DNA from: Natronococcus sp. A-GB1
GTDB taxonomy: Archaea > Halobacteriota > Halobacteria > Halobacteriales > Natrialbaceae
Assembly (NCBI RefSeq): GCF_029688845.1
Contig: NZ_JARUKW010000008.1
Location: 62,001-126,000, forward strand
DNA: 64,000 nucleotides
Direction: 5' to 3'
Shown: positions 1 through 64,000 of the stretch, piece by piece
Position numbering within the stretch: position 1 is the stretch's first letter
How the letters are laid out: every line of letters begins with the position of its first letter
Notes under the pieces: generated by a model
The model's input: only the letters and a program-made list of their open reading frames with translations
What the model was told of the DNA's origin: nothing
The model's database searches: none
Made by a program: the position numbers and the translations under genes

Positions 1-249
1 AACCTCGTAGGCGTTCGCACAGTAGTGACACGCCGACATGAGGTCGGTCAGTTCCGCGTAGAGCTCGTGGTAGTCGTGAGCCTCGTCCTCGAGTTCGGGG
101 ATCCACTGCGTACCGGCCCCGTCGAAGACGATCTCGACGTTGTCGCCGGCCTCGTGGAACTCCTGGGCGGTCTGGAGGCCGTTGACGACGCGGCCGAGGT
201 CGGACGCCGATTCGGTTCCTGCGAGCACGACGATTGCTGCGTCTGGCAT
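1..249 (-). CDS. DsrE-like family protein, partial (C-terminus off window)
   Basis: The reverse strand from the ATG at 249 reads without a stop to the window edge, giving 83 residues. It begins MPDAAIVVLAGTESASDLGR and contains a CHYCANAYEV motif close to the edge. A short hydrophobic beta strand followed by helices and a late Cys-x-x-Cys is typical of the small DsrE/DsrF-like fold used in sulfur relay or of unknown role in haloarchaea. The gene is divergent from hutH with about 89 bases between starts. The family assignment is by eye; the missing C-terminus prevents a firmer call. Confidence 0.65.
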   Translation of the reverse strand, partial: MPDAAIVVLAGTESASDLGRVVNGLQTAQEFHEAGDNVEIVFDGAGTQWIPELEDEAHDYHELYAELTDLMSACHYCANAYEV

Positions 250-338
250 ACGATCGTCGCTCGGAAGCCCGCACGTATGCCCGTTGGGCGCTCGTGTGCG
301 GGCCGCCCACCGGCGACGGCCGCGGGAGGTGGTCGCCG

Positions 339-1955
339 ATGACCGTCGTGCTCGACGGCGAGTCGCTGTCCCCGGAGGACGTCGCCGCGGTCGCGCGCGA
401 CGACGCCCGGCTCGAGATCGACAAAGCGGCCCGAGAGCGACTCAGGGAGTCCCGCGCCCGCGTCGAGGACGTGATCGAGAGCGGCGAGGCCGTCTACGGG
501 CTCAACACCGGATTCGGCGAGCTGGTCGACGAACGCATCCCGCCCGGGGAGATCGAACAGCTCCAGACGAACCTGCTGCGCAGCCACGCTGCGGGCGCGG
601 GCCGCGAACTCGAGCGCGAGGAGGTCCGCGCGATGCTGGTCGCCCGGATCAACGCGCTCGTGACCGGCTACTCGGGGATCCGCGAGACCGTCGTCGATCA
701 CCTCGTCGCGATCTGTAACGCGGGCGTCCACCCGGTTGTCAGATCCCGCGGAAGTCTCGGCGCCAGCGGCGACCTCGCACCGCTCGCGCATATGTCGCTG
801 GTGCTGATCGGCGAGGGCGAAGCGGTCGTCGAGGGATCGAACGAGGAGGACGGTAAACGGTGCTCCGGCGCCGACGCCCTCGCCGAGATCGGCCTCGAGC
901 CCCTCTCCCTGCAGCCCAAGGAGGGACTCGCGCTCATCAACGGCACCCAGCTAACCGCCGGGCTGGCGGCCCTCGCGGTTGTCGACGGCGAACGGCTCGT
1001 TCGCGGTGCGGATGCGGCCGGCGCGCTGACGATCGAAACCTCCCTCGGAACGACGGCGACGGCCGCCCGGGCGATTCACGAGGCCCGGCCGCACGCAGGC
1101 CAGCTCGAAAGCGCGCGCGAAGTTCGACGACTCACCGCCGGCAGCGAGGTCGTGGAGGCACACCGCAACTGCGACCGGGTGCAGGACGCCTACTCGCTGC
1201 GGTGTCTCCCGCAGGTTCACGGGGCGGTCCGGGATGCACTCGAGCACCTCCGCACGGCCGTCGAGACCGAACTCAACAGCGCGACCGACAACCCGCTGGT
1301 GTTTGCGGGCGACAGGGTCGACGATCGCGCGTCGGGAACCGAACGTGCGGCGGTGCTCTCGGGCGGGAACTTCCACGGCGCGCCGCTGGCGCTTCGACTC
1401 GAGTACGCCCGTCTCGCGCTGACCGACCTGGCGGCGATCAGCGAGCGACGGATCGACCGCCTGCTGAACCCCAACCTGCAGGAACCACACCTCCCGCCGT
1501 TTCTCGCCGCCGACAGCGGCGTCGAGTCGGGGTACATGATCGCCCAGTACACCGCGGCGGCGCTGCTCAACGAGCTGCGCTCGATCGGGGCCGCCTCCGC
1601 CGACAACACGCCGGTCAGCGGCGGGCAAGAAGATCACGTCAGCATGAGCGGCCAGTCCGCACTCAACGCTCGGCGGGCCGTCGAGAACGCTACGCAGGTC
1701 GTCGCAGCCGAACTCGTCTGTGGCGCACAGGCTGCCGACTACGTCGACGACGCCTTCGAGACCGACGAGCCGCTGTCGCTCGGCGTTGGGACGAGCGCCG
1801 TCTACGACCTGATCCGGGAGGTCGTCCCGTCGCTCGAGGCGGATCGGCCGGTTCACACCGACGTCGATCAGGTGGCGGAACTGCTCGCGGAGGGGTTGGT
1901 CGACGAGACGATCGAGCGCGCCACCGACGACTCGCCACCGATCGACGACGACTAA
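339..1955 (+). CDS. hutH: Histidine ammonia-lyase
   Basis: This 538-residue protein should deaminate L-histidine to urocanate, the first step of histidine degradation, in the cytoplasm. The Ala-Ser-Gly triad that cyclises to the MIO electrophile is visible at about residues 142-144 inside GSLGASGDLAPLAHM, and the N-terminal YGLNTGFG motif is at 53-60. The Ser-His pair near residue 83 (LLRSHAAG) favours histidine over phenylalanine or tyrosine as substrate. The ATG at 339 is chosen because GGAGGTGGT precedes it by a few bases; an upstream in-frame start at 234 would overlap the divergent gene. The other hut genes are not next to it in this window, although they could lie outside. Length is usual for the family. 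Confidence 0.93.
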   Translation: MTVVLDGESLSPEDVAAVARDDARLEIDKAARERLRESRARVEDVIESGEAVYGLNTGFGELVDERIPPGEIEQLQTNLLRSHAAGAGRELEREEVRAMLVARINALVTGYSGIRETVVDHLVAICNAGVHPVVRSRGSLGASGDLAPLAHMSLVLIGEGEAVVEGSNEEDGKRCSGADALAEIGLEPLSLQPKEGLALINGTQLTAGLAALAVVDGERLVRGADAAGALTIETSLGTTATAARAIHEARPHAGQLESAREVRRLTAGSEVVEAHRNCDRVQDAYSLRCLPQVHGAVRDALEHLRTAVETELNSATDNPLVFAGDRVDDRASGTERAAVLSGGNFHGAPLALRLEYARLALTDLAAISERRIDRLLNPNLQEPHLPPFLAADSGVESGYMIAQYTAAALLNELRSIGAASADNTPVSGGQEDHVSMSGQSALNARRAVENATQVVAAELVCGAQAADYVDDAFETDEPLSLGVGTSAVYDLIREVVPSLEADRPVHTDVDQVAELLAEGLVDETIERATDDSPPIDDD

Positions 1956-2118
1956 TCGCCATAGACCGACGGCGCAACCCTCGTCCCGTCGGTCGATTTG
2001 CGCACTGTTATCCCGCTCGAGCACCTACCCGAATTCGCCTTCGTCGATCGAAGGCACCGGCACGACGGGGACCGTTCGAAACACCACCACCACCTACTGT
2101 TTCCCTCGCTGCCGGTTT

Positions 2119-4098
2119 CTATACAGTGCCGCCGCTCTCCTCGAAGAGTTCGCCCAGTACCGTCTTCAGCCCCTTCCGGAGGTGCTGGTGCATCGTCGGC
2201 GGCGAGACGTCCATCGCCTCCGCGATCTCCTCGCCCGTACTCGCCCGTGGCCAGTCGAAGAAGCCGCTGTAGTAGGCCAGCCGAAGCGTCGTGAGCTGTC
2301 GGTCCGTCAGCTTACCGAACACGTCGTCGCGGCGCTCGGCGGCGGTTCTGACCGGGTGGTCGACTTCCCGACGCGCCTCGAGTTTGGTGTCCTCGTAGAC
2401 GAACTTCAGCGCCTCGGCGACCTCGCGGACGTCGGCGTCGCGGGGGACTTCGATCAGAAGGGACGCGGAGCCGTTCTCGACGACGATGTCCCGGATCGTC
2501 GCACCGTGGTGGGCGAGCGTGCGGACGCCCGACTCCTCCATTCGGATCTCGAGCGTGCAGCTGTCGGTGCCGTCGTAGATGAGCCGACACTCCTCGATGG
2601 AGTCGTGATCCTCGGCCTCCTCGAGGACGGTCTCGCCGTCGAGCCCGTCGACGGTCACGTACTGGAAGATCCGACCGTCGGCGGTCGAGCCCGCCCACTC
2701 GAGCGTGATCGTACAGTCGTACTCCGTCGTCAGGTCGAACGCGAGCGTCTCGCCGTCGTCGATCCGGAACTCGAGTTCGAGGACGGTGTCGGAAAACAGC
2801 AGCTGGCGGTTCTTGACGGCACTGATGGTGAAGCCGGTCGTCTCGCCGAGTAGCTGGAACCCGCTTCGCTCGCTCTCGCTGAAGGTGTCGTTTCGGTTCG
2901 CGACGACGGCGAGGACGCCGTAGGTCGTCCCGCCGTGGCTGATCGGGACGACGACCGCCGCGTCGATCCCGTCCGCGCGGGCCGCCTCGCGAAGCTCCTC
3001 GGGAACCGAGTCGTCGCCGAGCACGTCGTCTATCACCTGAATCTCGCCGCTTCTGACGGCGCTCTGGGCCGGCCGCTGATCCTCGGGATCGCAGCTCTCG
3101 ACGGCCTCGAGGTAGGTCTCGGCCGTCCCGGCGCCGGTCCGATACGAGAGCTCACCCTCGCCCGACCGTTCGGCGATCCAGGCGCCACAGTACAGCTCCG
3201 ACTCGACGAGCTGTTCGCAGACCTTCCGCTCGATGGCCGCCTGGGTCGGTGCCTCGACGAGGGTCTCGATCACCTGCCGGACGACCTGATTGATCCGATT
3301 GACTGTCTCGAGCTGGTCCTGACGGGACTGCAGCCGTCGTTCGCGTTGGGCCCGCTCGGTGATATCTCTGGCCAGCCAGACGACCGCGCGCTGGCCGCCG
3401 ATCCGTCGCTCGATGGGGACGACCCGCGCCTCGTACCGGCGCCAGCCCTCGGTCGTATCGGCACCGTACTCGATGGACTGTATCGTGCCCGTTTCGATCG
3501 CGCGCTCGAGACACGACTGCAGTCGTTCGGCGACGTCTGCGGGAAACACCGACTCGAGGGACTTGCCGACGAGTTCGCCGGCCGTAGTCGTGTACAGCGT
3601 CGCCGTATCCGGGCGAACCTTCGACTCGAGGTAAGTGCCGTCCTCCCCGATGACGAACGCCTCGTCGGGGAGTTCGTTCGCCAGGATACGGTGGTACTCT
3701 GCGGTCTCGTCGGCCGGGAGCTCGGTGATCGCGTCGATGATTCGGTCGATCTTCGCCTCGGGCTTGTCGGCCGTGACGTACTCGGTCGCACCCGCTCGCA
3801 GCGCTGCCGCTGCGGTGTGTTCGTTCCCCTCGGTGGGCGCGACGACGACCGGCGTCGCCTGGGTTGCCGACTGCACTCGAGCGAGAACGGACCGAATCGT
3901 CGCCGGATCGTCGGCCTCGAGGACGATCCCGGAGGGGACCTCGCCCTCACTGGCCGTCTCCTGGAGCGAATCGAGCGCTCGATCGGGGGGGACCGTCCGG
4001 ACATCGAACGAAGCGACTGTCTCGATCGCCGCCGACAGCTCGCTGTCGGGCGATTCGGTGATCAGGGCGACCGTGGCGTCGTTGGTTACGTCTTGCAT
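2119..4098 (-). CDS. Bat-type transcriptional regulator (receiver-like, PAS, GAF, HTH-10)
   Basis: This 659-residue protein has the layout of haloarchaeal bacterio-opsin-activator-like regulators. An N-terminal receiver-like domain (about 8-115) is followed by a PAS domain (about 125-245, ending in the usual WLARDITERAQRERRLQ linker), a GAF domain (about 260-405), a Bat-specific beta-rich region and a C-terminal HTH-10 domain (about 595-650, LTDRQLTTLRLAYYSGFFDW onward). The receiver-like domain shows LEADD where a phospho-accepting Asp would be expected, so it may not be phosphorylated. It is probably a cytoplasmic DNA-binding sensor of light, oxygen or redox state. The target is unknown; neighbours (hutH, an MTH865 gene) give no clear hint. 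Confidence 0.88.
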   Translation of the reverse strand: MQDVTNDATVALITESPDSELSAAIETVASFDVRTVPPDRALDSLQETASEGEVPSGIVLEADDPATIRSVLARVQSATQATPVVVAPTEGNEHTAAAALRAGATEYVTADKPEAKIDRIIDAITELPADETAEYHRILANELPDEAFVIGEDGTYLESKVRPDTATLYTTTAGELVGKSLESVFPADVAERLQSCLERAIETGTIQSIEYGADTTEGWRRYEARVVPIERRIGGQRAVVWLARDITERAQRERRLQSRQDQLETVNRINQVVRQVIETLVEAPTQAAIERKVCEQLVESELYCGAWIAERSGEGELSYRTGAGTAETYLEAVESCDPEDQRPAQSAVRSGEIQVIDDVLGDDSVPEELREAARADGIDAAVVVPISHGGTTYGVLAVVANRNDTFSESERSGFQLLGETTGFTISAVKNRQLLFSDTVLELEFRIDDGETLAFDLTTEYDCTITLEWAGSTADGRIFQYVTVDGLDGETVLEEAEDHDSIEECRLIYDGTDSCTLEIRMEESGVRTLAHHGATIRDIVVENGSASLLIEVPRDADVREVAEALKFVYEDTKLEARREVDHPVRTAAERRDDVFGKLTDRQLTTLRLAYYSGFFDWPRASTGEEIAEAMDVSPPTMHQHLRKGLKTVLGELFEESGGTV

Positions 4099-4260
4099 GG
4101 CATCTCGGTTTTCTGCAACTGATTGCGTACTCGAGAGAGGTCATCGGGCAGCGATGTAAGTGCTTGCCATTCGTACCACTCATAGCCGGGAGAAGTCGTC
4201 TCGACCGACCACGATCGACGGCTCGGTCAGGAGAAGTCGAGCTGCGGGAATCGCGTCGGT

Positions 4261-4512
4261 TTAGAGTTCGCCCTGTTCCTTGAGATCCTCGATGATGTCG
4301 TCGACGAACGACTCGGGGTTCTCGTAGGGGAAATCCCCGCCCGAGGTTTTGGTGTTGAGCTCCATCGCGGTCATCGAGAAGTCGCCCGATTCGAACTTCG
4401 TTCCGGGGCCGTTCGGGAGGGCCGGAACGAGGTCCATCGGGCTCGAGATGGGGTAGTCTGCGCCTTCGAACGCGTCGATCATCTGGTCACGGAGTTCGGA
4501 TTCGTCTGCCAT
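4261..4512 (-). CDS. MTH865 family protein
   Basis: This 83-residue acidic protein matches the small archaeal MTH865 family by its ELRDQMIDAFEGADYPI start, the central NGPGTKF-SGDFSMTA segment and the C-terminal helix FVDDIIEDL. The family has a known EF-hand-like helical fold but no established function. A strong AT-rich box (GTTTATTATTTATC on the minus strand) lies about 28 bases before the ATG, which indicates a leaderless transcript. It is transcribed away from the ribbon-helix-helix gene at 4632, sharing a short divergent promoter region. Confidence 0.85.
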   Translation of the reverse strand: MADESELRDQMIDAFEGADYPISSPMDLVPALPNGPGTKFESGDFSMTAMELNTKTSGGDFPYENPESFVDDIIEDLKEQGEL

Positions 4513-4532
4513 CGCGTCCCCCTATTGCGGAT

Positions 4533-4546
4533 GATAAATAATAAAC
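4533..4546 (-). promoter_or_regulatory. TATA-like promoter of the MTH865 gene
   Basis: On the minus strand this reads GTTTATTATTTATC, an AT-only block in a GC-rich genome centred about 28 bases before the ATG at 4512. That is the spacing expected for an archaeal TATA box on a leaderless mRNA. Confidence 0.6.
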
Positions 4547-4631
4547 CTGTTGTGAACTCCAAGCAGCTGACTGCGCGTTCGTTTCTCGACGCCCGAAACA
4601 GTAATGAGTCGCCGGTATGAAGGGTTTCGGT

Positions 4632-5003
4632 ATGGCGAAAGATACCGTCAGATATCCGGACGCGGTCGTCGATCAGATCGACGCCCTCGTCGACGACGGT
4701 ATGTTCGAGAGCAAGTCCGAGTTCTACCGCTTCTCCGCGGAGTACGTGCTCACACTCGTCGATCCGGACCACGACGTCGAGACCTTCAACTTCGACGAGA
4801 TCAAGGCCGAACTCGACATCCCGGAGGAAACCGAGTCCGCCGCCGACGGCGGCACCCGCTTCCTCGAAGCGGTCATCACCGTCCGCAAACACGGACTCCG
4901 TGGCGAGTACGAGGCGGCCGAGCAGTTCATCGACGACCACTACGAACCGACCGAACAGGAGTGTCTCGTGCTCGAGGAGCTACTCGGCACCTACCGCACG
5001 TAG
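4632..5003 (+). CDS. Ribbon-helix-helix (CopG-like) regulator
   Basis: The 123-residue protein starts with a short strand and two helices ([20 protein letters not shown], then [16 protein letters not shown]), the layout of a ribbon-helix-helix DNA-binding domain. A C-terminal helical extension (residues about 75-123) probably mediates oligomerisation or ligand sensing. The ATG at 4632 gives the tidiest RHH N-terminus; ATG 4617 is an alternative adding five residues. The stop overlaps the end of convergent cobQ by 13 bases. It could be an autoregulator or control the divergent MTH865 gene. Ligand and targets are unknown. Confidence 0.8.
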
Positions 5004-6595
5004 TCTCGTTGCGTATCGAACGGCGCACCCAGTTTCTCAAGTGCCACGTTCCCGGCGACCAGCGACGCGGCCCGATCCGCGGGGCGTCGTCCGCCCGTTC
5101 CGTCCTCGGCCGATCCACCGTCGGGGCGGTTGATCCCCGTCGAGTCCGCGACGGCCTCGAGAAACGCCTCCCGAACGGGCGCCGAATCGAACAGTCCGTG
5201 GAGGTAGGTTCCCAGGACGGTGCCGCGAGCCACGCCGGTCTCGCCGAGCGGTCGATCGATCTCCTCGAGCGCTCGCGTGCGGCCGGCGTGGATCTCGTAC
5301 CCCCGCGCCGTGGCGCCGTCGGCGGCCGCGAGCAGCGGCGAGGCTGAGCCGTCGACGGTCACGGCGGTCCGCTCGAGGCGCTTCTCGGGTTCGAAACGCG
5401 TTTCGACCGGGAGCAGGCCCAGCGCCTCGAGGACCTCCTCGTCGCCGACGCCCTCGAGCGCGGCGTTCGTGATCCGCTCGCCCAGTAGCTGATAGCCGCC
5501 ACAGAGGCCGACGACCGGCCCCGAGAACCGCTCGAGGGCCGGCCCGACGGCCGACGCCCGGAGCGCCCGCAGGTCGTCGACGGTGTTTTTCGTTCCGGGG
5601 AGGACGACCGCGTCCGCGTCGGCCAGAGGATCCGGATCCTCGTCCCACGCGATCGTCTCCTCGAGGGGAACGAACTCGACTGAAACGCCGGGCTCGGCCG
5701 AAAGCGCCTCGAGGTCGGTCGCGTTCGAGAGCCGCGGAAGTCGAGGCACCGCGATCGTCAGTCGCCGCTCTGCGGGGACGCCGTCGTCGTCGCCGAGAAC
5801 GCCCCGCTCGCCCGGGCCGGGCAGGCCGACGCTGTCTTCCTCGGGCAGCCCCGGATCGTCGTAGGGGAGCACGCCGAGGATCGGAACCCCGGTTCGGGAC
5901 TCGATCTCGGCGATGCCGGGCTCGAGCAGCGCAGGATCGCCCCGGAACTTCGTGATAACGGCACCGACGACCCGTTCGCGGATATCGTCGGGCAGCAGCT
6001 CGATCGTGCCGTAGAGGCTCGCGAAGGCCCCGCCGCGCTCGATGTCGACCAACAGAAGGACGTCGGCGTCGGCGAAGCGGGCCGTCTCGAGGTTCGCCAG
6101 ATCCCGGTCGTGGAGGTTGATCTCGGCGATGCTGCCCGCGCCCTCTGCGACGATCACGTCGTGATCCGTCTCGAGCCGACGGTGGGAATCCTTGGCCGCC
6201 TCGCGGGCCTCGTGCCAGTACTCCTCGTAGTAGCTGCTCGCGGGAACGTGCTCGCGGGCTCGACCCCCGACCACGAGCTGACTCTCGCCGTCGCCGCGGG
6301 GTTTCAACAGGACGGGGTTACAGTCTGTCGTCGGCGCAATTCTGGCCGCACGAGCCTGAACGAACTGGGAAACGCCGATCTCGCCCCACCGATCGTTCCC
6401 GTCGCTCGTGCCGCCCGCGTCCGGGTCGTCGCTCGTTTCCGGCCGGACCACAACGCGGGCGTTGTTACTCATGTTCTGTGCCTTGTACGGCGCGACCGAG
6501 ACGCCTCGGTCAGCGAGGTGTCGACAGAGGCCCGCGACCACGGTCGACTTGCCGACATGGCTCGCGGTGCCGGCGACGAGAAGCGTCCGCGTCAT
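4991..6595 (-). CDS. cobQ: Cobyric acid synthase (adenosylcobyrate amidation)
   Basis: This 534-residue protein should amidate four peripheral carboxylates of adenosylcobyrinate a,c-diamide in cobalamin synthesis. The N-terminal dethiobiotin-synthetase-like domain shows a P-loop-like TASHVGKST near residues 10-18 and the AQNMSNNA motif. The C-terminal class I glutamine amidotransferase domain shows the nucleophile Cys in [10 protein letters not shown] near residue 364 and the His of the triad in YLHGLFD near residue 465. Length fits the family. No other cobalamin genes are adjacent. An asparagine-rich start after MTRTLLVAG leaves little doubt about the N-terminus. Confidence 0.94.
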
Positions 6596-6643
6596 TGCCT
6601 CGAACTCGAGCGGGGCAGGGTATCGTCCTGTCGGTTCGAGCGA

Positions 6644-6865
6644 TTACTCCTCTTCGTCCTCGCTGTCCGACTCCTCGTCGAACCCGCCATCGGCGAAGTC
6701 GACCTCCTCCGCGGAGTGGGGCTCGATGTGACTCAGGATCTCATGGGGGACGTAGCCGATGTTGTACCCCTCCTCGTCGTGGAGGACGACGCCGTGTTCG
6801 TACTCCCGAAAGTCGAAGCAGTTGATCTCCTCGTAGGCGTTGCCCGGTTTGTAGACGACCTTCAT
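6644..6865 (-). CDS. Small acidic haloarchaeal protein of unknown function
   Basis: The reading frame gives 73 residues from ATG 6865 (MKVVYKPGNAYEEINCFDFR). The first 55 residues look like a compact beta-rich domain with YEHGVVLHDEEGYNIGYVPH, and the tail is a run of Asp, Glu and Ser. An ATG three codons upstream (6874) is possible. It lies 48 bases after cobQ on the same strand, upstream in transcription order, so it may be cotranscribed with it. I do not recognise a family with a known role. Confidence 0.65.
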   Translation of the reverse strand: MKVVYKPGNAYEEINCFDFREYEHGVVLHDEEGYNIGYVPHEILSHIEPHSAEEVDFADGGFDEESDSEDEEE

Positions 6866-7053
6866 ACGTCTCACATTGCACGGGTTTCGGGTTTTCCCTC
6901 CCCTTGCAGTCGAAAGGCGCTTTCACCCCTCCAGACAGGTTCCCGGATCGACGGGATCGAATCCGATCAGTGACTGCCGTTCTGACCCGTACGGGCTGCT
7001 GGAAATCTTTCCCTCACAACCGTGAGCCGTCATGCGGTTACGCCGGCAGATCG

Positions 7054-7959
7054 TTACGGCAGACCGTCTCTGCCCTCGAGGAACGACTCGACCTCCCGAA
7101 GCAGCAGGTCACGGTCGTCGATCAGCGGCGAGTGGCCACAGTCCTCTAGTTCGACAAACGTCGCCGTCTCGTCCAGGTCCGCAAGCGTCTCCTCGATCAT
7201 CGCCTCGGTGATGACCAGGTCGTCCTCGCCGCGCAAGACGAGTGTGTCGGCCTCGACGTCGGAGGCCCGTCCGGAGCCCTCCACGATGCCGTTGTGCTCG
7301 TCGCTCATGTTGAACCGCGTGAGGGCGTAGTCGACGTCGACGAGGTTCCGCTGGCTGAACATGTCCGCGACGTACTCGTCGTAGCGCTCGGGGTCGGGTT
7401 CGTCATTGACGTAGATGAGCTGGTTCCAGATCGCTTTCATCGTCGCCGCATCCTCCCGCTCGTAGGCCTCGAGGACGGGCGCGACCTGGACGGGATCCCG
7501 CGCGATCTCCTCGCGCGTGGTGAGCACCTCGTCGGTCGGATTCCCGTTCTCGTCCTTTCGGTAGATCGGATACCCACGCGTGCTGGCGGGCGCGAGCAGA
7601 ACCAGTTTGCGAACCCGGTCGGGGTGGGCAGCGGCGTACTCCATCGCGACCCCGCCGCCAGTCGACCACCCCCAGAGATGGAACCGCTCGAGGCCGAGTT
7701 CGTCGACGAACAGCGCAAGGTCCGCCGCGAAATCCGCGAGCGAGTCGATCGGTTCCTCGTAGCTCGATTCTCCGAACCCGCGCATATCCATCGCGTACAG
7801 CGCGTAGCGGTCGTCGATCGCCTCGAGGACGACGTCCCAGTGTTTCGAGGAGGTCATGTTCCCGTGGAGCAGGACCACCGGAACCGACCCGCCGTCGCGT
7901 TCGCGGTAGCCGATCGTCTCGCCGTTCGGGAGGTCGACGGTCTCGAGGGTGACTGTCAT
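7054..7959 (-). CDS. Alpha/beta hydrolase
   Basis: This 301-residue protein has the classic alpha/beta-hydrolase signatures: the oxyanion-hole LLHGNMTSSKHW near residue 30, the nucleophile elbow GWSTGGG with Ser near residue 97, and a terminal catalytic His in EDCGHSPL near residue 275, with a likely Asp in VLRGEDDLVI. A cap region sits between about 140 and 215. The substrate cannot be told; esterases, epoxide hydrolases and C-C hydrolases all share this pattern. No signal peptide is visible, so it is probably cytoplasmic. Confidence 0.87.
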   Translation of the reverse strand: MTVTLETVDLPNGETIGYRERDGGSVPVVLLHGNMTSSKHWDVVLEAIDDRYALYAMDMRGFGESSYEEPIDSLADFAADLALFVDELGLERFHLWGWSTGGGVAMEYAAAHPDRVRKLVLLAPASTRGYPIYRKDENGNPTDEVLTTREEIARDPVQVAPVLEAYEREDAATMKAIWNQLIYVNDEPDPERYDEYVADMFSQRNLVDVDYALTRFNMSDEHNGIVEGSGRASDVEADTLVLRGEDDLVITEAMIEETLADLDETATFVELEDCGHSPLIDDRDLLLREVESFLEGRDGLP

Positions 7960-8283
7960 ATGCTGCTACTGTGCGATTGACAACATAAGTACACTGGCGG
8001 CGCTCGAGGAGATGGCGTCGCCATCACGATTCATACACCCGCACGATCGGTGAACTGTGGGGCCTCATACGGTTTACTGTACGTCAGTACCGGCGTAACC
8101 GCGACCCGTGCGTCGGTTGCGCCGGGACATCGGTACAGCAATCCGTATCAGTGACGCCCGGAAACCCCACTCGTGGGACGCTCGAGTCGCACTCGTCGGC
8201 CGCCCGAAAATCGCGTCACGGGACCTCGTGGACGAGTCACTGGCGGGAACAACGCTTTTTCCCGCGGTGTCCGGAGTAGGGGT
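7960..8283. other. Intergenic region between divergent genes, carrying a long inverted repeat
   Basis: This 324-base gap holds the putative promoters of the alpha/beta hydrolase (minus) and the propeller lipoprotein (plus) and an 84-base imperfect inverted repeat at 8066-8149, listed separately. I see no credible protein-coding frame here. Confidence 0.6.
8066..8149. repeat. Long imperfect inverted repeat (possible MITE or structured RNA)
   Basis: Two 35-base arms (8066-8100 and 8115-8149) flank a 14-base loop (8101-8114). The left arm begins CATACGGTTTACTGTAC and the reverse complement of the right arm begins GATACGGATTGCTGTAC; both end GGCG-AACC. By hand 26 of 35 positions pair. Such a long palindrome is not expected of a simple promoter. 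It could be a small mobile palindromic element, or a transcribed stem-loop. Confidence 0.6.
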
Positions 8284-9654
8284 ATGAACCGCCGCCGACT
8301 CCTGGCAACCGCCGGCACCGCGCTCTCGCTGTCGCTCCCGACCGCGGGCTGTTCGGCCGACGGCGAGGACGGCGAGCCCGGCCGTATCGACCCCCGAAGC
8401 TACGCGCGCGCGAACGAATCACCGATGTATACTTTCGGTCACGCCACCGACGACGGTCGGTGGGGCGTCCTCGGGAGCTTCCCGACGGCAGAAAGCGACG
8501 TTGCGAGCACGCTCGTCGACCTCTCGGAACTCGACGAGCCAACGGTGGCCCACGAATTCGAGAGCGCGAACCCGGAGACGCGGTCGAACGACGTCAAGTT
8601 CGACGCGCTTCGGGAGGGGCTCTACTACCGGTCACAGGAGGCCGGCGGCGCGAACGGACTGGAGGGACTCGAGGTGATCGACTTCGGCTGGGCCGAGGGG
8701 ACCCCGACGGAACCCGAGCGGATCGCCCGACTCGAGACGCCGAACACTGGCGTCCACAAGCTGACTACCCACCCTGAAGAGCCCGTACTCTACCTCGTCG
8801 ACCTCGATCCGAACGTCGACGTCGGCGTCATCACGGTCGACGTCGGCGACCCCGCGGCGCCCGAGCTCGTCGACGCTGTCGGCCCCGCGGGCGGTTGTCA
8901 CGACCTCGAGTACGATCCGGTCCGGGAGGTCCTGCACGCGGCGTACATCATGGGTCCCGGCGAGGGGTACGTCGTCTACGACGTCGACGACCCGCTGCGG
9001 CCGACGGTGCGGAGCCACTTCGAGTACGCCGATCGGCCCGACTACGAGACGATCGGCGAGCCGGGGTTCGAACTCTGCCACCAGGCCCACCCCGATCCCG
9101 AGCGCGATCTCGTGATCGTCGGCGACGAGGTCGAAACCGGCGTCCCCGGCGGAAAGCACGTCTTCGACATCGGGTGGGACGAGGGCTCGCTCGACGATCC
9201 GGAGCCGATCGGGTTCATGCACGCGCCCGACGCACGCGAGATGGATTCCTCGGAGTCGTTCTGGTGGACGACCCACTTTCACGACCTCGTCCACACCGAT
9301 GACGAGGCGCTGCTCGTCGACGGCGGCTACCGCCAGGGTGCGTGGGTTGCGAACGTGACGGATCCGACGAGCCCGGTGCCGACCGAGCGATTCGCGACTC
9401 TCGGTGGCGTCGACGAGGCCGAGGCGCTCGAGGAGACGGTCGCCCCGTCGACGCCGCCGTTCGCCTGGAGCGCCGTCTACAACGACGAACGCAAGTTCGT
9501 CCTCGTCAGCGACAGCGTCAGCGGCGCACACGTCCTCGAGCTGTCGGCCGAGCCGGCTCGAGGCGAGGACAACGCGGGCCCCGAGGGCCACTACGACCTC
9601 GAGTCGATTCGATCGGACGACGCGGAGGCGATCGACGACGCTCACGACCGATAA
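8284..9654 (+). CDS. Tat-exported lipoprotein with propeller-like (LVIVD-type) repeats
   Basis: The 456-residue protein starts MNRRRLLATAGTALSLSLP and has a TAGC lipobox, so it is predicted to leave the cell by the twin-arginine route and be lipid-anchored. The body has repeating strands such as VLYLVDLDP, HVFDIGWDEG and GYVVYDVDDPLRPT that resemble LVIVD or cytochrome-cd1-like beta-propeller blades, with several His residues (HFHDLVH) that might bind metal. The ATG at 8284 is chosen because the earlier in-frame sequence does not resemble protein and would bury the Tat signal. It is followed by a cupredoxin lipoprotein on the same strand, which could be an electron-transfer partner, though that is inference. 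Confidence 0.78.
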   Translation: MNRRRLLATAGTALSLSLPTAGCSADGEDGEPGRIDPRSYARANESPMYTFGHATDDGRWGVLGSFPTAESDVASTLVDLSELDEPTVAHEFESANPETRSNDVKFDALREGLYYRSQEAGGANGLEGLEVIDFGWAEGTPTEPERIARLETPNTGVHKLTTHPEEPVLYLVDLDPNVDVGVITVDVGDPAAPELVDAVGPAGGCHDLEYDPVREVLHAAYIMGPGEGYVVYDVDDPLRPTVRSHFEYADRPDYETIGEPGFELCHQAHPDPERDLVIVGDEVETGVPGGKHVFDIGWDEGSLDDPEPIGFMHAPDAREMDSSESFWWTTHFHDLVHTDDEALLVDGGYRQGAWVANVTDPTSPVPTERFATLGGVDEAEALEETVAPSTPPFAWSAVYNDERKFVLVSDSVSGAHVLELSAEPARGEDNAGPEGHYDLESIRSDDAEAIDDAHDR

Positions 9655-9761
9655 CACCCTCGCCGAGAGCGGCGCTCGGTCCCACTCGTTCGAATTTCCC
9701 AACCTTCGGGAACTGGCTCTACTTTTGAACATGCGTGGGCAGTTACACCGGAACGAAGACC

Positions 9762-10232
9762 ATGACCGATCATACACGCCGAACAGTACTGAAGGCCGTG
9801 GGAGCATCGACGCTCGCCATCGCGCTTGCCGGTTGTGCCGGCGACGACGATAACGGGGACGACGATGACGAGGAGAACGGCAACGGCGCCGACGGCGAGT
9901 TCGAGATCGAGGCCGGCACCGAGATCGTCCTCGACGGCTACTCCTCGCACTGGGAGGGCCTCGAGCCGAGCGAAATCGAAGAGGAGGAGAACCCGACGCT
10001 CGTCCTCGAGGAGGGCGAGGAGTACACGATCGAGTGGATCAACGCCGACGGCATCACCCACGACCTCCAGATCTGGGACGAGGACGACGAACTCGTCGAC
10101 GATCTGGCGACCGACAGCGTCGAAGAGGAGGGCGAGGGCGACTCGCTCGAGTTTACGGCCGAGCCCGAGATGGTAACCTACGTCTGCGAGTACCACGAGG
10201 CGAACCAGATCGGCGACCTCGTCGTCGAGTAA
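9762..10232 (+). CDS. Tat lipoprotein of the halocyanin-like cupredoxin family
   Basis: This 156-residue protein has a Tat signal (TRRTVLKAVG), a lipobox LAGC with Cys25 as the lipidated residue, a 25-residue acidic linker and a C-terminal cupredoxin domain. Copper ligands visible are His100 (GITHDLQIW), Cys142 and His145 (YVCEYH). The axial position that is normally Met, seven residues after the Cys, is Gln149, as in stellacyanin-type proteins. It is probably a membrane-tethered electron carrier. ATG 9762 is chosen over an upstream ATG at 9735 because it places the RR motif correctly. The gene lies 107 bases after another Tat lipoprotein on the same strand. Confidence 0.85.
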   Translation: MTDHTRRTVLKAVGASTLAIALAGCAGDDDNGDDDDEENGNGADGEFEIEAGTEIVLDGYSSHWEGLEPSEIEEEENPTLVLEEGEEYTIEWINADGITHDLQIWDEDDELVDDLATDSVEEEGEGDSLEFTAEPEMVTYVCEYHEANQIGDLVVE

Positions 10233-10680
10233 CGGCGTCGACCGACTCTTTCGGCGTCGGTCCACGATCGATCCCCGCTGGGCCTGACCTGCGAGGGATC
10301 GCGCGAACGGGCGAACCCGATCCCCCTGTCGACACCGATCGGGCCAGTCGGCGGAAAATCCACCATTCGTGGTTCAGCTACCGATCTCACCGGTCGTGTT
10401 CACGCGAGACGCCCCCTCGAGTCGGAGCCTCGCCAGTTCCCCGACCACTCTCCCACGGATAGCATTTTAGTTACACCCGCGACGATCTCTCCCTGTCCCG
10501 AATCAGTCGAGACTGCCGCTTTCGGCGCCGCTGACCCGCTACTCGAGTCGCCCGGATCTGCAGGCACAATGCACTTGCGTAGCCCGATGATGTCCTAAGA
10601 CGCTTCGGAACCAACACGTACTATGATCCACAATCCGTCGCACCGACGCGTTCAGTACAGTCGTTTCACCCTCCCAGCCA
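10233..10680. other. 448-base intergenic region
   Basis: It lies upstream of the CysH-like gene. A small AT-rich patch (GCATTTTAGTTAC near 10460) and ACGTACTATGATCC near 10617 could be promoter elements. I see no supported gene, tRNA or strong repeat. Confidence 0.4.
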
Positions 10681-11400
10681 ATGTCGATTGAGATCGATAT
10701 CGAATCCGCTAGCTTCGACGAAAAGCTCGAGAAGTCCCTCGAGGTGCTCGACGAGGCGTGGGACAGGTTCGACGATCCGACCTTCACCTGCAGCTTCGGA
10801 AAGGACTCGAACGCCGTTCTCGATCTCCTCGCGAGATCGGACGCCGACCTCGAGAACGACGTCACCCTTTCCTTTCTCGACCACGGCAACCACTTCGAGT
10901 CGACCTGGGAGATGAAAGCCACCCTCGAGGACCGCTACGGGGTCGAGTTCGAGACGTACGAACCCGACTCGAGCTACGAGGAACTCGTCGCCGAACACGG
11001 TCCGCGCGTGAACCAGCGCAAGCCCGAACTCTGCTGTCAGACGCTCAAGTCGGCGCCGATGGAGCGGATGGTCGACGGCTACGACGGTTGGATCACCGGC
11101 TACCGGATGGACGAGGGGCTCGACGACGGCGAGGGCGAGGGGAGCTACGAGTGGCGAAAGCACCTCGACTTCTTCGAGGAGAAAGAGGCGGTAACGCGGA
11201 TAAACCCGATCGTCCACTGGACGACCGAGGACGTCTGGGAGTACCACGAGCGCCGAGAGATCCCCTACAACGACCTCTACGACGAGGGGTTCGAGTGCCT
11301 CGGCTGTAAGCAGTGTACCCTCGACGGTGACTCGCTCTTTGCCTACGACAGCATCCGCCGGGTCGGCGACGGGACGGAACCGGAGGAGGCCAGCGACTGA
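10681..11400 (+). CDS. PAPS reductase-like (CysH-family) protein lacking the C-terminal catalytic Cys
   Basis: This 239-residue protein has the adenylyl-sulfate-binding PP-loop (CSFGKDSNAVLDLL near residue 37) and the iron-sulfur-type cysteines of the APS/PAPS reductase family: Cys118-Cys119 (ELCCQTLKSAP) and Cys206, Cys209 and Cys212 (ECLGCKQC). It ends after Cys212 without the C-terminal ECGxH-type nucleophile used by assimilatory reductases. It may therefore be a relative that activates or transfers sulfur or uses the PP-loop for another adenylation. A hypothetical gene starts two bases after its stop, which suggests an operon. No sulfate-assimilation genes are adjacent. Confidence 0.82.
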   Translation: MSIEIDIESASFDEKLEKSLEVLDEAWDRFDDPTFTCSFGKDSNAVLDLLARSDADLENDVTLSFLDHGNHFESTWEMKATLEDRYGVEFETYEPDSSYEELVAEHGPRVNQRKPELCCQTLKSAPMERMVDGYDGWITGYRMDEGLDDGEGEGSYEWRKHLDFFEEKEAVTRINPIVHWTTEDVWEYHERREIPYNDLYDEGFECLGCKQCTLDGDSLFAYDSIRRVGDGTEPEEASD

Positions 11401-11402
11401 CG

Positions 11403-11771
11403 ATGACAGTCGACAGACAGTCCCCGGACGAGATCGTAGATCACCTGCTCAGGCGAACCGACGACGACGAGGTCGTCCTCTATCTGGACGAGGAGACTGA
11501 ACTGCCCGTCTCGATCAGGCGCCCGTTGCACCTCCCCAGCTCCGTCCAGGGAGGCGTCGAGGGCGGCAGCATCCGCTACTCGGTGCTGGCGGACGACGAG
11601 GCAGTCGACGAACTGGATCTGCCGGCTCGAGAGGGCGTTATCGCCGCCGAGGAGCTTGAGCCCGACTCCTGGACGCGCTCCCGCCTCGAGTTCCACGACC
11701 AGCACGCCGAGAACGAGTTCGGCGACCTCGAGCGCTCCGACGAGGTCGTCGCGGTCGCCGACGCGACGTAG
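11403..11771 (+). CDS. Hypothetical protein, translationally linked to the CysH-like gene
   Basis: This 122-residue acidic protein starts MTVDRQSPDEIVDHLLRRTD two bases after the upstream stop, so the two are likely cotranscribed. It has no signal peptide or membrane segment, and contains a single-domain alternation of strands and helices (DEVVLYLDEETELPVSIRRP, then REGVIAAEELEPDSWTR). I do not recognise the family. Its position suggests a partner or regulator of the CysH-like protein. Confidence 0.6.
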   Translation: MTVDRQSPDEIVDHLLRRTDDDEVVLYLDEETELPVSIRRPLHLPSSVQGGVEGGSIRYSVLADDEAVDELDLPAREGVIAAEELEPDSWTRSRLEFHDQHAENEFGDLERSDEVVAVADAT

Positions 11772-11849
11772 TCGGTCGTACCGCGTCGTGATTGATCGCC
11801 GACGTTCTTTCGATCCGCTTCGAACCGAGTAGCGACGGGCGTTTGCCCG

Positions 11850-13343
11850 TCAGTTCTTGATCGCGGTCACGACCAGCGAGAGTGCGATGAGCGCGAGCAG
11901 GCCGACCGCGATGGAGCTGTTAAAGAGGAACGCGGTGGCGCTCTCCCCGGTCAGCAGCCAGCCGGTGACGAACCCGGACTCGGCGATGTCTCCGAGGATC
12001 ACCCCCAGCACGAGGCTGACCAGTGGGTAGTCGTAGACGACGAACAACACGCCCAGCAGCCCGAACAGGAGTACGATGTAGAGGTCGACGGGCGCGTTCC
12101 GGACGGCGAAGCCGCCGACGACCGCGAGCACCGCGACCGACGGAATGATATAGCGAATAGGAATGTATGCCAGCTTCCCGAAGTACTGTGAGCCGGCGAG
12201 TCCGTAGACGAGGATCAGGACGTTGCCGACGAACAGCGAGAGAATCATCGCGTACACGATGTCGCCCGAGGCGTCGAACAAGCCGGGACCGGGGTTGAGT
12301 CCGTGCAACGCGATCGCACCCAGCAGCGCCGCCGTCGCGCCGCTGCCGGGGATGCCGAGGGTGAGCGTCGGGATCAGGGCGCTGCCCTGGGTGGCGTTGT
12401 TGCTCGAGTCCGCCGCGATGACGCCCTCGATGATTCCGGTGCCGAACCGGTCGGCGAGTTCGTCGTTCGCCCAGCGCTTAGCCTCGTTGTACGAGACGAA
12501 GTTCGCCACGTCGGCGCCGGCGCCGGGCAGCGAGCCGATGAACGTCCCGATGAGCGCGCCGCGGACGAACCCGACCGGCCGCGAGACGACTGCTCGAGCC
12601 GCGTCGTACACCTCGGAGGCCCCGCGCTGGACGGTGCTCCCACTGGTGACGACGGTTCCGCGGTAGGCTAACCAGAACACCTCCGCTAGCACGAACAGCC
12701 CGATGAGGACGACGACGAAGTCGACGCCCTCGAGCAGCGCCGTCTGGCCGAACGTGGCGCGGGGCTGGGCGAGCTGGGGATCGTTCCCGATCGTTCCGAT
12801 CAGCAGCCCGAACGCCCCGGCCAGCAGGGCCTTCGAGAGCGACGAGCCCTTCGCCGCGGGGATGATCGTCAGGGCGAACACCGCGAGCAGGAACATCTCC
12901 GGGTTGCCGAAGTTGAGCGCGAAGTCGGAGATCGGCGGGGCAAACACGAGCAGGAACGTCGCCGCGATCAGTCCCGCGAGTCCCGAGACGATCGCCGAGA
13001 CGGCGAGCGCGTAGATCGCCCGGCCCTGTTTCGTGAGTTCGTACCCGTCCCAGCAGGTGACGATCGAACCCGGCGCACCGGGGGTGTTGATGAGGATCGC
13101 CGGAATCGAGCCGCCGTAGATGGCCCCGCCGTAGGCCGAGACCAGAAAGATCAACGCGACGGTCGGCTCGAACGGGATCGTCACCGGGGTAAAGAGGATG
13201 ATCGTCATCGTCGCGGAGAACCCGGGAATCGCGCCGAAGACGATCCCGACTGCCGTTCCCAACAGGATTGCGAACAATACGTACGGGCTCGAGAGGATGC
13301 CGAACGCGCCGTCGATCGCCGCGGGAAAGAGCACTCCGAGCAT
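11850..13343 (-). CDS. tctA: Tripartite tricarboxylate transporter, large permease subunit
   Basis: This protein of about 497 residues has roughly 12 hydrophobic segments and the TctA signature segments GAIPGFSATMTIILFTPVT and GSIPAILINTPGAPGS near the N-terminus. It is the large membrane subunit of a TctABC secondary transporter for citrate or other carboxylates. ATG 13343 (MLGVLFPAAID) is preferred because it falls two bases after the tctB stop; an upstream start at 13367 would overlap tctB by 22 bases. It is the last gene of the tctC-tctB-tctA operon. Confidence 0.9.
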   Translation of the reverse strand: MLGVLFPAAIDGAFGILSSPYVLFAILLGTAVGIVFGAIPGFSATMTIILFTPVTIPFEPTVALIFLVSAYGGAIYGGSIPAILINTPGAPGSIVTCWDGYELTKQGRAIYALAVSAIVSGLAGLIAATFLLVFAPPISDFALNFGNPEMFLLAVFALTIIPAAKGSSLSKALLAGAFGLLIGTIGNDPQLAQPRATFGQTALLEGVDFVVVLIGLFVLAEVFWLAYRGTVVTSGSTVQRGASEVYDAARAVVSRPVGFVRGALIGTFIGSLPGAGADVANFVSYNEAKRWANDELADRFGTGIIEGVIAADSSNNATQGSALIPTLTLGIPGSGATAALLGAIALHGLNPGPGLFDASGDIVYAMILSLFVGNVLILVYGLAGSQYFGKLAYIPIRYIIPSVAVLAVVGGFAVRNAPVDLYIVLLFGLLGVLFVVYDYPLVSLVLGVILGDIAESGFVTGWLLTGESATAFLFNSSIAVGLLALIALSLVVTAIKN

Positions 13344-13345
13344 GG

Positions 13346-13894
13346 TCACAGGGGAATCATCAGCCACTGGACGAACACGAGCCAGACGCCGATCGCGAAG
13401 CCCAGCGAGTACCCCGCGAGTGCGAGCGGGTTGCGCTCGCCGAACAGGTACAGCGTGGCCGCGAGAAAGGCGACCGTCGTGGCGAGAAAGCCGATCGGTT
13501 CGAGTGCGATGATGTAGCCGGCGGTCAACGCGATCAGTACCGCCGCGCTTCGCACGGTGAAGACGGCCTCCCCGTCGTCCTCGAGATCGGTGTCGGGGTC
13601 GAACGCGGCCGCCGCGCTCTCGACGCCGGTGTCGCCGTCGTCGCTGCCATCGTCGTCGTTACCGTTGCCGACGGAGACGGCCTGGACCGCCACGGTCATG
13701 ACCGCAAGCGCGATAGTTATGTACAGCAGTGGCCCCGCGTACAGCATCGAGAGCTCGGGCAGCGCGCGCGTATCCCAGTAGTAGAACAGGCAGAACGCCA
13801 GGACGAGCCCCGGAAACAGTAGCTCGCCCGTGTCGACCTCGAGCGTTCGCGAACCGGTACTCATCGTCATCGTCGGCGGCGTGATTCTCGTCAT
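13346..13894 (-). CDS. tctB: Tripartite tricarboxylate transporter, small permease subunit
   Basis: This protein of about 182 residues has an N-terminal hydrophobic segment (LLFPGLVLAFCLFYYW) and further membrane segments at about 45-65, 110-135 and 150-178, separated by an acidic loop rich in Asp and Gly. This is the TctB layout. The start is uncertain: ATG 13894 (MTRITPP), 13870 and 13864 (MSTGSRTLEV) are all in frame and none has a clear ribosome-binding site. The gene lies six bases after the tctC stop if 13894 is used. TctB pairs with TctA in the membrane. Confidence 0.82.
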   Translation of the reverse strand: MTRITPPTMTMSTGSRTLEVDTGELLFPGLVLAFCLFYYWDTRALPELSMLYAGPLLYITIALAVMTVAVQAVSVGNGNDDDGSDDGDTGVESAAAAFDPDTDLEDDGEAVFTVRSAAVLIALTAGYIIALEPIGFLATTVAFLAATLYLFGERNPLALAGYSLGFAIGVWLVFVQWLMIPL

Positions 13895-13899
13895 CGTCG

Positions 13900-14925
13900 T
13901 TATCGATCGTAGATGAAGTTCTCGACCACGTCGGCGTACGTTTCCATGAACTGTGAGGTCTCTTCGACTTCGGCCTCGGTCTCGTCGGGGCCGTGGTATT
14001 CGAGGATCTCGTCGAGACCGCCCTGGTTTTCGGCCTCGGCGAGAAACGCCTCGTCCTCGAGAGCCGCGGCGTAGGTCTCGGCGAGGCGCTCGAACTGTTC
14101 GGGGTGGTTCTCCCGGAGCCCGCCGGGAACCACCATGAGCTTCCACTGGCCGAGTCCTTCCTCGACGAGGGGAACCTCCTCGAGACCGAGGTCGGCGAAC
14201 GACGGCGTGTCGGGCCACAGCACCTGTGGCTCGGCGGTGTGTGATCCCAGCGCGAGCACGTCGTCGACGTGGTCGGGGTTGAACGCCCACGGCTGGTTGA
14301 CGCCCGCATCGACGTCGCCGGCGAGGACGGCCTGGCGGACCTCCGCTCCGCCCTCCATGTTGACGACCGTCAGCTCGAGGTCGTAGGTGTCCTCGACCAG
14401 CAGCGCAGACAGCGCCGTGTTTCCGATAGCCGAGGTGATTCCGACGGTCGCGCCGTCCTCGCGGGCGTACTCGACGAACTCCTCGAGGTCGTCGTACGGT
14501 CGGTCCGGTGGGGCGAACCACATCGTCGGGTCCCAGTGGTGCGTGCCGAGATAGTCGAACGACTCCATCCCGTAGGGGGCGTTCTGGAACAGCCACGTCG
14601 CCTGCATCTGTGGCATGTTCCACATCGCGACCGTGGTGCCGTCCGGGTCGGCGTTGTACAGCTCCTCGCCGCCGACCTGGGTCGAACCGCCGGGGTAGTT
14701 CTCGACGACGAACTCGATACCGAGCCGATCGGACCATGCCGGCGTCGTGATCCGCATCGCCCGGTCGGTTCCCCCGCCCTGGGCCCAGGGAACGACCGCC
14801 GTAACTCTCGCCTCGTCGAACCGTTCGGTGACGCCGAACGCTTCGGCGCCGTACGCTGCCGTTACGGAGAGTCCCGTGACGCCGGCCGCGAGAAACTCCC
14901 GCCTACCGAGATCTGTGAGTGCCAT
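13900..14925 (-). CDS. tctC: Tripartite tricarboxylate transporter substrate-binding protein
   Basis: The 341-residue protein begins MALTDLGRREFLAAGVTGLS, a Tat-like RR signal peptide, followed by the TctC/Bug-type fold with VTAVVPWAQGGGTDRAMRI. It would capture a carboxylate outside the membrane and pass it to TctAB. ATG 14925 is chosen because the longer upstream frame lacks protein character and would place the RR motif far from the start. It is the first gene of the operon, with a 386-base leader shared with the divergent PflX-like gene. Confidence 0.88.
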   Translation of the reverse strand: MALTDLGRREFLAAGVTGLSVTAAYGAEAFGVTERFDEARVTAVVPWAQGGGTDRAMRITTPAWSDRLGIEFVVENYPGGSTQVGGEELYNADPDGTTVAMWNMPQMQATWLFQNAPYGMESFDYLGTHHWDPTMWFAPPDRPYDDLEEFVEYAREDGATVGITSAIGNTALSALLVEDTYDLELTVVNMEGGAEVRQAVLAGDVDAGVNQPWAFNPDHVDDVLALGSHTAEPQVLWPDTPSFADLGLEEVPLVEEGLGQWKLMVVPGGLRENHPEQFERLAETYAAALEDEAFLAEAENQGGLDEILEYHGPDETEAEVEETSQFMETYADVVENFIYDR

Positions 14926-15311
14926 TGTCTGGTCTGTCCGTCCCCTGACGCCGTCGCACCGACCCGGTCGGGGACTCTCTCGGGTCGATTCTCGTCCGAT
15001 AGCTACCGAATCGAACGCCCCTCCGACGGAATCGACGATCGCGACGACCCGTCGGGACGGTCGTTCGTCGCCCCTAAATGTTATTTCGTGTACGTGTACG
15101 GATAGTCCGCTTTCGGAGTTGGGGGTTCTGCCTGCGTATGCGGAAACGATCATGAAGGATTCCGCGATAGCGAACCTCGCGGCGAGTCCGATCTGGACTC
15201 TCGAGGTCGTTTCGGGAGACTCCGACCTATCGATCGATAGATAGCACCGAATATCGCGGCCCGTGACACCTTGCAACAAGGACTTGCCACCAGATAGCGA
15301 TACGTTCTCAC
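14926..15311. other. Divergent promoter region of tctC and the PflX-like gene
   Basis: This 386-base gap contains an AT-rich block near 15077-15090 and CGTGTACGTGTACG, both on the tctC side, and a perfect 14-base palindrome near the PflX side (15227-15240, listed separately). No protein-coding frame looks real. Confidence 0.45.
15227..15240. promoter_or_regulatory. Perfect 14-base palindrome, candidate operator
   Basis: CTATCGATCGATAG is its own reverse complement. It lies 72 bases before the ATG of the PflX-like gene at 15312 and about 300 bases before tctC. The overlapping GATAGATAG continues the pattern. A dimeric regulator could bind here, but chance is possible for a 14-base palindrome. 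Confidence 0.4.
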
Positions 15312-16265
15312 ATGGGATCCGGTTCACCGGCGACGACGCCCAACGTGCGCTCGCTTTCGCCCGAGACCCTCGAGGCGCGGGTCGACGATCTCTGGGAGCG
15401 TTACGCCGACTGCGACCTCTGTGCGTACGACTGCGGGGTCGACCGAACCGCCGGTCACGTCGGCACCTGCCAGGTCGACGACACCGCGTACGTCTCGACG
15501 TACTTTCCGCACTTCGGCGAAGAGGACTGTCTGCGCGGCCACAACGGGAGCGGGACGATCTTCCTCGCGAACTGCAATATGAAGTGCGTCTTCTGCCAGA
15601 ACTTCGAGACCAGCCACGAGGCCCACGGTGAGCCGGCGACGCCCGCGGAGATCGCCGAGATGGCCCTCGAGCTCGAGGCCAGAGGTTGTCACAATGTCAA
15701 CTTCGTCTCGCCGACCCACCACTCCCCGCATCTGGTCGAGGCCGTCCGGATCGCCACCGAGGCCGGGCTGGACCTGCCGATCGTCTGGAACTGTGGCGGG
15801 TACGAACGACCCGAGATCCTCGAGCGACTCGAGGGGATCGTCGACATCTACATGCCCGACGTAAAGTGGGGCGAGGACGCCGCCGCGGCGACGTACTCGA
15901 AGGCGCCGAACTACTGGTCGAACGTCACCGACTCGCTGCGGGAGATGCATCGACAGGTCGGGGACCTCCGGCTTGACGACACCGGGCTCGCGACGGGCGG
16001 GCTCCTCGTGCGCCACCTCGTCATGCCCAATCACATCGAGAGCGCGAAGCGGGTGCTCGAGTTTCTCGCCGCCGAGATCTCGACGGGGACGTTCGTCGAC
16101 GTGATGGCGCAGTACCAACCCCACTACAAGGCGGCCGAGGAGGAGTTTTACGCGGAGATCGACCGTCCGATCACCGCCGAGGAGTACGCCGCGGTGGTCG
16201 ACCACGCTCGCGACGTCGGCCTCGAGCGACTCTACCTCGATCGCTCGATGCTGGCCGGGCGCTAA
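15312..16265 (+). CDS. PflX-like radical SAM protein (COG1313 type)
   Basis: The 317-residue protein has a Cys-rich N-terminus (CDLCAYDCGVDRTAGHVGTC, residues about 36-55) and the radical-SAM signature CNMKCVFC (Cys-x3-Cys-x2-Cys) near residue 92, followed by the family's NFVSPTHHSP motif. This is the layout of PflX-like proteins, related to pyruvate formate-lyase activase, whose substrate is not established. It should bind a [4Fe-4S] cluster and S-adenosylmethionine. No pyruvate formate-lyase is seen nearby. Its stop overlaps the stop of the convergent nucleotidyltransferase by four bases. Confidence 0.88.
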   Translation: MGSGSPATTPNVRSLSPETLEARVDDLWERYADCDLCAYDCGVDRTAGHVGTCQVDDTAYVSTYFPHFGEEDCLRGHNGSGTIFLANCNMKCVFCQNFETSHEAHGEPATPAEIAEMALELEARGCHNVNFVSPTHHSPHLVEAVRIATEAGLDLPIVWNCGGYERPEILERLEGIVDIYMPDVKWGEDAAAATYSKAPNYWSNVTDSLREMHRQVGDLRLDDTGLATGGLLVRHLVMPNHIESAKRVLEFLAAEISTGTFVDVMAQYQPHYKAAEEEFYAEIDRPITAEEYAAVVDHARDVGLERLYLDRSMLAGR

Positions 16266-16966
16266 TCGACCAGCTGTTCGGCCCGCTCGACGTCCTCGGG
16301 CGCATTGATATTGATCCGTTCGCCCGGTAGCCGGACGGCGTCGACACGTCGACCCGCCCGGGCCAGCAGGCCGACCGCCTCGCTGAGTTCGTACTCGCCG
16401 CGGTCTGACGGCTGTGCGAGCGCGAGCGCGTGGAAGATTTCCGGTGGCAGGACGTAACAGCCGGTCGTCACCAGACGGGACGGCGGATCGTCGGGCTTCT
16501 CGACGATCTCCCTGACCTGGCCGTCCTCGACGTCGACCACGCCGGTTTCCCGGGCCGCTTCCGGGTCGACCCCCTCGAGGAGCAGTGCACCCTCCGCGTC
16601 CGTGGACTCGACGCGCTCGAGGGCGGGCCCGATCCCGCCCCGGAAGACGTTATCGCCGTTGAGGACGACGAACGGGCCGTCGACGTGCGGTTCCGCCAGC
16701 GAGACCGCGTGACCGAGCCCCCGCTGTTCGCGCTGGTGGAGGTAGCTGATCGGGACGCCCGCGTAGGCGTCGCCGTAGCGGTCGACGATTGCCTCCTTGC
16801 GGTAGCCGACGACGACGAGGAGTTCGTCGACCCCGGCCTCGAGCAGCGTCTCGAAGACGTGGGTCAGGATCGGTCGCCCGTCGACCTCGACGAGCCCCTT
16901 CGGTCTCTCGTCGGTCAGCGGACGCAGTCTCGTTCCTTTCCCGGCCGCGGGGACGACTCCCTTCAT
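16262..16966 (-). CDS. Sugar-1-phosphate nucleotidyltransferase
   Basis: The 234-residue protein starts with the NTP-transferase motif GKGTRLRPLTDERPKGLVEV and has the LNGDNVF metal-binding and EKPDDPP segments. It would couple a sugar 1-phosphate with UTP or dTTP. It is clearly related to the AglF-like protein encoded at 29834 but diverged (QREQRGLGHA is shared), so this may be a second activation enzyme for surface glycans. It stands outside the glycan locus. A TATA-like box lies about 27 bases before its ATG. Confidence 0.88.
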   Translation of the reverse strand: MKGVVPAAGKGTRLRPLTDERPKGLVEVDGRPILTHVFETLLEAGVDELLVVVGYRKEAIVDRYGDAYAGVPISYLHQREQRGLGHAVSLAEPHVDGPFVVLNGDNVFRGGIGPALERVESTDAEGALLLEGVDPEAARETGVVDVEDGQVREIVEKPDDPPSRLVTTGCYVLPPEIFHALALAQPSDRGEYELSEAVGLLARAGRRVDAVRLPGERININAPEDVERAEQLVD

Positions 16967-16988
16967 GCGAACCGATATCGCACTCTCC

Positions 16989-16998
16989 GGTTAAAGTC
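16989..16998 (-). promoter_or_regulatory. TATA-like promoter of the nucleotidyltransferase at 16966
   Basis: On the minus strand this reads ACTTTAACC, centred about 27 bases before the ATG at 16966. A longer AT-rich block (about 17010-17060) lies just upstream. This fits a leaderless archaeal promoter. Confidence 0.45.
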
Positions 16999-17133
16999 GT
17001 AGGCTTTCGTTCGTCAAATTAGTAAGAAAAGAGAAAGTATTTATTACAATAGTTTTTACCTTGAATTGCAGCCGGCGGAGTCACCGACACCGCACCCCAT
17101 GCATCTCTGCCGACTGCAACTCCCCCACCGTTT

Positions 17134-18189
17134 TCACGACTGTGCGGTCGGTCCCACGAGGGCTCGAGACCCCGAACGAACGGACTGTGACTCGAGCCAC
17201 GTCTCAGCGTCGAGAGCGGCCATGCTTCCGGTACCCGCCGAGGTCACCGCCTGGCGGTAGTCGGGATCCATTACGTCACCCGCGCCGAAGACGCCCTCGA
17301 CCGCGGTCTTGGTCGTCATCCCCTCGACAGTCTCCAGGTGGCCCGAATCGGCGAGCTCGACGCCGGTGCCCTCGAGGAACTCGGTGTTCGGAACGTGGCC
17401 GACACCGTAGAAGATCCCGCCGACGTCGACGGTCTCCTCGACGATTCCGTTTGCGGCCCGTGGCGCCGCCCTCGCCTCGAGCTTCTCGGTCGGGTGGCCG
17501 TCGGGATGTGAGACGAGCGTCGCGCCGGTGACCCCCTTCTCCCGGGAGCCATGGATCTCGAGCAGCTCCGCGTTCCAGCGAAACGAGATTCGCTCGTGGT
17601 CACGGGCTCGCTCGGCCATAATGTCCGAGGCGCGAAGCTCGTCGCGCCGATGGACGACCGTCACCGAGTCGGCGAACTTCGCGAGGAACAGCGCCTCCTC
17701 CATCGCCGAGTCGCCCCCGCCGATCACGAGGACGTCGTCGCCGCGGTGGAAGGCGCCGTCGCAGGTCGCACACGTCGAGACGCCGTAGCCCATCAGCTCG
17801 TCCTCGCCGTCGGCGCCGACCCAGCGGGCGCTGGCGCCAGTCGCGACGATCAGCGCCCGCGTCCGAACGACGTCGCCGTCCGCAAGCTCGAGTTCGAACG
17901 GGCGATCCTCGAGCGCCGCGTCCTCGACGGTTCCGTGGCGAAAGTCGGCGCCGAAGCGCTCGGCCTGTTCCTTCCCGCGCTGGATAAGCTCCATCCCGCC
18001 GACGCCCTCGGGGAACCCGAGGTAGTTCTCGACGTCGGTCGTCAGGGTGAGCTGGCCGCCCGGCTCGGGCCCCTCGAGGACGAGCGGCTCGAGGTCAGCC
18101 CGCGCGGCGTAGACGGCGGCCGAGAGACCGGCGACGCCGGAGCCGACGATTACGACGTCTCGAACGGTCGCGCTCGCGTCCTCGCTCAT
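17134..18189 (-). CDS. trxB: Thioredoxin reductase
   Basis: This 351-residue flavoprotein has a first dinucleotide-binding motif (VVIVGSGVAGLSAAVYAAR, residues 12-30), a redox-active CATC at 140-143 and a second nucleotide-binding motif LVIGGGDSAMEEALFLAKFA starting near residue 154. It should reduce thioredoxin with NAD(P)H. ATG 18189 overlaps the trxA stop as ATGA, so the two are translationally coupled. The C-terminal tail after the GAGDVMDP motif is slightly longer than in short bacterial homologues. Confidence 0.93.
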   Translation of the reverse strand: MSEDASATVRDVVIVGSGVAGLSAAVYAARADLEPLVLEGPEPGGQLTLTTDVENYLGFPEGVGGMELIQRGKEQAERFGADFRHGTVEDAALEDRPFELELADGDVVRTRALIVATGASARWVGADGEDELMGYGVSTCATCDGAFHRGDDVLVIGGGDSAMEEALFLAKFADSVTVVHRRDELRASDIMAERARDHERISFRWNAELLEIHGSREKGVTGATLVSHPDGHPTEKLEARAAPRAANGIVEETVDVGGIFYGVGHVPNTEFLEGTGVELADSGHLETVEGMTTKTAVEGVFGAGDVMDPDYRQAVTSAGTGSMAALDAETWLESQSVRSGSRALVGPTAQS

Positions 18190-18545
18190 TCGGTGTATCG
18201 CTCGATCAGACTGCGGAGGCGGTCGGCCGGCAGGGCGCCGGTGTGCTGTTCGACCTGCTCGCCGTCGGCGAACACGAGCAGCGTGGGAACGCCGCGGACG
18301 CCGTACGTCGCGGCGAGTTGCTGGTTGCTGTCGACGTCGACTTTCGCGATCGTCGCGGCCGTTTCGGCGGCCAGCCCGTCGAGGACGGGCTCGAGCATCT
18401 GGCAGGGACCACACCATTCGGCGTAGAAGTCCACGAGCACGACGTCACGTTCGCTCACAATCGTCTCGAGGTCGTCCTCGCCGTCGACGTAGAGCGGTTC
18501 GTTCGTCGGTCGGTCCGCCGAGGGGTTGGTTGCATCGGTTGTCAT
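18186..18545 (-). CDS. trxA: Thioredoxin
   Basis: This 119-residue protein has the WCGPC active site at 44-48, the cis-Pro region GVPTLLVFADG and the usual thioredoxin fold. About 20 extra N-terminal residues precede the domain. The ATG at 18545 is supported by GAGGTG immediately before it and a TATA-like block (ACCTTTAAGC) about 30 bases upstream. It shares a four-base ATGA overlap with trxB, its likely reductase. Confidence 0.93.
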   Translation of the reverse strand: MTTDATNPSADRPTNEPLYVDGEDDLETIVSERDVVLVDFYAEWCGPCQMLEPVLDGLAAETAATIAKVDVDSNQQLAATYGVRGVPTLLVFADGEQVEQHTGALPADRLRSLIERYTE

Positions 18546-18570
18546 CACCTCTTCGTACGGACCGGAGGCG

Positions 18571-18580
18571 CTTAAAGGTT
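18571..18580 (-). promoter_or_regulatory. TATA-like promoter of trxA-trxB
   Basis: The minus strand reads AACCTTTAAG, about 30 bases before the trxA ATG. This fits an archaeal TATA box for the trxAB operon. Confidence 0.45.
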
Positions 18581-18769
18581 TTGTAAGTGATGTGCAATAC
18601 AGTACAATGCATCTCCGATCGTATCGACCTCTCTCGAGAGCATCATTCCGAGAAAAGGCGGTAATTGGCAACATTGCGTTGTCGTATACTCGAGCTCCCG
18701 ATCGGTAGCTCCGTCAATATTGTCCGCCTTATGCAAAATATTATGGGTGGCGAACTCGTATCACGACCC

Positions 18770-19051
18770 GTGAACGACCGATCCGAGGCGGTTCGCGTCT
18801 GGCTGGTCGAACGAACCTACTCCGACGACGAACAGAACCTCATCATCCTGGTGTACGCAACCCCCGGCGGTGAGCGATACTTCCGGAAAGAACGGGCGCT
18901 CACGAGTTCCACAGACGACCGACCGACGACGGCCGCGGTAACCGTCGCCCCGTCGAACCTCGGCTCCGTGGACGATCCGGAGCTCCGGGAGCAGTACGCG
19001 ACGGAGGCGAGCCGGATGGCCGAAGCCCACGATCCGGACGACGCGATCTAG
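18770..19051 (+). CDS. Small hypothetical protein
   Basis: The frame gives 93 residues from GTG 18770 (NDRSEAVRVWLVERTYSDDE onward) with a beta-rich core LIILVYATPGGERYFRKERA. GTG 18770 is preferred because an AT-rich block (AAAATATTA, about 18736-18743) lies 27-34 bases upstream, the position of a TATA box for a leaderless mRNA. ATGs at 18731 and 18743 are in frame but would fall within that box. The gene diverges from trxA and converges with the antiporter gene. I do not recognise its family. Confidence 0.6.
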   Translation: MNDRSEAVRVWLVERTYSDDEQNLIILVYATPGGERYFRKERALTSSTDDRPTTAAVTVAPSNLGSVDDPELREQYATEASRMAEAHDPDDAI

Positions 19052-19073
19052 CGCCTCTCTCCGTCACTCCCGC

Positions 19074-20927
19074 TCAATCGTGTGGATGGAACCGCTTGAC
19101 TGCGCGGTCAACTGCCTCTGTCCGCCCGAGGAAGGTGACCCGGTCGCCGTCGCGCAGCACGTGGTCGCCGGTCGGAACCTCGGTCTGCCCGTCGCCGTGG
19201 GTCACCAGCCCGACGAGACAGCCGTCGGGGATCTCGGCGTTGAGTTCGGCGATCGTCTTTCCGACGAGATCAGTCGCCGTCACCTCGATCTCCTGGACGT
19301 CGCCCGTTCGGCCGAGTTCGTTCATCCACGCCGACAGCGACGGCCGCTCGAGGACGTTCTCGAGCGACCAGGCGGTCGCCATCGAGAGGTCGATCGCGCG
19401 GACGCCCAGCGATTCGAACGCCTCGACGTTGCCGGGCTGGTTGACCCGCGAGGCGACCGTCTCGACACCGAAGCTGGTCCGCGCGAGCTGGCAGGCCAGC
19501 AGGTTCGCGTCGTCGTCGGGCGTCGCCGCGACGACGTTTTTCGCCTCGTCGATCCCCGCCCGCTCGAGGACGTGGGCGTCGGTGCCGTCGCCCTCGAGGG
19601 CGCGCAGGCCTCGCTCGCGGACCCGTTCGACTGCGTCCGGGTCCTCGTCGACGACGAGGACGTTCTCTCCGTCCTGTTCGAGCCGTTCTGCGAGGGAGAG
19701 GCCGACCCGTCCCCCGCCGATAATTATCGTACGCATTGGTGAGACTCCGAGGTGATTCGCGATCTGTGGCGCGAGGCCGGCCTGGAGGACGACCGTCGCG
19801 AAGATGATCAGGAAGACGGTGCCGGCCAGCAGCTGGGCCTCCTGTGGCTGGCCGAGCGTCTGAAGTTCGACCGCAAACAGCGTCGCGACGCTCGCGGGGA
19901 TGATCCCGCGGGGACCGACGGCGCTGAGAAAGAGCCGCTCGTCCCGGGTGAACCGCTCACCGGTCGTCGCCAGGTAGATCACCGCCGGGCGGAGCACGAG
20001 CGTGATCGCGACGACGACGGCGACTCCGGCGAGCCCGAGGGTCGCGATGTCGCCGAAGTCGATCAGCGCCGCCAGCGCGACGAAGATAAACGAGAGGACG
20101 ACGACCGAGAGATCGTCCAGGAAGTCGACGACGTCCTCGTGGTGCGGGAGATCGACGTTGCCGAGCGCGAAGCCGGCCATCGCCGCGGCGGCGATCCCGG
20201 TCTCGCTCGCGAGCAGCTCCGCGCCGCCGTAGGCGACGACGATCCCGGCGAGGACGACCAGTCGAGCGTGCAGCGGCGCGGTGCCGGGCGAGAGGTTGCC
20301 CCGGCTGAGAAACAGCCAGACGGCGCCAGCGACGACGGCCCCGACGGCCAGCCCGATCGCCAGCCGACCACCGAACTCGCCGAGGAGCCGCAGCGGACCG
20401 CCCTCGCCGGCGATCAACACCTCGAAGACGACGACCACCAGGATCGCGGCGGTGACGTCGTTGAGCACGCCCTCGCCCTCGAGGACGGCCGCGACGTGAT
20501 CCCGGACGGTGACGACCTGCAGGATCGGGCCGATCACCGTCGGCCCCGTCGCGATCAGCAGGGCGCCGACCAGTAGCCCGACCTCGAGGCTCGTATCGAG
20601 GAAGACGACGACGGCGCCCGCGGTTCCCAGCCAGGTGATCGCCGCGCCGACCGTCGTGAGCCGAAGCAGGGCCGTCGGGCTCTCCCGGAGCTTCTCGAGG
20701 CGGAGGTGGTAGCCGCCCTCGAAGAGGATGATCGCGACGCTGACGCCGACCATCACGGGGAGCCCCTCGCCAAACGTCGCCCGCGAGACGAGGCCGATGC
20801 CCTCCGGGCCGATCGCGACGCCCGCGAGGATCAGAAACAGGACGCTCGGAATTCGGAGTCGGTCCGCGAGGACTCGAGAGACGACCCCGAGCGCCAGCAC
20901 GACGGCGACGACGCCGATCAGCGTCAC
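19074..20927 (-). CDS. Cation/proton antiporter with C-terminal RCK (TrkA-N, TrkA-C) domains
   Basis: This 617-residue protein has about 12 membrane segments (residues 1-400) of the CPA1/CPA2 antiporter type, then a Rossmann RCK domain starting MRTIIIGGGRVGLSLAERLE near residue 399 and a C-terminal TrkA-C domain (VTATDLVGKTIAELNAEIPD). It probably exchanges Na+ or K+ for H+ under nucleotide control. GTG 20927 (VTLIGVVAVVLALGVV) is chosen; the frame upstream of it has no protein character. It is the last gene of a three-gene minus-strand run with the TauE/SafE protein and a tiny membrane protein. Confidence 0.88.
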   Translation of the reverse strand: MTLIGVVAVVLALGVVSRVLADRLRIPSVLFLILAGVAIGPEGIGLVSRATFGEGLPVMVGVSVAIILFEGGYHLRLEKLRESPTALLRLTTVGAAITWLGTAGAVVVFLDTSLEVGLLVGALLIATGPTVIGPILQVVTVRDHVAAVLEGEGVLNDVTAAILVVVVFEVLIAGEGGPLRLLGEFGGRLAIGLAVGAVVAGAVWLFLSRGNLSPGTAPLHARLVVLAGIVVAYGGAELLASETGIAAAAMAGFALGNVDLPHHEDVVDFLDDLSVVVLSFIFVALAALIDFGDIATLGLAGVAVVVAITLVLRPAVIYLATTGERFTRDERLFLSAVGPRGIIPASVATLFAVELQTLGQPQEAQLLAGTVFLIIFATVVLQAGLAPQIANHLGVSPMRTIIIGGGRVGLSLAERLEQDGENVLVVDEDPDAVERVRERGLRALEGDGTDAHVLERAGIDEAKNVVAATPDDDANLLACQLARTSFGVETVASRVNQPGNVEAFESLGVRAIDLSMATAWSLENVLERPSLSAWMNELGRTGDVQEIEVTATDLVGKTIAELNAEIPDGCLVGLVTHGDGQTEVPTGDHVLRDGDRVTFLGRTEAVDRAVKRFHPHD

Positions 20928-20994
20928 GAGCGGGAACCCGGATGTGGGTTGATCGCAACGACGCGACGATTGCTCGCTCGCTCGGTGGCCATCG

Positions 20995-22020
20995 TTATCC
21001 CCTACTGTCGGTCGCCGACTGTGTATCGGTTTCGGCTTTCTTGGACGATGCGAGCACCTGATAGAGGATGATCGAGGCGACCGCGAACGACGAGCCGACG
21101 AGCAGGACGACGCTGAGGGCGTCGAGCGATCCCACGCCCAGCCAGTTCGCGAGTTCGCTGAGCCCGATCCCGGCACTGGCGAGCAGCATCATGATCCCGA
21201 AGTAGACGATCACGTCGTCCTCCTCGACGATCGCGGTCGCGGCCGATCCGATCCGCGCGCCGAGCGCGCTGCCGACCAGCAGCAGGGAGACGACCGTGAG
21301 GTCGACGCCGCCGGACATCCCGTAGGTGAAGGTGCCGAACGCACCCGAGAACAGTCCGGCGAACAGGCTCGTTCCGACGGCGGCGGTCAGCGGCGTCCCG
21401 ATCAGGTAGTAGATCGCGGGCATCCGAATGAACCCGCCACCGACGCCAATCAGTCCCGAGACGAGGCCGACGCCGCCGCCGGAACCGAGGATCGTCCACA
21501 GCGAGGCTCGTCCGCCGGAGCTCAGCGAGAGCATCGGCGCCACCTCGTAGGACTGGATCTTCCGGGCGATCGGGGGGATCTCCTCGTCGCTGACTCCGTC
21601 GTCACCGTCCTCGGCGTCCTCGAGCCTGTAGGCCCGCCGCAGAAACAGGAGTCCGATCCCCGCCAGCAGGACGACGTACGCGACGCCCGTGACGAGTTCG
21701 GCGACTCCCAGGGCCTCGAGGCCGAAGACGAGCCGGCTCCCGAGTTCGATCCCGATCGAGAGGACGACGAAGAGGACGGCCCCGAGTCTGTAGTCGACCT
21801 GTCCGACGTCGTAGTGTTTCAGTACGGCGATGACGGAGGTGCCGAAATAAAACGCAAGCCCGCTGCCGATCGCGACGGGCGCGGGATAGCCCAGTATCAG
21901 CAGCGTCGGCGTGATCAGGAACGATCCGCCCATCCCGAAAAACCCGAACAGCACGCCGACCATGAAACCGAAGCTCACGAACAGGGCCAGCAGTGCCGGG
22001 GAAAGACCGAGGAGTTCCAT
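20995..22020 (-). CDS. TauE/SafE-family membrane exporter
   Basis: This 341-residue protein has about eight hydrophobic segments and the family's glycine-rich motif GFFGMGGSFLITPTLLILGY near the N-terminus, repeated later as SGLIGVGGGFIRMPAIYYLI. The family exports sulfite, sulfoacetate or related anions. It is followed 67 bases later by the antiporter gene and preceded three bases earlier by a tiny membrane protein gene. The substrate is not known; no sulfur genes are adjacent. Confidence 0.88.
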   Translation of the reverse strand: MELLGLSPALLALFVSFGFMVGVLFGFFGMGGSFLITPTLLILGYPAPVAIGSGLAFYFGTSVIAVLKHYDVGQVDYRLGAVLFVVLSIGIELGSRLVFGLEALGVAELVTGVAYVVLLAGIGLLFLRRAYRLEDAEDGDDGVSDEEIPPIARKIQSYEVAPMLSLSSGGRASLWTILGSGGGVGLVSGLIGVGGGFIRMPAIYYLIGTPLTAAVGTSLFAGLFSGAFGTFTYGMSGGVDLTVVSLLLVGSALGARIGSAATAIVEEDDVIVYFGIMMLLASAGIGLSELANWLGVGSLDALSVVLLVGSSFAVASIILYQVLASSKKAETDTQSATDSRG

Positions 22021-22023
22021 CGA

Positions 22024-22176
22024 TTACGCGCTCGCGTTTGCAACTCGATCGATCAACGGCGAGACGATCCGCTCGAGGACGCCGTAGCCGACGTAGAGGG
22101 CGACGGCCTGCACGAAGACGACGCCGACGAGGGCCGTCGCCTGCACGACGGGCGGGAGACCGGCGGACTCGATCAT
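22024..22176 (-). CDS. Tiny membrane protein upstream of TauE/SafE
   Basis: From ATG 22176 the product is 50 residues (MIESAGLPPVVQATALVGVV onward) with one long hydrophobic segment from residue 9 to about 32 and a short charged tail. It sits three bases before the TauE/SafE ATG, so it is surely cotranscribed. Such single-helix proteins next to a transporter are often accessory subunits. The longer upstream frame (to 22311) has no protein character. Confidence 0.7.
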   Translation of the reverse strand: MIESAGLPPVVQATALVGVVFVQAVALYVGYGVLERIVSPLIDRVANASA

Positions 22177-22535
22177 TCGTCTCGACCTCCGTTCGACGGC
22201 AGTTGTGTGTGCGTCATGGGTTTCTACTCGGTACTCACTACCCGGGGTAAGTGTATAACGCTTTTGGGATCCAAGAACAATATTACTGCAGAGAATCACA
22301 CCCGTATCCAACGAGAATATTTGTGTACGTTACGGAGATATACCGGCCATATCCGGCGGGTCGAAGCTACTCGAGCGCTGCGTTCGAACGCGCTCTCGAG
22401 GACGCCGACGGTCGGGGGGATCGATTCGCCGGCTTCGTTTCCGCTGGACCGGTTCGCCCGTCGCTCGCCGTTCGATCGGCCACACGATATTGGAATACCC
22501 AAACAATATTATAGCGACGGGCCCGTACTAGAGGT
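22177..22535. other. Divergent promoter region (tiny membrane protein versus universal stress protein)
   Basis: This 359-base region is relatively AT-rich. It contains TTATACAC on the minus strand near 22250 and CAATATTATAG at 22504-22514 for the plus gene. No gene is visible. Confidence 0.5.
22504..22514 (+). promoter_or_regulatory. TATA-like promoter of the universal stress protein gene
   Basis: CAATATTATAG is centred about 27 bases before ATG 22536, and GAGG directly precedes the ATG. This is a textbook archaeal arrangement. Confidence 0.6.
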
Positions 22536-23372
22536 ATGAAAGCGGTATTCGCGACGGATCTCTCGGCGGCCAGCGAGGCGACGATACAGAACGAGACCTG
22601 TCTCGACTGTCTGGGTCGGATCGGGATCAACGAGATCCACCTGGTCACGGTCGTCCCGTCGAACGTTCACTCGGGAATGCCTGGAATCGACTTCGAAAAG
22701 CGCCGAGAGCGTGCGATTCGACGGTACCGACGGGTCATCGAAGCCGCTGGGTTCGACGTGGAGGTCCACGTCGTCCGCGGGACCCCCCACCGGCGGATCA
22801 TCGGCATCGCCAGTACGATCGGTGCGAGTCTCACGGTCGTCGGCTCCCGCGGGAAGAGCCCGCTCGAGAACCGCGTCATCGGGTCGACGGCGCGCAACCT
22901 CGCGCGCACGACCGAGACACCGCTGCTGGTCAACCGGATCGAGCGCGGCGTCGACGATCCCGTCGTCCTCAAACAGCACCTCTTCCAGCGGATGCTGTAC
23001 GCGACCGACTTCTCCGAGAACGCCGACCGGGCGTTCGAGGCGTTCTCGTACCTGCGACACGCCACGCAGGAGGCGACGCTCGTTCACGTCGCGACCCCGA
23101 AAGATCCCGACCTTCCGGAGGTGGACGAACCCGAGCAGCGACTGGGAGAGCTGGCCACACGGCTCGAGGACTGGGGGATCGACACCGAAACCGTCGTCAG
23201 GCGGGGCGACCCCGCCGACGAGATTCTCGCCACGGAAGCTGCGGTGAACCCGACGACAGTACTGGTCGGCTCCCGAGGGCACAGCCGCCTCCGCCGCCTG
23301 CTGCTGGGCAGCGTCTCCGAGGATCTCGTCGCTCGAGCAACCGGGAACGTGATGCTGATCCCGCCAGCGTAA
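22536..23372 (+). CDS. Universal stress protein with two Usp domains
   Basis: This 278-residue protein contains two tandem Usp domains (about 1-130 and 145-278). Each has the nucleotide-binding glycine motif: VVGSRGKSPLENRVIGST in the first and LVGSRGHSRLRRLLLGSVSE in the second. It is probably a cytoplasmic ATP-binding stress protein. A TATA box 27 bases upstream suggests a leaderless mRNA and stress-level control. It is not part of the glycan locus that follows. Confidence 0.9.
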   Translation: MKAVFATDLSAASEATIQNETCLDCLGRIGINEIHLVTVVPSNVHSGMPGIDFEKRRERAIRRYRRVIEAAGFDVEVHVVRGTPHRRIIGIASTIGASLTVVGSRGKSPLENRVIGSTARNLARTTETPLLVNRIERGVDDPVVLKQHLFQRMLYATDFSENADRAFEAFSYLRHATQEATLVHVATPKDPDLPEVDEPEQRLGELATRLEDWGIDTETVVRRGDPADEILATEAAVNPTTVLVGSRGHSRLRRLLLGSVSEDLVARATGNVMLIPPA

Positions 23373-23552
23373 CGGCGTCCGTGTTCGCGATCCGGTATCG
23401 TGTGAACGAGTTCGCCACACCGAGCTTGCAATGTAAGGGCCCGTGAAGCGCTGTGACGCTCGATCCATGTCGGAAGGTTGAACTCGGCGCTGGCGCAAAT
23501 CGGAGACAGGATACTCGTTTCGATCCGCCACTGAACGGTCCGTTTCGCCACC

Positions 23553-24737
23553 ATGCTCGAACTCACGCTCTTGGCCCTTCTCGTCGTCTCCGTTCTCCTG
23601 TTGGTTCACTCGTACTTCCTCTACATTCCGCTGCTGGCGCTGCTGGCGAGACTGACCCCGACTTCCGACTCGTCGGTCCCCGACTCGCTTCCCTCGGTCG
23701 CACTCGTTATCGCAGCGTACAACGAGGAAGGTATTATCGCCGAAAAGATCGAGAACAGCCTCGAGCTCGAGTACCCCGACGACCGGCTCTCGATCGTCGT
23801 CTTCTCGGACGCCTCTTCGGACCGGACCGACGAGATCGTTCGCTCCTACGCCGACGAGGGGGTCGACCTCGTCCGCATCGAGGGGCGGGTCGGCAAGACC
23901 GAGTGTCAGAACCGGGTCGCCGACGCCGTCGACGAGGAAATTATCGTCTTCTCGGACGCGAATAGCATGTACGAACCCGCCGCGATCCGCGAGCTGGTGG
24001 CGTCGTTCGGCCCCGACGTGGGCTGTGTCGTCGGCGAGCTCAAGTACCGCGACTCGAGCGACGTCGACGGGGAGTCGATCTACTGGCGCTACGAGTCGCT
24101 GCTCAAACGCCTCGAGTCGGCGGTCGGCTCGTCGGTGACCGGAAACGGCGCCATCTACGCAGTCCGCAACTCGTCGTACGTCCCCCTTCGGCGAGGTGCG
24201 ATCAGCGACTTCGCCGAGCCGCTGGCGATCGTCGCGAACGGCGAGCGGGTCGCGTACACCGCCGACGCGGTCGCCTGGGAGAGCACGGAGGAGACGGTCG
24301 ACGACGAACTCGACCGCCGGAGTCGGATCGTCACCCGGTCGTGGCACACCGTCGCGAACAACGCCGGGCTGCTTAACCCAGTTCGCTACCCGGTGTTTTC
24401 CTTCCAGCTCCTCTCTCACAAGGTACTCCGATGGCTCTCGCCGATCCTGCTCGCCGTCGCCCTCCTCTCGAACCTCGCGCTCGTCCTCGTTTCGACGAGT
24501 CCCATCTATCTGGCGCTGCTCGGGGCGCAGCTGACGTTCTACGCCCTCGCCCTCGCCGGCGCCGTCCTCGACCGAACCTCGCTCTCGCCGCCGACGCTCG
24601 TCCACGTTCCCCACTTCTTCCTCGTCGCGAACTACGGCATGCTCGTCGGCCTGTGGAACTTCCTCCGGCGAGAGAACATCGTCACCTGGAACACGACCGC
24701 TCGAGACTCGAGCCAGAACGAGGACCCCGAACCATGA
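23553..24737 (+). CDS. Membrane glycosyltransferase family 2 (processive type)
   Basis: This 394-residue protein has an N-terminal membrane segment (LTLLALLVVSVLLLVHSYFL), a cytoplasmic GT-A domain with the VIAAYNEEGIIAEKI start, SDASSDRTDE and SDANSMY metal/nucleotide motifs, and a cluster of C-terminal membrane segments (about 275-375). It resembles processive GT2 enzymes that polymerise and extrude a glycan, though the QxxRW signature appears only as SHKVLRW. It is the first gene of the glycan locus and overlaps the next gene by an ATGA. Confidence 0.85.
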   Translation: MLELTLLALLVVSVLLLVHSYFLYIPLLALLARLTPTSDSSVPDSLPSVALVIAAYNEEGIIAEKIENSLELEYPDDRLSIVVFSDASSDRTDEIVRSYADEGVDLVRIEGRVGKTECQNRVADAVDEEIIVFSDANSMYEPAAIRELVASFGPDVGCVVGELKYRDSSDVDGESIYWRYESLLKRLESAVGSSVTGNGAIYAVRNSSYVPLRRGAISDFAEPLAIVANGERVAYTADAVAWESTEETVDDELDRRSRIVTRSWHTVANNAGLLNPVRYPVFSFQLLSHKVLRWLSPILLAVALLSNLALVLVSTSPIYLALLGAQLTFYALALAGAVLDRTSLSPPTLVHVPHFFLVANYGMLVGLWNFLRRENIVTWNTTARDSSQNEDPEP

Positions 24738-25927
24738 CCCACGTCGTTCACCTCTCGTCCGTCCACTACCCGTTCGATCCGCGCATCTTCCACAAGCAAC
24801 TACAGACGCTGTCGGCCGCGGGCTACCGGACGACGCTACTCGTCCACCACGACGAGTCGATCGTCCGAGACGACGTCGACGTGCGCTCGGTCGGCAACGT
24901 CGACACCCGGCTCGAGCGCTGGCGAAACCTGCCGACGCTGTTCCGCGAGGCTCGAGCCGAGGACGCCGACGTCTACCACGTCCACGACCCGGAGCTGTTG
25001 CCGATCGGCGTCCTGCTGTCGCTGACTACGGACGCGAGGGTCGTCTACGACGTTCACGAGGACTACGCGGACGCGATCCGCGTCCGCGAGTGGATTCCCG
25101 ATCCCGTCAAACCCGTTCTGCAGCGGGTGTTTCCGGCGATCCAGGGATCGCTGACCCGACCGCTGGATCTCGTCGTCACGGCCGACGACGCCACCCGGGA
25201 GAGCCTCGCCTCGCGAACGAGTACGCCCGTCGAGACGATCCGGAACCTGCCGAAAGTCGCGGGGATCGAGATCGACCGGGTCGACCTCGAGCGCACCCAC
25301 GAGCACGTGCTGGCCTACGTCGGCGGACTCGACCGGGAGCGGGGGCTGTTGAACATGCTGCAGGTTACCGCCCGCCTTCGGGAGCGAGGGCTCGACGTCG
25401 GGCTCTGGCTGCTCGGGCCGTTTCAGGACGAGGAGATCGAGCGCGAGGCCCGACGGTACATGGGCGAGGCGGGGATCGCCGACCACGTCCGGCTGTTCGG
25501 CTACGTCGACTACGACGAGATCTTCTCCTCTCTCTCGGCGGCCGACATCGGCCTGCTGCTGGTCGACGAGGCGCGCTTCGAGCGCAACGTCCCGACGAAG
25601 TTCTTCGAGTACCTCTACTGTGGCCTTCCCGTCGTGCTGACCGAGGTGCCGTCGCTCGAGCCCTACGCGGATTCGGACTACTGTGTCTCCGTTCCCGAAC
25701 GCGACCTCGAGCGGGCGACGGCGGCGATCGAACGCCTGCTCGAGGATTCGGACACCCAGCAGGCGATGAGCGACGCCGGACGCGAGGCGGTCGTTTCCGA
25801 GTACAGCTGGGAGGTCGAGCGGGACCGACTGCTCGCCGCGTACGCTCAGCTGACAGGAACTACGGACACCGATGGCATCGCAGGACCGACCGACGAAACT
25901 GCACGAACCGACGACGATTACGAATGA
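24734..25927 (+). CDS. Glycosyltransferase family 4
   Basis: This 397-residue GT-B enzyme starts MTHVVHLSSVHYPFDPRIFH and has the donor-binding region LAYVGGLDRERGLLN and the late FERNVPTKFFEYLYCGLPVV motif, with Glu residues in the E-x7-E arrangement typical of retaining GT4 enzymes. ATG 24734 overlaps the preceding stop (ATGA), and its own stop overlaps the next ATG the same way, which indicates tight translational coupling across three transferases. Confidence 0.86.
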   Translation: MTHVVHLSSVHYPFDPRIFHKQLQTLSAAGYRTTLLVHHDESIVRDDVDVRSVGNVDTRLERWRNLPTLFREARAEDADVYHVHDPELLPIGVLLSLTTDARVVYDVHEDYADAIRVREWIPDPVKPVLQRVFPAIQGSLTRPLDLVVTADDATRESLASRTSTPVETIRNLPKVAGIEIDRVDLERTHEHVLAYVGGLDRERGLLNMLQVTARLRERGLDVGLWLLGPFQDEEIEREARRYMGEAGIADHVRLFGYVDYDEIFSSLSAADIGLLLVDEARFERNVPTKFFEYLYCGLPVVLTEVPSLEPYADSDYCVSVPERDLERATAAIERLLEDSDTQQAMSDAGREAVVSEYSWEVERDRLLAAYAQLTGTTDTDGIAGPTDETARTDDDYE

Positions 25928-26826
25928 CCACCGTTTCAGTTATCACGCCGACGTACAACCGGGCGGAGACGCTTCCGCGAGCGATCGAGAGCGTCCTCGC
26001 ACAGAGCTACGGGCAGTTCGAACACGTGATCGTCGACGACGGCTCGACCGACGACACCGCGGCCGTCGTCGAGGGGTACGACGACGACCGAATCGAGTAT
26101 CTCCGGCTCAAGGGCAACAACGGGGCGAACGTCGCCCGAAACGAGGGGATCCGTGCGGCTTCCGGGAAGTACGTCGCCTTCCTCGACTCCGACGACGAGT
26201 ACTACCCGCGCAAGCTCGAGACCTGCGTCGCCGCCCTCGAGTCGTTGCCCGAGACCTACGGCGGCGTCTTCCACGGCTACGACATCTATCGGGGTGAGGA
26301 GTACCTCGGTCCGGAGGCCACCCACGAGGGCCGCGTGACGCGGTCAGCTCTCGGCGAGGCGAACGTCCCCGGCAGCTTCATCACGACGACGGTTCGCGCG
26401 TCCGTCTTCGACGCCGTCGGCGACCTCGACGAGGCGATGGCCTCCTCGCAGGACTACGAGTTCTACCTGCGGCTGGCTCGGGAGTACGACCTCTACGGAC
26501 TGGGCACGATCCTGGCGAGACACTACCGTCGGGCGGACTCGATCTCGCTCGACGTCGGGGCGAGGCGCGAGGGGAAGGCCCAGCTCGTCGAGCGCCACGG
26601 CGACGTGTTGACCGACCGCCGACACGCCCACCACCACTATCTGCTGGGGTTGACCCATGCGAGACGCGGCGAGATGGCGACAGCGCGACGGGAGCTCGCC
26701 AGAGCGATCAGGCTCCACCCGACGAACCCGCTCCCGTACGTCCATCTGGCGACCTGCGTGACGCCGCGAACGTTCGCCGCTGGGATGGACGCGAAACGGC
26801 TGGTGAAGCGTCTCATCGGCCGATGA
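25924..26826 (+). CDS. Glycosyltransferase family 2
   Basis: This 300-residue protein starts MTTVSVITPTYNRAETLPRA and shows VDDGSTDDT and FLDSDDEYYP, the nucleotide-sugar and metal motifs of GT2 enzymes. A C-terminal helical region (RRADSISLDVGARREGKAQL onward) includes repeat-like helices that may bind a partner. It is the third of a coupled GT2-GT4-GT2 run. Confidence 0.87.
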   Translation: MTTVSVITPTYNRAETLPRAIESVLAQSYGQFEHVIVDDGSTDDTAAVVEGYDDDRIEYLRLKGNNGANVARNEGIRAASGKYVAFLDSDDEYYPRKLETCVAALESLPETYGGVFHGYDIYRGEEYLGPEATHEGRVTRSALGEANVPGSFITTTVRASVFDAVGDLDEAMASSQDYEFYLRLAREYDLYGLGTILARHYRRADSISLDVGARREGKAQLVERHGDVLTDRRHAHHHYLLGLTHARRGEMATARRELARAIRLHPTNPLPYVHLATCVTPRTFAAGMDAKRLVKRLIGR

Positions 26827-26888
26827 CGGGCTACCCACCGGTTTCGAATTGGCAAGACACATCACCGACACTCAAATACTACCCATAG

Positions 26889-28118
26889 ATGCGTCTCCAC
26901 GACGAGGATCTCGATGCCGCCGTCGCCGTCTGCTACGTCGCGTTCGTCTTCTCCGGCGTGTACAAAAGCGCCTGGTACCTCGAGTGGTCGCCGATCGATC
27001 TGACGGTGTTGCTCGGCGGGATAACCGTCGGGCTCTCCGCGCTGTTGGTCGTCACCGGGCGACTCGAACTCACGCACCCGTCGGTCGTTATCCCCACGCT
27101 GTTCGGTCTCTTCGCCGGCTACGCCGTTCTCTCCGGACTCTGGACTCCGAGCACCGAGTACTACTTCTTCAAGTCGTTGCGGCTGGTCGGCGTCACCGGG
27201 CTGGCGCTCGGTGCCGGCGCGGTCGTCGTCGCGACGTCGTCTCGCCGGCTCCGGTACGCCGGGTTCGCCACGGCGGGCGTCGGGTTCGTCACCGCCCTCG
27301 AGATGTTGTACCGATACCAGCAGGCCGGCGGCGGCGAGCTCTCTCCGTTCGGGACGAACTACCTCATAACCGGTCGGGCGATCGGGTTCGGACTGTTGCT
27401 CGCGGTCGGCTACCTCGTCCTCTCGAGAGAGGATCGAACGCTCACGATCGCGGCGCTTTTCGGCGCCGTCACGATGAGTTACGCCCTGCTCGTGAGTGGG
27501 GCTCGCGGGCCGACGGTCGCCGTCGCCGGTTCGATCGGACTGCTCGTTCTCGCGGGAATCGTTCTCGGAACGCTGCCGAACGGCCGGATCGCGCTGGCGG
27601 GGTACAGCGCCGTGGGACTCGTCTCACTGATCGGGTTCGCCACCGTCGCCCGGCAACTGCGGGGCATCCAGCGACTGCTCACGCTGGCCGACGGCCCGGG
27701 GCGCTCGCTCGGTCTTCGCTTTGGTTACTGGACAAACACGTTCGATGCCCTGAATCCGACCATGCTCCTCTTCGGCGAAGGATTTGGTGCCTGGCCGGTG
27801 CTGATCGATCCGGGCTACGACACCCGCTACTACCCGCACAACATCGTACTCGAGGTGCTGTTCGAACTCGGCATCGTCGGGCTCGTGCTCCTCGGCGCGC
27901 TGTTCGGCTACGCACTGTTAAACGCCGCTCGGGACTGGCTCGAGCACGAGGAGACGACCCACGTCGTTCTCGGAGTCCTCTTCGCCTACATGCTGGTGAA
28001 CGCGATGGTAACCGGCGACCTGAACGACAACCGGTTCCTGTTCGCGATCGTCGGCGTGATGGCCTACACTGTCGGGAGCCGCGGACTCGCCTCCATTCGA
28101 TCCGTCTCGCTTCCCTGA
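26889..28118 (+). CDS. O-antigen ligase/polymerase-like membrane protein
   Basis: This 409-residue protein has about 10-12 hydrophobic segments and a large central loop with SGARGPTVAVAGSIGLL and the later GEGFGAW...YYPHNIVLEVLFELG segment, which is the Wzy/WaaL-type signature (conserved H-N-x-x-L-E). It would ligate or polymerise lipid-linked glycan outside the membrane. It follows three glycosyltransferases on the same strand and converges with the next ligase-like gene. Confidence 0.8.
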   Translation: MRLHDEDLDAAVAVCYVAFVFSGVYKSAWYLEWSPIDLTVLLGGITVGLSALLVVTGRLELTHPSVVIPTLFGLFAGYAVLSGLWTPSTEYYFFKSLRLVGVTGLALGAGAVVVATSSRRLRYAGFATAGVGFVTALEMLYRYQQAGGGELSPFGTNYLITGRAIGFGLLLAVGYLVLSREDRTLTIAALFGAVTMSYALLVSGARGPTVAVAGSIGLLVLAGIVLGTLPNGRIALAGYSAVGLVSLIGFATVARQLRGIQRLLTLADGPGRSLGLRFGYWTNTFDALNPTMLLFGEGFGAWPVLIDPGYDTRYYPHNIVLEVLFELGIVGLVLLGALFGYALLNAARDWLEHEETTHVVLGVLFAYMLVNAMVTGDLNDNRFLFAIVGVMAYTVGSRGLASIRSVSLP

Positions 28119-28182
28119 AAACGCGGCGGCGAATCCAAGGGTGAGACGCTCTCCCGATCGATCTCAGCGAGTCGAGCCGCCG

Positions 28183-29625
28183 CTACGGGCGCGGCTCCGC
28201 TCGGTGTCCGAAGACCAGGTAGCCGATGGCAGCGGTCGCGAGCACCGCGCCGATGGACCAGCCGAACATGGTGTAGGACTCGAAGAACTGGTGGATCGCC
28301 CAGCCGACGGCGAGTGCGAGCATCGCGACGTCGACCTCGCGGTAGGCGACCGTGCGCGCGACGATGCTGCCGGCGACGAGCCCGACGTAGGCGAGCCCGC
28401 CGACGAGCCCGGTCTGGATGAGTACCGAGAGATACGAGTTGTGTGGCGTCGGCGCCCCCTCGCCCGGGAGGTAGGGCTCGATGACGGTGCTGGCCGGTCC
28501 GCTACCGTGGCCGAACAGGAGAGGACCGTCGCCGATCGCGCTCAGGCTTGCGGCCCAGAGTTCGAACCGACCCGTCGCGGAGATGCCGACGACTTCGAGC
28601 GCCATCGCGGCGATGACGCCGAACACGCCGAGGACAGTCGTCGCGACCACGACCGGGACGAGCTTTCGGTCGCCGACGGCGTAGGTGGCGTATATCGCCG
28701 TCGCAACCGCCGCGGCGAGCATCGCCGCTCGAGCGTTCGAGAGGAAGAGGCCGATCCCACAGGTCACCGCGAGCACCGCGGCGACGGGCGTGCCGATCGG
28801 TCGTCGTTCGTCGAGCGAACGGTGGAGTTCGACGACCGCGGCAACGAAGCCGGCGAACGACAGCAGACCCAGCCCGTTCGGGTTCGGGAAGACCGACTGC
28901 AGCGTCAGGATATCCGGATCGAACCCGGGAACGCTCGGCGAGGATGCGGTGTACCGGCTGACCTCGAAGATCCACAGCGTGTAGTCGCCGACGGCGTACG
29001 TCGCCACTCCGAGCGCGACGACGATCGCAGCGAATCCCGAGAGGACGCGAAGGAACACCCGCCCGGGAACGAGTCGGGGAACCACGAAGAGGCTCGTTCC
29101 CATCATCGTCGCAGCCCACACCGGCCACCGCGACTGCGTGCTCGAGGGAACGAACGCGAGCGTGTGTGCGAGATACACGCCGACGATCACCGCGAAGCAG
29201 CCGACGACAGCCCACTGACCCGCCGTGTACTGTCTGGCGTCGGTGACGACGAGAACGAACGAGAGGAGAAGGACGAACGCGACGCCAATCGCGAGCACCC
29301 GACTCGAGCCCACTCCGAACCCCGGCGAACTGGTCTGGTAGAGCAGACCGGCGAGAACAGCCGCGATTCCGAACACGGAGAGGATCGCTGCCCACCGGTG
29401 TGTCCGACGATCGTAGGTAACGACGGCGAGCCGAATTCCCAGAACCGCGCCGAGGACGATCGCAGCCACCGAGAGCTGCCACGCCAGAATCGCGTCGGTC
29501 ACTTGTGCGACGAGAACCAGAAACAAGTAGAGCGCGAACAGTCCGTAGGTCGCGCCCTCGAGGAGTCGGTCGGTCTCCGGACCCCGGACGGGAGACGTAG
29601 CCGGGTCTCGCTCAGCGGTACTCAC
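28183..29625 (-). CDS. O-antigen ligase/polymerase-like membrane protein (paralogue of 34255-35676)
   Basis: This 480-residue protein has about 12 membrane segments. It closely matches the protein encoded at 34255-35676: both share ARQYTAGQWAVVGCFAV-type and SSTQSRWPVWA-type segments, VVPRLVP, FGHGSGPA, and PTPHNSYLSVL/PLPHNSYLEVM in the ligase loop. It probably acts outside the membrane on lipid-linked glycans. The start is GTG 29625; a CAAATATTTG box lies about 30 bases upstream. It is transcribed against most of the locus. Confidence 0.82.
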   Translation of the reverse strand: MSTAERDPATSPVRGPETDRLLEGATYGLFALYLFLVLVAQVTDAILAWQLSVAAIVLGAVLGIRLAVVTYDRRTHRWAAILSVFGIAAVLAGLLYQTSSPGFGVGSSRVLAIGVAFVLLLSFVLVVTDARQYTAGQWAVVGCFAVIVGVYLAHTLAFVPSSTQSRWPVWAATMMGTSLFVVPRLVPGRVFLRVLSGFAAIVVALGVATYAVGDYTLWIFEVSRYTASSPSVPGFDPDILTLQSVFPNPNGLGLLSFAGFVAAVVELHRSLDERRPIGTPVAAVLAVTCGIGLFLSNARAAMLAAAVATAIYATYAVGDRKLVPVVVATTVLGVFGVIAAMALEVVGISATGRFELWAASLSAIGDGPLLFGHGSGPASTVIEPYLPGEGAPTPHNSYLSVLIQTGLVGGLAYVGLVAGSIVARTVAYREVDVAMLALAVGWAIHQFFESYTMFGWSIGAVLATAAIGYLVFGHRAEPRP

Positions 29626-29650
29626 TGTCCTACAGATTCGAAGTCGGAAA

Positions 29651-29660
29651 CAAATATTTG
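29651..29660 (-). promoter_or_regulatory. TATA-like palindrome before the ligase-like gene at 29625
   Basis: CAAATATTTG is a perfect 10-base palindrome centred about 30 bases before GTG 29625 on the minus strand. It fits a TATA box and may also be bound by a regulator. Confidence 0.5.
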
Positions 29661-29800
29661 CTCCTATTCGCGCGGACGACCTCGCGACTTCGAGGCCAGA
29701 TCAGATCTGACCCGACAGTGGAGCGAAACCGCTCTGAGCCCACACAGTGCTTGTATTTCGGCCGAACTCTACAAAATGAATATCGGTCCGTACCAGAACG

Positions 29801-29811
29801 TTATTGTAAGG
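29801..29811 (+). promoter_or_regulatory. TATA-like promoter of the aglF-like gene
   Basis: TTATTGTAAGG lies about 29 bases before ATG 29834, the spacing of an archaeal TATA box. Confidence 0.45.
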
Positions 29812-29833
29812 AGAGACTCACCAGTTAGTGTCA

Positions 29834-30571
29834 ATGCAAGCCGTCGTACTCGCCGCCGGAGAGGGAACGCGACTCCGGCCGCTGACCGAGGACAAGCCGA
29901 AGGGACTCGTCGAGGTCGACGAGAAGCCGATCATCACCCACTGTCTCGACCGCCTCGTCGAGCTGGGCGCGAGCGAGTTCGTCATCGTCGTCGGTTACCT
30001 CAAGGAGAAGATCATCGACCACTACGGCGACGAGTACCGCGGCGTGCCGATTACGTACGCCCACCAGCGCGAACAGAACGGCCTCGCCCACGCGCTGCTG
30101 TGTGTCGAGGAACACATCGACGACGACTTCATGCTGATCCTGGGCGACAACGTCTTCGAGGCGAACCTCGAGGACGTCGTCCGGCGCCAGCAGGAGGAAC
30201 GCGCCGACGCCGCGTTCCTCGTCGAGGAAGTCCCCTGGGAGGAAGCCTCCCGCTACGGCGTCTGTGACACCAACGCCTACGGCGAGATCACGGACGTCAT
30301 CGAGAAGCCCGACGATCCGCCGTCGAATCTCGTGATGACCGGTTTCTACACCTTTACGCCCGCGATCTTCCACGCCTGCCACCTCGTTCAGCCGTCCGAC
30401 CGCGGCGAGTACGAGCTCAGCGACGCCGTCGACCTGCTCATCCAGTCGGGACGGACGATCGACGCGATCGGCCTCGACGGCTGGCGGATCGACGTCGGCT
30501 ACCCCGAAGACCGAGAGGAGGCCGAGAAACGACTGCAGGAGAAAGTGCCCGCCGAAGCCACCTCCGACTGA
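29834..30571 (+). CDS. aglF: AglF-like glucose-1-phosphate uridylyltransferase
   Basis: This 245-residue protein opens MQAVVLAAGEGTRLRPLTED and contains GVPITYAHQREQNGLAHALL, MLILGDNVF and VIEKPDDPPSNLVMTGFYTF, very close to what I recall of the Haloferax AglF, an N-glycosylation pathway nucleotidyltransferase. It should make UDP-hexose for surface glycans. ATG 29834 is chosen over GTG 29828. It leads an operon-like run with an ABC exporter and a P-loop protein. Confidence 0.9.
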   Translation: MQAVVLAAGEGTRLRPLTEDKPKGLVEVDEKPIITHCLDRLVELGASEFVIVVGYLKEKIIDHYGDEYRGVPITYAHQREQNGLAHALLCVEEHIDDDFMLILGDNVFEANLEDVVRRQQEERADAAFLVEEVPWEEASRYGVCDTNAYGEITDVIEKPDDPPSNLVMTGFYTFTPAIFHACHLVQPSDRGEYELSDAVDLLIQSGRTIDAIGLDGWRIDVGYPEDREEAEKRLQEKVPAEATSD

Positions 30572-30644
30572 CCGGCCGGGACTGACCGCGACAGGTTCCG
30601 ACGAGACTATACGATTCCGACGGCGATGCGTTACTACCTCCGAG

Positions 30645-32450
30645 ATGTCTACTGACGATGCCGAGCATATCTCTCGGCGCGACAAGATCGACGCACTGTT
30701 GGACGTCGCCCGATTCAGCCCGAAGTTCACGACGCTGATCGTCGGCCTCGGGCTGCTCGCTGCGGTTCTCGAGGGGATCGGACTGAGCTTCATCCTCCCG
30801 ATCATCGAGATCGTCCAGGCCGACGATCCCGTCGCCGAGGCTGATGGGCTGATGGAAGCGTTCGTCGTCGCCTACGACGCCCTCGGCGTCCCGTTTACCC
30901 TCGGGTTCGTGGTGGCCGGCGTCGCCGTCGTAATGACGGTGCGGTACACGGCGAGTTTCCTCGTCGGCTGGTTCCGCGAGGCGCTACGGACCTACTACAT
31001 TCGTGATCTGCAGGTTCGGGCGTTCGACAACGCCCTCGACGCCGAGGTCAAATACTTCGACGAGGAGGGCTCCGACGACATCCTCAACGCCATCGTCACC
31101 CAGACCTACTACGCGGGGCGGGTGATCCGACGCGTAATCAAGGTGCTCGAACAGCTCTTCCTCTCGCTTGCATACCTCGTTATTGCGCTGGTGATGGCGC
31201 CGATGCTGACACTGATCGCGATCGCCATTCTCGGTGGGCTGACGGTTTTGCTTCGGGGGGTGCTCGAGGGCGGGTACGACCTCGGTGACGAGGTGGCAGA
31301 CGCCAACGAGCGCCGCCAGGAGGCCGCCCAGGCCGGTACCCAGGGGATCCGCGATGTGCGGATCTTCGGCCTTGGCAGGGAGCTCCGCGGGAACTTCCTG
31401 GATGCCGTCGACCAGTACACGACCGCGCGAATCAAACTCCGACGCAACGAGGCGGCGATCAACAACTTCTACAACCTCGGGGTCGCGGTCTCGGTATTCT
31501 TGCTCATCTATCTCGCGCTCACGTTTGCCGACCTGTCGATCGGCGCGCTCGGCGTCTTCCTCTTTGCGATGATGCAGCTCGGTCCCAAGGTGAGCGCGCT
31601 CAACGAGTACTACTACAAGGTCGAGAACGACCTCCCGCATCTCGTCCGAACCCAGCAGTTCATCGAGGACCTCGAGCACCGCGAGGAGGTCAACGAGCCG
31701 ACCCGTGAGGTGCCCGACACGGTCGACCACGTCGAGTTCGACGATGTCGAGTTCTCCTACGACGGCGACGAGCAGGTGCTCAAGGGGATCGACTTCGAGG
31801 TCGAGAAAGGTGAGTTTGTCGCGTTCGTCGGCCAGTCGGGTGCCGGCAAGTCGACGATCGTCTCGCTGCTGGCTCGGCTGTACGAGGTCGACCGCGGCGA
31901 GATCCGCGCCAACGGCGTTCCGATCGCCGAGATGGACGTCGACGAGTGGCGCGATCGGATCTCGATCGTCCGCCAGGATCCGTTCATCTTCAACGACACG
32001 CTGCGGTACAACCTCACGATCGGGAACCGGGACGTGACCCAGGCGGAGATCGAGCGAGCGTGTTCGATCGCGAAGATCGACGAGTTCCTCGACGACCTCC
32101 CGAACGGGTACGACACCGTCCTCGGCGACGACGGTACACGGCTGTCGGGTGGCCAGAAACAGCGCGTCTCGCTCGCGCGAGCGCTGCTCGAAGACACCGA
32201 ACTGCTCATCCTGGACGAGGCGACGAGCGACCTGGACTCGAGTCTCGAACAGGAGGTTCAGGCGGCGATCGAGGGCATGGATCGGGACTACGCGATGCTC
32301 GCGATCGCCCACCGACTCTCGACCGTCGAGAACGCGGATCGAATCTATACGGTTTCGGACGGCGAGGTCGTCGAGGCCGGCCGACACGGCGATCTGATCG
32401 ACCGGGGTGGACAGTACGCCGACCTGTACGCGATCCAGTCGCGCAAGTGA
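30645..32450 (+). CDS. ABC exporter (fused membrane and ATPase domains)
   Basis: This 601-residue half-transporter has six membrane segments (about 25-330) and a C-terminal ATPase domain with Walker A GQSGAGKST near residue 398, the Q-loop VRQDPFIFNDT, the LSGGQKQRVSLARALL signature near 498 and Walker B LLILDEATSDLDS near 521. It would act as a homodimer. Its place between aglF and a P-loop gene suggests export of a lipid-linked sugar or glycan. It differs in type from the Wzx flippase in the same locus. Confidence 0.9.
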   Translation: MSTDDAEHISRRDKIDALLDVARFSPKFTTLIVGLGLLAAVLEGIGLSFILPIIEIVQADDPVAEADGLMEAFVVAYDALGVPFTLGFVVAGVAVVMTVRYTASFLVGWFREALRTYYIRDLQVRAFDNALDAEVKYFDEEGSDDILNAIVTQTYYAGRVIRRVIKVLEQLFLSLAYLVIALVMAPMLTLIAIAILGGLTVLLRGVLEGGYDLGDEVADANERRQEAAQAGTQGIRDVRIFGLGRELRGNFLDAVDQYTTARIKLRRNEAAINNFYNLGVAVSVFLLIYLALTFADLSIGALGVFLFAMMQLGPKVSALNEYYYKVENDLPHLVRTQQFIEDLEHREEVNEPTREVPDTVDHVEFDDVEFSYDGDEQVLKGIDFEVEKGEFVAFVGQSGAGKSTIVSLLARLYEVDRGEIRANGVPIAEMDVDEWRDRISIVRQDPFIFNDTLRYNLTIGNRDVTQAEIERACSIAKIDEFLDDLPNGYDTVLGDDGTRLSGGQKQRVSLARALLEDTELLILDEATSDLDSSLEQEVQAAIEGMDRDYAMLAIAHRLSTVENADRIYTVSDGEVVEAGRHGDLIDRGGQYADLYAIQSRK

Positions 32451-32455
32451 CTCCA

Positions 32456-33214
32456 ATGACGCCGACCGACCGCTCACACGTCGAGTTTCTCGGCCCACCG
32501 GGAGCGGGCAAGTCGGCGGTACACGGACGGCTCACGTCGGACCCGCGGTACTACGGCGGGATCTACGAGGACGGTCTCGAGCGACTGATCCTGGATCGCT
32601 ACGACGGCCCCGCCCGGCTGGCGTACCGACTGTTGCCGTCGCGTCCGCGCTCGTACGTCGAGACGCTCGTTCTGCAGCACCCGATTCGGAAACGGCTGTT
32701 CTCGTCGTTCCTGCTCGAGCAGCCGTCGTTTCCGGACGCGATGGTCGGCGCCCGACGAGCGGTCTCTCGAGAACCCGACCAGGCTGCGTCGCTGCTCAAG
32801 AACACCGCGGAGCGCTACCAGCTCGGGGTCGAGACGGTCCGGTCGGACGAACGGTTCTGTATGGACGAGGGGTTTGCGATGGGGGCCGTCTCGACTCTCT
32901 GGCGGGGTGGAGACCGGTTCTCTCTCGAGGCGTACTTCGACCGCGTGCCGACGCCGGAAACGCTCGTCTACGTCACCGCGCCGACGGCGGTCTGCCTCCG
33001 GCGCCAGCGCAGCCGGGAGAAGTCTCTCTCGGAGCGACACGGCGTCGCAAGGATGGACGACGCACAGGAGCGACACGAACAGGCCTGCTCGAGGGTCGCC
33101 GAGGTAGCCGAGGCCGACGACTCGATCACCGTCGTCAGGGCCCCGAACGAAGGGCGCCTCGAGGACGCCGTCGCGACGGTCGATCGGGCACTGCGAAGCG
33201 ACGGGAGCGATTGA
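32456..33214 (+). CDS. P-loop kinase-like protein of the glycan locus
   Basis: This 252-residue protein has a Walker A GPPGAGKS at residues 13-20 and a Walker-B-like FCMDEGFAMG near residue 137, then LVYVTAPTAVCLRRQRSREK like the lid of small-molecule kinases. ATG 32456 lies five bases after the ABC exporter stop, so they are cotranscribed. A distant relative is encoded at 42693. It may phosphorylate a sugar, polyprenol or other small molecule; the substrate is unknown. Confidence 0.72.
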   Translation: MTPTDRSHVEFLGPPGAGKSAVHGRLTSDPRYYGGIYEDGLERLILDRYDGPARLAYRLLPSRPRSYVETLVLQHPIRKRLFSSFLLEQPSFPDAMVGARRAVSREPDQAASLLKNTAERYQLGVETVRSDERFCMDEGFAMGAVSTLWRGGDRFSLEAYFDRVPTPETLVYVTAPTAVCLRRQRSREKSLSERHGVARMDDAQERHEQACSRVAEVAEADDSITVVRAPNEGRLEDAVATVDRALRSDGSD

Positions 33215-33458
33215 TCGCTCGCTCGCGACCGTACCGACACCGATCGAGTTCGAGAGCTGGCGCTCGGGGGTGGGAGGCGTTCGATGCGACTCCGATCCTG
33301 CGTCCGACGACTCGATAGCCTTTTGAATTAGAGCTAGCAGGTATGCTGTAACGCACGCGCCGAGAACAGATGATGGGCTGTGTATCGACGCGGGGCGGTC
33401 TCCGCGTCCCGAACTCGAGGGATGAGCGGACGACCGATCGCGACGTCCGCGGGTCGCC

Positions 33459-34187
33459 ATGAGCCGTAGCCTCGGCGTGATGGAGGCACTCCGAACGGTC
33501 CTTCCGGAGTGGTCCCTCGAGGCGTTCGTCGCGGCGACGCTGTTCGGGGACCTCCTGTTCGTCGCCCCCGCGCTGGTGCTGTTTTACCTCGTCGACGTCG
33601 GCTCGTCGATTCGGCGCGGCCGACGGGAGGAGCCGCTGTGTTCCGACCGAACGGTCTCTCTCATCGCGACCATCTTCGGCGGCCTCTCGCTCGTCGTCCT
33701 GCTCGAGTCGATGTTTGCGCTTCCGCGTCCGCCCGCGGAGTACCACGTGATCGAACCCAGCGAGTTCGGCTTTCCGAGCGGGCACACGATGGCCGCCACG
33801 GTCTTCTGGGGCGCGCTGGCGCTGTGGCTCCCGCGCGGCCGGCGGTCGGTTCGAATCGGTATCGCCGGAGCGATCGTCGCTCTCGTCGCCGTCTCCCGGC
33901 TCGCACTAGGTGTGCACTACCTCGTCGACGTTGTCGCATCTGTGGTGTTCGGCGCCGTCTACCTCGCCACGGTCGGCCGGCTCGCGCTGGACCGACCGCT
34001 GCGGGCGTTCCTCGCGGCGCTCGGAATCGCGCTCGCGGCGGCGGTCGCCACCGGGGTCAACGATCGGGCGTTCCTCGCGCTCGTCGGGACCGCCGTCGGA
34101 CTGGTCGGCTGGTGGCTCGTCGAACACCCGGTAATCCGACGACGGGTGTACGGCGTATACGACCGTCTCATCCCCGATTCAACTTGA
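33459..34187 (+). CDS. PAP2-family membrane phosphatase
   Basis: This 242-residue protein has about six hydrophobic segments and the PAP2 motifs: ALPRPPAEYH, FPSGHTMAATVFWG with the phosphate-binding PSGH, and SRLALGVHYLVDVV with the catalytic His. In a glycan locus it could recycle dolichyl or polyprenyl pyrophosphate after transfer, which is inference. ATG 33480 is an alternative start. Confidence 0.85.
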   Translation: MSRSLGVMEALRTVLPEWSLEAFVAATLFGDLLFVAPALVLFYLVDVGSSIRRGRREEPLCSDRTVSLIATIFGGLSLVVLLESMFALPRPPAEYHVIEPSEFGFPSGHTMAATVFWGALALWLPRGRRSVRIGIAGAIVALVAVSRLALGVHYLVDVVASVVFGAVYLATVGRLALDRPLRAFLAALGIALAAAVATGVNDRAFLALVGTAVGLVGWWLVEHPVIRRRVYGVYDRLIPDST

Positions 34188-34254
34188 GGGGTGCCGGAAC
34201 CGTTCGGTCACCGATGCGCTCGAGGAGCCGTCCGCGCGCTCGGCTTCGGTCTCT

Positions 34255-35676
34255 TCAGTCGCCAAAGAGCAGGTATCCGATCGCCATCGACGCCAGCACG
34301 CCGCCGATCGACCACTCGAACAGGGTGTAGGACTCGAAGAACAGGTGGATCGCCCACCCGACGACGAACGCGAGCATCGCGACGTCGACGTCGCGGTAGG
34401 CGGCCAGTCCGCGAGCGACGCTGCCGGCGATCAGCCCGCCGTAGGCGAGGGCGCCGACGAGGCCGGTCTGGATCATCACCTCGAGGTAGGAGTTGTGTGG
34501 CAACGGTGCCGTCTCGCCCTCGAGATAGGGTTCGATGACGAGGTTCGCGGGACCGCTGCCGTGGCCGAACAGGAGGGGACCGTCCCGGATCGCCCGCAGA
34601 CTCGCGGTCCAGAGTTCGAACCGACCCGACGTGGAGATGTCGATCACGTCCGCGTACATCGCAGCGAGCAGTCCGAAGACGCCGACGGTGCTCGCAACGG
34701 CGGCGACGGGGACGGCGATGCGGCCGCCAGCGACGTAGGCGGCGTAGATCACCAGAACGACCGCCGAGGCGAGCATCGCCGCCCGGGCGTTCGAGAGGAA
34801 GACGCCGGCCGCACAGAGGCCGGCGAGCGCGACCGCCAGCGCGGCTCCCAGCGGTCGACGGGTGGCGACCGAGCGGTGGAGTTCGACGACCGCGGCGACG
34901 AGGCCGGCGAACGAGACCAGCCCGAAGGAGTTGGGGTTCGGGAAGAACGACTGGATCGTCGAGCGCTCGGTCTCGATCAGCGGCACCGACGGGGTGCCCG
35001 ACCACTGACGAACCTCGAACGCCCACAGGCTGTACTCGCCGACGACGTACGTTCCCAGGCCGAGTATCACGGCGACCGCCGCCAACCGGGGGAGAAACCA
35101 GAGGAAGATCCGTTTTGGAACGAGCCGCGGGACGACGAAGAGGCTCGTTCCCATCACGACCGCCGCCCACAGCGGCCACCGCGACTGCGTACTCGAGGGA
35201 TCGTACGCGAGCGTGTGGGCGAGGTAGATCGCGGTCAGAACCGCAAAACAGCCGACTGCGGCCCACTGGCCCGCCGTGTACCGCCTGGCGTCAGTGACGA
35301 CGAGAAAGAAGGAAACCGAGAGGACGAACACGATCGCGATCGCGAGCGGACGGCTCGGACCGAGACCGAACCCCGGCGAGGAACTCTGGTAGATCACGCC
35401 GAGGATGACGAAGGAGATGCCGAGTACCGAGAGCAGCCCCGCCTGGAGCTGGTCGAACTCCTGGTAGGCGTTCGTGACGAGCCGACAGCCACAGACCGTT
35501 CCGAGCAGGACGGCGAAGGCCGCCAGCTGCCACGCCGCGATGGCGTCCGTCGAGTACGCGAGAATCACCAGAGTTAGATGCAGGCCGAACAAACCGTAGA
35601 CGAACAGGTTCACGAGGAGCTGGAGGTCCAACCCGTAGGCGAGCAACGTCCCCGGCTCCCGTTCGACAGCACTCAC
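34255..35676 (-). CDS. O-antigen ligase/polymerase-like membrane protein (paralogue of 28183-29625)
   Basis: The 473-residue protein starts at GTG 35676 (VSAVEREPGTLLAYGLDLQL) and has about 12 membrane segments. It shares long stretches with the protein at 28183, including RRYTAGQWAAVGCFAV, VFLSNARAAMLASAVVLVIY and LPHNSYLEVM. An AGTTATTTACC box lies about 29 bases upstream. The frame extends upstream to 35997 but that part lacks protein character. Same orientation as its paralogue, 4.6 kb apart. Confidence 0.82.
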   Translation of the reverse strand: MSAVEREPGTLLAYGLDLQLLVNLFVYGLFGLHLTLVILAYSTDAIAAWQLAAFAVLLGTVCGCRLVTNAYQEFDQLQAGLLSVLGISFVILGVIYQSSSPGFGLGPSRPLAIAIVFVLSVSFFLVVTDARRYTAGQWAAVGCFAVLTAIYLAHTLAYDPSSTQSRWPLWAAVVMGTSLFVVPRLVPKRIFLWFLPRLAAVAVILGLGTYVVGEYSLWAFEVRQWSGTPSVPLIETERSTIQSFFPNPNSFGLVSFAGLVAAVVELHRSVATRRPLGAALAVALAGLCAAGVFLSNARAAMLASAVVLVIYAAYVAGGRIAVPVAAVASTVGVFGLLAAMYADVIDISTSGRFELWTASLRAIRDGPLLFGHGSGPANLVIEPYLEGETAPLPHNSYLEVMIQTGLVGALAYGGLIAGSVARGLAAYRDVDVAMLAFVVGWAIHLFFESYTLFEWSIGGVLASMAIGYLLFGD

Positions 35677-35902
35677 GTCTCGAGTAATTATCGGGGACGG
35701 GTAAATAACTGAGCCAGTAACTATATCCCGGCGGTTCGTTCCCCGCTCGGGGCCGGCAACCGACCGAACCGGGAATCGAATGTTCGCTCGTCGCCTCCGC
35801 TCGAGCGAACCGACGAGTCGGCGTGTTCGACCGCTCGGCAACTCGTTCCCACACGTAAAAATCCCGATGTGTTTTTGGGAGTCGCCAGTCTGTTGGCGAA
35901 CG

Positions 35903-36889
35903 ATGCGCGTTCTCGTTACCGGCGGCGCCGGATTCATCGGAGGGCACCTCGCAGAGTCGTTCGCGAAAGCGGGACACGACGTGACGGTGCTCGACAACCT
36001 GGATCCCTACTACGACACCGGGATCAAGGAACGAACGATCGAACTCGGCCGAGCGGCTACGGCGGAAAACGAGGGCGCCTACGCCCTCGTCGAGGGGGAC
36101 GTTCGGAACGCGACCCTCGTCGACGAACTGGTCGGCGACGCGGACGTCGTCTACCACCAGGCCGCACAGGCGGGCGTCCGAACGAGCGTCGAGGACCCCC
36201 GGAAACCCAACTCGATCAACGTCGACGGCACGCTGAACGTCCTCGACGCAGCCCGCGAGACCGACCTCGAGCGGGTCGTCCTCGCGAGTTCCTCCTCGGT
36301 GTACGGCAAACCTGAGTACCTACCCTACGACGAGGACCACCCGACGGCGCCGGTCAGCCCGTACGGCGTCTCGAAGCTGGCCGCCGAACAGTACGCCCGC
36401 GTCTACGGCGAGGTGTACGGCCTCCCTACAGTTTCGCTGCGGTACTTCACCGTCTACGGCCCGCGGATGCGTCCCAACATGGCGATTTCGAACTTCGTCT
36501 CGCGCTGTCTGAACGGTGAGCCACCGGTAATATACGGCGATGGCGCCCAGACGCGGGACTTCACGTATATCGACGACGTCGTCGACGTCAACCGGCAGCT
36601 GCTGGACGACGACTCGGCCGACGGCGAGATCGTAAACGTCGGGAGCACCGACACTATCGACGTCCGGACGCTGGCGGCGCTGGTTCGCGACGAGATCGAT
36701 CCCTCGCTCGGCCTCGAGTACGCCGAGCGACGGACGGGCGATGCCGAGCACACTCACGCCGATGTCTCGAAGGCCCGCGAGCTGCTGGGGTACGAGCCGT
36801 CGACGTCGATCCGGGAAGGGGTCTCCCGGTTCATCGACTGGTACCGTCGGAACCGGGACTGGTACGAGCCGCTCGTGTTGGACTCCTGA
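35903..36889 (+). CDS. NAD-dependent sugar epimerase (UDP-glucuronate epimerase-like)
   Basis: This 328-residue short-chain dehydrogenase starts MRVLVTGGAGFIGGHLAESF with the GxxGxxG NAD motif and has the Tyr-x3-Lys pair in YGVSKLAAEQYARVYG. The AQAGVRTSVEDPRKPNSINV segment is typical of UDP-glucuronate 4-epimerases, so UDP-GlcA/GalA is the likely substrate. ATG 35903 is preferred because the Rossmann motif begins there; a GTGTTTTTGGG block is about 30 bases upstream. Confidence 0.88.
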   Translation: MRVLVTGGAGFIGGHLAESFAKAGHDVTVLDNLDPYYDTGIKERTIELGRAATAENEGAYALVEGDVRNATLVDELVGDADVVYHQAAQAGVRTSVEDPRKPNSINVDGTLNVLDAARETDLERVVLASSSSVYGKPEYLPYDEDHPTAPVSPYGVSKLAAEQYARVYGEVYGLPTVSLRYFTVYGPRMRPNMAISNFVSRCLNGEPPVIYGDGAQTRDFTYIDDVVDVNRQLLDDDSADGEIVNVGSTDTIDVRTLAALVRDEIDPSLGLEYAERRTGDAEHTHADVSKARELLGYEPSTSIREGVSRFIDWYRRNRDWYEPLVLDS

Positions 36890-36998
36890 TCGGGCAACAA
36901 AACGGTTCGCGTCGCGTAGTCGAGGTGGCCCCGCGAGAGACGCGGGCACAGACGTTCTCGAGGAAAAGGTAAATGGACGGACCGTCCCTTCCTGAGCT

Positions 36999-38207
36999 AT
37001 GGCGAAGACGGCCGCAGCGTCCGTGGGCGCTGCACTCATCGTCGCGGGGCTCGCCCCGACCACGTGGCTCGTCGATTCCGCCGTCGGCTACGTCATCTCC
37101 GGGACTATCCTGCTGTCGATTTTCGCGCTCGGTGCCCTGTACGGACTCGAGGACGGCCGGCTGACCGGCGCCTCGCTCGAGTGGCCGGTCGTCGCGCTCT
37201 TCGGCCTCTACTGGGTCGGGCTGGTCGTCCAGTTCGGCCTCACGGGCTCGACGTCGTTCGTGCCCTACATCCTGCTTACGCCCGTGGTCTGCGTTACACT
37301 GTGGTACGTCTGCCCCTCGCTGCTCCTCGCGCACCCGAGACGGTTCGTGGGTGGGCTCGTCGGCGCCGTTACCGCGCTCACCCTGCTCGGCATCGGCCTC
37401 CTCGGCCTCGAGACGGTCACCGCGGCGAACTTTCCGTGGACGGGCAACAGCGTCCTCGGCCGACCGGGCCTTCGCGTCGCGTCGGTGTACGGCAACTCCA
37501 ACGCCTTCGGGTTCGCGGCCGCGGTCGCGAGCCTCGGCGCGCTGTGGGCGCTCCTCGAGTCGCGGCGCCGACCCTGGGGCGCGGCGTTGCTCGTGACGCT
37601 GACGGGGCTCGTCCTGAGCGACGCGACGATGGCGCTGTTGTCGTTCGGGGCGGGAACGGCCGTCCTGCTGTTCGTTCGCTCACCGGCGTCGGGGCTCCTG
37701 TTCGCCGCCGTCGGCGCGATCTCGGCGTCGGCGTTTCTCCTGACCGATCTCGGCGCATCCTACCTCGCGCTCGTGATCGAACGCGGCGGGAGCGAGCGCC
37801 TCGTGTTCTGGGGGATCGCCCTCTCGCAGGCCGCCGAGAGCCCCCTCATCGGCGCCGGATTCGACGCCGGAGTCCCGACCCACAACTCGTTCGTCGCGAT
37901 CGTGTTGAACGCGGGATACCTCGTGGGCGGCGTGTACGTCCTCGCACTCGCCGGGGCGGTCGCCTCGGCCCTGCAGAAGGTGCGGGCGCGGAACGATCCG
38001 TCGTGGAACGGGTTCGTCCTCGCCGCGTTGACGCTGCTCGCGTTGCAGATGCTGACCGAGTCGTTCACGCTCGGCGGGCTGTCCACGCCGTCGCTGATGC
38101 TCGCAACGTTCGTCGGGTTCGCGCTGGTCGACCCGTCTGGGAAGACGACGATACCGCTCTCCCGGACGTTCGGCGAGACGCCCGGCTCCGGCGGCGTCGA
38201 TCAGTAG
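36999..38207 (+). CDS. O-antigen ligase/polymerase-like membrane protein
   Basis: This 402-residue protein starts MAKTAAASVGAALIVAGLAP, has about 11 hydrophobic segments, and carries the ligase-like GAGFDAGVPTHNSFVAIVLN segment (conserved H-N). It is more diverged from the two paralogues at 28183 and 34255. It is 33 bases before the flippase gene on the same strand, so the two may work as a Wzx/Wzy pair. Confidence 0.78.
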   Translation: MAKTAAASVGAALIVAGLAPTTWLVDSAVGYVISGTILLSIFALGALYGLEDGRLTGASLEWPVVALFGLYWVGLVVQFGLTGSTSFVPYILLTPVVCVTLWYVCPSLLLAHPRRFVGGLVGAVTALTLLGIGLLGLETVTAANFPWTGNSVLGRPGLRVASVYGNSNAFGFAAAVASLGALWALLESRRRPWGAALLVTLTGLVLSDATMALLSFGAGTAVLLFVRSPASGLLFAAVGAISASAFLLTDLGASYLALVIERGGSERLVFWGIALSQAAESPLIGAGFDAGVPTHNSFVAIVLNAGYLVGGVYVLALAGAVASALQKVRARNDPSWNGFVLAALTLLALQMLTESFTLGGLSTPSLMLATFVGFALVDPSGKTTIPLSRTFGETPGSGGVDQ

Positions 38208-38240
38208 CCTTATTCCGCCCTGCTCGGAACGAACGCCGAG

Positions 38241-39704
38241 ATGGCGCTCGCAGCGAAGATCGCGTCCGGGCTCAAGGCCGACTTCGCCTCGCAGGTCGTC
38301 CGGAACCTCTCGAGCGGCCTCCTGGTCGTCGTCCTCGCCCGCCTGCTGGAGCCCAACGAGTACGGGCTGTTGTACCTCGCGATCTCCGTCTTCGCGATCG
38401 CGACGGTGATCGGTCGGCTCGGACTCGGGAAGTCCGCCGCCCGCTACCTCACCGAGTACGAGGAGCGCGACGCGGGCCAGATACCCCATATCGTCGAGAC
38501 CGTCGCGTTCGCGCTCGCGGTCACCCTCGGGACCGTCACGGTCGCTCTGATCGTCGCACGCGAACCGCTCGCGGCGCTTTTGGGCGAGCCCGGACTCGAG
38601 GAGCTGTTGCTGGTCGGCGCGCTGTACGTCGCGGGCCACGGGCTCGTCAACTCCGGGCGAAACCTCTGTCAGGGGTTCAAGGAGATCGAGTGGGCCGCAT
38701 ACATCACGCTCGTCGAAGCGGTCGTCCGCCCCGTCGTCGCGATCGGGCTCGTACTCGCCGGCCTCGGTGTGGTCGGCGCGCTCGTCGGCTACGTCGTCAG
38801 CTCGCTGCTCGGTGCCGCGCTGTTCGCGGCGGTTATCTACCGGCTCTACGCGCGCGCCGAGCGGGGCGAACTCGAGGCGGGGCTTCGCCGCCGGATCGCC
38901 GAGTACGCGCTCCCGATCACGCTGACCGAGAACGGAAGCACGATCATCAAGCGCGTCGACGTCGTCCTCATCGGGGCGTTCCTGACGCCGCTGGCGGTCA
39001 GCTACTACGTCGTCGCCAAACAGCTCCTGACGTTCATCAAGTCGCCCGCGAACTCGCTCGGCTTTGCCATCTCACCTCGCTACAGCGAACAGCTCCAGCG
39101 GGGGAACCTCGAGACCGCCTCGCGGCTCTACGGCGAGGCGCTGACGGCCACCCTCGTGTTCTACGTTCCCGCGGCGGCCGGGCTGGCGATCGTCGCCGAG
39201 CCGACGCTCGCGCTCGTCTTCGGCGCCGAGTACGCCGGGGGTGCGATCGTCCTGCAGCTCCTGACGGTCTACCTGGTCGCGCAGGCGGTCTCCTACGTCA
39301 CCAGCGGCGGGCTCGACTACCTCGGCCGGGCGAAACACCGCGCGTACGCGAAGGGCACGGCAGCGGTCGCGAACCTCCTGTTGAACCTCGCGCTCATCCC
39401 GACGATCGGGATCGCGGGCGCGGCGATCTCGACTGCAGGCACGTACGCGGCGTACGTCGCCGTGAACGTCTACCTCATCCACCTCGAGCTGGACCTCGAC
39501 TGGCGGGCGATCGGTCGTCGCTGTGCCAAGGTCGGGGCCGTCACGGCGGTCATGTCCCTCGTTATTCTGCCGTTTTCGCCCATGGTCGACGGCGTCGTCT
39601 CGCTCGCGGCGGTCGTCGCTCTCGGGACGGCCGTCTGGCTCGGGGCAACGGTCTCGATCGGCCTGGTCGAGCGCCAGCAGCTCCGTTCGGCGGCGCCGTT
39701 CTGA
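38241..39704 (+). CDS. Wzx-type polysaccharide flippase
   Basis: This 487-residue protein has about 12-14 membrane segments and the polysaccharide-biosynthesis (MOP) family look: ASQVVRNLSSGLLVVVLARL near the start and GLDYLGRAKHRAYAKGTAAV. It would flip lipid-linked oligosaccharide to the outside. It ends 17 bases from the convergent unknown gene. Confidence 0.87.
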   Translation: MALAAKIASGLKADFASQVVRNLSSGLLVVVLARLLEPNEYGLLYLAISVFAIATVIGRLGLGKSAARYLTEYEERDAGQIPHIVETVAFALAVTLGTVTVALIVAREPLAALLGEPGLEELLLVGALYVAGHGLVNSGRNLCQGFKEIEWAAYITLVEAVVRPVVAIGLVLAGLGVVGALVGYVVSSLLGAALFAAVIYRLYARAERGELEAGLRRRIAEYALPITLTENGSTIIKRVDVVLIGAFLTPLAVSYYVVAKQLLTFIKSPANSLGFAISPRYSEQLQRGNLETASRLYGEALTATLVFYVPAAAGLAIVAEPTLALVFGAEYAGGAIVLQLLTVYLVAQAVSYVTSGGLDYLGRAKHRAYAKGTAAVANLLLNLALIPTIGIAGAAISTAGTYAAYVAVNVYLIHLELDLDWRAIGRRCAKVGAVTAVMSLVILPFSPMVDGVVSLAAVVALGTAVWLGATVSIGLVERQQLRSAAPF

Positions 39705-39720
39705 CCTTCCCGATCGGGCG

Positions 39721-40392
39721 TCACGCTCGCGCCAGCACGTCCCGCCACCGGATCGGGATCCGACCGACGTAGGTTAGCTGCGGGTGCTCGTCGAGCGGGT
39801 TCGCCGCGTCCCGGTGGGTCCGCCACCAGCGGCTGTGGATCGCGTTGATCCGGACCGGAATCTCCTCGAGTCCGACCAGCTGTGACGCCACCAGCCGATG
39901 GAACCCACAGGAGTTGAAGATCAGCGCCCCGTCGCGGCCGACGTTGACAGCTACCTGATCGTACCGGTCGGCGGTTCGCTCCGCCTGGGCGGTGTCGTAC
40001 TCGAGTTCGATCCCCCGTTCACGGATCGACGCGAACAGCTCGTCGAGGTAGGCCCCGTACCCGGTCGCTGCGTAGGAGCGGGCCTCGCGCTCGGGGTAGC
40101 CGGCCTCGCGCAGTCGCTCGGGAGTGAGGTTGCCCTCGCTGACGCTCCCACCGTAGTACCCCCGAAGCAGCCGGTACTTCGGACTCTCGGACAGCGGCTT
40201 CGCCTGCAGGTCCCACTCCCCGGGCTCGATCCGGCCCGCCGAGCGGTACTTTCGCAACACGGTGTACTCGAGGTACGTCCGGATCTCGCGGGGATCGACC
40301 CGACAGATCACGAACGGCGGAACGGTCGGCCCCGTGATCGATCGCGGGAGGGCGTCTCGCAGCTTCAGCCGGAGCAGGTTCCTGTCGATCAT
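39721..40392 (-). CDS. Unrecognised glycan-locus protein
   Basis: This 223-residue soluble protein starts MIDRNLLRLKLRDALPRSIT. Visible features include KPLSESPKYRLLRGYYGG, a YGAYLDELFASIRERGIELE helix and a C-terminal EIPVRINAIHSRWWRTHRD motif with clustered Trp, Arg and His residues that resembles a ParB-like or nucleotide-binding patch. I do not recognise a function. It is transcribed against the surrounding wzx and GT2 genes. Confidence 0.7.
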   Translation of the reverse strand: MIDRNLLRLKLRDALPRSITGPTVPPFVICRVDPREIRTYLEYTVLRKYRSAGRIEPGEWDLQAKPLSESPKYRLLRGYYGGSVSEGNLTPERLREAGYPEREARSYAATGYGAYLDELFASIRERGIELEYDTAQAERTADRYDQVAVNVGRDGALIFNSCGFHRLVASQLVGLEEIPVRINAIHSRWWRTHRDAANPLDEHPQLTYVGRIPIRWRDVLARA

Positions 40393-40537
40393 GGGTCGGA
40401 CCGCGTCGGCACGCGGCGGTTACGGCTCGAGTAGCGACCCCAGCCGTATAGCTCTCGGTGGTCGCAGCCGGCTCGAGCCCGCATCGAAAGCCTCGCGGAA
40501 GCGACACGCTGAAGGCGCCGAGGGAAATCTCACCGGT

Positions 40538-41494
40538 ATGGCGACCGTCAGTGTAGTGATCCCGACCTACGAACGTCCCGCCTTCCTCGAGGGCGCCGTC
40601 GAAACTGCACTGGCCCAGACGTACGACGATCTCGAGGTGATCGTCGTCGACGATGGCTCCGAGACCGCCTACGCCGGGGCGGTCGTCGACGAGTACCCGG
40701 AGCGGGTAATCGTGATAGAACACGAGAACAACCGGGGCCTCTCCGCGGCGCGGAACACGGGGATCGAGCGCGCCTCGGGCGAGTGCGTCGCCTTCCTCGA
40801 CGACGACGACCGGTGGCACGAGACGAAGATCGAACGGCAGGTCCGACGCCTCGAATCGGACGACCGGGTCGGCCTCGTCACCTGCCTCTCCGTGTCGGTA
40901 ACTCCCAACGGAGAGGTCATCCACGTCGAACGCGACGCACCCAGCGGCGACCTCTCGGACGCTATGCTGCGGAAGAACCTGCTCGGCTCGCCCTCCCGCG
41001 TGCTCGCCCGACGGGCCGCACTCGAGGAGATCGGCGGGTTCGACGAGGACCTGCCGACGAAACAGGACTGGGACCTCTACATCCGGCTCTGCCAGCGCTG
41101 GCTCGTCGATGCCGTCGACGACCACCTCTGCTTTCGGACCTCCCACGAGAGCATGTCCAGTTCGCCCGAGACCGTGACCCGCGATTATCGGGCCGTGCTC
41201 GAGAAACACGAGTCGATGATCCGCGAGCGAGGCTACTGGGAGCCCGCGACGGCGGCGATCGCCGAGCGAGCGGGGCGGGCGTACCTGGACCACGACGAGC
41301 TTCGAAGCGCCCGTAGCGCCCTCAAGGCGGCGCTCTCCGCGGAGCCGACGAAACGCAGGGCGGCGCTGCTGGCGCTTTCCTACACCCATCCCGCGGTCGT
41401 TCGATCGGCGATCGCCGCGACGCGATACCTGCGCTCGAGGCGCGACCCCAGCGGGTTCGAGTACGGGGAAGCCGTCGGGTCTGGGCCCGCGTAG
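40538..41494 (+). CDS. Glycosyltransferase family 2
   Basis: This 318-residue protein starts MATVSVVIPTYERPAFLEGA and shows VDDGSETAY and FLDDDDRWHE motifs. A C-terminal helical region follows (HDELRSARSALKAALSAEPT), similar to the GT2 at 25924. ATG 40538 is chosen because upstream sequence is not protein-like. It leads a GT2-GT4-P-loop run. Confidence 0.87.
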   Translation: MATVSVVIPTYERPAFLEGAVETALAQTYDDLEVIVVDDGSETAYAGAVVDEYPERVIVIEHENNRGLSAARNTGIERASGECVAFLDDDDRWHETKIERQVRRLESDDRVGLVTCLSVSVTPNGEVIHVERDAPSGDLSDAMLRKNLLGSPSRVLARRAALEEIGGFDEDLPTKQDWDLYIRLCQRWLVDAVDDHLCFRTSHESMSSSPETVTRDYRAVLEKHESMIRERGYWEPATAAIAERAGRAYLDHDELRSARSALKAALSAEPTKRRAALLALSYTHPAVVRSAIAATRYLRSRRDPSGFEYGEAVGSGPA

Positions 41495-41548
41495 CGCAAT
41501 CTGCATCGAAGCCTTTACCCGCCCGATCGGAAATTCCTCACCCAGGCA

Positions 41549-42646
41549 ATGGTTCGCGTCCTCGCCGTCCTCACGCACGTCAAACCGACGACCTTCTCCT
41601 ACGAGCTCTGCGAGGCGCTGGCGGCGATCGACGGGATCGAGGTAACGATCGTTTCCTACTACGACGCCGCCGTCGAGGAGACGGCGATGGCGCCGGATTC
41701 GGCCGTCGAGTTCGTGCCGCTGAACGCGAGTTCGCGTCTCGATCCGACCGCAATAGCCCACCTTCGCTGGGTCCTGCGGACGAGGTCCTACGACGTCCTC
41801 CACACCCACCACAACTTCGTCGGCTCGCTGGCCCGGCTGCTCGCCCCTCGCGGAACGAAGATCGTCGACACCGAACACGCCGACCACGAGCGTCACTACT
41901 CGCTCCCGCAAGTGCTGGTCAACGCCGCGACGCTCCCGCGGGCCGACCGGGTCGTTGCAAACTCGAGGCGGACCCTCAAGTCCCTGTACTGGTTCGAACG
42001 GCTCGGACTGGACGACGAGCAGTGCTCGGTGATCTACAACGGGATCGACGTCGATCGGATCGACCGCGTGCTCGAGAGGCCCTGCGACTCTCGGGGGACC
42101 GACGGGAGGCAGATCACGACGGTCGGCCGGCTGAGCGAGACGAAGAACCAGTCGACGGTGCTCCGGGCGTTCGCGTCGCTCGCCGACGAGCACCCCGAGA
42201 GTCGGCTGACGATTGTGGGCGACGGCCCCCTGCGCGAGGAACTCGAGTCGCTCGCCGATTCGCTCGGCGTCCGGGCGCGCGTCGAGTTCACGGGCTTCGT
42301 CGACCGCGAGGAGGTGTATCGGATCCTCGTCGCGAGCGACCTCTACGTCCAGCCCTCGCTGTCCGAGGGCTTCTGCGTCGCCCTCGTCGAAGCGATGGCC
42401 TGTCGGCTTCCGGTCGTCGTCAGCGACGTTCCCGTCCTGCACGAGGTCGTCGGCGAGGCGGGTTCGTACGCGACCCCGACCGAGCCCGCCGCGTTCGCCG
42501 ACCGCCTGCGACGGCTGCTCGGGGACGACGAGCTGCGCCGGGAGTTCGCCGAGCGGGCGTCCGACCGCGCGCGAACCGAGTTCCCCCTCAAGCGAACCGC
42601 CGACGCCTACGCCGAGCTGTACCGGGAGCTGCTCGAGTCGTCGTAG
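41549..42646 (+). CDS. Glycosyltransferase family 4
   Basis: This 365-residue GT-B protein starts MVRVLAVLTHVKPTTFSYEL, and has TVGRLSETKNQSTVLRAFAS and the LSEGFCVALVEAMACRLPVV segment with the E-x7-E pair. It follows the GT2 gene by 54 bases. It would add a sugar to the lipid-linked glycan. Confidence 0.88.
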   Translation: MVRVLAVLTHVKPTTFSYELCEALAAIDGIEVTIVSYYDAAVEETAMAPDSAVEFVPLNASSRLDPTAIAHLRWVLRTRSYDVLHTHHNFVGSLARLLAPRGTKIVDTEHADHERHYSLPQVLVNAATLPRADRVVANSRRTLKSLYWFERLGLDDEQCSVIYNGIDVDRIDRVLERPCDSRGTDGRQITTVGRLSETKNQSTVLRAFASLADEHPESRLTIVGDGPLREELESLADSLGVRARVEFTGFVDREEVYRILVASDLYVQPSLSEGFCVALVEAMACRLPVVVSDVPVLHEVVGEAGSYATPTEPAAFADRLRRLLGDDELRREFAERASDRARTEFPLKRTADAYAELYRELLESS

Positions 42647-42692
42647 GGATCGAACCGGAACCGCTTTGGATCGAACGCGGGACGATCCGACC

Positions 42693-43427
42693 GTGACGGG
42701 GTTCGCAGACGGCACGGCGACGGTGGAGTTCTTCGGCGTTCCCGGGGCGGGAAAGTCGACGATCGCCCGCCGGCTGGCCGAGCGGCTGGCGGCGACGGGA
42801 CGACCGGTCTCGGAGCCGACGTACGAACTCGCCCACCAGGTCTCGAGCGCGCGACGGTACCTCGCCAAGAGCGGGTACGCCGCCACCGGAACGGTTCGAC
42901 ACCCTCGACGGGCGCTCGCGGCCGCTCGAGCGATCGCCGAAAGCGGCCAGCCCTCCTCTCGCACGCTGGTGAAGACGACGTTCAACTGGCTGTACGTGGC
43001 CGGGGTGCTCGAGTCCCGGACGTCAGGGGAACTGCAGGTACTCGACCAGGGACTGGCACAGGCCGCCTGGTCGGTCGGCCTCGGCGCCGAACGGGATCGA
43101 ACGACCTCGCTGTGCGAACTGGCGGTCGACGCGCTCTCGCGGACGGGTCCATCGATGGTCGTGGTCGTCGACCTTGCACCCGAGACGGTCCGCGAACGGC
43201 TCGCGGGTCGCGCGGACGGCGATACGCGGGTCAGTCCGACGGGCGACGGGCACGCCGTAAGCGAGGCGTTCGAACGAAAGGAACGGGTCGAACGATCGAT
43301 CGCGGACGCCATCGCCGGCAATCCGTCGGTCGACCTGGTTCACGTCGACAACGAGTCGAGAACTGATCTCGAGGACGCCGTCGGGGTGGTTCTCGAGCGC
43401 CTCGAGAGCGAACAGCGCCGTAGTTAG
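42693..43427 (+). CDS. P-loop kinase-like protein of the glycan locus (second copy)
   Basis: The 244-residue product starts at GTG 42693. It has Walker A GVPGAGKST near residues 15-23 and a Walker-B-like LQVLDQGLAQ. The layout (P-loop, then D-E/Q-G, then a V-V-D-L-A-P lid) parallels the protein at 32456, although overall sequence identity looks low. Other substrate possibilities include nucleoside or chloramphenicol-type kinases. It ends the GT2-GT4-P-loop run. Confidence 0.7.
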   Translation: MTGFADGTATVEFFGVPGAGKSTIARRLAERLAATGRPVSEPTYELAHQVSSARRYLAKSGYAATGTVRHPRRALAAARAIAESGQPSSRTLVKTTFNWLYVAGVLESRTSGELQVLDQGLAQAAWSVGLGAERDRTTSLCELAVDALSRTGPSMVVVVDLAPETVRERLAGRADGDTRVSPTGDGHAVSEAFERKERVERSIADAIAGNPSVDLVHVDNESRTDLEDAVGVVLERLESEQRRS

Positions 43428-43531
43428 CGGCACGGGTTTCCCGTGCGGAACGCTGTATGAGACTCGCGTTCAGTACAGGACAAGTACTGTTCGGTAGTTT
43501 CGAATAACGGAGAATGAAAAGAACAAACTGA

Positions 43532-43726
43532 TTACAACTTCCCGGCGATTTCCTCGGCAGTAGTCACCAGTCGATAGAGTAAATAAATGACAACCAAACC
43601 GGCGGGAACGGCAAGCGCAGGAATAAGTTCAGGCCATAGAGAGACGATAACAATTCCAGCAAGCAACAAGAGTGTAATTTCGGCCAACGTTCTTTGGCGA
43701 TGACGGTCGGTACGAGAGGAGGCCAT
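43532..43726 (-). CDS. Small two-segment membrane protein
   Basis: This 64-residue protein has two hydrophobic segments (ITLLLLAGIVIVSLW and ALAVPAGLVVIYLLYRLV) and a charged N-terminus. ATG 43726 follows a TTTAAATTAAG box by about 26 bases, so it has its own promoter. Function unknown. Confidence 0.65.
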   Translation of the reverse strand: MASSRTDRHRQRTLAEITLLLLAGIVIVSLWPELIPALAVPAGLVVIYLLYRLVTTAEEIAGKL

Positions 43727-43915
43727 ATTTTTTATTTCAGATTCTTAATTTAAACTCTTTGTGAAAAGGAGGTAGTCTGAGGTGTTGATTGGGACGTCTC
43801 AGCGTTAGATACGTCCCTCTACGTAACGCGTGTTCGTCTCGAGTGCAACTGTACTCAAGAGAGGCAGCCGTTAGGTATAGGTGAAACAGATATCACGGCC
43901 AGCATCCGCGAGGAG

Positions 43916-44143
43916 CGCGGAACGTTCCGTTCCGCGGACCGTTCGCGCGGCTACGCCGCGCGAAGACGAAGCGGGTTCCCCGCCGGAGCGGGCGAAGCCC
44001 GCAGAGGCGGCTTTTTAGCGTAGATTTTTGGAGTCGAGTCGGACTGGCGGTCCCACTGACCATGCGAATAGTGCGAGACCAACGGTCTCGCATGCCGTGT
44101 GAACGGACGCTGCGCGTCCGTGAACAGAGGGCGCGAAGCGCCC
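43916..44143. repeat. Block of seven short-loop hairpins
   Basis: Perfect stems were found at 43916-43936 (CGCGGAAC/GTTCCGCG), 43944-43962 (CGCGCGGC/GCCGCGCG), 43971-43983 (GCGGG/CCCGC), 43988-44002 (GCGGGC/GCCCGC), 44072-44092 (TGCGAGACC/GGTCTCGCA), 44104-44120 (CGGACGC/GCGTCCG) and 44129-44143 (GGGCGC/GCGCCC). Loops are 3 bases (5 in the first). Seven such structures in 228 bases is far above chance. They could be a repetitive palindromic element or a structured RNA. Confidence 0.75.
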
Positions 44144-44188
44144 GTGAGCAGAGAGTGGTGAACGAACAACGCGAGCGAACCCGACGAG

Positions 44189-44193
44189 AAAAA
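44189..44193 (-). terminator. Possible T-tract terminator
   Basis: Five A residues on the plus strand make a five-T tract on the minus strand about 80 bases downstream of the stop at 44274. Archaeal terminators are often short T-tracts. Weak evidence. Confidence 0.25.
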
Positions 44194-44273
44194 GGTACGT
44201 GCGCATATCTGGGTAGTGAACCGTCCCAGATCCGATTCAGAACCAGAACCGGACACAGAGACCGCATGACCAA

Positions 44274-45404
44274 CTATCGGTGGCTGATCTCCCCAAGTAC
44301 GCTCGTGGTCCGCTCGACGGTCGACCGCCAGTCGTACGTCGGTCCGAGCCCGCGGTCGCTTCGCGCACTCGAGCGCGAGAGCTGCGTTTCGATCTCGTTG
44401 GCGAACGCCTCGACGTCACCGACGGGAGCGACCGACCCTCCCTTCCCGATAACCGTAGCGACCTGCTCGAGGTCCGAGCAGACGACGCGAACGCCCGAGG
44501 CCATCGCCTCGAGGACGGTTCTGGGGACGCCTTCCGTCCGGCTCGGGAGGACGAGCACGTCCGCCGACCGGTAGATGCGGGGCATCTCCTCGTAGGGAAG
44601 GTGGCCAAGGAACTCGACGCCGTCGCCCAGCCGGTCACCGGCTCGCGCCTCGAGCCGGTCGCGAAGCGGTCCCTCGCCGCAGAAGTACAGCGTCACGTCT
44701 GGATACGTCTCACGCACACGTTCGACGGCCGCCAGGGCGTCCTGGGGTCGCTTCCCCTCGACCAGTCGGCCGACGAACAACACGATCGGTCCCGACGACT
44801 CGAGCAGGTCGCTCCCGGAGCCGTCCGGCCGAAATCGTTCGGTGTCGATCCCGTTCGGGACGACCTCGATCGGCGTTCGAACGCCGAACTCGCGGAGTTG
44901 GCGCTCGCCGACGTCGGTGTAACAGAACGCGACGTCGGCTTGCTCGAACGTCCACCGACCGACGGTCCGAAGGTACCACTCGAACACCCGTTCGGGTGCG
45001 GTCTGGGAGTACAGCCCGTGGTTTGTGATCGCCAGGGGCGTCCCCCCGAGCCGACGCTTCAGCGCCGCCAGGTTCGTCGAGAAGTACAGATGCGAGTGGG
45101 CGTGCACGACGTCGAACCCGCAGGCGTCGCGCAGGTACCGTGCGACGCCGATCGAGAGGTCGTTGCCCAGCGGGCTGACCGTCGGATCGTATCGAACGAC
45201 GGTGTAGCCGTCTCGCTCCTCGAGGTGGGGGAGTTCGGGGTCGCGTCGCACCGTCAGGACCGTAACGTCGTGGCCCATCGCGGCCTGGTCTCGGCTCATC
45301 GCGTGGACGTGGTAGGCGCCGCCGCCGTTGACGTCGGGATAGCTCTTCTGTGCCACTCGAAGGATCCGCATCGGCCGATCCGCGTCGGGTAGTTCGAGCG
45401 ACAT
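44274..45404 (-). CDS. Glycosyltransferase family 4
   Basis: This protein of about 376 residues (MSLELPDADRPMRILRVAQK onward) is a GT-B enzyme with LFVGRLVEGKRPQDALAAVE and the donor-binding RTEGVPRTVLEAMASGVRVV segment with E-x7-E. ATG 45404 is chosen; GTG 45416 directly after the preceding stop adds four residues. It is the last gene of the sugar-transferase, epimerase, GT4 run on the minus strand. Confidence 0.87.
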   Translation of the reverse strand: MSLELPDADRPMRILRVAQKSYPDVNGGGAYHVHAMSRDQAAMGHDVTVLTVRRDPELPHLEERDGYTVVRYDPTVSPLGNDLSIGVARYLRDACGFDVVHAHSHLYFSTNLAALKRRLGGTPLAITNHGLYSQTAPERVFEWYLRTVGRWTFEQADVAFCYTDVGERQLREFGVRTPIEVVPNGIDTERFRPDGSGSDLLESSGPIVLFVGRLVEGKRPQDALAAVERVRETYPDVTLYFCGEGPLRDRLEARAGDRLGDGVEFLGHLPYEEMPRIYRSADVLVLPSRTEGVPRTVLEAMASGVRVVCSDLEQVATVIGKGGSVAPVGDVEAFANEIETQLSRSSARSDRGLGPTYDWRSTVERTTSVLGEISHR

Positions 45405-45416
45405 TCCTGAATCCAC

Positions 45417-46349
45417 TCAGTCGTTCTCCACGAGCCGCGAGAGCCCTTCCTCGAGGCCTACCGTCGGTTCGTAGCCGAGTTCGGTTCGGATCTTCGAAAT
45501 CGCTGCCTGACTGTGTTCGATGTCGCCGGGTCGGGGCTCCCCGTGAACGATTTCCGAGTCCGAGCCGACGACCTCGCGGATCGTCTCGGCGAGTTCCCGA
45601 ATCGTCACCGACGATCCGGTGCCGACGTTGAACGACTCGCCGACGGCGTCGGTCGTCGCCGCAAGCAGGTTCGCCTGCACGACGTCCGAGATGTGGATGA
45701 AGTCCCGCGTCTGAGTGCCGTCGCCGTCGATCGTGATGGGCTCGTTGGCCCGGGCCTGCTCGAGAAAGATGCTGATAACGGCGCTGTAGTCGCCGCCGAC
45801 CTGTCTCGGACCGTAAACGTTGAAGTACCGCAGCGACACCGTCGGCAGACCGTACAGCTCGTGGTAGAGCCGGGCGTACTCGTCGACGGTCGCCTTCTCC
45901 AACCCGTACGGCGAACTCGGTTCTGCCGGGTGGTCCTCGTCGATCGGCGTGTACTCGGGGTGGCCGTAGATCGCCGCACTCGAGGCCAGTACGACCCGGG
46001 CGTCCTCGGCGCGGGCTCGCTCGAGCAGCGTCAGCGTCCCGTCGACGTTGACCGCGTGGCTCTCCACGGGGTCGTCGACCGACCGCTCGACGCTGACGAG
46101 GGCCGCCTCGTGGAAGACGAGATCGACCCCGTCCGTCGCTCGCGCGACGGCCTCGTCGTCTCGGAGGTCGCCCTCGACGAGAGTCACGTCATCCGGAACG
46201 CGGTCACGGCGGCCACTCGAGAGGCTATCGAGCACGCGAACGTCGTTCTCGTCGGCGAGCGTGTCGACGAGATGGCTCCCGATAAACCCCGCCCCTCCTG
46301 TCACCAGAATCGTCTCTCCCGTCGGCGGCTCCGGTCGTTGACCTGACAT
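45417..46349 (-). CDS. NAD-dependent sugar epimerase/dehydratase
   Basis: This 310-residue protein has ILVTGGAGFIGSHLVDTLAD with the NAD-binding GxxGxxG, and YGLEKATVDEYARLYHELYG with the catalytic Tyr-Lys pair. It is probably a UDP-glucose 4-epimerase-like enzyme. The ATG overlaps the stop of the sugar transferase (TGATG), so the two are coupled. Confidence 0.88.
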   Translation of the reverse strand: MSGQRPEPPTGETILVTGGAGFIGSHLVDTLADENDVRVLDSLSSGRRDRVPDDVTLVEGDLRDDEAVARATDGVDLVFHEAALVSVERSVDDPVESHAVNVDGTLTLLERARAEDARVVLASSAAIYGHPEYTPIDEDHPAEPSSPYGLEKATVDEYARLYHELYGLPTVSLRYFNVYGPRQVGGDYSAVISIFLEQARANEPITIDGDGTQTRDFIHISDVVQANLLAATTDAVGESFNVGTGSSVTIRELAETIREVVGSDSEIVHGEPRPGDIEHSQAAISKIRTELGYEPTVGLEEGLSRLVEND

Positions 46350-47821
46350 CAGCTGCTACTCGACTCTTCGTCGCCGTCCTTAGTTAAGCGTTCAGACAAC
46401 AGGTCGACGACGTCCACTGTGACTGACCAGATCTGGGCGGCGACGAGCCTGACGTCCAGCCACAGCGACCGTCGTCGCACGTACTCGAGGTCGTACTCGA
46501 GTTTCTTCGCGGGTTCGAACCCCGTCACGTCGTTGATCTGTGCGATACCGGTGAGCCCCGGTTTGACGAACCAGCGCTTCGACCAGTCGATGCCGTCGGT
46601 TTCGATCTCCCGGTCGATCTCGGGGCGCTCGGGTCGCGGACCGACGACGCTCATCTCGCCGTTGAGAATCGAAAACAGCTGTGGGATCTCGTCGAGGTGA
46701 GTCTTCCGGAGGACTCGACCGACCCCGGTGACGCGGGGATCGACGCTGCCGGCGTCCTCGTCGCTCAACTCGGCCCCGTCGCTTTCGGCGTCGGTGACCA
46801 TACTCCGGAACTTCGAGAGGGTAAACGTCTGCCCCAGGGTCGACGTTCGGACCTGGTTGTAGAGGACGGGACCAGGAGAATCGAGTTTGACCGCCACCGC
46901 GACGAGCAGAATTATCGGCGCCAGTACGAACAGTCCCACCGTTGCGAAGGTCAAATCGAACGCTCGCTTCGTTAGCCGTCCGTACCACGGCCACGGCTGG
47001 AGGTCGACGCGCACCAACGCGTCGCCGACGGGTTCGTCCTCGAGAACGCTGTCGGCGAGCGAGTCGTGGACAAGCGCGTCGACGCCCTGTTCCCGACACG
47101 TCCGCAGGACGCCGAAACACTCCTCGCGGTCGCCGTGAGCGAACGCGAGCACGACGGTGTCGATATCGCGCTCCTGGATGACTCGCTCGAGTCGCGAGAG
47201 CCCACCGAGGCGCTTGGTTCCGGCGATCAGCTCGAGTCGGTTGAGCTGGGCATCCGTCCGGAGGCCGCCGTCGGTTCTAAGAATCTGTTCGTCGTCGGGA
47301 CGTCGATCCGGCACCGAGTCGCCGGGATAGGACATCTCGATCGACTGCTCGGTCAGTACCGGTGATAGGAAGCCGAGGGGCGAAACGGGAAGCGAGAGGA
47401 CCGAGGATTTGATCAACGTGGGTTCATCGCCGACGACCAAGACGCGTTCGGTACGGTTACGACGGCGACAGAGTCCGTACCAGGCGGGAAGCGCGAGTGC
47501 GAGGAGGGCTCCCGAGACGAGCGACGTCGAAACCGCGGGAGCGGGAGGGACGCCAGTGACCGCGAGGGCAATAAGAACGAGGCAGGCGATACCGATCTGT
47601 CGCCAGCTCTCCGAAAGCACCGTCGCTACCGAGCGCGGCCGAGAGACGTACAGCGGGGTCAACGCGACGCTGACGACCCCACCGACGAGTACCGCGGCGA
47701 GAAGGCTCTCCCCGAGCGTAGTCGGCACACCGGTAAGGATACCCGCGACGAACCCCGCCGCAAGTGCGAGCAGCAGCGTCCCTGTGGCTGCGGCGCCGCG
47801 ATATCCCCAGCGTAGTAACAT
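46349..47821 (-). CDS. Polyprenyl-phosphate sugar-1-phosphate transferase (initiating glycosyltransferase)
   Basis: This 490-residue protein has several N-terminal membrane segments, a Rossmann-like middle region and a C-terminal bacterial-type sugar transferase domain: KRAFDLTFATVGLFVLAPII, KFRSMVTDAE, DEIPQLFSILNGEMSVVGPR and a final RWFVKPGLTGIAQINDV. It would start glycan synthesis by loading a sugar phosphate on dolichyl or similar phosphate. It leads the operon with the epimerase and GT4. A TATA box lies inside an inverted repeat about 31 bases upstream. Confidence 0.9.
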   Translation of the reverse strand: MLLRWGYRGAAATGTLLLALAAGFVAGILTGVPTTLGESLLAAVLVGGVVSVALTPLYVSRPRSVATVLSESWRQIGIACLVLIALAVTGVPPAPAVSTSLVSGALLALALPAWYGLCRRRNRTERVLVVGDEPTLIKSSVLSLPVSPLGFLSPVLTEQSIEMSYPGDSVPDRRPDDEQILRTDGGLRTDAQLNRLELIAGTKRLGGLSRLERVIQERDIDTVVLAFAHGDREECFGVLRTCREQGVDALVHDSLADSVLEDEPVGDALVRVDLQPWPWYGRLTKRAFDLTFATVGLFVLAPIILLVAVAVKLDSPGPVLYNQVRTSTLGQTFTLSKFRSMVTDAESDGAELSDEDAGSVDPRVTGVGRVLRKTHLDEIPQLFSILNGEMSVVGPRPERPEIDREIETDGIDWSKRWFVKPGLTGIAQINDVTGFEPAKKLEYDLEYVRRRSLWLDVRLVAAQIWSVTVDVVDLLSERLTKDGDEESSSS

Positions 47822-48186
47822 TCAACATATTCTCTCCCTCAGACGCCGTATTAAAGCTTGTGAGACGGCGTAAAGTTAGTTTACGGCTATTTCAGGATAT
47901 TCGACCAATAGTAGTTCGTTGCTACTTATCAGACGAATTATGACCGTTTTAACGAGGAGGGTGGTTGATCGTCACCGGCCGACCGGACCGCACGCGATCC
48001 AGTTTTTCGGTTCTGATCGTCGACAGTGGGATCGGTACCTAACCGACGGCTATCGCTCTCTCCTCGAAGTTCGCCACAACGAACGCGACCTGAGCCGGTG
48101 GGTCACAGACAGTTTCGGCGTCCACAACGTCCCGTTTCTCGGTTATGTGACTATTACTAACCAGGTATCCGAACGAAGGAGACACC
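47822..48186. other. 365-base divergent promoter region
   Basis: This region holds the promoter of the sugar-transferase operon (TATA-like TTTAATA inside an ACGCCGT/ACGGCGT inverted repeat, 47843-47871) and, on the other side, ACTATTACTAACC near 48150 for the lipoprotein. A frame from 47919 is discussed among rejected items. Confidence 0.5.
47843..47871. promoter_or_regulatory. Inverted repeat around the TATA box of the sugar-transferase operon
   Basis: ACGCCGT (47843-47849) and ACGGCGT (47865-47871) are perfect 7-base complements separated by 15 bases. The minus-strand CTTTAATA lies inside, centred about 31 bases before ATG 47821. A protein bound to this repeat would block or guide TATA-binding protein. 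Confidence 0.5.
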
Positions 48187-48777
48187 ATGAACCGACGGAA
48201 GATCCTTCTCGGAGCTGGCGCCGCACTCGCAACGACGATAGCAGGGTGCGGAAGCGCGGACGGAGAGGAGTCGGACGAACCGGACGACGCCGACGAAATG
48301 GACGACGCACTCGAGGACGATACCGACGAGGCCGACGACACACCGACCGACGAGCTTCCCGGGGAGGACGGCGAAGACGATGAAGACGACGAGGACGAAG
48401 CCGAAAACGACGACCCAGTCGAGGACCAGATTCCCGGTTTCGAGGACGACTCGTTTACCGTCGACAGTGACGAGATCTCGCTCGAGGAGGTGACCCGTGA
48501 CGACGAGACGGTTACCGTTCGGATGGAGGCACACTCCCTCGACCAGGAGGCCCTCGAGGAGGCCCTCGAGGACGCCGGTCGGGCGTTCGTTGGGGCTATC
48601 GACGACGTCGACGAGTTTACCGGCACCGTCTCGACCGTCGAGTGGGACGTCGAGCACGGTGGCACGAGCCTCGCCGACTTCTACATCGAATCCGAGTGGC
48701 TCGAAGCCTACGAAGCGGAGGAGCTCTCGGAGGACGAACTCCTCGATCGGATCATCGACACTGGATCGATGGACTAA
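48187..48777 (+). CDS. Acidic Tat lipoprotein of unknown function
   Basis: This 196-residue protein starts MNRRKILLGAGAALATTIAG with a twin-arginine signal and IAGC lipobox. A 75-residue stretch of mostly Asp and Glu follows, and then a 100-residue folded domain (DDSFTVDSDEISLEEVTRDD onward). A ribosome-binding-like AAGGAG precedes the ATG. It is probably anchored on the outer face of the membrane. No recognised family for the domain. Confidence 0.75.
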   Translation: MNRRKILLGAGAALATTIAGCGSADGEESDEPDDADEMDDALEDDTDEADDTPTDELPGEDGEDDEDDEDEAENDDPVEDQIPGFEDDSFTVDSDEISLEEVTRDDETVTVRMEAHSLDQEALEEALEDAGRAFVGAIDDVDEFTGTVSTVEWDVEHGGTSLADFYIESEWLEAYEAEELSEDELLDRIIDTGSMD

Positions 48778-49470
48778 GCTTCCGAGGAATCGAGTGGTAA
48801 ACGGCATATCGCGATACAAAAACGGCGGCGAAACGCCGACCCTCGTGGATCGATCCCGAGGTACCCCGGCTCGAGGTGATTGCGGCTTCGCAGTGGCGGT
48901 TTCGGGTGCGCTGATCGCGGCGGCCGTATCGAACCGTCTCGAGACGGAGATCTCTGTCGGCGGTTCTTCCACGGTGCCGGACTCTCGTCCGTCCGCTTCT
49001 ACGCTCCCTGACTGGCCGCTGCCGTCGGCTCGTTTCTTAGCGTGGTACTTCATCCGGTGCTCGATACGATTACCGTCTATCGAATCCGAGAACGAGTACA
49101 CGCGACGGATGTCGGTCGATAACGATGCTGCGACCGGCGCGATCCGAGCGGCACGTTAGGGGACAGTCGCTTCCGACGTCCGTTTCGTATCCGGTACCGT
49201 CTCGGCAGGTGGAGTACCCCGGGGGCCAAGTGGTTCGGGAATCGTAGATTCTCGTCATCAAGCGAGACCGGAAGTCTCGCGGACCTCGCGGAGTCTGGCG
49301 GGACGTACGTTCCGCTGACCTCGCGGGAACTTCGTTCCCGCTTAGCTTCGCTCCGCTCAGTCACGGGAGGGCGAAGCTCTCTCGAACGACCCCGAGGCTT
49401 TACCGTTTTGACCGTGTCGCCCGGAAACCGGAGGACGGGCGCAGACGAATTTCCGTCCCCTCGAGCTGGT
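48778..49470. other. 693-base non-coding region with a second hairpin block
   Basis: The first 470 bases show no convincing gene. The part from 49262 to about 49341 contains three hairpins (listed separately), followed by more partial repeats such as AGCTTCGCT and GCGAAGCTC. A minus-strand frame here looks like a shadow of other sequence. Confidence 0.5.
49262..49341. repeat. Block of three short-loop hairpins, related to the block at 43916
   Basis: Stems were found at 49262-49280 (GCGAGAC/GTCTCGC with loop CGGAA), 49298-49315 (GCGGGACGT/ACGTTCCGC, self-complementary with one G-T pair and no loop) and 49323-49341 (GCGGGAAC/GTTCCCGC with loop TTC). The GCGAGAC/GTCTCGC stem is shared with the block at 44072-44092, and GGAAC/GTTCC with the stem at 43916. 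Confidence 0.65.
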
Positions 49471-49671
49471 TCACTCCTCCCACGCGCTGGGAGCAATACC
49501 GAGGGCTTGAACGGCGGGCCGATACAGAAAGACGAGGACGAAGATGATCGCGAGATCGACCCAGAAGCCAACGTCGCCGACGAGCGTTCGCACGATACCG
49601 AGTACGAGAAACACCAGCAGTAGCATCGCAACGTAGTGGGGAACGAGTTCGAGTAACCGGTCCGTATCCAT
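49471..49671 (-). CDS. Small two-segment membrane protein
   Basis: From ATG 49671 (MDTDRLLELVPHYVAMLLLV) the 66-residue product has two hydrophobic segments (YVAMLLLVFLVLGIVRTLV and VDLAIIFVLVFLYRPAVQAL). The frame upstream to 49812 has no protein character. Function unknown; it stands alone downstream of purU's divergent region. Confidence 0.65.
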   Translation of the reverse strand: MDTDRLLELVPHYVAMLLLVFLVLGIVRTLVGDVGFWVDLAIIFVLVFLYRPAVQALGIAPSAWEE

Positions 49672-50191
49672 GGACAGCGTTCGACGACGGCGACTATATG
49701 CGTACTGGGTGGCTGGGTCCGCCTCGAGCCCGCTGGCGGGTCCACAGCGTTCGGTGTGCGACCACGGTTGGCTCGGAGCCGATCGTTCCTGGTTCCCGGC
49801 TCCGAAATACATAAAACTTCACTACTATTGTGATATAATTCCTATAGAACAGACAATCCGATTCCTTGGCGACTTTCAATTTAATAAACACTCAGAAGTT
49901 TAGCTCAGAGTTCAGTACTGTTCTCGAGAACGGAGGAAGTGACCGCAGTCGGTACCGATCCCCTGTCGATCCTGCTCGGTGACCCCTGTCAGTTCACAAG
50001 CTATCAGATACCGGAAACGACGAGCGTTCCGAAGCACATCCTCTCTCGGTGATTTCAGGAGAGCCAACGTTCATTATCTGCGAACCGGAACTACGTCAGT
50101 AGATGTCACACTACAGGCAGGCCCCTCGAGGCGAGGAGCGACTGCAGCGCCAGCAACGAGTAAGCGCCGACGACGGAGGGAACCGGCAACG
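49672..50191. other. 520-base non-coding region with an AT-rich island
   Basis: Bases about 49804-49905 are strikingly AT-rich for this genome (ACATAAAACTTCACTACTAT, GTGATATAATTCCTATAGAA, TTTCAATTTAATAAACACTC). The rest is ordinary. I see no gene. The AT-rich part could be a promoter for the gene at 49671, 130 bases away, or the scar of an insertion. Confidence 0.5.
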
Positions 50192-51169
50192 ATGACCCGC
50201 GAGAGCACCGAGATAACCCTTATCGGGACGGACGAGTCGGGAGTACTCGCGGAGCTGACCACCGCGCTCTACGATCGTAACGTCGAACTGCTCGAACTGG
50301 ATCAGGCCGTCCGCGACGGCACCTTCCGGGTGAACGCCCGGGTCGACACCGACGGAATGACCGTCTCGCAGTCGGTCCTGCGATCGGAGCTGCAGGCGCT
50401 CGGCGACGAGTTCGACGCCGACGTACGGGTACGCTTCCCCTCGAGTTGCGACGATCAGTCGATCGCCGTTCTGGTCACGAAGGAGAGCCACTGTCTGGAG
50501 GCGTTACTCGAGGCCTGGGACGAGGGCGAGCTCGGCGCGGATATCGGCGTCGTCATCGGGAACCACGACGATCTGCGTCCCCTCGCCGCGGAGTACGACG
50601 TCCCGTTCCACGACGTCGGCGACGAGAGCGGTTCGCCCGACGAGGACGAACTCCTGGAGCTGCTCGCCGAGTATGACACCGACCTCGTCGCGCTGGCCAG
50701 GTACATCCAGATCCTCTCCCCGGAGGTCGTCTTCCGGTACGAGGATCGCATCATCAACGTCCACCCGAGCCTCCTACCGGCGTTTCCCGGCGCTGCGGCC
50801 TACCGTCAGGCCCTCGAGAAGGGGGTCCGGATCGCCGGCGTCACCGCCCACTACGTGACCACGGATCTCGATCAGGGCCCGATCATCACCCAGCGCGCGT
50901 TCAACGTTCCCGCCGACGCGGCCGAGGCCGACCTCAAGGCGCGCGGCCAGCCCCTCGAGGCCGAAGCCCTGCTCGAGGCGATCGAGCTCCACCTCGAGGA
51001 CGAACTCGTCATCGGTGACGGCCGGGCCATGGTCGAGGAACCGGACCGGGATACGACCCAGCTCGGCGCACCCGCAGCGCTGGATCGGGCCAACCCCGAG
51101 GCCCCGGTCGACGAGCGCGAGTCGCTCGTCGCCGACGATCGCGAGGGGACGGCCGTTGCCGACGACTGA
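50192..51169 (+). CDS. purU: Formyltetrahydrofolate deformylase
   Basis: This 325-residue protein begins with an ACT-like sensory domain (EITLIGTDESGVLAELTTAL) and continues with a formyltransferase-fold domain with IGNHDDLRPLA, RIINVHPSLLPAFPGAAAYR (Asn and His of the active site) and TTDLDQGPIITQ (Asp). It hydrolyses 10-formyl-tetrahydrofolate to formate and tetrahydrofolate. It is close to glyA on the same strand, in line with one-carbon balancing. A poorly conserved 40-residue C-terminal tail is rich in Asp and Glu. Confidence 0.9.
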   Translation: MTRESTEITLIGTDESGVLAELTTALYDRNVELLELDQAVRDGTFRVNARVDTDGMTVSQSVLRSELQALGDEFDADVRVRFPSSCDDQSIAVLVTKESHCLEALLEAWDEGELGADIGVVIGNHDDLRPLAAEYDVPFHDVGDESGSPDEDELLELLAEYDTDLVALARYIQILSPEVVFRYEDRIINVHPSLLPAFPGAAAYRQALEKGVRIAGVTAHYVTTDLDQGPIITQRAFNVPADAAEADLKARGQPLEAEALLEAIELHLEDELVIGDGRAMVEEPDRDTTQLGAPAALDRANPEAPVDERESLVADDREGTAVADD

Positions 51170-51276
51170 CGTCGATTTCGTTCTTTCGCTCCGTGACCTG
51201 TGTCCGTCGATCTCGCCCGAGAGTCATCCACTTCCGTCCTCGTTCCTACCACGCACGATCATTCATCTTACGTATT

Positions 51277-51288
51277 GTGTTTGAACAC
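51277..51288. promoter_or_regulatory. GTGTT-TG-AACAC palindrome upstream of glyA
   Basis: GTGTT (51277-51281) and AACAC (51284-51288) are perfect complements two bases apart. They lie 14 bases before the TATA-like box ATACTTAC (51302-51309), which is about 28 bases before ATG 51333. A similar GTGTT-N4-AACAC lies in the promoter of the Rieske gene. Confidence 0.45.
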
Positions 51289-51332
51289 TCACGCTCGCAA
51301 GATACTTACTCCGGGTTCTCGCTACTCGTAGT

Positions 51333-52583
51333 ATGGCGTTCGACCAGCCACTCGACAGCATCTCACCGAGCGTAGCGACGGCCATCGATCGCGAACGCGA
51401 TCGACAGGAGTCGACGCTCGGCATGATTGCCTCGGAAAACCACGTCTCGGAGGCCGTTCTCGAGGCCCAGGGCAGCGCGCTGACGAACAAGTACGCCGAG
51501 GGCTACCCCGGCGGCCGGTACTACGGCGGCTGCCAGCACGTCGACACGGTCGAGGAGGACGCGATCGAGTCGGCGAAAGCGCTCTTCGGCGCGGACCACG
51601 TCAACGTCCAGCCCCACAGCGGGACCCAGGCGAACATGAGCGTCTACTTCGCCGTCCTCGAGCCCGGCGACAGCATCCTCTCGCTGTCGCTGTCCCACGG
51701 CGGCCACCTGAGCCACGGCCACAGCGTCAACTTCTCCGGACAGCTCTACGACGTCGACCAGTACGAGGTCGATCCCGACACCGGCTACATCGACTACGAC
51801 GACCTCGAGCGACAGGCCCGCGAGACCGACCCGGAGCTGATCGTCAGCGGTTCCTCGGCGTACCCCCGCGAGTTCGACTACGAGCGAATCGCGGAGATCG
51901 CCGACGCCGTCGACGCCCTCCACCTGGCGGACATCGCTCACGTAACTGGGCTCGTCGCAGCCGGCGTCCACGCCTCGCCGGTCGAACACGCCGAGTTCGT
52001 CACTGGGAGCACGCACAAGACGATTCGCGCGGGTCGGGGCGGGATCGTCATGTGCGACGAGGAGTTCGCCGACGACATCGATTCGGCGGTCTTCCCCGGC
52101 GCGCAGGGCGGCCCGCTGATGCACAACGTTGCCGGCAAGGCCGTCGGTTTCGCGGAGGCTCGAACCGACGCGTTCGACGAGTACGCCGAACAGGTCGTCG
52201 CAAACGCGAAACGACTCGCCGACGTCTTCGTCGAGCGGGGGCTCTCGCTGGTCAGCGACGGCACCGACAAACACCTCCTGCTGGTCGACCTCCGTGACTC
52301 TCATCCCGACCTCACGGGCAAACAAGCCGAGTCGCTGCTGAGCGACGCCGGCATCATCGTCAACAAGAACACCGTTCCCGGCGAGACCAGATCGCCGATG
52401 GTCACGAGCGGGATCCGCGTCGGCACGCCGGCACTCACCACGCGCGGGCTCGAGGAGGCGGAGATGGAGACCGTGGCCGACTGCATCGTCGACGTACTCG
52501 ACGCGCCCGACGACGAGGGCGTCACCGATCGTGTGGCCTCACAGGTCGACAAACTCTGTGCGGCGTACCCGATCTACGAATAA
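51333..52583 (+). CDS. glyA: Serine hydroxymethyltransferase
   Basis: This 416-residue PLP enzyme contains MIASENHVSEAVLEAQGSAL, the GYPGGRYYGGCQHVDTVE substrate motif and the PLP-lysine segment TGSTHKTIRAGRGG. It interconverts serine and glycine with tetrahydrofolate and methylene-tetrahydrofolate. A TATA-like box 28 bases upstream indicates a leaderless mRNA. It sits in a one-carbon gene neighbourhood (purU before it, folD fragment and dimethylglycine dehydrogenases after it). Confidence 0.95.
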   Translation: MAFDQPLDSISPSVATAIDRERDRQESTLGMIASENHVSEAVLEAQGSALTNKYAEGYPGGRYYGGCQHVDTVEEDAIESAKALFGADHVNVQPHSGTQANMSVYFAVLEPGDSILSLSLSHGGHLSHGHSVNFSGQLYDVDQYEVDPDTGYIDYDDLERQARETDPELIVSGSSAYPREFDYERIAEIADAVDALHLADIAHVTGLVAAGVHASPVEHAEFVTGSTHKTIRAGRGGIVMCDEEFADDIDSAVFPGAQGGPLMHNVAGKAVGFAEARTDAFDEYAEQVVANAKRLADVFVERGLSLVSDGTDKHLLLVDLRDSHPDLTGKQAESLLSDAGIIVNKNTVPGETRSPMVTSGIRVGTPALTTRGLEEAEMETVADCIVDVLDAPDDEGVTDRVASQVDKLCAAYPIYE

Positions 52584-52668
52584 GCGCGAGGGGTTCGATT
52601 TCTTCTGGCCGAGAGAACAACACGAGGAGCGCGAGCGATTCGCAGTCGAACGGATCATCGTGACTTCT

Positions 52669-52688
52669 CCCACGACTGAAGTCGTGGG
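52669..52688. mobile_element. Hairpin like the terminus of an IS200/IS605 element
   Basis: CCCACGAC-TGAA-GTCGTGGG is a perfect 8-base stem, preceded by TTCT and followed by CTTTCTCC. Sequences of this kind mark the ends of haloarchaeal IS200/IS605-type elements as I remember them. No transposase is near, so this may be a solo end or the remnant of a small derivative element. Confidence 0.5.
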
Positions 52689-52772
52689 CTTTCTCCTCGA
52701 TCCTGTGTAAGTCGTCCGGTACAACCGCGGTCGTCCTGCGGATGTACCGATAAATCGTTACGACGGACCGTA

Positions 52773-52943
52773 TCAGTCGTCGGACGGATCCACCGACTCG
52801 GGTTCCGTACGGGTTTTCTCGAGGTCGGTCGAGCCGAGCGAGACGTCGTCCTCCTCGCGGAGGAACAGCGGTCTGCGGGCCCCGAACGCGGATATCATCG
52901 AGATCACGGCGAGCAGGGCAATCACGAACGCCAACACCGACAC
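52773..52943 (-). pseudogene. Tiny membrane protein, GTG start or frameshifted at its start
   Basis: The minus strand from GTG 52943 encodes a 56-residue product with a long hydrophobic segment (VSVLAFVIALLAVISMISAF) and an acidic tail. Six codons upstream the frame is closed by TGA. An ATG at 52962 lies one base out of frame with the sequence that follows (VVIAAVSVLAF). Either translation starts at GTG 52943, or a one-base change broke an ATG-started gene. It lies between ilvA and the IS-like hairpin. Confidence 0.5.
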
Positions 52944-53057
52944 GGCCGCGATGACGACTCATGTTAGTTACTAGCTGACATTCGTGTCTATTCGACGGGC
53001 GTCCGCTATCGTCGCCCGTAGCGCTCGCAAATCGTTTCGGTGCGAGGGCGTCTCCGC

Positions 53058-54305
53058 TTACTCGCGGTTGACGTCCTCGACGTCGTACCCCTCCGCTTCG
53101 ATGCTGTCGATGATCGCAGCGGCGTGTTCGATCCCGCTCGTCTCGATCTGGAAGACGAGGTAGGCCTCGCCGACGTTTAGCGATTCGACCGCGCGGTCGT
53201 GGCGGACGGTCTGGATGTTCGCTCCGTGATGGGCGATGATCCCCGAGAGTTCGTTCATTTTCCCCGGCATATCGTCGATCTTCACGCGCAGGCGCAGGAT
53301 CTGGCCCCGACCGGTGAGCGCGTGGATCAACACCGTCTGCAACATCGTCATGTCGAGATTGCCACCACACAGCAGTGGCATGACGGTTTCGCCCTCGACG
53401 TCCAGATCGTCGGCCAGAAGCGCCGCGACCGACGCCGCGGCCGCGCCCTCGACGACCTGCTTCGCCCGCTCGAGCAGGAGCAAGATCGCACGGGCGATCT
53501 GGGAGTCGGTGACGGTGACGACCTCGTCGACGTGTTCCTCGATGAGCCCCAGCGTCAGCTCGGAGATCCCACCGGTGGCGATCCCGTCGGCGATCGTATC
53601 GACGTCGTCGAGCGTCACCGGGACGCCCTTGTCGAGGCTCTCGTGGACGGTCTCGGCGCCCGTCGCCTGGACGCCGACGACCCGCGTCTCGGGTGCGAGG
53701 TGGTCGAGCGCCGTGGAGATGCCGCTTATTAACCCTCCGCCGCCGATCGGGACGACGACGGTGTCGACCTCAGGGAGGTCCTCGTACATCTCGATTCCTA
53801 GAGTTCCCTGTCCCGCGACGATCGCGGGATCGTCGTAGGCGTGGACGAACTCGACCTCGTCGTCCTCCTTGGCGTACTCCTTCGCGTGGGCCATCGCGTC
53901 CTGGAAGTCCTGGCCGACGAGCTCGACCGTCGCGCCGTAGCTCCGAGTGGCATCGATCTTCGCCTGGGGGGCGTGTTTCGGCATGACGATCGTCGAGTCG
54001 GCGCCACACCTAGTCGCAGCCAGCGCGACGCCCTGGGCGTGGTTGCCGGCGCTCGCGGCGACGAACTCGTCGGCGCCGTCGGCGACGGCCTGGCTGATCC
54101 GGTTGTACGCCCCGCGGGTCTTGAACGAGCCGGTCCACTGGAGGTGTTCCATCTTCAGGTAGACCTCCGCGTCGACCAGCTCCTCGAGGGACGTGCTGCG
54201 TTCGATCGGCGTGCGCTTGACGACCGTCTCGTCGGTCAGTCGCTCACTCGCTCGTTCGATGTCCTCATACCGGATTTCGGGTTCGCGTTTTCGTGATTCG
54301 TTCAT
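53058..54305 (-). CDS. ilvA: Threonine/serine ammonia-lyase with C-terminal ACT domain
   Basis: This 415-residue PLP protein has the GSFKTRGAYNRI segment with the PLP lysine, SAGNHAQGVALA and the glycine loop PIGGGGLISGI. The C-terminal ACT domain is seen at about 330-412. It deaminates threonine to 2-oxobutyrate or serine to pyruvate. It lies 17 bases downstream of the dimethylglycine dehydrogenase at 54323, so it is probably in that operon and here may serve serine catabolism. Confidence 0.91.
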   Translation of the reverse strand: MNESRKREPEIRYEDIERASERLTDETVVKRTPIERSTSLEELVDAEVYLKMEHLQWTGSFKTRGAYNRISQAVADGADEFVAASAGNHAQGVALAATRCGADSTIVMPKHAPQAKIDATRSYGATVELVGQDFQDAMAHAKEYAKEDDEVEFVHAYDDPAIVAGQGTLGIEMYEDLPEVDTVVVPIGGGGLISGISTALDHLAPETRVVGVQATGAETVHESLDKGVPVTLDDVDTIADGIATGGISELTLGLIEEHVDEVVTVTDSQIARAILLLLERAKQVVEGAAAASVAALLADDLDVEGETVMPLLCGGNLDMTMLQTVLIHALTGRGQILRLRVKIDDMPGKMNELSGIIAHHGANIQTVRHDRAVESLNVGEAYLVFQIETSGIEHAAAIIDSIEAEGYDVEDVNRE

Positions 54306-54322
54306 GGTCTGCTCTCGACCGC

Positions 54323-56872
54323 CTATCGGATTATTTTATCGCGGCCGGAGTCGAACAGCGGCTCGTTCCGAACCGTCGCGTCGTAGCTCTGCCCCTCGCA
54401 CTCGATTCGGACCGACGTGCCGGTCTCCGCGTGCTCGCTCGGCAGGTAGGTGTACGCGATCGACTCGCCGATGCTGTAGCCGTAGTCGCCGGCCTGGACG
54501 TAGCCGACGGCGGTACCGTCTTTGTAGACCGGACGGCCGCCCAGCATCACGTCGCTCGAGTCGTCGAGGGTGAGGCAGGCGACCCGGTTGTCGATCCCCT
54601 CGTCTTTCGCCTCGACGAGTGCCTCCTTCCCGATGAAGTCAGTGTCGAGGTCGACCGCGAACGGGAGCCCCGCTTCGTAGGGGTTGACGTCGGTATCGAC
54701 GTCCGTCCCCCACAGCCGGAACCCCTTCTCGAGGCGCATCGACTCGACCGCGCCGGCGCCCATCGGTCGGACGCCGAGATCCTGGCCTGCTTCCCAGAGG
54801 GTGTCCCACAGCTTCCCCGCGTACTCCGTCGGCGCCCACAGCTCCCAGCCGAGTTCGCCGACGTAGGAGAGTCGCAGGGCGATGACGGGGACGTCGCCGA
54901 CGTAGATCCGCTTCCCGCTGAAGTAGGAGAACTCGTCGTTCGAGAGGTCCGCGTCGGTCGTCCGCTGGAGGAGGAGTCGCGCGTTGGGTCCCCAGAGGCC
55001 GATCGTACTCCTTGCGGACTCCTCGACCGTGACCGACACCGACTCGGGGGCGTGGCGCTCGAGCCAGGAGCCGTGGATCCCCGGCGAGTTCCCCCCGCCG
55101 GTGGTCACCACGTACTCCTCGTCGTCGAGGCGGACGACGGTGAGGTCCGCGAGGACGGTGCCGCCCTCGTTCAGCATCGTCGTGTAGCGAACCTGGCCGA
55201 TCGAGAGGTCCATATCGTTGCTACAGACCCGCTGGAGGAACGCGCCGGCGCCGCTTCCCTCGACCACGATCGAACTGAACGTGGTCATATCGAACATCGA
55301 CACCTTCTCGCGGGTGTGGAGGTGTTCGGCGCCCTCGATCGGGGAGCGGTTGACCCCCTGCCAGCCGTCCTGGTCGGGGATGCGGTCCTCGTACTTCGAG
55401 ACGAGATCGGCGTTGGACTCGTACCACTGGGGGACTTCCCAGCCGCCGCTCTGGTAGAACTCCGCGCCCAGTTCCTGCTGGCGGTGATAGAACGGGCTCG
55501 TTCGGAGCCCGCGGCGGTCGGCGGGCTGCCAGCGGGGTTCGACGATGCTGTAGACCTGCTGATAGCGCATCCCGCCACGGTCCATGAAGTACTGCTTGTT
55601 TCCTGCGTGAGGCTCGAACCGCTCGACGTGGATCCCGCTCGTGTCGACGGGGCCGGAGGGGAGCCGCGGAACGCCGGTTTCCATCCACTCCGCAAGGATC
55701 TTGCCGTAACCGCCCGAGTGGGTCCACCAGATCGCCAGCCCGGTCCAGAGCCCGTCGACCGCCGCGGTTTCACCCAGTACGGGCATCCCGTCCGGCGTGT
55801 AGACGAAGATCCCGTTCTCGGTGGCGTCGAACTCCCTGTCGGCCGTCGCGGGCAGCAGCTCGTCGAACGCCTGCTTCGGCGACTTCTCGCGATCGGGGTG
55901 GGTCGCCTTTGTCCAGTGTTTCTCCGTGAAGCTGTGAACGGAGGCCTGGCTCTCCTCGGAGTTCGACCCCATCTCGTCGGGGTCGACCACGAGCTGCTCG
56001 TGGTTGTACGAGCCGAGCCCGTACCCCTCGCCGTGGGTTCGGAAGTACAGCGAGTTGTCCTGGTCCCGGCCGACCGGGCGGTCCGGCGGCTGGGCCATCG
56101 ACTCGGTGATCTTTCGATCGCCCGGGATCTCGAGCCCGGTGACGGCGTCGTCGGCCCGTTCGTTGCCTCGCAGCTCCTCGAGGGGCTCGGTGACGACGTA
56201 CTGGTGTTCGACCGGGGCGATCGGCAGGTCGACGCCTGCGAGCTGTCCGGTCTGGTAGGCCCAGTTGTTCGTCGCCAGCACGCAGCGGTCACACTCGATG
56301 CGCCCGCGGTCGGTGACGACCGCCTGTACCTCCCCGCCGTCGACTTCGATGTCGGTTACCTCGGTGTGGCCGTGGAACGACGCCGGCGTCGTCTCGAGGT
56401 ACCACTGGAGCGCGTCGGTGCCCGCGACCTGGCCGTCTGTCGGCGAGTAGTAGCCGCCGAGGATCTCCTCCTCGTCGACCAGCGGCAGGTAGTCGGTGAC
56501 CTCCGCGGGCTCGAGTAACTCCGGCTCGGGGAGCCCGTAGGATTTCGCCCACTCGACCCGGCGCTGGAGGAAATCCATCCGTTCCTGCGAGCGAGCGAGC
56601 TCGATTCCACCGGTCTCGTTGTAGACGCCAGCTTCCTTCAGCAGTCGAGTCGTGTAGTGGGCCGTTTTGGTCTGGAGCTTCGACGGCGAGGTCTGGAACA
56701 TGATCCCCGGCGCGTGGGTCGAGGAGCCGCCGGTCACCGGCAGCGGTCCCTTGTCGAGGACGACGACGTCGTCGGCACCGAGTTCGGTCAGGTGGTAAGC
56801 CACGCTGCACCCGACCGCCCCGGCACCGATGATCACCGTCCCGGCTCTCGAGGGCGGGCTGTCTGTGCTCAT
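54323..56872 (-). CDS. FAD-dependent dimethylglycine/sarcosine dehydrogenase-like protein (copy B)
   Basis: This 849-residue protein has an N-terminal FAD domain (VIIGAGAVGCSVAYHLTELG), a His in GGSSTHAPGIMFQ at residue 53 that matches the covalent-FAD His position of the family, and a C-terminal GcvT-like tetrahydrofolate domain (about 450-840). It would demethylate a methylated glycine and pass the one-carbon unit to tetrahydrofolate. ATG 56872 is preceded by a CTTATGATA box about 28 bases upstream. It shares its layout and many segments with copy A at 57667. Confidence 0.87.
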   Translation of the reverse strand: MSTDSPPSRAGTVIIGAGAVGCSVAYHLTELGADDVVVLDKGPLPVTGGSSTHAPGIMFQTSPSKLQTKTAHYTTRLLKEAGVYNETGGIELARSQERMDFLQRRVEWAKSYGLPEPELLEPAEVTDYLPLVDEEEILGGYYSPTDGQVAGTDALQWYLETTPASFHGHTEVTDIEVDGGEVQAVVTDRGRIECDRCVLATNNWAYQTGQLAGVDLPIAPVEHQYVVTEPLEELRGNERADDAVTGLEIPGDRKITESMAQPPDRPVGRDQDNSLYFRTHGEGYGLGSYNHEQLVVDPDEMGSNSEESQASVHSFTEKHWTKATHPDREKSPKQAFDELLPATADREFDATENGIFVYTPDGMPVLGETAAVDGLWTGLAIWWTHSGGYGKILAEWMETGVPRLPSGPVDTSGIHVERFEPHAGNKQYFMDRGGMRYQQVYSIVEPRWQPADRRGLRTSPFYHRQQELGAEFYQSGGWEVPQWYESNADLVSKYEDRIPDQDGWQGVNRSPIEGAEHLHTREKVSMFDMTTFSSIVVEGSGAGAFLQRVCSNDMDLSIGQVRYTTMLNEGGTVLADLTVVRLDDEEYVVTTGGGNSPGIHGSWLERHAPESVSVTVEESARSTIGLWGPNARLLLQRTTDADLSNDEFSYFSGKRIYVGDVPVIALRLSYVGELGWELWAPTEYAGKLWDTLWEAGQDLGVRPMGAGAVESMRLEKGFRLWGTDVDTDVNPYEAGLPFAVDLDTDFIGKEALVEAKDEGIDNRVACLTLDDSSDVMLGGRPVYKDGTAVGYVQAGDYGYSIGESIAYTYLPSEHAETGTSVRIECEGQSYDATVRNEPLFDSGRDKIIR

Positions 56873-57064
56873 ATACCACACCCTGGTACAGTGGGTATCA
56901 TAAGTGCATCGGTGAGAGGGCGGAGGCGGTCTCCGATCCGGGTGTTGCGGGCCGAGTGTCGGCGACGAAGCAACAGTGTTGATCGACACTCCACAAGCAG
57001 TCATCAGCCAGACACGTATTGCGTCCCGAGGTTCGTCGCTCGAGAACGCGTTCGACGACCGTGA

Positions 57065-57358
57065 CTACGGCAGCGAAAACGGAACGTCCGCCTGGATACT
57101 CGCGGCCTTCACTGTGTTATAGAACAACATCGCGATCGTCATCGGACCAACGCCGCCGGGAACGGGGGTTATGGCGTTTGCTCTCGCCTTCGCGCTCTCG
57201 AACTCGACGTCGCCGACGAGTTCGTACCTCTTCTCTGTCTCTGCATCGACGCGGTTGACGCCGACGTCGATCACGACCGCACCGTCGCCGATCATCGAGC
57301 CGTCGATCAGCTCGGGGTAGCTGGTGGCCGCGATCACAATGCCGGGAGCGATATTCAC
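57065..57358 (-). pseudogene. folD: Truncated folD (C-terminal third only)
   Basis: The frame gives 97 residues that match the C-terminal part of Fol[21 protein letters not shown] and [20 protein letters not shown]. Full-length FolD is about 290-300 residues, so roughly 200 N-terminal residues are missing, and two codons upstream the frame ends at TGA. It is therefore probably not functional. It lies between the two dimethylglycine dehydrogenases, where a complete folD would make sense for oxidising the methylene-tetrahydrofolate they make. A hairpin like an IS end lies 150 bases upstream. Confidence 0.8.
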
Positions 57359-57666
57359 GTTTCATCGTCGAGACAGCTTCTGGACCGCGATTCCCGAACT
57401 CCCGATCGCGGTATAAACACCTCCAGTATTCCACCTGCACCTACTTTGAGATCGGATGTCAACGTCGAGGTGACACCTGTTGAGGGGTGTCGCTGCCATA
57501 CGAAGGGAGGCGTGGCGTTCTTCCACGCCTCCACTCCCATAGCATCGGTCCGAAGGAGTGCGGTTCCGGGCCGTTTCGGACCTCGTACCGTGTCGAACTG
57601 ACCACTCGAGATTCTAGAGATGTCACTACGCGTCGATAGCGAGTCGAAAAACCGCTCGAGGCCGAA
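57359..57666. other. Region between copy A and the folD remnant, with an IS-like hairpin
   Basis: These 308 bases hold no recognised gene. The strong hairpin at 57506-57532 (listed separately) is the main feature. This is where the missing 5' part of folD would be expected. Confidence 0.5.
57506..57532. mobile_element. Strong hairpin, candidate insertion-element end
   Basis: GGAGGCGTGG (57506-57515) and CCACGCCTCC (57523-57532) form a perfect 10-base stem with a seven-base loop. It lies just upstream of the broken folD. Its structure is like ends of IS200/IS605-type elements, but I cannot identify the element, and a terminator or structured RNA for the upstream dehydrogenase transcript is possible. 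Confidence 0.4.
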
Positions 57667-60234
57667 CTACAGCAGCGGTCCGTCCTGAACCGTCGCCGCG
57701 TAGCGCTCACCCTCGTGGAGAATCTCGAGTTCGGTGCCGGGTTCGGCGTACTCCGGCGGGAGGTAGGCGTAGGCGACGCAGGCGCCGACGGTGTAGCCGT
57801 ACTCGGCGCTGTGGACGTACCCTAACGATTCGTCGCCGTCGAGGACCGGCCGGTTCTTGAAGACGACCGCGTCCTCGTCCTCGAGGGTCAGACAGGCTAC
57901 CTTGTGATCGATCCGCTCGCCCTCGGCGGCCTCGACGACGGCCTCCTTCCCGATGAAGTCCGTCTCGAGGTCGACAGCGAAGCTGAGCCCCGCCTCGTAG
58001 GGGTTGTGCTCGGTGTGGAGGTCCTCCCCCCACAGCCGGAACCCTTTCTCGATGCGCAGGGAGTCGAGCGCGCCGTTGCCGTACGGCCGGAGGTCGTGGT
58101 CCTGGCCGGCCTCCCAGAGGTGCTCCCAGAGCCGTCCGCCGTACTCGCTTGGCGTGTACAGCTCCCAGCCGAGTTCCCCGGCGTAGGAGACTCGAAGCGC
58201 TCGCACCGGGACGTTCTTGACGAACATCTCCTGGGAGGTGAAGTACGGGAAGGCGTCGTCCGAGAGATCGGCTCGGGTTACCTCGCTCAGTACGTCACGG
58301 GCGTTTGGCCCCGTGAGGACGAACGAGGAGAGCTCGGAGGTGACCTCCCGGACCGTGACGTCCTCGGGGGCGTGTTTCTTGACCCAGGCGACGTGGTTCT
58401 GCCCGACCTCCCGGCCCGTGGTGAGCACGAGGTAGCGATCGTCGTCTGTCCGGGTGACGGTGATGTCGGCCCGCACGCCACCCTCCTCGTTGCACATGAG
58501 GGTGTAACGAACCTGTCCGACGTCGATGTCCATGTCGTTGGTACACAGATACTGGAGGAACTCGCCGGCGCCCTGCCCGCTGACCTCCATCTTGTTGAAC
58601 GAGGTCATGTCGTGAATGCCGACCTCGTTGCGGACGTGCAGGGACTCGGCACCCTCGATGGGCGACCAGTACTTCGCCTCCCAGCCGTCTCGTTCGGGGA
58701 CGTCCTCGCCGTAGCGCGCCAGCAGGTCGGCGTTCGAATCGAACCACTGGGCCTCCTCCCAGCCGGCCTCGGCCCACAGCTCGGCGTCGAGCTCCTCGAG
58801 CTTGTGGTAGACCGAGCTGCGGCGGATGTCGCGCTGGTAGTCCGTCCAGGTCCACTTGGGGTGGACGATGTTGTAGACGATCCGGTACTCCTCGCCGCCG
58901 ATGTCGCGGGCGAAGTCCCAGCTGCCCTCGTGGGGCTGGAACCGGTTGACGTTGCAGTGCGAGAGGTCGATCCGGCCGTCGGAGAGCTTCGGTGCGCCGG
59001 TCTCCATCCACTCGGCCAGCGCTCGCCCCGCGCCGCCGGCGTGGGTGACCCAGATGGCCGCGGCGGTCCAGAGCCCGTCGTACTCCTGGACGGGCCCCAT
59101 CACGGGGAGGCCGTTGGGCGACTCCGCGAACATCCCGTTGTACTTGTGCTCGAGTTCCTTCCCCGCGGTCGCGGGCAACAGCTCGTCGCTGGCCTGGCGG
59201 GGTGCCTTGTCCGGACGGTCGGGGTGGGTCGCGTTGTTCAGGTGGTAGTCGGAGAACTCGTGGACCGACCCCTGCTCGCCATCTTCCTCGTTGCCGCCGA
59301 GCTCCTGTGGGTCGGGGACCAGCGGCTCGTGGTTGTACGAGCCGATCCCGTAGGCGTCGCCGTGAGTCCGGAAGTACAGGGCGTTGTCCTGATCCCGGAG
59401 GATCGGCCGATCGGGGTTCGCGAGCAAGCGGTCGGCCTTCTCGCCGGAGACCTCGCGGTAGTTCTCGTAGACCGGGTCCTGGGTAACGTCCTGGTCGCCC
59501 GAGAGCTCATCGAGGGACTCGGTGATGGTGTACTGATGTTCGACCGGCGTCACGGGCAGGTGGACCCCGAGCTGTTCGCCCAGCTGGCGCGCCCAGATGT
59601 TCGTCGCGATCACGACCTCGTTGCACTCGATCTCGCCGTGTTCGGTGACGACGGCCTGTACCTCGCCGTCCTCGACCGCGACGTCTTCGGTCCGGGTGTG
59701 TGGGACGAACTTCGCGCCCCGATCCATAGAGGCTCTCGCCAGCGCGGCGCAGGCCTTGACGCCCGACACCTGGCCGTCGGTCGGCGAGTAGTAGCCGCCC
59801 TGGATAACGTCGCTGTCGACCAGGGGGAGTTTCTCCTCGACCTCCTCTGGCGAGAGGAGCTGCGGGTCCGGAACGCCCCAGGCGGTGCCGTGTTCGACCC
59901 GGCGCTGGAGGAAGTCCATCCGCTCGTCGGTCCGGGCGACCTCGATCCCGCCCGTTTCGCTGTAGAGCTGGTTTCCGTCCTCGTCCTCGAGCTCCGAGTA
60001 CAGCTTGCGGCTGTAGTTCGCGAACTTGGTCAGCACCTTGTCCTCGGCGGTCTGGAACATGATCCCCGGCGCGTGGCTCGAGGAGCCGCCCGTGGTCGGG
60101 AGCGGCCCCTGGTCGACGACGACGACGTCCTCGCGCCCGAACTCGGTCAGGTGGTAGGCCGTGCTGCAGCCGACGATTCCGGCCCCGACGACGACGGTGT
60201 CGGCCTCGGCCGGCAGACTGTCGTGTGTATTCAT
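57667..60234 (-). CDS. FAD-dependent dimethylglycine/sarcosine dehydrogenase-like protein (copy A)
   Basis: This 855-residue protein has the FAD motif VVVGAGIVGCSTAYHLTEFG, His54 in GGSSSHAPGIMF at the expected covalent-FAD position, and a C-terminal GcvT-like domain. It is a paralogue of copy B. One of the two probably takes dimethylglycine and the other sarcosine, but I cannot say which. A CTATATTTG box about 31 bases upstream and GAGGTGA near the ATG mark the start at 60234. It diverges from the putative regulator at 60552. Confidence 0.88.
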   Translation of the reverse strand: MNTHDSLPAEADTVVVGAGIVGCSTAYHLTEFGREDVVVVDQGPLPTTGGSSSHAPGIMFQTAEDKVLTKFANYSRKLYSELEDEDGNQLYSETGGIEVARTDERMDFLQRRVEHGTAWGVPDPQLLSPEEVEEKLPLVDSDVIQGGYYSPTDGQVSGVKACAALARASMDRGAKFVPHTRTEDVAVEDGEVQAVVTEHGEIECNEVVIATNIWARQLGEQLGVHLPVTPVEHQYTITESLDELSGDQDVTQDPVYENYREVSGEKADRLLANPDRPILRDQDNALYFRTHGDAYGIGSYNHEPLVPDPQELGGNEEDGEQGSVHEFSDYHLNNATHPDRPDKAPRQASDELLPATAGKELEHKYNGMFAESPNGLPVMGPVQEYDGLWTAAAIWVTHAGGAGRALAEWMETGAPKLSDGRIDLSHCNVNRFQPHEGSWDFARDIGGEEYRIVYNIVHPKWTWTDYQRDIRRSSVYHKLEELDAELWAEAGWEEAQWFDSNADLLARYGEDVPERDGWEAKYWSPIEGAESLHVRNEVGIHDMTSFNKMEVSGQGAGEFLQYLCTNDMDIDVGQVRYTLMCNEEGGVRADITVTRTDDDRYLVLTTGREVGQNHVAWVKKHAPEDVTVREVTSELSSFVLTGPNARDVLSEVTRADLSDDAFPYFTSQEMFVKNVPVRALRVSYAGELGWELYTPSEYGGRLWEHLWEAGQDHDLRPYGNGALDSLRIEKGFRLWGEDLHTEHNPYEAGLSFAVDLETDFIGKEAVVEAAEGERIDHKVACLTLEDEDAVVFKNRPVLDGDESLGYVHSAEYGYTVGACVAYAYLPPEYAEPGTELEILHEGERYAATVQDGPLL

Positions 60235-60551
60235 TACTCACCTCGATATGCTGGTGGGGATCAAATATAGCTGTCGCCGTCCCGGATCGTCCAACGAACG
60301 ATACGAAAACTGAGAGATAGTGTTTCGGACGACCCGGCAGTCCCGAGGACCGCACGATGGCGTCGTCGACCGACGACGTTCCGTCGAAGACCGCCAAGGG
60401 CCCGATCGAACGGCCCGTCGGATCCGGTTCGCTCGCTCGCGGATTCTCGGTTCTCACGTCCGCTTCCCGGAACTCAGCCTCGAGCTATATGAAGGGACGG
60501 AGTATTCCCCACTCAGTATTACCCCGACCCGAGTTCAATCGTAGACAAATC
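60235..60551. other. Divergent regulatory region between copy A and the putative regulator
   Basis: These 317 bases hold the TATA-like box for copy A (minus strand, 60261-60270). On the plus side, AGCTATATGAAGG near 60482 and AGTATTACCCCG near 60515 could serve the gene at 60552. No coding frame looks real. Confidence 0.5.
60261..60270 (-). promoter_or_regulatory. TATA-like promoter of dehydrogenase copy A
   Basis: On the minus strand this reads CTATATTTGA, about 31 bases before ATG 60234, with GAGGTGA immediately before the ATG. Confidence 0.5.
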
Positions 60552-61775
60552 ATGAGGATCGGGGACTTGGTTGACACTCTCTCGCAAATAGTAGACCGGT
60601 ACGAGGCGGACGGCGGCGTGATCCGACAGGTCGACGCGACGATCTCCGGACGGGCGGACGCGACCGGGCCGAGCGTTTCGGTCGACGCCGTCGCTCCGCT
60701 GTGTAACGGAACGGCGTCCGAATCGGACTCCAGCACGGCTCCCGAAACGGCACGCCTGGACGACAACGGGGGACTCCACCTCGAGTTCTCCCGCTCGGCG
60801 CTGCCCGCGATAGCGGAGTACGCGCCCGACGGCGTCGTCGTGACGAGGGACGACGCCCGCGTGACCGCCGACGGCGACGTCGTCGTGACGTTCGCGATCA
60901 GCTTTGAGGAGGAGGCGACGTCGGCTCGAGCCGAGACGCCGTCGGGTTCGGCGGCCGAATCGGACGCCGGGACGGAACCGAACGAAACCGACGGACCGCT
61001 CGAGACGGGCAAAGCTCACGACGAGGACGGGACCGATCCGGTATCGACGGAGTCCCGACTCGGGAGCGAATCCGAAACGGAGTCCGCGATCGACTCCGAA
61101 CTCTCGCGGGCCCTCGAGGACGCGCGCAACGAGGAGTTGCCGCCGTACGACGACGCCGAGTACCTGCAGTGTCTGTACGAGTCCTTCGAGACGTTCGCAG
61201 CGATGGCCGACGTCCTCGAGATGGACGTCGCCGCCGAGACGGTCCGTCGGTACATGATCGACGCCGGCGTCCACGACCCCGTCTCCTACGACGTGGTCGA
61301 CGCCGAGGAGACCGAAGAGCGAACGGAACCGGCCGACGAACCGGACGATCCGTCCGCCACGGAAGGACTCAATGCCGCCACGACCGACGCGGAGCCAGAG
61401 CCGGAGTCGGCCCCCGCTCGTCCCGACGGGACCGCAGATCCGGTCGAGGATGTCCCGGAGCGGCCACTCGTCGCGGACGGGGTCGGCCTCCCGGACGACG
61501 TCGAGGTCGAGCGGCTGATCGACGCAGTCGAGTCGTCGATGACGCTGTACGACGTCTCTCGAGCGCTCGGCCTCGAGCGCGACCGGACCCGGGAGCTGCT
61601 CGAGAGACTCGACCTAATCGATCTCGTGGTTAGGCGCGTCTACGCCTCGAGAACGCCGGAAGAGGGACCGTCGCGGGAGGAGATCGCCGAGCGGATCCGC
61701 GGCAGCGACCAGCACCGATCCGAGCGTCACGCCGGGGACACCGGCTCCGGCGATCGGCAGTCGGCCGTCCCGTAG
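60552..61775 (+). CDS. Putative transcriptional regulator with two helix-turn-helix-like regions
   Basis: This 407-residue acidic protein starts MRIGDLVDTLSQIVDRYEAD. Residues about 1-120 look like one compact domain. Two helix-turn-helix-like regions follow, at about 205-245 (ESFETFAAMADVLEMDVAAE then TVRRYMIDAG) and about 318-365 (VERLIDAVESSMTLYDVSRA then LGLERDRTRELLERLDL), joined by long Asp/Glu linkers. It is divergent from dehydrogenase copy A and lies upstream of the Rieske genes, so it is a good candidate to regulate methylated-glycine use. DNA binding is inferred from pattern alone. Confidence 0.62.
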   Translation: MRIGDLVDTLSQIVDRYEADGGVIRQVDATISGRADATGPSVSVDAVAPLCNGTASESDSSTAPETARLDDNGGLHLEFSRSALPAIAEYAPDGVVVTRDDARVTADGDVVVTFAISFEEEATSARAETPSGSAAESDAGTEPNETDGPLETGKAHDEDGTDPVSTESRLGSESETESAIDSELSRALEDARNEELPPYDDAEYLQCLYESFETFAAMADVLEMDVAAETVRRYMIDAGVHDPVSYDVVDAEETEERTEPADEPDDPSATEGLNAATTDAEPEPESAPARPDGTADPVEDVPERPLVADGVGLPDDVEVERLIDAVESSMTLYDVSRALGLERDRTRELLERLDLIDLVVRRVYASRTPEEGPSREEIAERIRGSDQHRSERHAGDTGSGDRQSAVP

Positions 61776-61923
61776 CGTCGCTCGCCGATCGGCACCGATC
61801 CGTGAACGCCGACCGGGTTCTTCTCTCGTGTTCTCGTCGTCACCGTTCTCCCCAGCTCGTGCGCTACGGGCCGGTTTCGGCGCCGCCGGGAGACGGATCG
61901 GTGCGAGCCGTCACCCCCGCGGG

Positions 61924-61947
61924 GTATATATTGGTGTTCAATAACAC
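61924..61947 (+). promoter_or_regulatory. TATA box and GTGTT-N4-AACAC repeat before the first Rieske gene
   Basis: GTATATA (61924-61930) lies 65 bases before ATG 61989. Immediately after it, GTGTT (61934-61938) and AACAC (61943-61947) form an inverted repeat with spacer CAAT. A similar repeat lies upstream of glyA. This is the best candidate operator in the locus. Confidence 0.5.
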
Positions 61948-61988
61948 GGGTGAACGACTTTCAGTATCTTCTGTGTTGATCGTGACGT

Positions 61989-63068
61989 ATGACACAGTGG
62001 GACGACTCACGAGCCGCCGCGGTGAGTGAGAACGTTACGGACGAGTCGAGCGCGCCGTCGGCGAATCAGCTCGCCGACCCCGATGCATTCGAGGCGGAGA
62101 AGGCGACGGTTTTCGGCGAGTACTGGGTGTATGCCGGCCACGCGAACAGCATCGCCGAACCGGGGCAGTTCTTCACCCGAACCGTCGGCGACCGACAGCT
62201 GATCGTCGTCCGCGGCCACGACGGCGAGCTCAAAGCGTTCGACAACGTCTGTGCCCACCGCGGCTCCAAGATGGTCGAGGACACGCCGATGACCGACCCC
62301 GGCGGCGGCAACCGGATCCAGTGTCCCTACCACCTCTGGACGTACGATCTCGACGGCGAGCTCCGCAGTACGCCCAAGAGTTTCGAGGACGCGAGCCTGA
62401 ACCCCGATCTCGAGAACGAAGACGTCCAGGAGTTCGACTGCGAGACCAACGGCCTGAACGACGTCCACGTCGACAGCGTCGGCCCGCTGCTATTCGTGAA
62501 CCTGAGCGACGAGCCGCCGGCGCTGTCCGAGCAGGTCGGCGCACTGGAGGAGCGACTCGAGTCACTGTCCCTCGAGGCGTCCGACCACGAGCGTCGAGTC
62601 GTCGAGGAGGTCGAGTGCAACTGGAAGACGGTCGCCGGCAGCCTCCTGGACGCGGTCGGCCGTCGGGATCGGCTTCCGGGCGCCGAGTCCGAGGAGACCA
62701 ACCTCGAAACCGACGACCACTGCTGGTCGCTCAGTTCGACCGACGACGATGAGACAGCACAGGTTCACTACTGCTGGCCGAACGTCACGATCGAGGTGGA
62801 CGGCGACGACGGGTACGCGACGTGTATCGTCGACCCGGTCGACGCCGGCCGCTGTCAGCTGATCGTAGACTACTATGTTCGGGACGGCGACGGCACCGAA
62901 GCGGAACGGGAGTTCGTCCGCACGAGCCGCCAGCGTCGGGCCGAAGCGATCGAACTGGCCGAACGCCGCCGCGACACGGACGGAGTCAGCACCCTCGAGC
63001 GGACGCTCGGACCGAACGAACACACCGTCGACGACCTCCACGGGCTCGCACAGGAGTCCGATTCGTAA
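61989..63068 (+). CDS. Rieske [2Fe-2S] protein related to ring-hydroxylating/betaine oxygenases, catalytic iron site degenerate
   Basis: This 359-residue protein has a complete Rieske motif: Cys88-x-His90 (NVCAHRGSKMV) and Cys112-x2-His115 (QCPYHLWTYDLDG). It then continues into the alpha-subunit catalytic region with CNWKTVAGSLLDAVGRRDRL at about 210-229. In family members this stretch reads like NWK-x4-EN-x2-E-x-YH-x4-H and supplies the mononuclear iron ligands; here no His is present until residue 244. It is therefore probably not a working oxygenase by the usual mechanism. It is seven bases before the next gene, which is probably cotranscribed. Confidence 0.82.
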   Translation: MTQWDDSRAAAVSENVTDESSAPSANQLADPDAFEAEKATVFGEYWVYAGHANSIAEPGQFFTRTVGDRQLIVVRGHDGELKAFDNVCAHRGSKMVEDTPMTDPGGGNRIQCPYHLWTYDLDGELRSTPKSFEDASLNPDLENEDVQEFDCETNGLNDVHVDSVGPLLFVNLSDEPPALSEQVGALEERLESLSLEASDHERRVVEEVECNWKTVAGSLLDAVGRRDRLPGAESEETNLETDDHCWSLSSTDDDETAQVHYCWPNVTIEVDGDDGYATCIVDPVDAGRCQLIVDYYVRDGDGTEAEREFVRTSRQRRAEAIELAERRRDTDGVSTLERTLGPNEHTVDDLHGLAQESDS

Positions 63069-63075
63069 TCGATAC

Positions 63076-63456
63076 ATGAGCACACAACAGCAACACCCAA
63101 CGTATGCCGCGAGTTGTCCCGACTGCGACGTCGATCTGCACAGCGACGACCCGAACGAGATCGTCGAGTTCTACCGCCGCCACTCGAGCGTCACGGGCCA
63201 CGACGTGGAGTTTACCCGAATCGGACCCGACCTCGTGGACGCGGTGACCGAGGACGACCTCAAGGAGGTCTACACGCTCAAAGACGTCGTGACCCAGCTC
63301 GAGGCGGAGTACGAGAACGGGGCTCCGATCGGCGCCGTTGCAGCGGCGATGAGCGAGCAGGGACTGTCGATCGGCGAGACGCTCGAGAAGATCCACGAGA
63401 TCCGAATGGGCGGCGGACTGTACGAACCGCAAGACGACCACCTACGCGCGTTCTGA
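63076..63456 (+). CDS. Zinc-finger plus winged-helix-like small protein
   Basis: This 126-residue protein has an N-terminal C2H2-like pattern: Cys14-x2-Cys17 (SCPDCDVDL) with His36 and His42 in YRRHSSVTGHDVEF. The C-terminal half, with LEAEYENGAPIGAVAAAMSE and EIRMGGGLYEPQDDHLRAF, resembles the winged-helix domain at the end of archaeal MCM helicases. It lies directly after the degenerate Rieske gene. It could be a DNA-binding regulator or a metal-dependent partner of the Rieske proteins. Confidence 0.72.
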   Translation: MSTQQQHPTYAASCPDCDVDLHSDDPNEIVEFYRRHSSVTGHDVEFTRIGPDLVDAVTEDDLKEVYTLKDVVTQLEAEYENGAPIGAVAAAMSEQGLSIGETLEKIHEIRMGGGLYEPQDDHLRAF

Positions 63457-63793
63457 TCGAGGAACCCCCGCAGTTGGCGGTGCGTCGGCTTCCGGCTCGT
63501 TCTGCTGTCGATGCACGACTGCCCCACACCGCGACGGCGACTGCATGGACGGTCTCTTCTTGATCGCGGCCACGGCTGGTACCCCGGTATCCGCTGTGAT
63601 CGGCGGGCGGTCGGTGGATTTCGAACTCGAGTCGTTTCGACGTCGCCTTCGTCCGTCGAGCCGGTATCGTCGGTGGCGTTGCGACTCGAGGCCGGGAAGC
63701 CCCCATGGGGGTCGCCGAGAACCACCCTGTATATAAATGGGCGCTATATACCTAGTTAACTTCTTTCATGAACTCGATCATCATAGAGAGTGT
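63457..63793. other. 337-base region upstream of the second Rieske gene
   Basis: The last 70 bases contain an AT-rich inverted repeat (63729-63751) that looks like a promoter/operator. The first 260 bases have several competing short frames with no clear protein. Confidence 0.5.
63729..63751. promoter_or_regulatory. GTATATA/TATATAC inverted repeat, promoter of the second Rieske gene
   Basis: GTATATA (63729-63735) and TATATAC (63745-63751) are perfect complements separated by nine bases. The right arm lies about 45 bases before ATG 63794. Two TATA-like sites on opposite strands in this way suggest overlapping promoters or an operator. Confidence 0.5.
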
Positions 63794-64000
63794 ATGACAC
63801 AGTGGGAGCACGCTCAGACGAAGCCAGTTAGCCCGGATATCACGGAGAAGTCGAACGCGCTGCCGGCGAAGTACTTCACGGAGCCCGAGACCTTCGAGAT
63901 GGAGAAGGACAAGATCTTCGGGCGGTACTGGGTGTATGCCGGCCACGCCAGCTGTATCACCGAGCCGGGACAGTTCTTCACCCGGAACGTCGGCGGTCGC
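63794..64000 (+). CDS. Second Rieske oxygenase-like protein, N-terminus only (runs off window)
   Basis: The 69 visible residues start MTQWEHAQTKPVSPDITEKS and include IFGRYWVYAGHASCITEPGQ, closely parallel to the first Rieske protein (MTQWDDSRAAAVSENVTDES and WVYAGHANSIAEPGQFFTRT). This is the region just before the Rieske motif. It is probably the catalytic paralogue of the degenerate protein at 61989, but its iron ligands lie beyond the window. It has its own AT-rich promoter. Confidence 0.8.
   Translation, partial: MTQWEHAQTKPVSPDITEKSNALPAKYFTEPETFEMEKDKIFGRYWVYAGHASCITEPGQFFTRNVGGR

Follow-up and report, generated by a model that had tools for sequence, protein, structure and literature searches.

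Hairpins of an intergenic block in a Natronococcus genome as the probable payload of a transposase-less mobile element family of haloarchaea

The seven perfect hairpins at 43916–44143 of the window (the whole 64-kb stretch of Natronococcus sp. A-GB1 DNA that was analysed) are very probably the internal payload of a degenerate copy, at 43418–44279, of a family of non-autonomous, transposase-less haloarchaeal DNA transposons. Elsewhere, the standard ends of this family carry swappable hairpin blocks or genes; we therefore read the hairpins as the cargo of a jumping cassette and not as an isolated oddity. The family behaves as a MITE or mobile insertion cassette (MIC) family.

A search for stems of at least 5 bp with loops of 3–5 nt recovers exactly seven non-overlapping perfect hairpins within 43916–44143, so the cluster described in an earlier note on this DNA is real. 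Their stems are, in order, 9, 10, 5, 6, 9, 8 and 6 bp long and their loops are TTC, TAC, TTC, GAA, AAC, TGC and GAA. The earlier size ranges (stems of 5–9, loops of 3–5) need correction: all seven loops are of 3 nt and one stem reaches 10 bp. An eighth hairpin of the relatives (H5, about 44038–44058) is not among the seven perfect ones of the window. The features of the block are as follows:

43916..43936, no strand: hairpin H1, 9-bp stem, loop TTC; conserved in own-genome copies
43942..43964, no strand: hairpin H2, 10-bp stem, loop TAC
43971..43983, no strand: hairpin H3, 5-bp stem, loop TTC; 3-bp indel, private to the window copy
43988..44002, no strand: hairpin H4, 6-bp stem, loop GAA; belongs to the type-A inner scaffold
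44012..44030, plus strand: conserved AT-rich core TTTTTAGCGTAGATTTTTG, 0 mismatches at contig positions 106012–106030
44038..44058, no strand: hairpin H5, decayed in the window; a perfect 9-bp triloop hairpin in most relatives
44072..44092, no strand: hairpin H6, 9-bp stem, loop AAC
44103..44121, no strand: hairpin H7, 8-bp stem, loop TGC
44129..44143, no strand: hairpin H8, 6-bp stem, loop GAA; TTC in some copies, a loop inversion

When the sequence was shuffled 500 times with its dinucleotides preserved, the count averaged 1.14, was never above 4 and so never came to seven; triloop hairpins with a stem of at least 8 bp number four, against a mean of 0.004 in 500 such shuffles. No other 228-bp stretch of the window (step 19) matches 43916–44143 in triloop hairpins of at least 6 bp. 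The DNA fold of the block has a z of -5.1 and the RNA fold of its minus strand a z of -6.2, and copies of the block are found elsewhere in the same genome. The region is GC-rich, and GC-rich intergenic DNA might give hairpins by chance or composition; against this stand the shuffles and the recurrence of the block in other genomes, on which an artefact of this kind was rejected as the source of the hairpins and is left with a negligible probability. The absence of an overlapping gene is borne out for recognisable genes, the only overlap being with mechanical ORFs, and the placement in a glycan locus is backed by Pfam matches of the neighbouring genes, among them further glycosyltransferase, epimerase, sugar-transferase and flippase genes.

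Concerning dispersal, the window's own genome has two copies some 335 bp long, with identities of 96% and 93%, besides shorter copies (87–94%) and weaker fragments. The copies at 90–96% identity sit in unrelated flanks, and the alignment of copies agrees from GTACAGGTGAA to GAGAAAAAGGTACGT and diverges outside. Matches to the block are found in 38 of 61 genomes (the own genome and 60 relatives), and partial matches in nine plasmid records of Natrinema, Natronococcus and Natrononativus. The AT-rich core has 74 matches across all nine genomes of the genus, about 8 copies per genome, and its reversed control none. The 31-base inverted repeat of the ends is present in 75 of 121 family genomes at up to two mismatches; at up to one mismatch it occurs in 6 of 294 genomes of a phylum-wide sample, all inside the order, and in 0 of 241 outside it. 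Exact matches of the repeat in genome contigs amount to 25 stretches, all haloarchaeal by title. Judging from these searches, the end family appears to be found only in haloarchaea. A phage origin was rejected, as the phage search gave no match to the block and the exact inverted repeat is absent from IMG/VR contigs.

The interior of the hairpin copies is modular. A recognisable inner left end is present in 38 of 46 loci, and the inner lengths of these 38 fall into classes of 131 bp (one locus), 149–151 bp (13), 160–161 bp (7), 207–210 bp (7), 215–219 bp (2), 268–272 bp (5) and 331–334 bp (3). Copy lengths are discrete because the ends are fixed and the hairpin modules between them may be there, missing or replaced by others: the steps match two alternative left modules, an optional left block of two hairpins (about 54 bp) and, on the right, an optional block of either two hairpins (about 58 bp) or four (about 118 bp). 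At one orthologous site (L006 vs L061) flanks and ends are kept and both modules are different. The scaffold is not the sole home of hairpin modules, which are also present in a second repeat that has different ends and in further haloarchaeal families. The second scaffold (L137–L149 and L155; also the G002 cargo in L080) often runs from near GTGCGGTGGCGCGCGCTG to near AATCGGCTGGGGAGGGCGTGG, and shares with the first both hairpin modules and the linkers CCATGCGAA, CCGTGCGAACGG and GTGAGCAGA.

Outside the inner element, the copies share left and right ends of about 65–75 bp, each of which opens with an inverted repeat of about 31 bp, CAGTAG...GGTTTCTTTATTCAG (more fully CAGTAG(A/T)T(A/G)GTA..ACGGTTTCTTTATTCAG), followed by different subterminal motifs on the left and on the right. 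At three or fewer mismatches per end, a limit chosen after seeing the result of a looser pairing, we found 48 facing end pairs, and the 4-bp flanks are identical in 28 of these and match at three of four positions in 12. The consensus of the duplication is NTAN: position 2 is T in all 28, and position 3 is A in 25 of them. The limit was set because the loose first pairing (up to six mismatches) was weak: of its 34 non-nested pairs, 8 had 4/4 flanks (against a mean of 1.2 and at most 7 in shuffles), and the mean flank match lay inside the shuffle range. The set of 48 consists of a first 37 pairs and of pairs from named genomes, the added loci being chosen by repeat match alone and not by their flanks. 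Among the first 37, 21 pairs have identical 4-bp flanks and 10 match at three of four positions; shuffled pairing gave a mean of 1.70 and a maximum of 8 in 20000 trials, and flanks shifted by 1, 2, 3, 4, 8 or 12 bp gave 0 matches. Hairpin copies occur among the duplication-flanked ones (e.g. L049, TTAG/TTAG). Also, two annotated plasmid copies outside the 48-pair count, read by eye, have the duplications CTAT (CP031298) and GTAA (NZ_CP099393). An open frame of at least 120 nt ends at the element edge in 50 of 74 flanks versus 7 of 32 in the control, and insertion at gene 3' ends is not claimed from this, because the inverted repeat itself has stop codons in two frames. Nested inverted-repeat pairs, one element within another, are seen at L157 4279–4960 and L158 573–1250, with a different small membrane-like ORF in each.

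For the window, the end profiles were made from 49 left ends and 34 right ends, none of them from window copies. The left-end profile matches at 43420–43488 on the plus strand (nhmmer, E=4.1e-6) and the right-end profile at 44276–44205 on the minus strand (E=3.4e-5); no further match of the end profiles in the window has an E below 0.9. The two matches face inward, and the element of the window is therefore placed at 43418–44279, a degenerate copy of 862 bp in which a 64-aa ORF accompanies the hairpin array. Its parts outside the array are:

43418..43488, plus strand: left end, degenerate terminal inverted repeat and subterminal motif TGAGACTCGCGTTCAGTACAGG; edge 43418 from end pairing
43532..43726, minus strand: 64-aa ORF, small hydrophobic protein by inspection; possible gene cargo
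43808..43894, plus strand: internal junction of an inner right-end-like GATACGTCCCTCTACGTAACG, a linker and then the inner left end GTTAGGTATAGGTGAAACAGATATCACGG of the hairpin element; read from the sequence against other copies
44144..44204, plus strand: inner right end of the hairpin element, GTGAGCAGAGAGTGG...GACGAGAAAAAGGTACGTG
44205..44279, minus strand: right end, degenerate terminal inverted repeat that overlaps the glycosyltransferase stop codon; edge 44279 from end pairing

The neighbours of the element are a kinase-like AAA gene, which ends at 43427, and, on the other strand, a glycosyltransferase gene with its end at 44274 (ORF 44274–45416). Terminal inverted repeats are thus found at both ends of the window copy, in degenerate form, as well as in the 48 pairs of the family; target duplications of constant length are found at the level of the family and not in the window copy, the flanks of which (AGCG/GTGG) do not match. 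The window copy is old, since about five mismatches are present in each of its outer inverted repeats and no duplication is recognisable. Its nearest orthologue, in genome G005, has better inverted repeats and other modules, and its flanks likewise do not match (TTAG/GTGG). The 64-aa ORF has no Pfam match and no tblastn match in plasmids, and neither the ORF list nor Pfam gives a transposase inside the element. The junction at 43808–43894 resembles a fusion of a right end with a second left end; the left-end profile gives only a weak match over it (43869–43894, E=2.9). Similar right-end/left-end junctions, with a linker like CTCGAGTGCAACTGTACTCAAGAG, recur in L039, L042 and L054, and are perhaps tandem or fused elements.

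The stems and loops bear on a different explanation, which takes up the structured RNA suggested in the earlier note: the hairpins would be selected as RNA, the block being a gene for a structured non-coding RNA (or an RNA terminator or insulator) and its copies forming an RNA gene family. The low RNA folding energy stands in favour of it, as do the T-runs of the core beside a hairpin, the position of the element at the 3' end of the glycosyltransferase gene and the survival of stem pairing through two-sided changes. Across 19 aligned modules, standard pairs fill 95.8% of the pair cells (90.2% in shuffles), and two-sided changes are found at 11 pairs, a number reached in 0 of 500 shuffles (mean 4.9); this includes three rows in which the fourth hairpin is shifted and which count as unpaired at that hairpin. 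Such two-sided changes would fit selection for structure and template-switch repair alike. Against an RNA gene, Rfam gives no match at gathering score in the window and in 12 further loci; the departures from Watson-Crick pairing (8 GT/TG vs 5 AC/CA) show no clear strand bias; many copies are without whole hairpin modules; and the loops vary freely between copies, inversions included, one of them being GAA in some and TTC in others. Also, the copies are bounded by transposon-like ends with target duplications. Of the suggested structured RNA, the low fold energy stands, the Rfam search gave no match and the balance of 8 to 5 points clearly to neither strand; we consider it unlikely.

For the transposon payload that we favour, near-perfect stems and inverted loops may be maintained, at least in part, through DNA hairpin or template-switch processes, and modules would be gained, lost and swapped through recombination between copies.

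A palindromic island of REP/BIME type, in which single palindromes are multiplied by a REP-associated Y1 transposase (RAYT), accounts for the palindromic modules that occur outside the scaffold and in other haloarchaeal families (e.g. H1–H2 in genomes G035 and G041). It agrees less well with modules that lie within a larger scaffold having inverted-repeat ends and 4-bp duplications. Such ends with 4-bp duplications are not expected of Y1 transposition. The core, with about 8 copies per genome, is also well apart from the copy numbers of REPs, often above 100 per genome, a comparison that holds for the window scaffold, modules elsewhere not being counted. Among the three suggestions of the earlier note the REP-like island nevertheless comes nearest: an element rich in hairpins, dispersed and modular, is what was found, but one that differs from a bacterial-type REP in its length, terminal inverted repeats, duplications and number of core copies. 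We regard a REP/BIME origin proper as improbable. Still less probable is a PATE, that is a core-deleted IS200/IS605-type element as in Haloquadratum; the block shares with PATEs a non-coding, palindrome-rich and dispersed haloarchaeal nature, but PATEs are described as having neither terminal inverted repeats nor target duplications (PMC3119063), the family has both, and on these two traits membership was rejected.

The transposon reading extends beyond hairpins, as the same ends enclose either hairpin modules or one to a few ordinary genes, including hydrolases, toxin-antitoxin, SMR, Usp and lipoprotein genes. By Pfam, a first set of cargoes comprises alpha/beta hydrolases, a Cys/Met PLP enzyme, a BAT/HTH_10 regulator, Usp and a maltose acetyltransferase-like protein; a second set comprises a class I tRNA synthetase, a KAP NTPase, a PIN toxin with a MazE-like antitoxin, a small multidrug resistance protein, a response regulator, an Asp/Glu racemase and an F420 oxidoreductase. 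Single cassettes with their cargo are those at L201 5335–6068 (PIN and MazE-like pair) and L210 3541–4285 (MazE-like and a 166-aa ORF), both with perfect target duplications, and the 3.9-kb cassette at L198 3630–7564, which has GTAA duplications and a gene for a 1154-aa KAP-family NTPase.

Exchange is seen at fixed sites. At the C3 site (L080–L082, L002), four genomes of one genus have at the same position, with the same ends, three different cargoes or none: the own genome has hairpins between the ends (right end weak, E=0.083), G002 the second hairpin family and G005 a 133-aa ORF with a sub-threshold DUF7344 match, and in G003 no ends were found. At the C12 site only the inverted repeats are left in G003, and nothing in G006. 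The recombination site of the earlier note stays a tentative reading of the block, with an exchange of inner content seen at orthologous positions. A broader proposal would be a class-wide haloarchaeal gene-capture system, in which one end set takes up any gene or hairpin module and exchanges such cargo in situ at fixed chromosomal sites, often gene 3' ends; the hairpin arrays would then be the exchange modules of an archaeal counterpart of integron cassettes and not passive junk. By analogy this can be entertained, and we think it doubtful.

Concerning the mobilising enzyme, movement would be by cut-and-paste through a DDE transposase supplied in trans, with an ISH3-family relative as the best candidate. 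Neither the window element nor the inspected cargo ORFs of the pairs gave a cognate transposase within elements with these ends. The sole transposase inside a cassette (L179, about 841–1770) is flanked by GTTTAGACGC..GCGTCTAAAC; it is presumably IS5/ISH1-like, appears to belong to an inserted IS with other ends, and was rejected as mobiliser as its gene sits between these other repeats. Canonical ISH3 was rejected for its repeat, CGGTAGTTCCC, long ISH3-like ORFs (about 550–610 aa) for the lack of a flanking inverted repeat of cassette type, and the DDE_Tnp_1 loci of the own genome as cassette ends were found at none of them. A subgroup of ISH3-related ISs has the 9-nt tip CAGTAGTTG in common with the cassettes, has ends of the form CAGTAGTTGC(C/T)GA and shows 4/4 identical 4-bp duplications in 5 of 9 copies with paired ends; its targets read T..A, not NTAN, and the rest of its inverted repeat also differs. 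Its transposase is present in 34 of 121 family genomes and absent from the own genome at E <= 1e-30. These enzymes are the best lead, as a tentative candidate to which we give somewhat less than an even chance.

If the transposon reading is true, much unexplained hairpin-rich intergenic DNA and many isolated small genes in haloarchaea would be the work of one mobile-end family, which would spread genes without carrying a transposase and would offer a testable mechanism for the sequence differences that related haloarchaea show at identical positions. Genes for toxin-antitoxin systems, SMR transporters and regulators would be marked as mobile cargo, and the modules would be a natural set of DNA triloop hairpins with inverting loops, useful for studying palindrome maintenance.

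A search of freely available papers by title and abstract opening gave no description of these ends or hairpin modules; an earlier description of either may exist. Among known systems, mobile insertion cassettes or transporter ISs (PMC3129680) are bounded by inverted repeats, lack a transposase, bring along unrelated passenger genes and are thought to be moved in trans; all these traits are common to the window family. The family differs in that a single end set, found across many genera of one archaeal class, bounds numerous unrelated cargoes as well as hairpin-bearing non-coding copies, and in that no parent IS was identified. The MITEs of Haloquadratum, as far as described in the same part of PMC3119063 as the PATEs, are short and non-coding, with inverted repeats and target duplications, and need a transposase in trans, as in our family; in the latter, by contrast, the interior is built from triloop hairpin modules that can be exchanged and that fall into discrete length classes, and the same ends also occur with genes between them. 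PATEs and SMRs of Haloquadratum are likewise transposase-free, palindrome-rich and dispersed in haloarchaea, with PATEs there lacking inverted repeats and duplications and SMRs lacking duplications (PMC3119063). Deletion-coupled insertions and SwitchRepeats, in that same text, place different sequences at an identical chromosomal position in relatives, as the window family does; no conserved sequence is reported there for such junctions (PMC3119063), whereas the exchanged cargo of the family lies between recognisable ends. ISH3-family ISs (NCBIfam NF033541) include the related subgroup with tip CAGTAGTTG and 4-bp duplications in common with the family, but the remainder of the subgroup's repeat is TGCCGA or TGCTGA instead of TGGTAATACGGTTTC, its target consensus differs and these elements encode a transposase. 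Bacterial REP/BIME islands resemble the family in their clustered intergenic palindromes and mosaic arrangement (archaeal passages of PMC12306157), whereas the window element is longer and composite, has inverted-repeat ends and belongs to a scaffold of low copy number.

Follow-up and report, generated by a model that had tools for sequence, protein, structure and literature searches.

The closest described systems to the gene pair reported here are CntA and GbcA, the quaternary-ammonium Rieske oxygenases of group V. CntA from Acinetobacter (PDB 6Y8J) is an a3 ring in which the Rieske cluster and the mononuclear iron lie 44 Å apart within a chain and 12 Å apart across to the neighbouring chain, and electrons pass to that neighbour through the essential glutamate E205 (PMC7948474). 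Residue Y203 (a substrate contact), the bridging glutamate E205 and a Cys pair by the iron have been described (PMC7948474, PMC10952381). Because electrons cross between chains, the two metal sites could in principle be carried by different polypeptides, and the literature searched contained only two such cases. The 7-methylxanthine demethylase NdmC/NdmD/NdmE of Pseudomonas putida CBB5 includes an oxygenase subunit, NdmC, that has no cluster and is fed by the Rieske domain of a separate protein, NdmD; this domain is fused to a reductase, and a GST-like subunit is also needed (PMC4408171). Chlorophyllide a oxygenase of Micromonas, MpCAO, has been found in two polypeptide chains (Kunugi 2013, as cited in PMC9615114). 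In addition, NdmA and NdmB form an a3a'3 hetero-oligomer with two paralogous alpha subunits per assembly, both of which are complete oxygenases (PMC12445004).

In this study, we describe two adjacent paralogues of a haloarchaeon, A and B, one of which retains the ligands of the Rieske cluster and the other those of the iron. On the basis of the reciprocal ligand loss, its conservation, the tree, the selection pattern and the fold, we consider it likely that the two paralogues are obligate partners, the subunits of a single heteromeric Rieske oxygenase of the CntA/GbcA type.

Results

Complementary metal sites in adjacent paralogues

The window, which is the whole stretch of DNA that was analysed (64,000 nucleotides), corresponds to bases 62001-126000 on contig 56 in a Natronococcus genome of 4.5 Mb that is 99.96% complete. 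Gene B is cut by the window end, and the full gene was read from the genome beyond it (G000:C56:126804). The features of the pair are as follows.

61925..61932, + strand: TATA-box-like TATATATT, about 60 bases before the ATG of A; candidate, read by sequence inspection
61989..63068, + strand: gene A, Rieske-only oxygenase paralogue, open reading frame of 359 aa
62124..62378, + strand: Rieske [2Fe-2S] domain of A, residues 46-130, with C88/H90/C112/H115 (profile and ligand table)
62619..62681, + strand: lost mononuclear-iron site of A, residues 211-231, NWKTVAGSLLDAVGRRDRLPG; both His ligands absent and the third-ligand Asp replaced by Ala in the alignment with relatives
63076..63456, + strand: MID, 126-aa companion of A, with a CPDC...H...GH zinc-finger-like N-terminus and an MCM C-terminal-like winged helix
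63730..63738, + strand: TATA-box-like TATATAAAT, about 60 bases before the ATG of B; candidate, read by sequence inspection
63794..64000, continuing to contig base 126804, + strand: gene B, 336 aa, iron site intact and Rieske ligands lost

In profile searches, the Rieske domain of gene A is complete (PF00355, 68 bits), and its four ligands sit in CAHRG and CPYH, a complete motif, as the original prediction had read it. The catalytic domain PF00848 is matched only by a fragment of A, at 22 bits, which is below the 24.9-bit cut-off. After NWK, the protein continues with TVAGSLLDAVGRRDRLPG, and the iron motif of its relatives, NYSECDHCQANHQDW, is replaced with a net change of -4 residues. The histidines of A occur at positions 51, 77, 90, 115, 160, 200, 244, 260, 345 and 351; the predicted absence of His between residues 201 and 243 is thereby confirmed, and the alignment with relatives agrees that the two-His iron motif is missing after NWK. 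Alternative iron ligands in A were considered and rejected. No other conserved two-His set was found in the catalytic half of A when the A proteins of six reciprocal pairs were aligned with relatives; H200 and H260 are the sole catalytic-half histidines common to all six, and intact relatives have both as well. Of these six proteins, four no longer have the third-ligand Asp, and the two that keep it have no His ligand at all. The bridging-glutamate column of A is still acidic (D/E); this acid and the Asp kept in two proteins count against the explanation that we favour.

Gene B carries the reciprocal loss. It matches PF00848 at 71 bits, and its PF00355 score is below the cut-off: the first Rieske motif has changed from CAHRG to SARTG, and approximately 45 residues, including CPYH, are deleted. 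At the position where A lost its iron motif, B carries NYSECDHCQANHQDW, and its iron site is complete (N177, Y178, E180, H183, H188 and D295). In the alignment, N177/Y178/E180/C181/H183/C184/H188/D295 of B correspond to N202/Y203/E205/C206/H208/C209/H213/D323 of CntA, so that B also has the CxxC pair by the iron (in ECDHC) and, in Y178, the aromatic equivalent of Y203. The original prediction correctly placed A just upstream of a second related protein and suggested a catalytic/non-catalytic pair, provided that this second protein was intact. Read past base 64000, B is not intact, and the pair is instead complementary, with neither chain complete. The proposed role of A as an electron-transfer or scaffold subunit paired with the neighbouring paralogue is retained; the intact partner is not. 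A Rieske CxH...CxxH motif in one chain, by which an alpha subunit is defined, is present in A (CHCH) and absent from B, and the 2-His-1-carboxylate set with its bridging acid in one chain is present in B (E180/H183/H188/D295) and absent from A. Only the pair as a whole, and neither chain alone, contains both sets.

The best PDB sequence match of A and of B is CntA, which is also the best Foldseek match of both structure models (E about 1e-19, TM about 0.65-0.72). These are AlphaFold2 models of monomers only and of moderate quality (mean pLDDT 71.3 for A and 68.9 for B), and they show only that an alpha-subunit fold is retained in both chains. The regions modelled worst, approximately 227-234 in A and 179-199 in B, are those of the missing parts. 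By sequence and fold, A and B are of the group V type. Their best NCBIfam match is the GbcA equivalog NF058607, at 114 bits for A and 78 bits for B, far under its 670-bit cut-off. The NdmCDE arrangement of a Rieske-reductase fusion and a GST-like subunit was not found: A is without a reductase domain, and no GST-like gene was recognised among the neighbours examined.

Distribution among haloarchaea

Surveys of 60 relatives and of 392 genomes of the order, with named loci, distinguished three states. A single intact gene occurs in Haloferax, Haloarcula, Natrialba, Halarchaeum and others. An intact A accompanied by a cluster-less B is found in Halegenticoccus, Halogranum, Haladaptatus, Natronorubrum thiooxidans, Natronolimnohabitans, Natrinema versiforme, Halostagnicola and G004, a member of the window's own genus. 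A Rieske-only A with an iron-only B occurs in six genomes of Natronococcus and close kin (the window's genome, N. amylolyticus, N. sp. A-GB7, N. jeotgali, the MAG CSSed10_265 and G007). In all six of these reciprocal pairs, A has CHCH without the two His, B has no cluster and a complete N-E-H-H-D set, and the frames are open; the two sites therefore stand on two chains, as in a split Rieske oxygenase, in 6/6 cases. In each B examined, across several families, the Rieske ligands are absent and the iron motif is present. B was never found without A: each of the 18 genomes that carry it has an A as well (16 from the 392-genome survey, plus G002 and G005 among the 60 relatives), and the gene order A-MID-B is conserved.

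These distributions bear on the possibility that the motifs were lost through an assembly or sequencing error or a wrong reading frame. Although Haloterrigena salina does have frame breaks in these genes, the lesions of the reciprocal pairs, with open frames, are repeated in six separate assemblies, and the lesion of B is common to every B examined. We consider that the conservation of the lesions refutes this explanation, the probability of which is practically negligible; the presence of the same pair in other haloarchaeal genomes, which the original prediction had proposed to look for, is established as well.

Two assemblies of the surveys are unusual in other respects. In Haloterrigena salina JCM 13891, contig_57 (L096, L104, L105) has frame breaks in copies of A, B and MID and an insertion in one copy of A, reflecting either sequencing errors or a decaying cluster. 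In G035, two near-identical intact A-MID units lie approximately 53 kb apart (C3:289604-290734 and 342552-343682), with a separate copy of B in the interval, and another contig carries a C-terminal fragment of the gene (C1:22966-23340).

Within the window's genome, B is the sole PF00848 match, a search with the A protein matches A and B only, and no intact oxygenase was found elsewhere by either search. A and B are the only alpha-subunit-type oxygenase proteins of this genome. Four other Rieske-domain proteins, as read from their sequences, are a NirD-like ferredoxin, a flavoprotein oxidoreductase and two unrelated proteins. They could in principle feed B, and this also counts against the favoured explanation.

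Phylogeny and selection

In the tree, A and B together form one clade (support 100/100), B forms one clade (96/99), and the six iron-less A proteins form one clade (100/100) on a long branch. Where A is intact, its catalytic half and that of the B in its own genome are 89-98% identical and often closer to each other than to their counterparts in other species, and in the genomes with reciprocal pairs they are 50-51% identical. The likeness within genomes suggests gene conversion between the two catalytic halves. At the loci L069, L070, L072, L075 and L117-L123, the catalytic halves are up to 98% identical and the Rieske halves approximately 57%, as if conversion had acted on one half only.

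Pairwise Nei-Gojobori counts by region gave dN/dS values of 0.04-0.25 for the Rieske domain of A and 0.02-0.12 for the catalytic domain of B, both of which are under strong constraint. For the catalytic half of A, the values are 0.25-0.73, compared with 0.04-0.06 in intact A. This half keeps 28 of 115 family-invariant columns, including CNWK, WPN, DGY and DYY, and 37 of the 115 are lost in all six A proteins, both iron histidines among them. Because of the dN/dS values and the invariant columns that are kept, we regard the catalytic half of A as relaxed, yet constrained and not neutral.

It could be argued that A is a decaying duplicate, a pseudogene in progress, and that B partners another Rieske protein of the cell. 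The catalytic half of A diverges quickly (dN 0.06-0.40), the dN/dS of 0.73 in one pair has an interval of 0.48-1.11 that reaches 1, and four other Rieske-domain proteins are encoded in the genome. However, the low dN/dS of the Rieske half is at odds with decay, and the frames are open in six genomes, whereas neutral simulation leaves the catalytic half stop-free in only 2-4% of cases at a divergence of 0.35-0.5. The A-MID-B order is also kept, and B is found only where A is. We consider decay of A very unlikely.

A second alternative, prompted by the far stronger conservation of the Rieske half of A than of its catalytic half, is that A acts like a Rieske ferredoxin and docks from outside onto a bare catalytic B3 ring, much as NdmC is fed by NdmD. 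A ferredoxin would have no need of the full alpha-subunit length, the CNWK, WPN and DYY motifs and the residual purifying selection that A has kept, and the Rieske half of B is truncated but not lost. This alternative appears unlikely. In the mixed ring that we favour, the best-conserved halves, the Rieske half of A and the catalytic half of B, would be those that face each other head to tail.

Genomic neighbourhood

Two further genes of the window are of interest with regard to the substrate.

57667..60234, - strand: DMGDH2, dimethylglycine/sarcosine dehydrogenase-like, DAO + FAO_M + GCV_T
54323..57004, - strand: DMGDH1, same architecture, DAO + FAO_M + GCV_T

Such dehydrogenase genes adjoin most loci, including those of most intact homologues. 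On the minus strand between the two (57065-57358), a FolD-like methylene-THF dehydrogenase/cyclohydrolase is represented by its C-terminal third only (97 of about 297 residues), either as a remnant or as a frame-broken gene. Almost all pair loci have, upstream of A and here at 60417-61775 on the plus strand, a 450-aa protein with no Pfam or NCBIfam match, the C-terminal part of which looks like a repeated helix-turn-helix; weaker matches to it lie close to many single intact genes, in different positions. In nearly every haloarchaeal locus seen, MID lies directly 3' of A or of the single intact gene. It has no match to a Pfam family, its C-terminus resembles the winged helix that ends archaeal MCM (NF040949, E 0.001), and it is possibly a regulator of the operon. 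The TATA-box-like sequence before B suggests that B probably has its own promoter. No dedicated reductase was found near the A/B pair, a further point against the favoured explanation, and the two small FAD_binding_6 proteins of the genome are both on other contigs.

Discussion

According to the distances in CntA, a ring needs one cluster chain beside one iron chain, and the cluster of A would reduce the iron of B only within a ring that contains both chains. We infer from this architecture the formation of a complex, its stoichiometry and its electron path. A would supply the [2Fe-2S] cluster, which would reduce the iron of B across the subunit interface; besides this iron, B would provide the substrate pocket and, in E180, the bridging glutamate. 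The dead catalytic half of A and the truncated Rieske half of B would form the scaffold. Of the possible rings, A2B and AB2 would each contain a single productive A-to-B interface, and A3 and B3 homotrimers would be inactive. In the six relatives, Natronococcus and its kin, A and B are very probably functional only as a mixed complex, judging from their ligands. The two neighbouring dehydrogenase-like genes, which also lie by most intact homologues, point, with moderate confidence, to glycine betaine or a similar methylated amine as the substrate. The reaction would be its oxidative N-demethylation, and the product would feed the dimethylglycine/sarcosine dehydrogenase-like enzymes.

The clades of the tree point to one duplication, after which B lost its cluster once and A, later, its iron site once. 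Since nearly all loci have MID behind A or behind the single intact gene, B would have been added by this duplication behind an older A-MID unit. The iron site of A would have been lost in a single lineage, Natronococcus and close kin, and this loss would have locked A and B together.

The pair resembles CntA and GbcA in fold, ligand spacing, the bridging Glu, the Cys pair by the iron, the Tyr equivalent to Y203 (in B) and the cross-interface catalytic logic; however, both sites are on one chain in CntA, whereas they are divided between two paralogues here. As proposed for B, NdmC takes its cluster from another polypeptide and acts in N-demethylation, but the proposed donor for B is a paralogous oxygenase subunit and not a reductase fusion with a GST-like partner. 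NdmA/NdmB likewise combines two paralogous alpha subunits, although, unlike A and B, each of these is complete. MpCAO is, like A/B, a Rieske oxygenase in two chains, and its Rieske and iron motifs are reportedly divided between them. It is eukaryotic and acts on chlorophyll, whereas A and B are archaeal, of the quaternary-amine type, encoded by adjacent genes and accompanied by living intermediates. Since NdmC/NdmD and MpCAO are already split, the principle of division is not new. What is new is the archaeal quaternary-amine-type setting, the adjacent paralogues with reciprocal loss and the surviving intermediates. The literature searched, with subscription papers mostly outside it and therefore weak as evidence, held no direct report of the A/B pair. 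A/B is apparently a third, independent case of a split Rieske oxygenase.

We lean towards the view that a homotrimeric ring became an obligate hetero-ring by the stepwise reciprocal loss of metal sites, probably with one working interface per ring, and that all of the steps, from the ancestral single intact gene through an intact A with a cluster-less B to the reciprocal pair, survive in living haloarchaea. The pair opens two questions to testing: whether a neutral ratchet or adaptive asymmetry turns a homo-oligomer into an obligate hetero-oligomer, and whether a ring can work with a single productive interface. It would also serve as a natural single-site enzyme in which electron transfer from one cluster to one iron could be measured.
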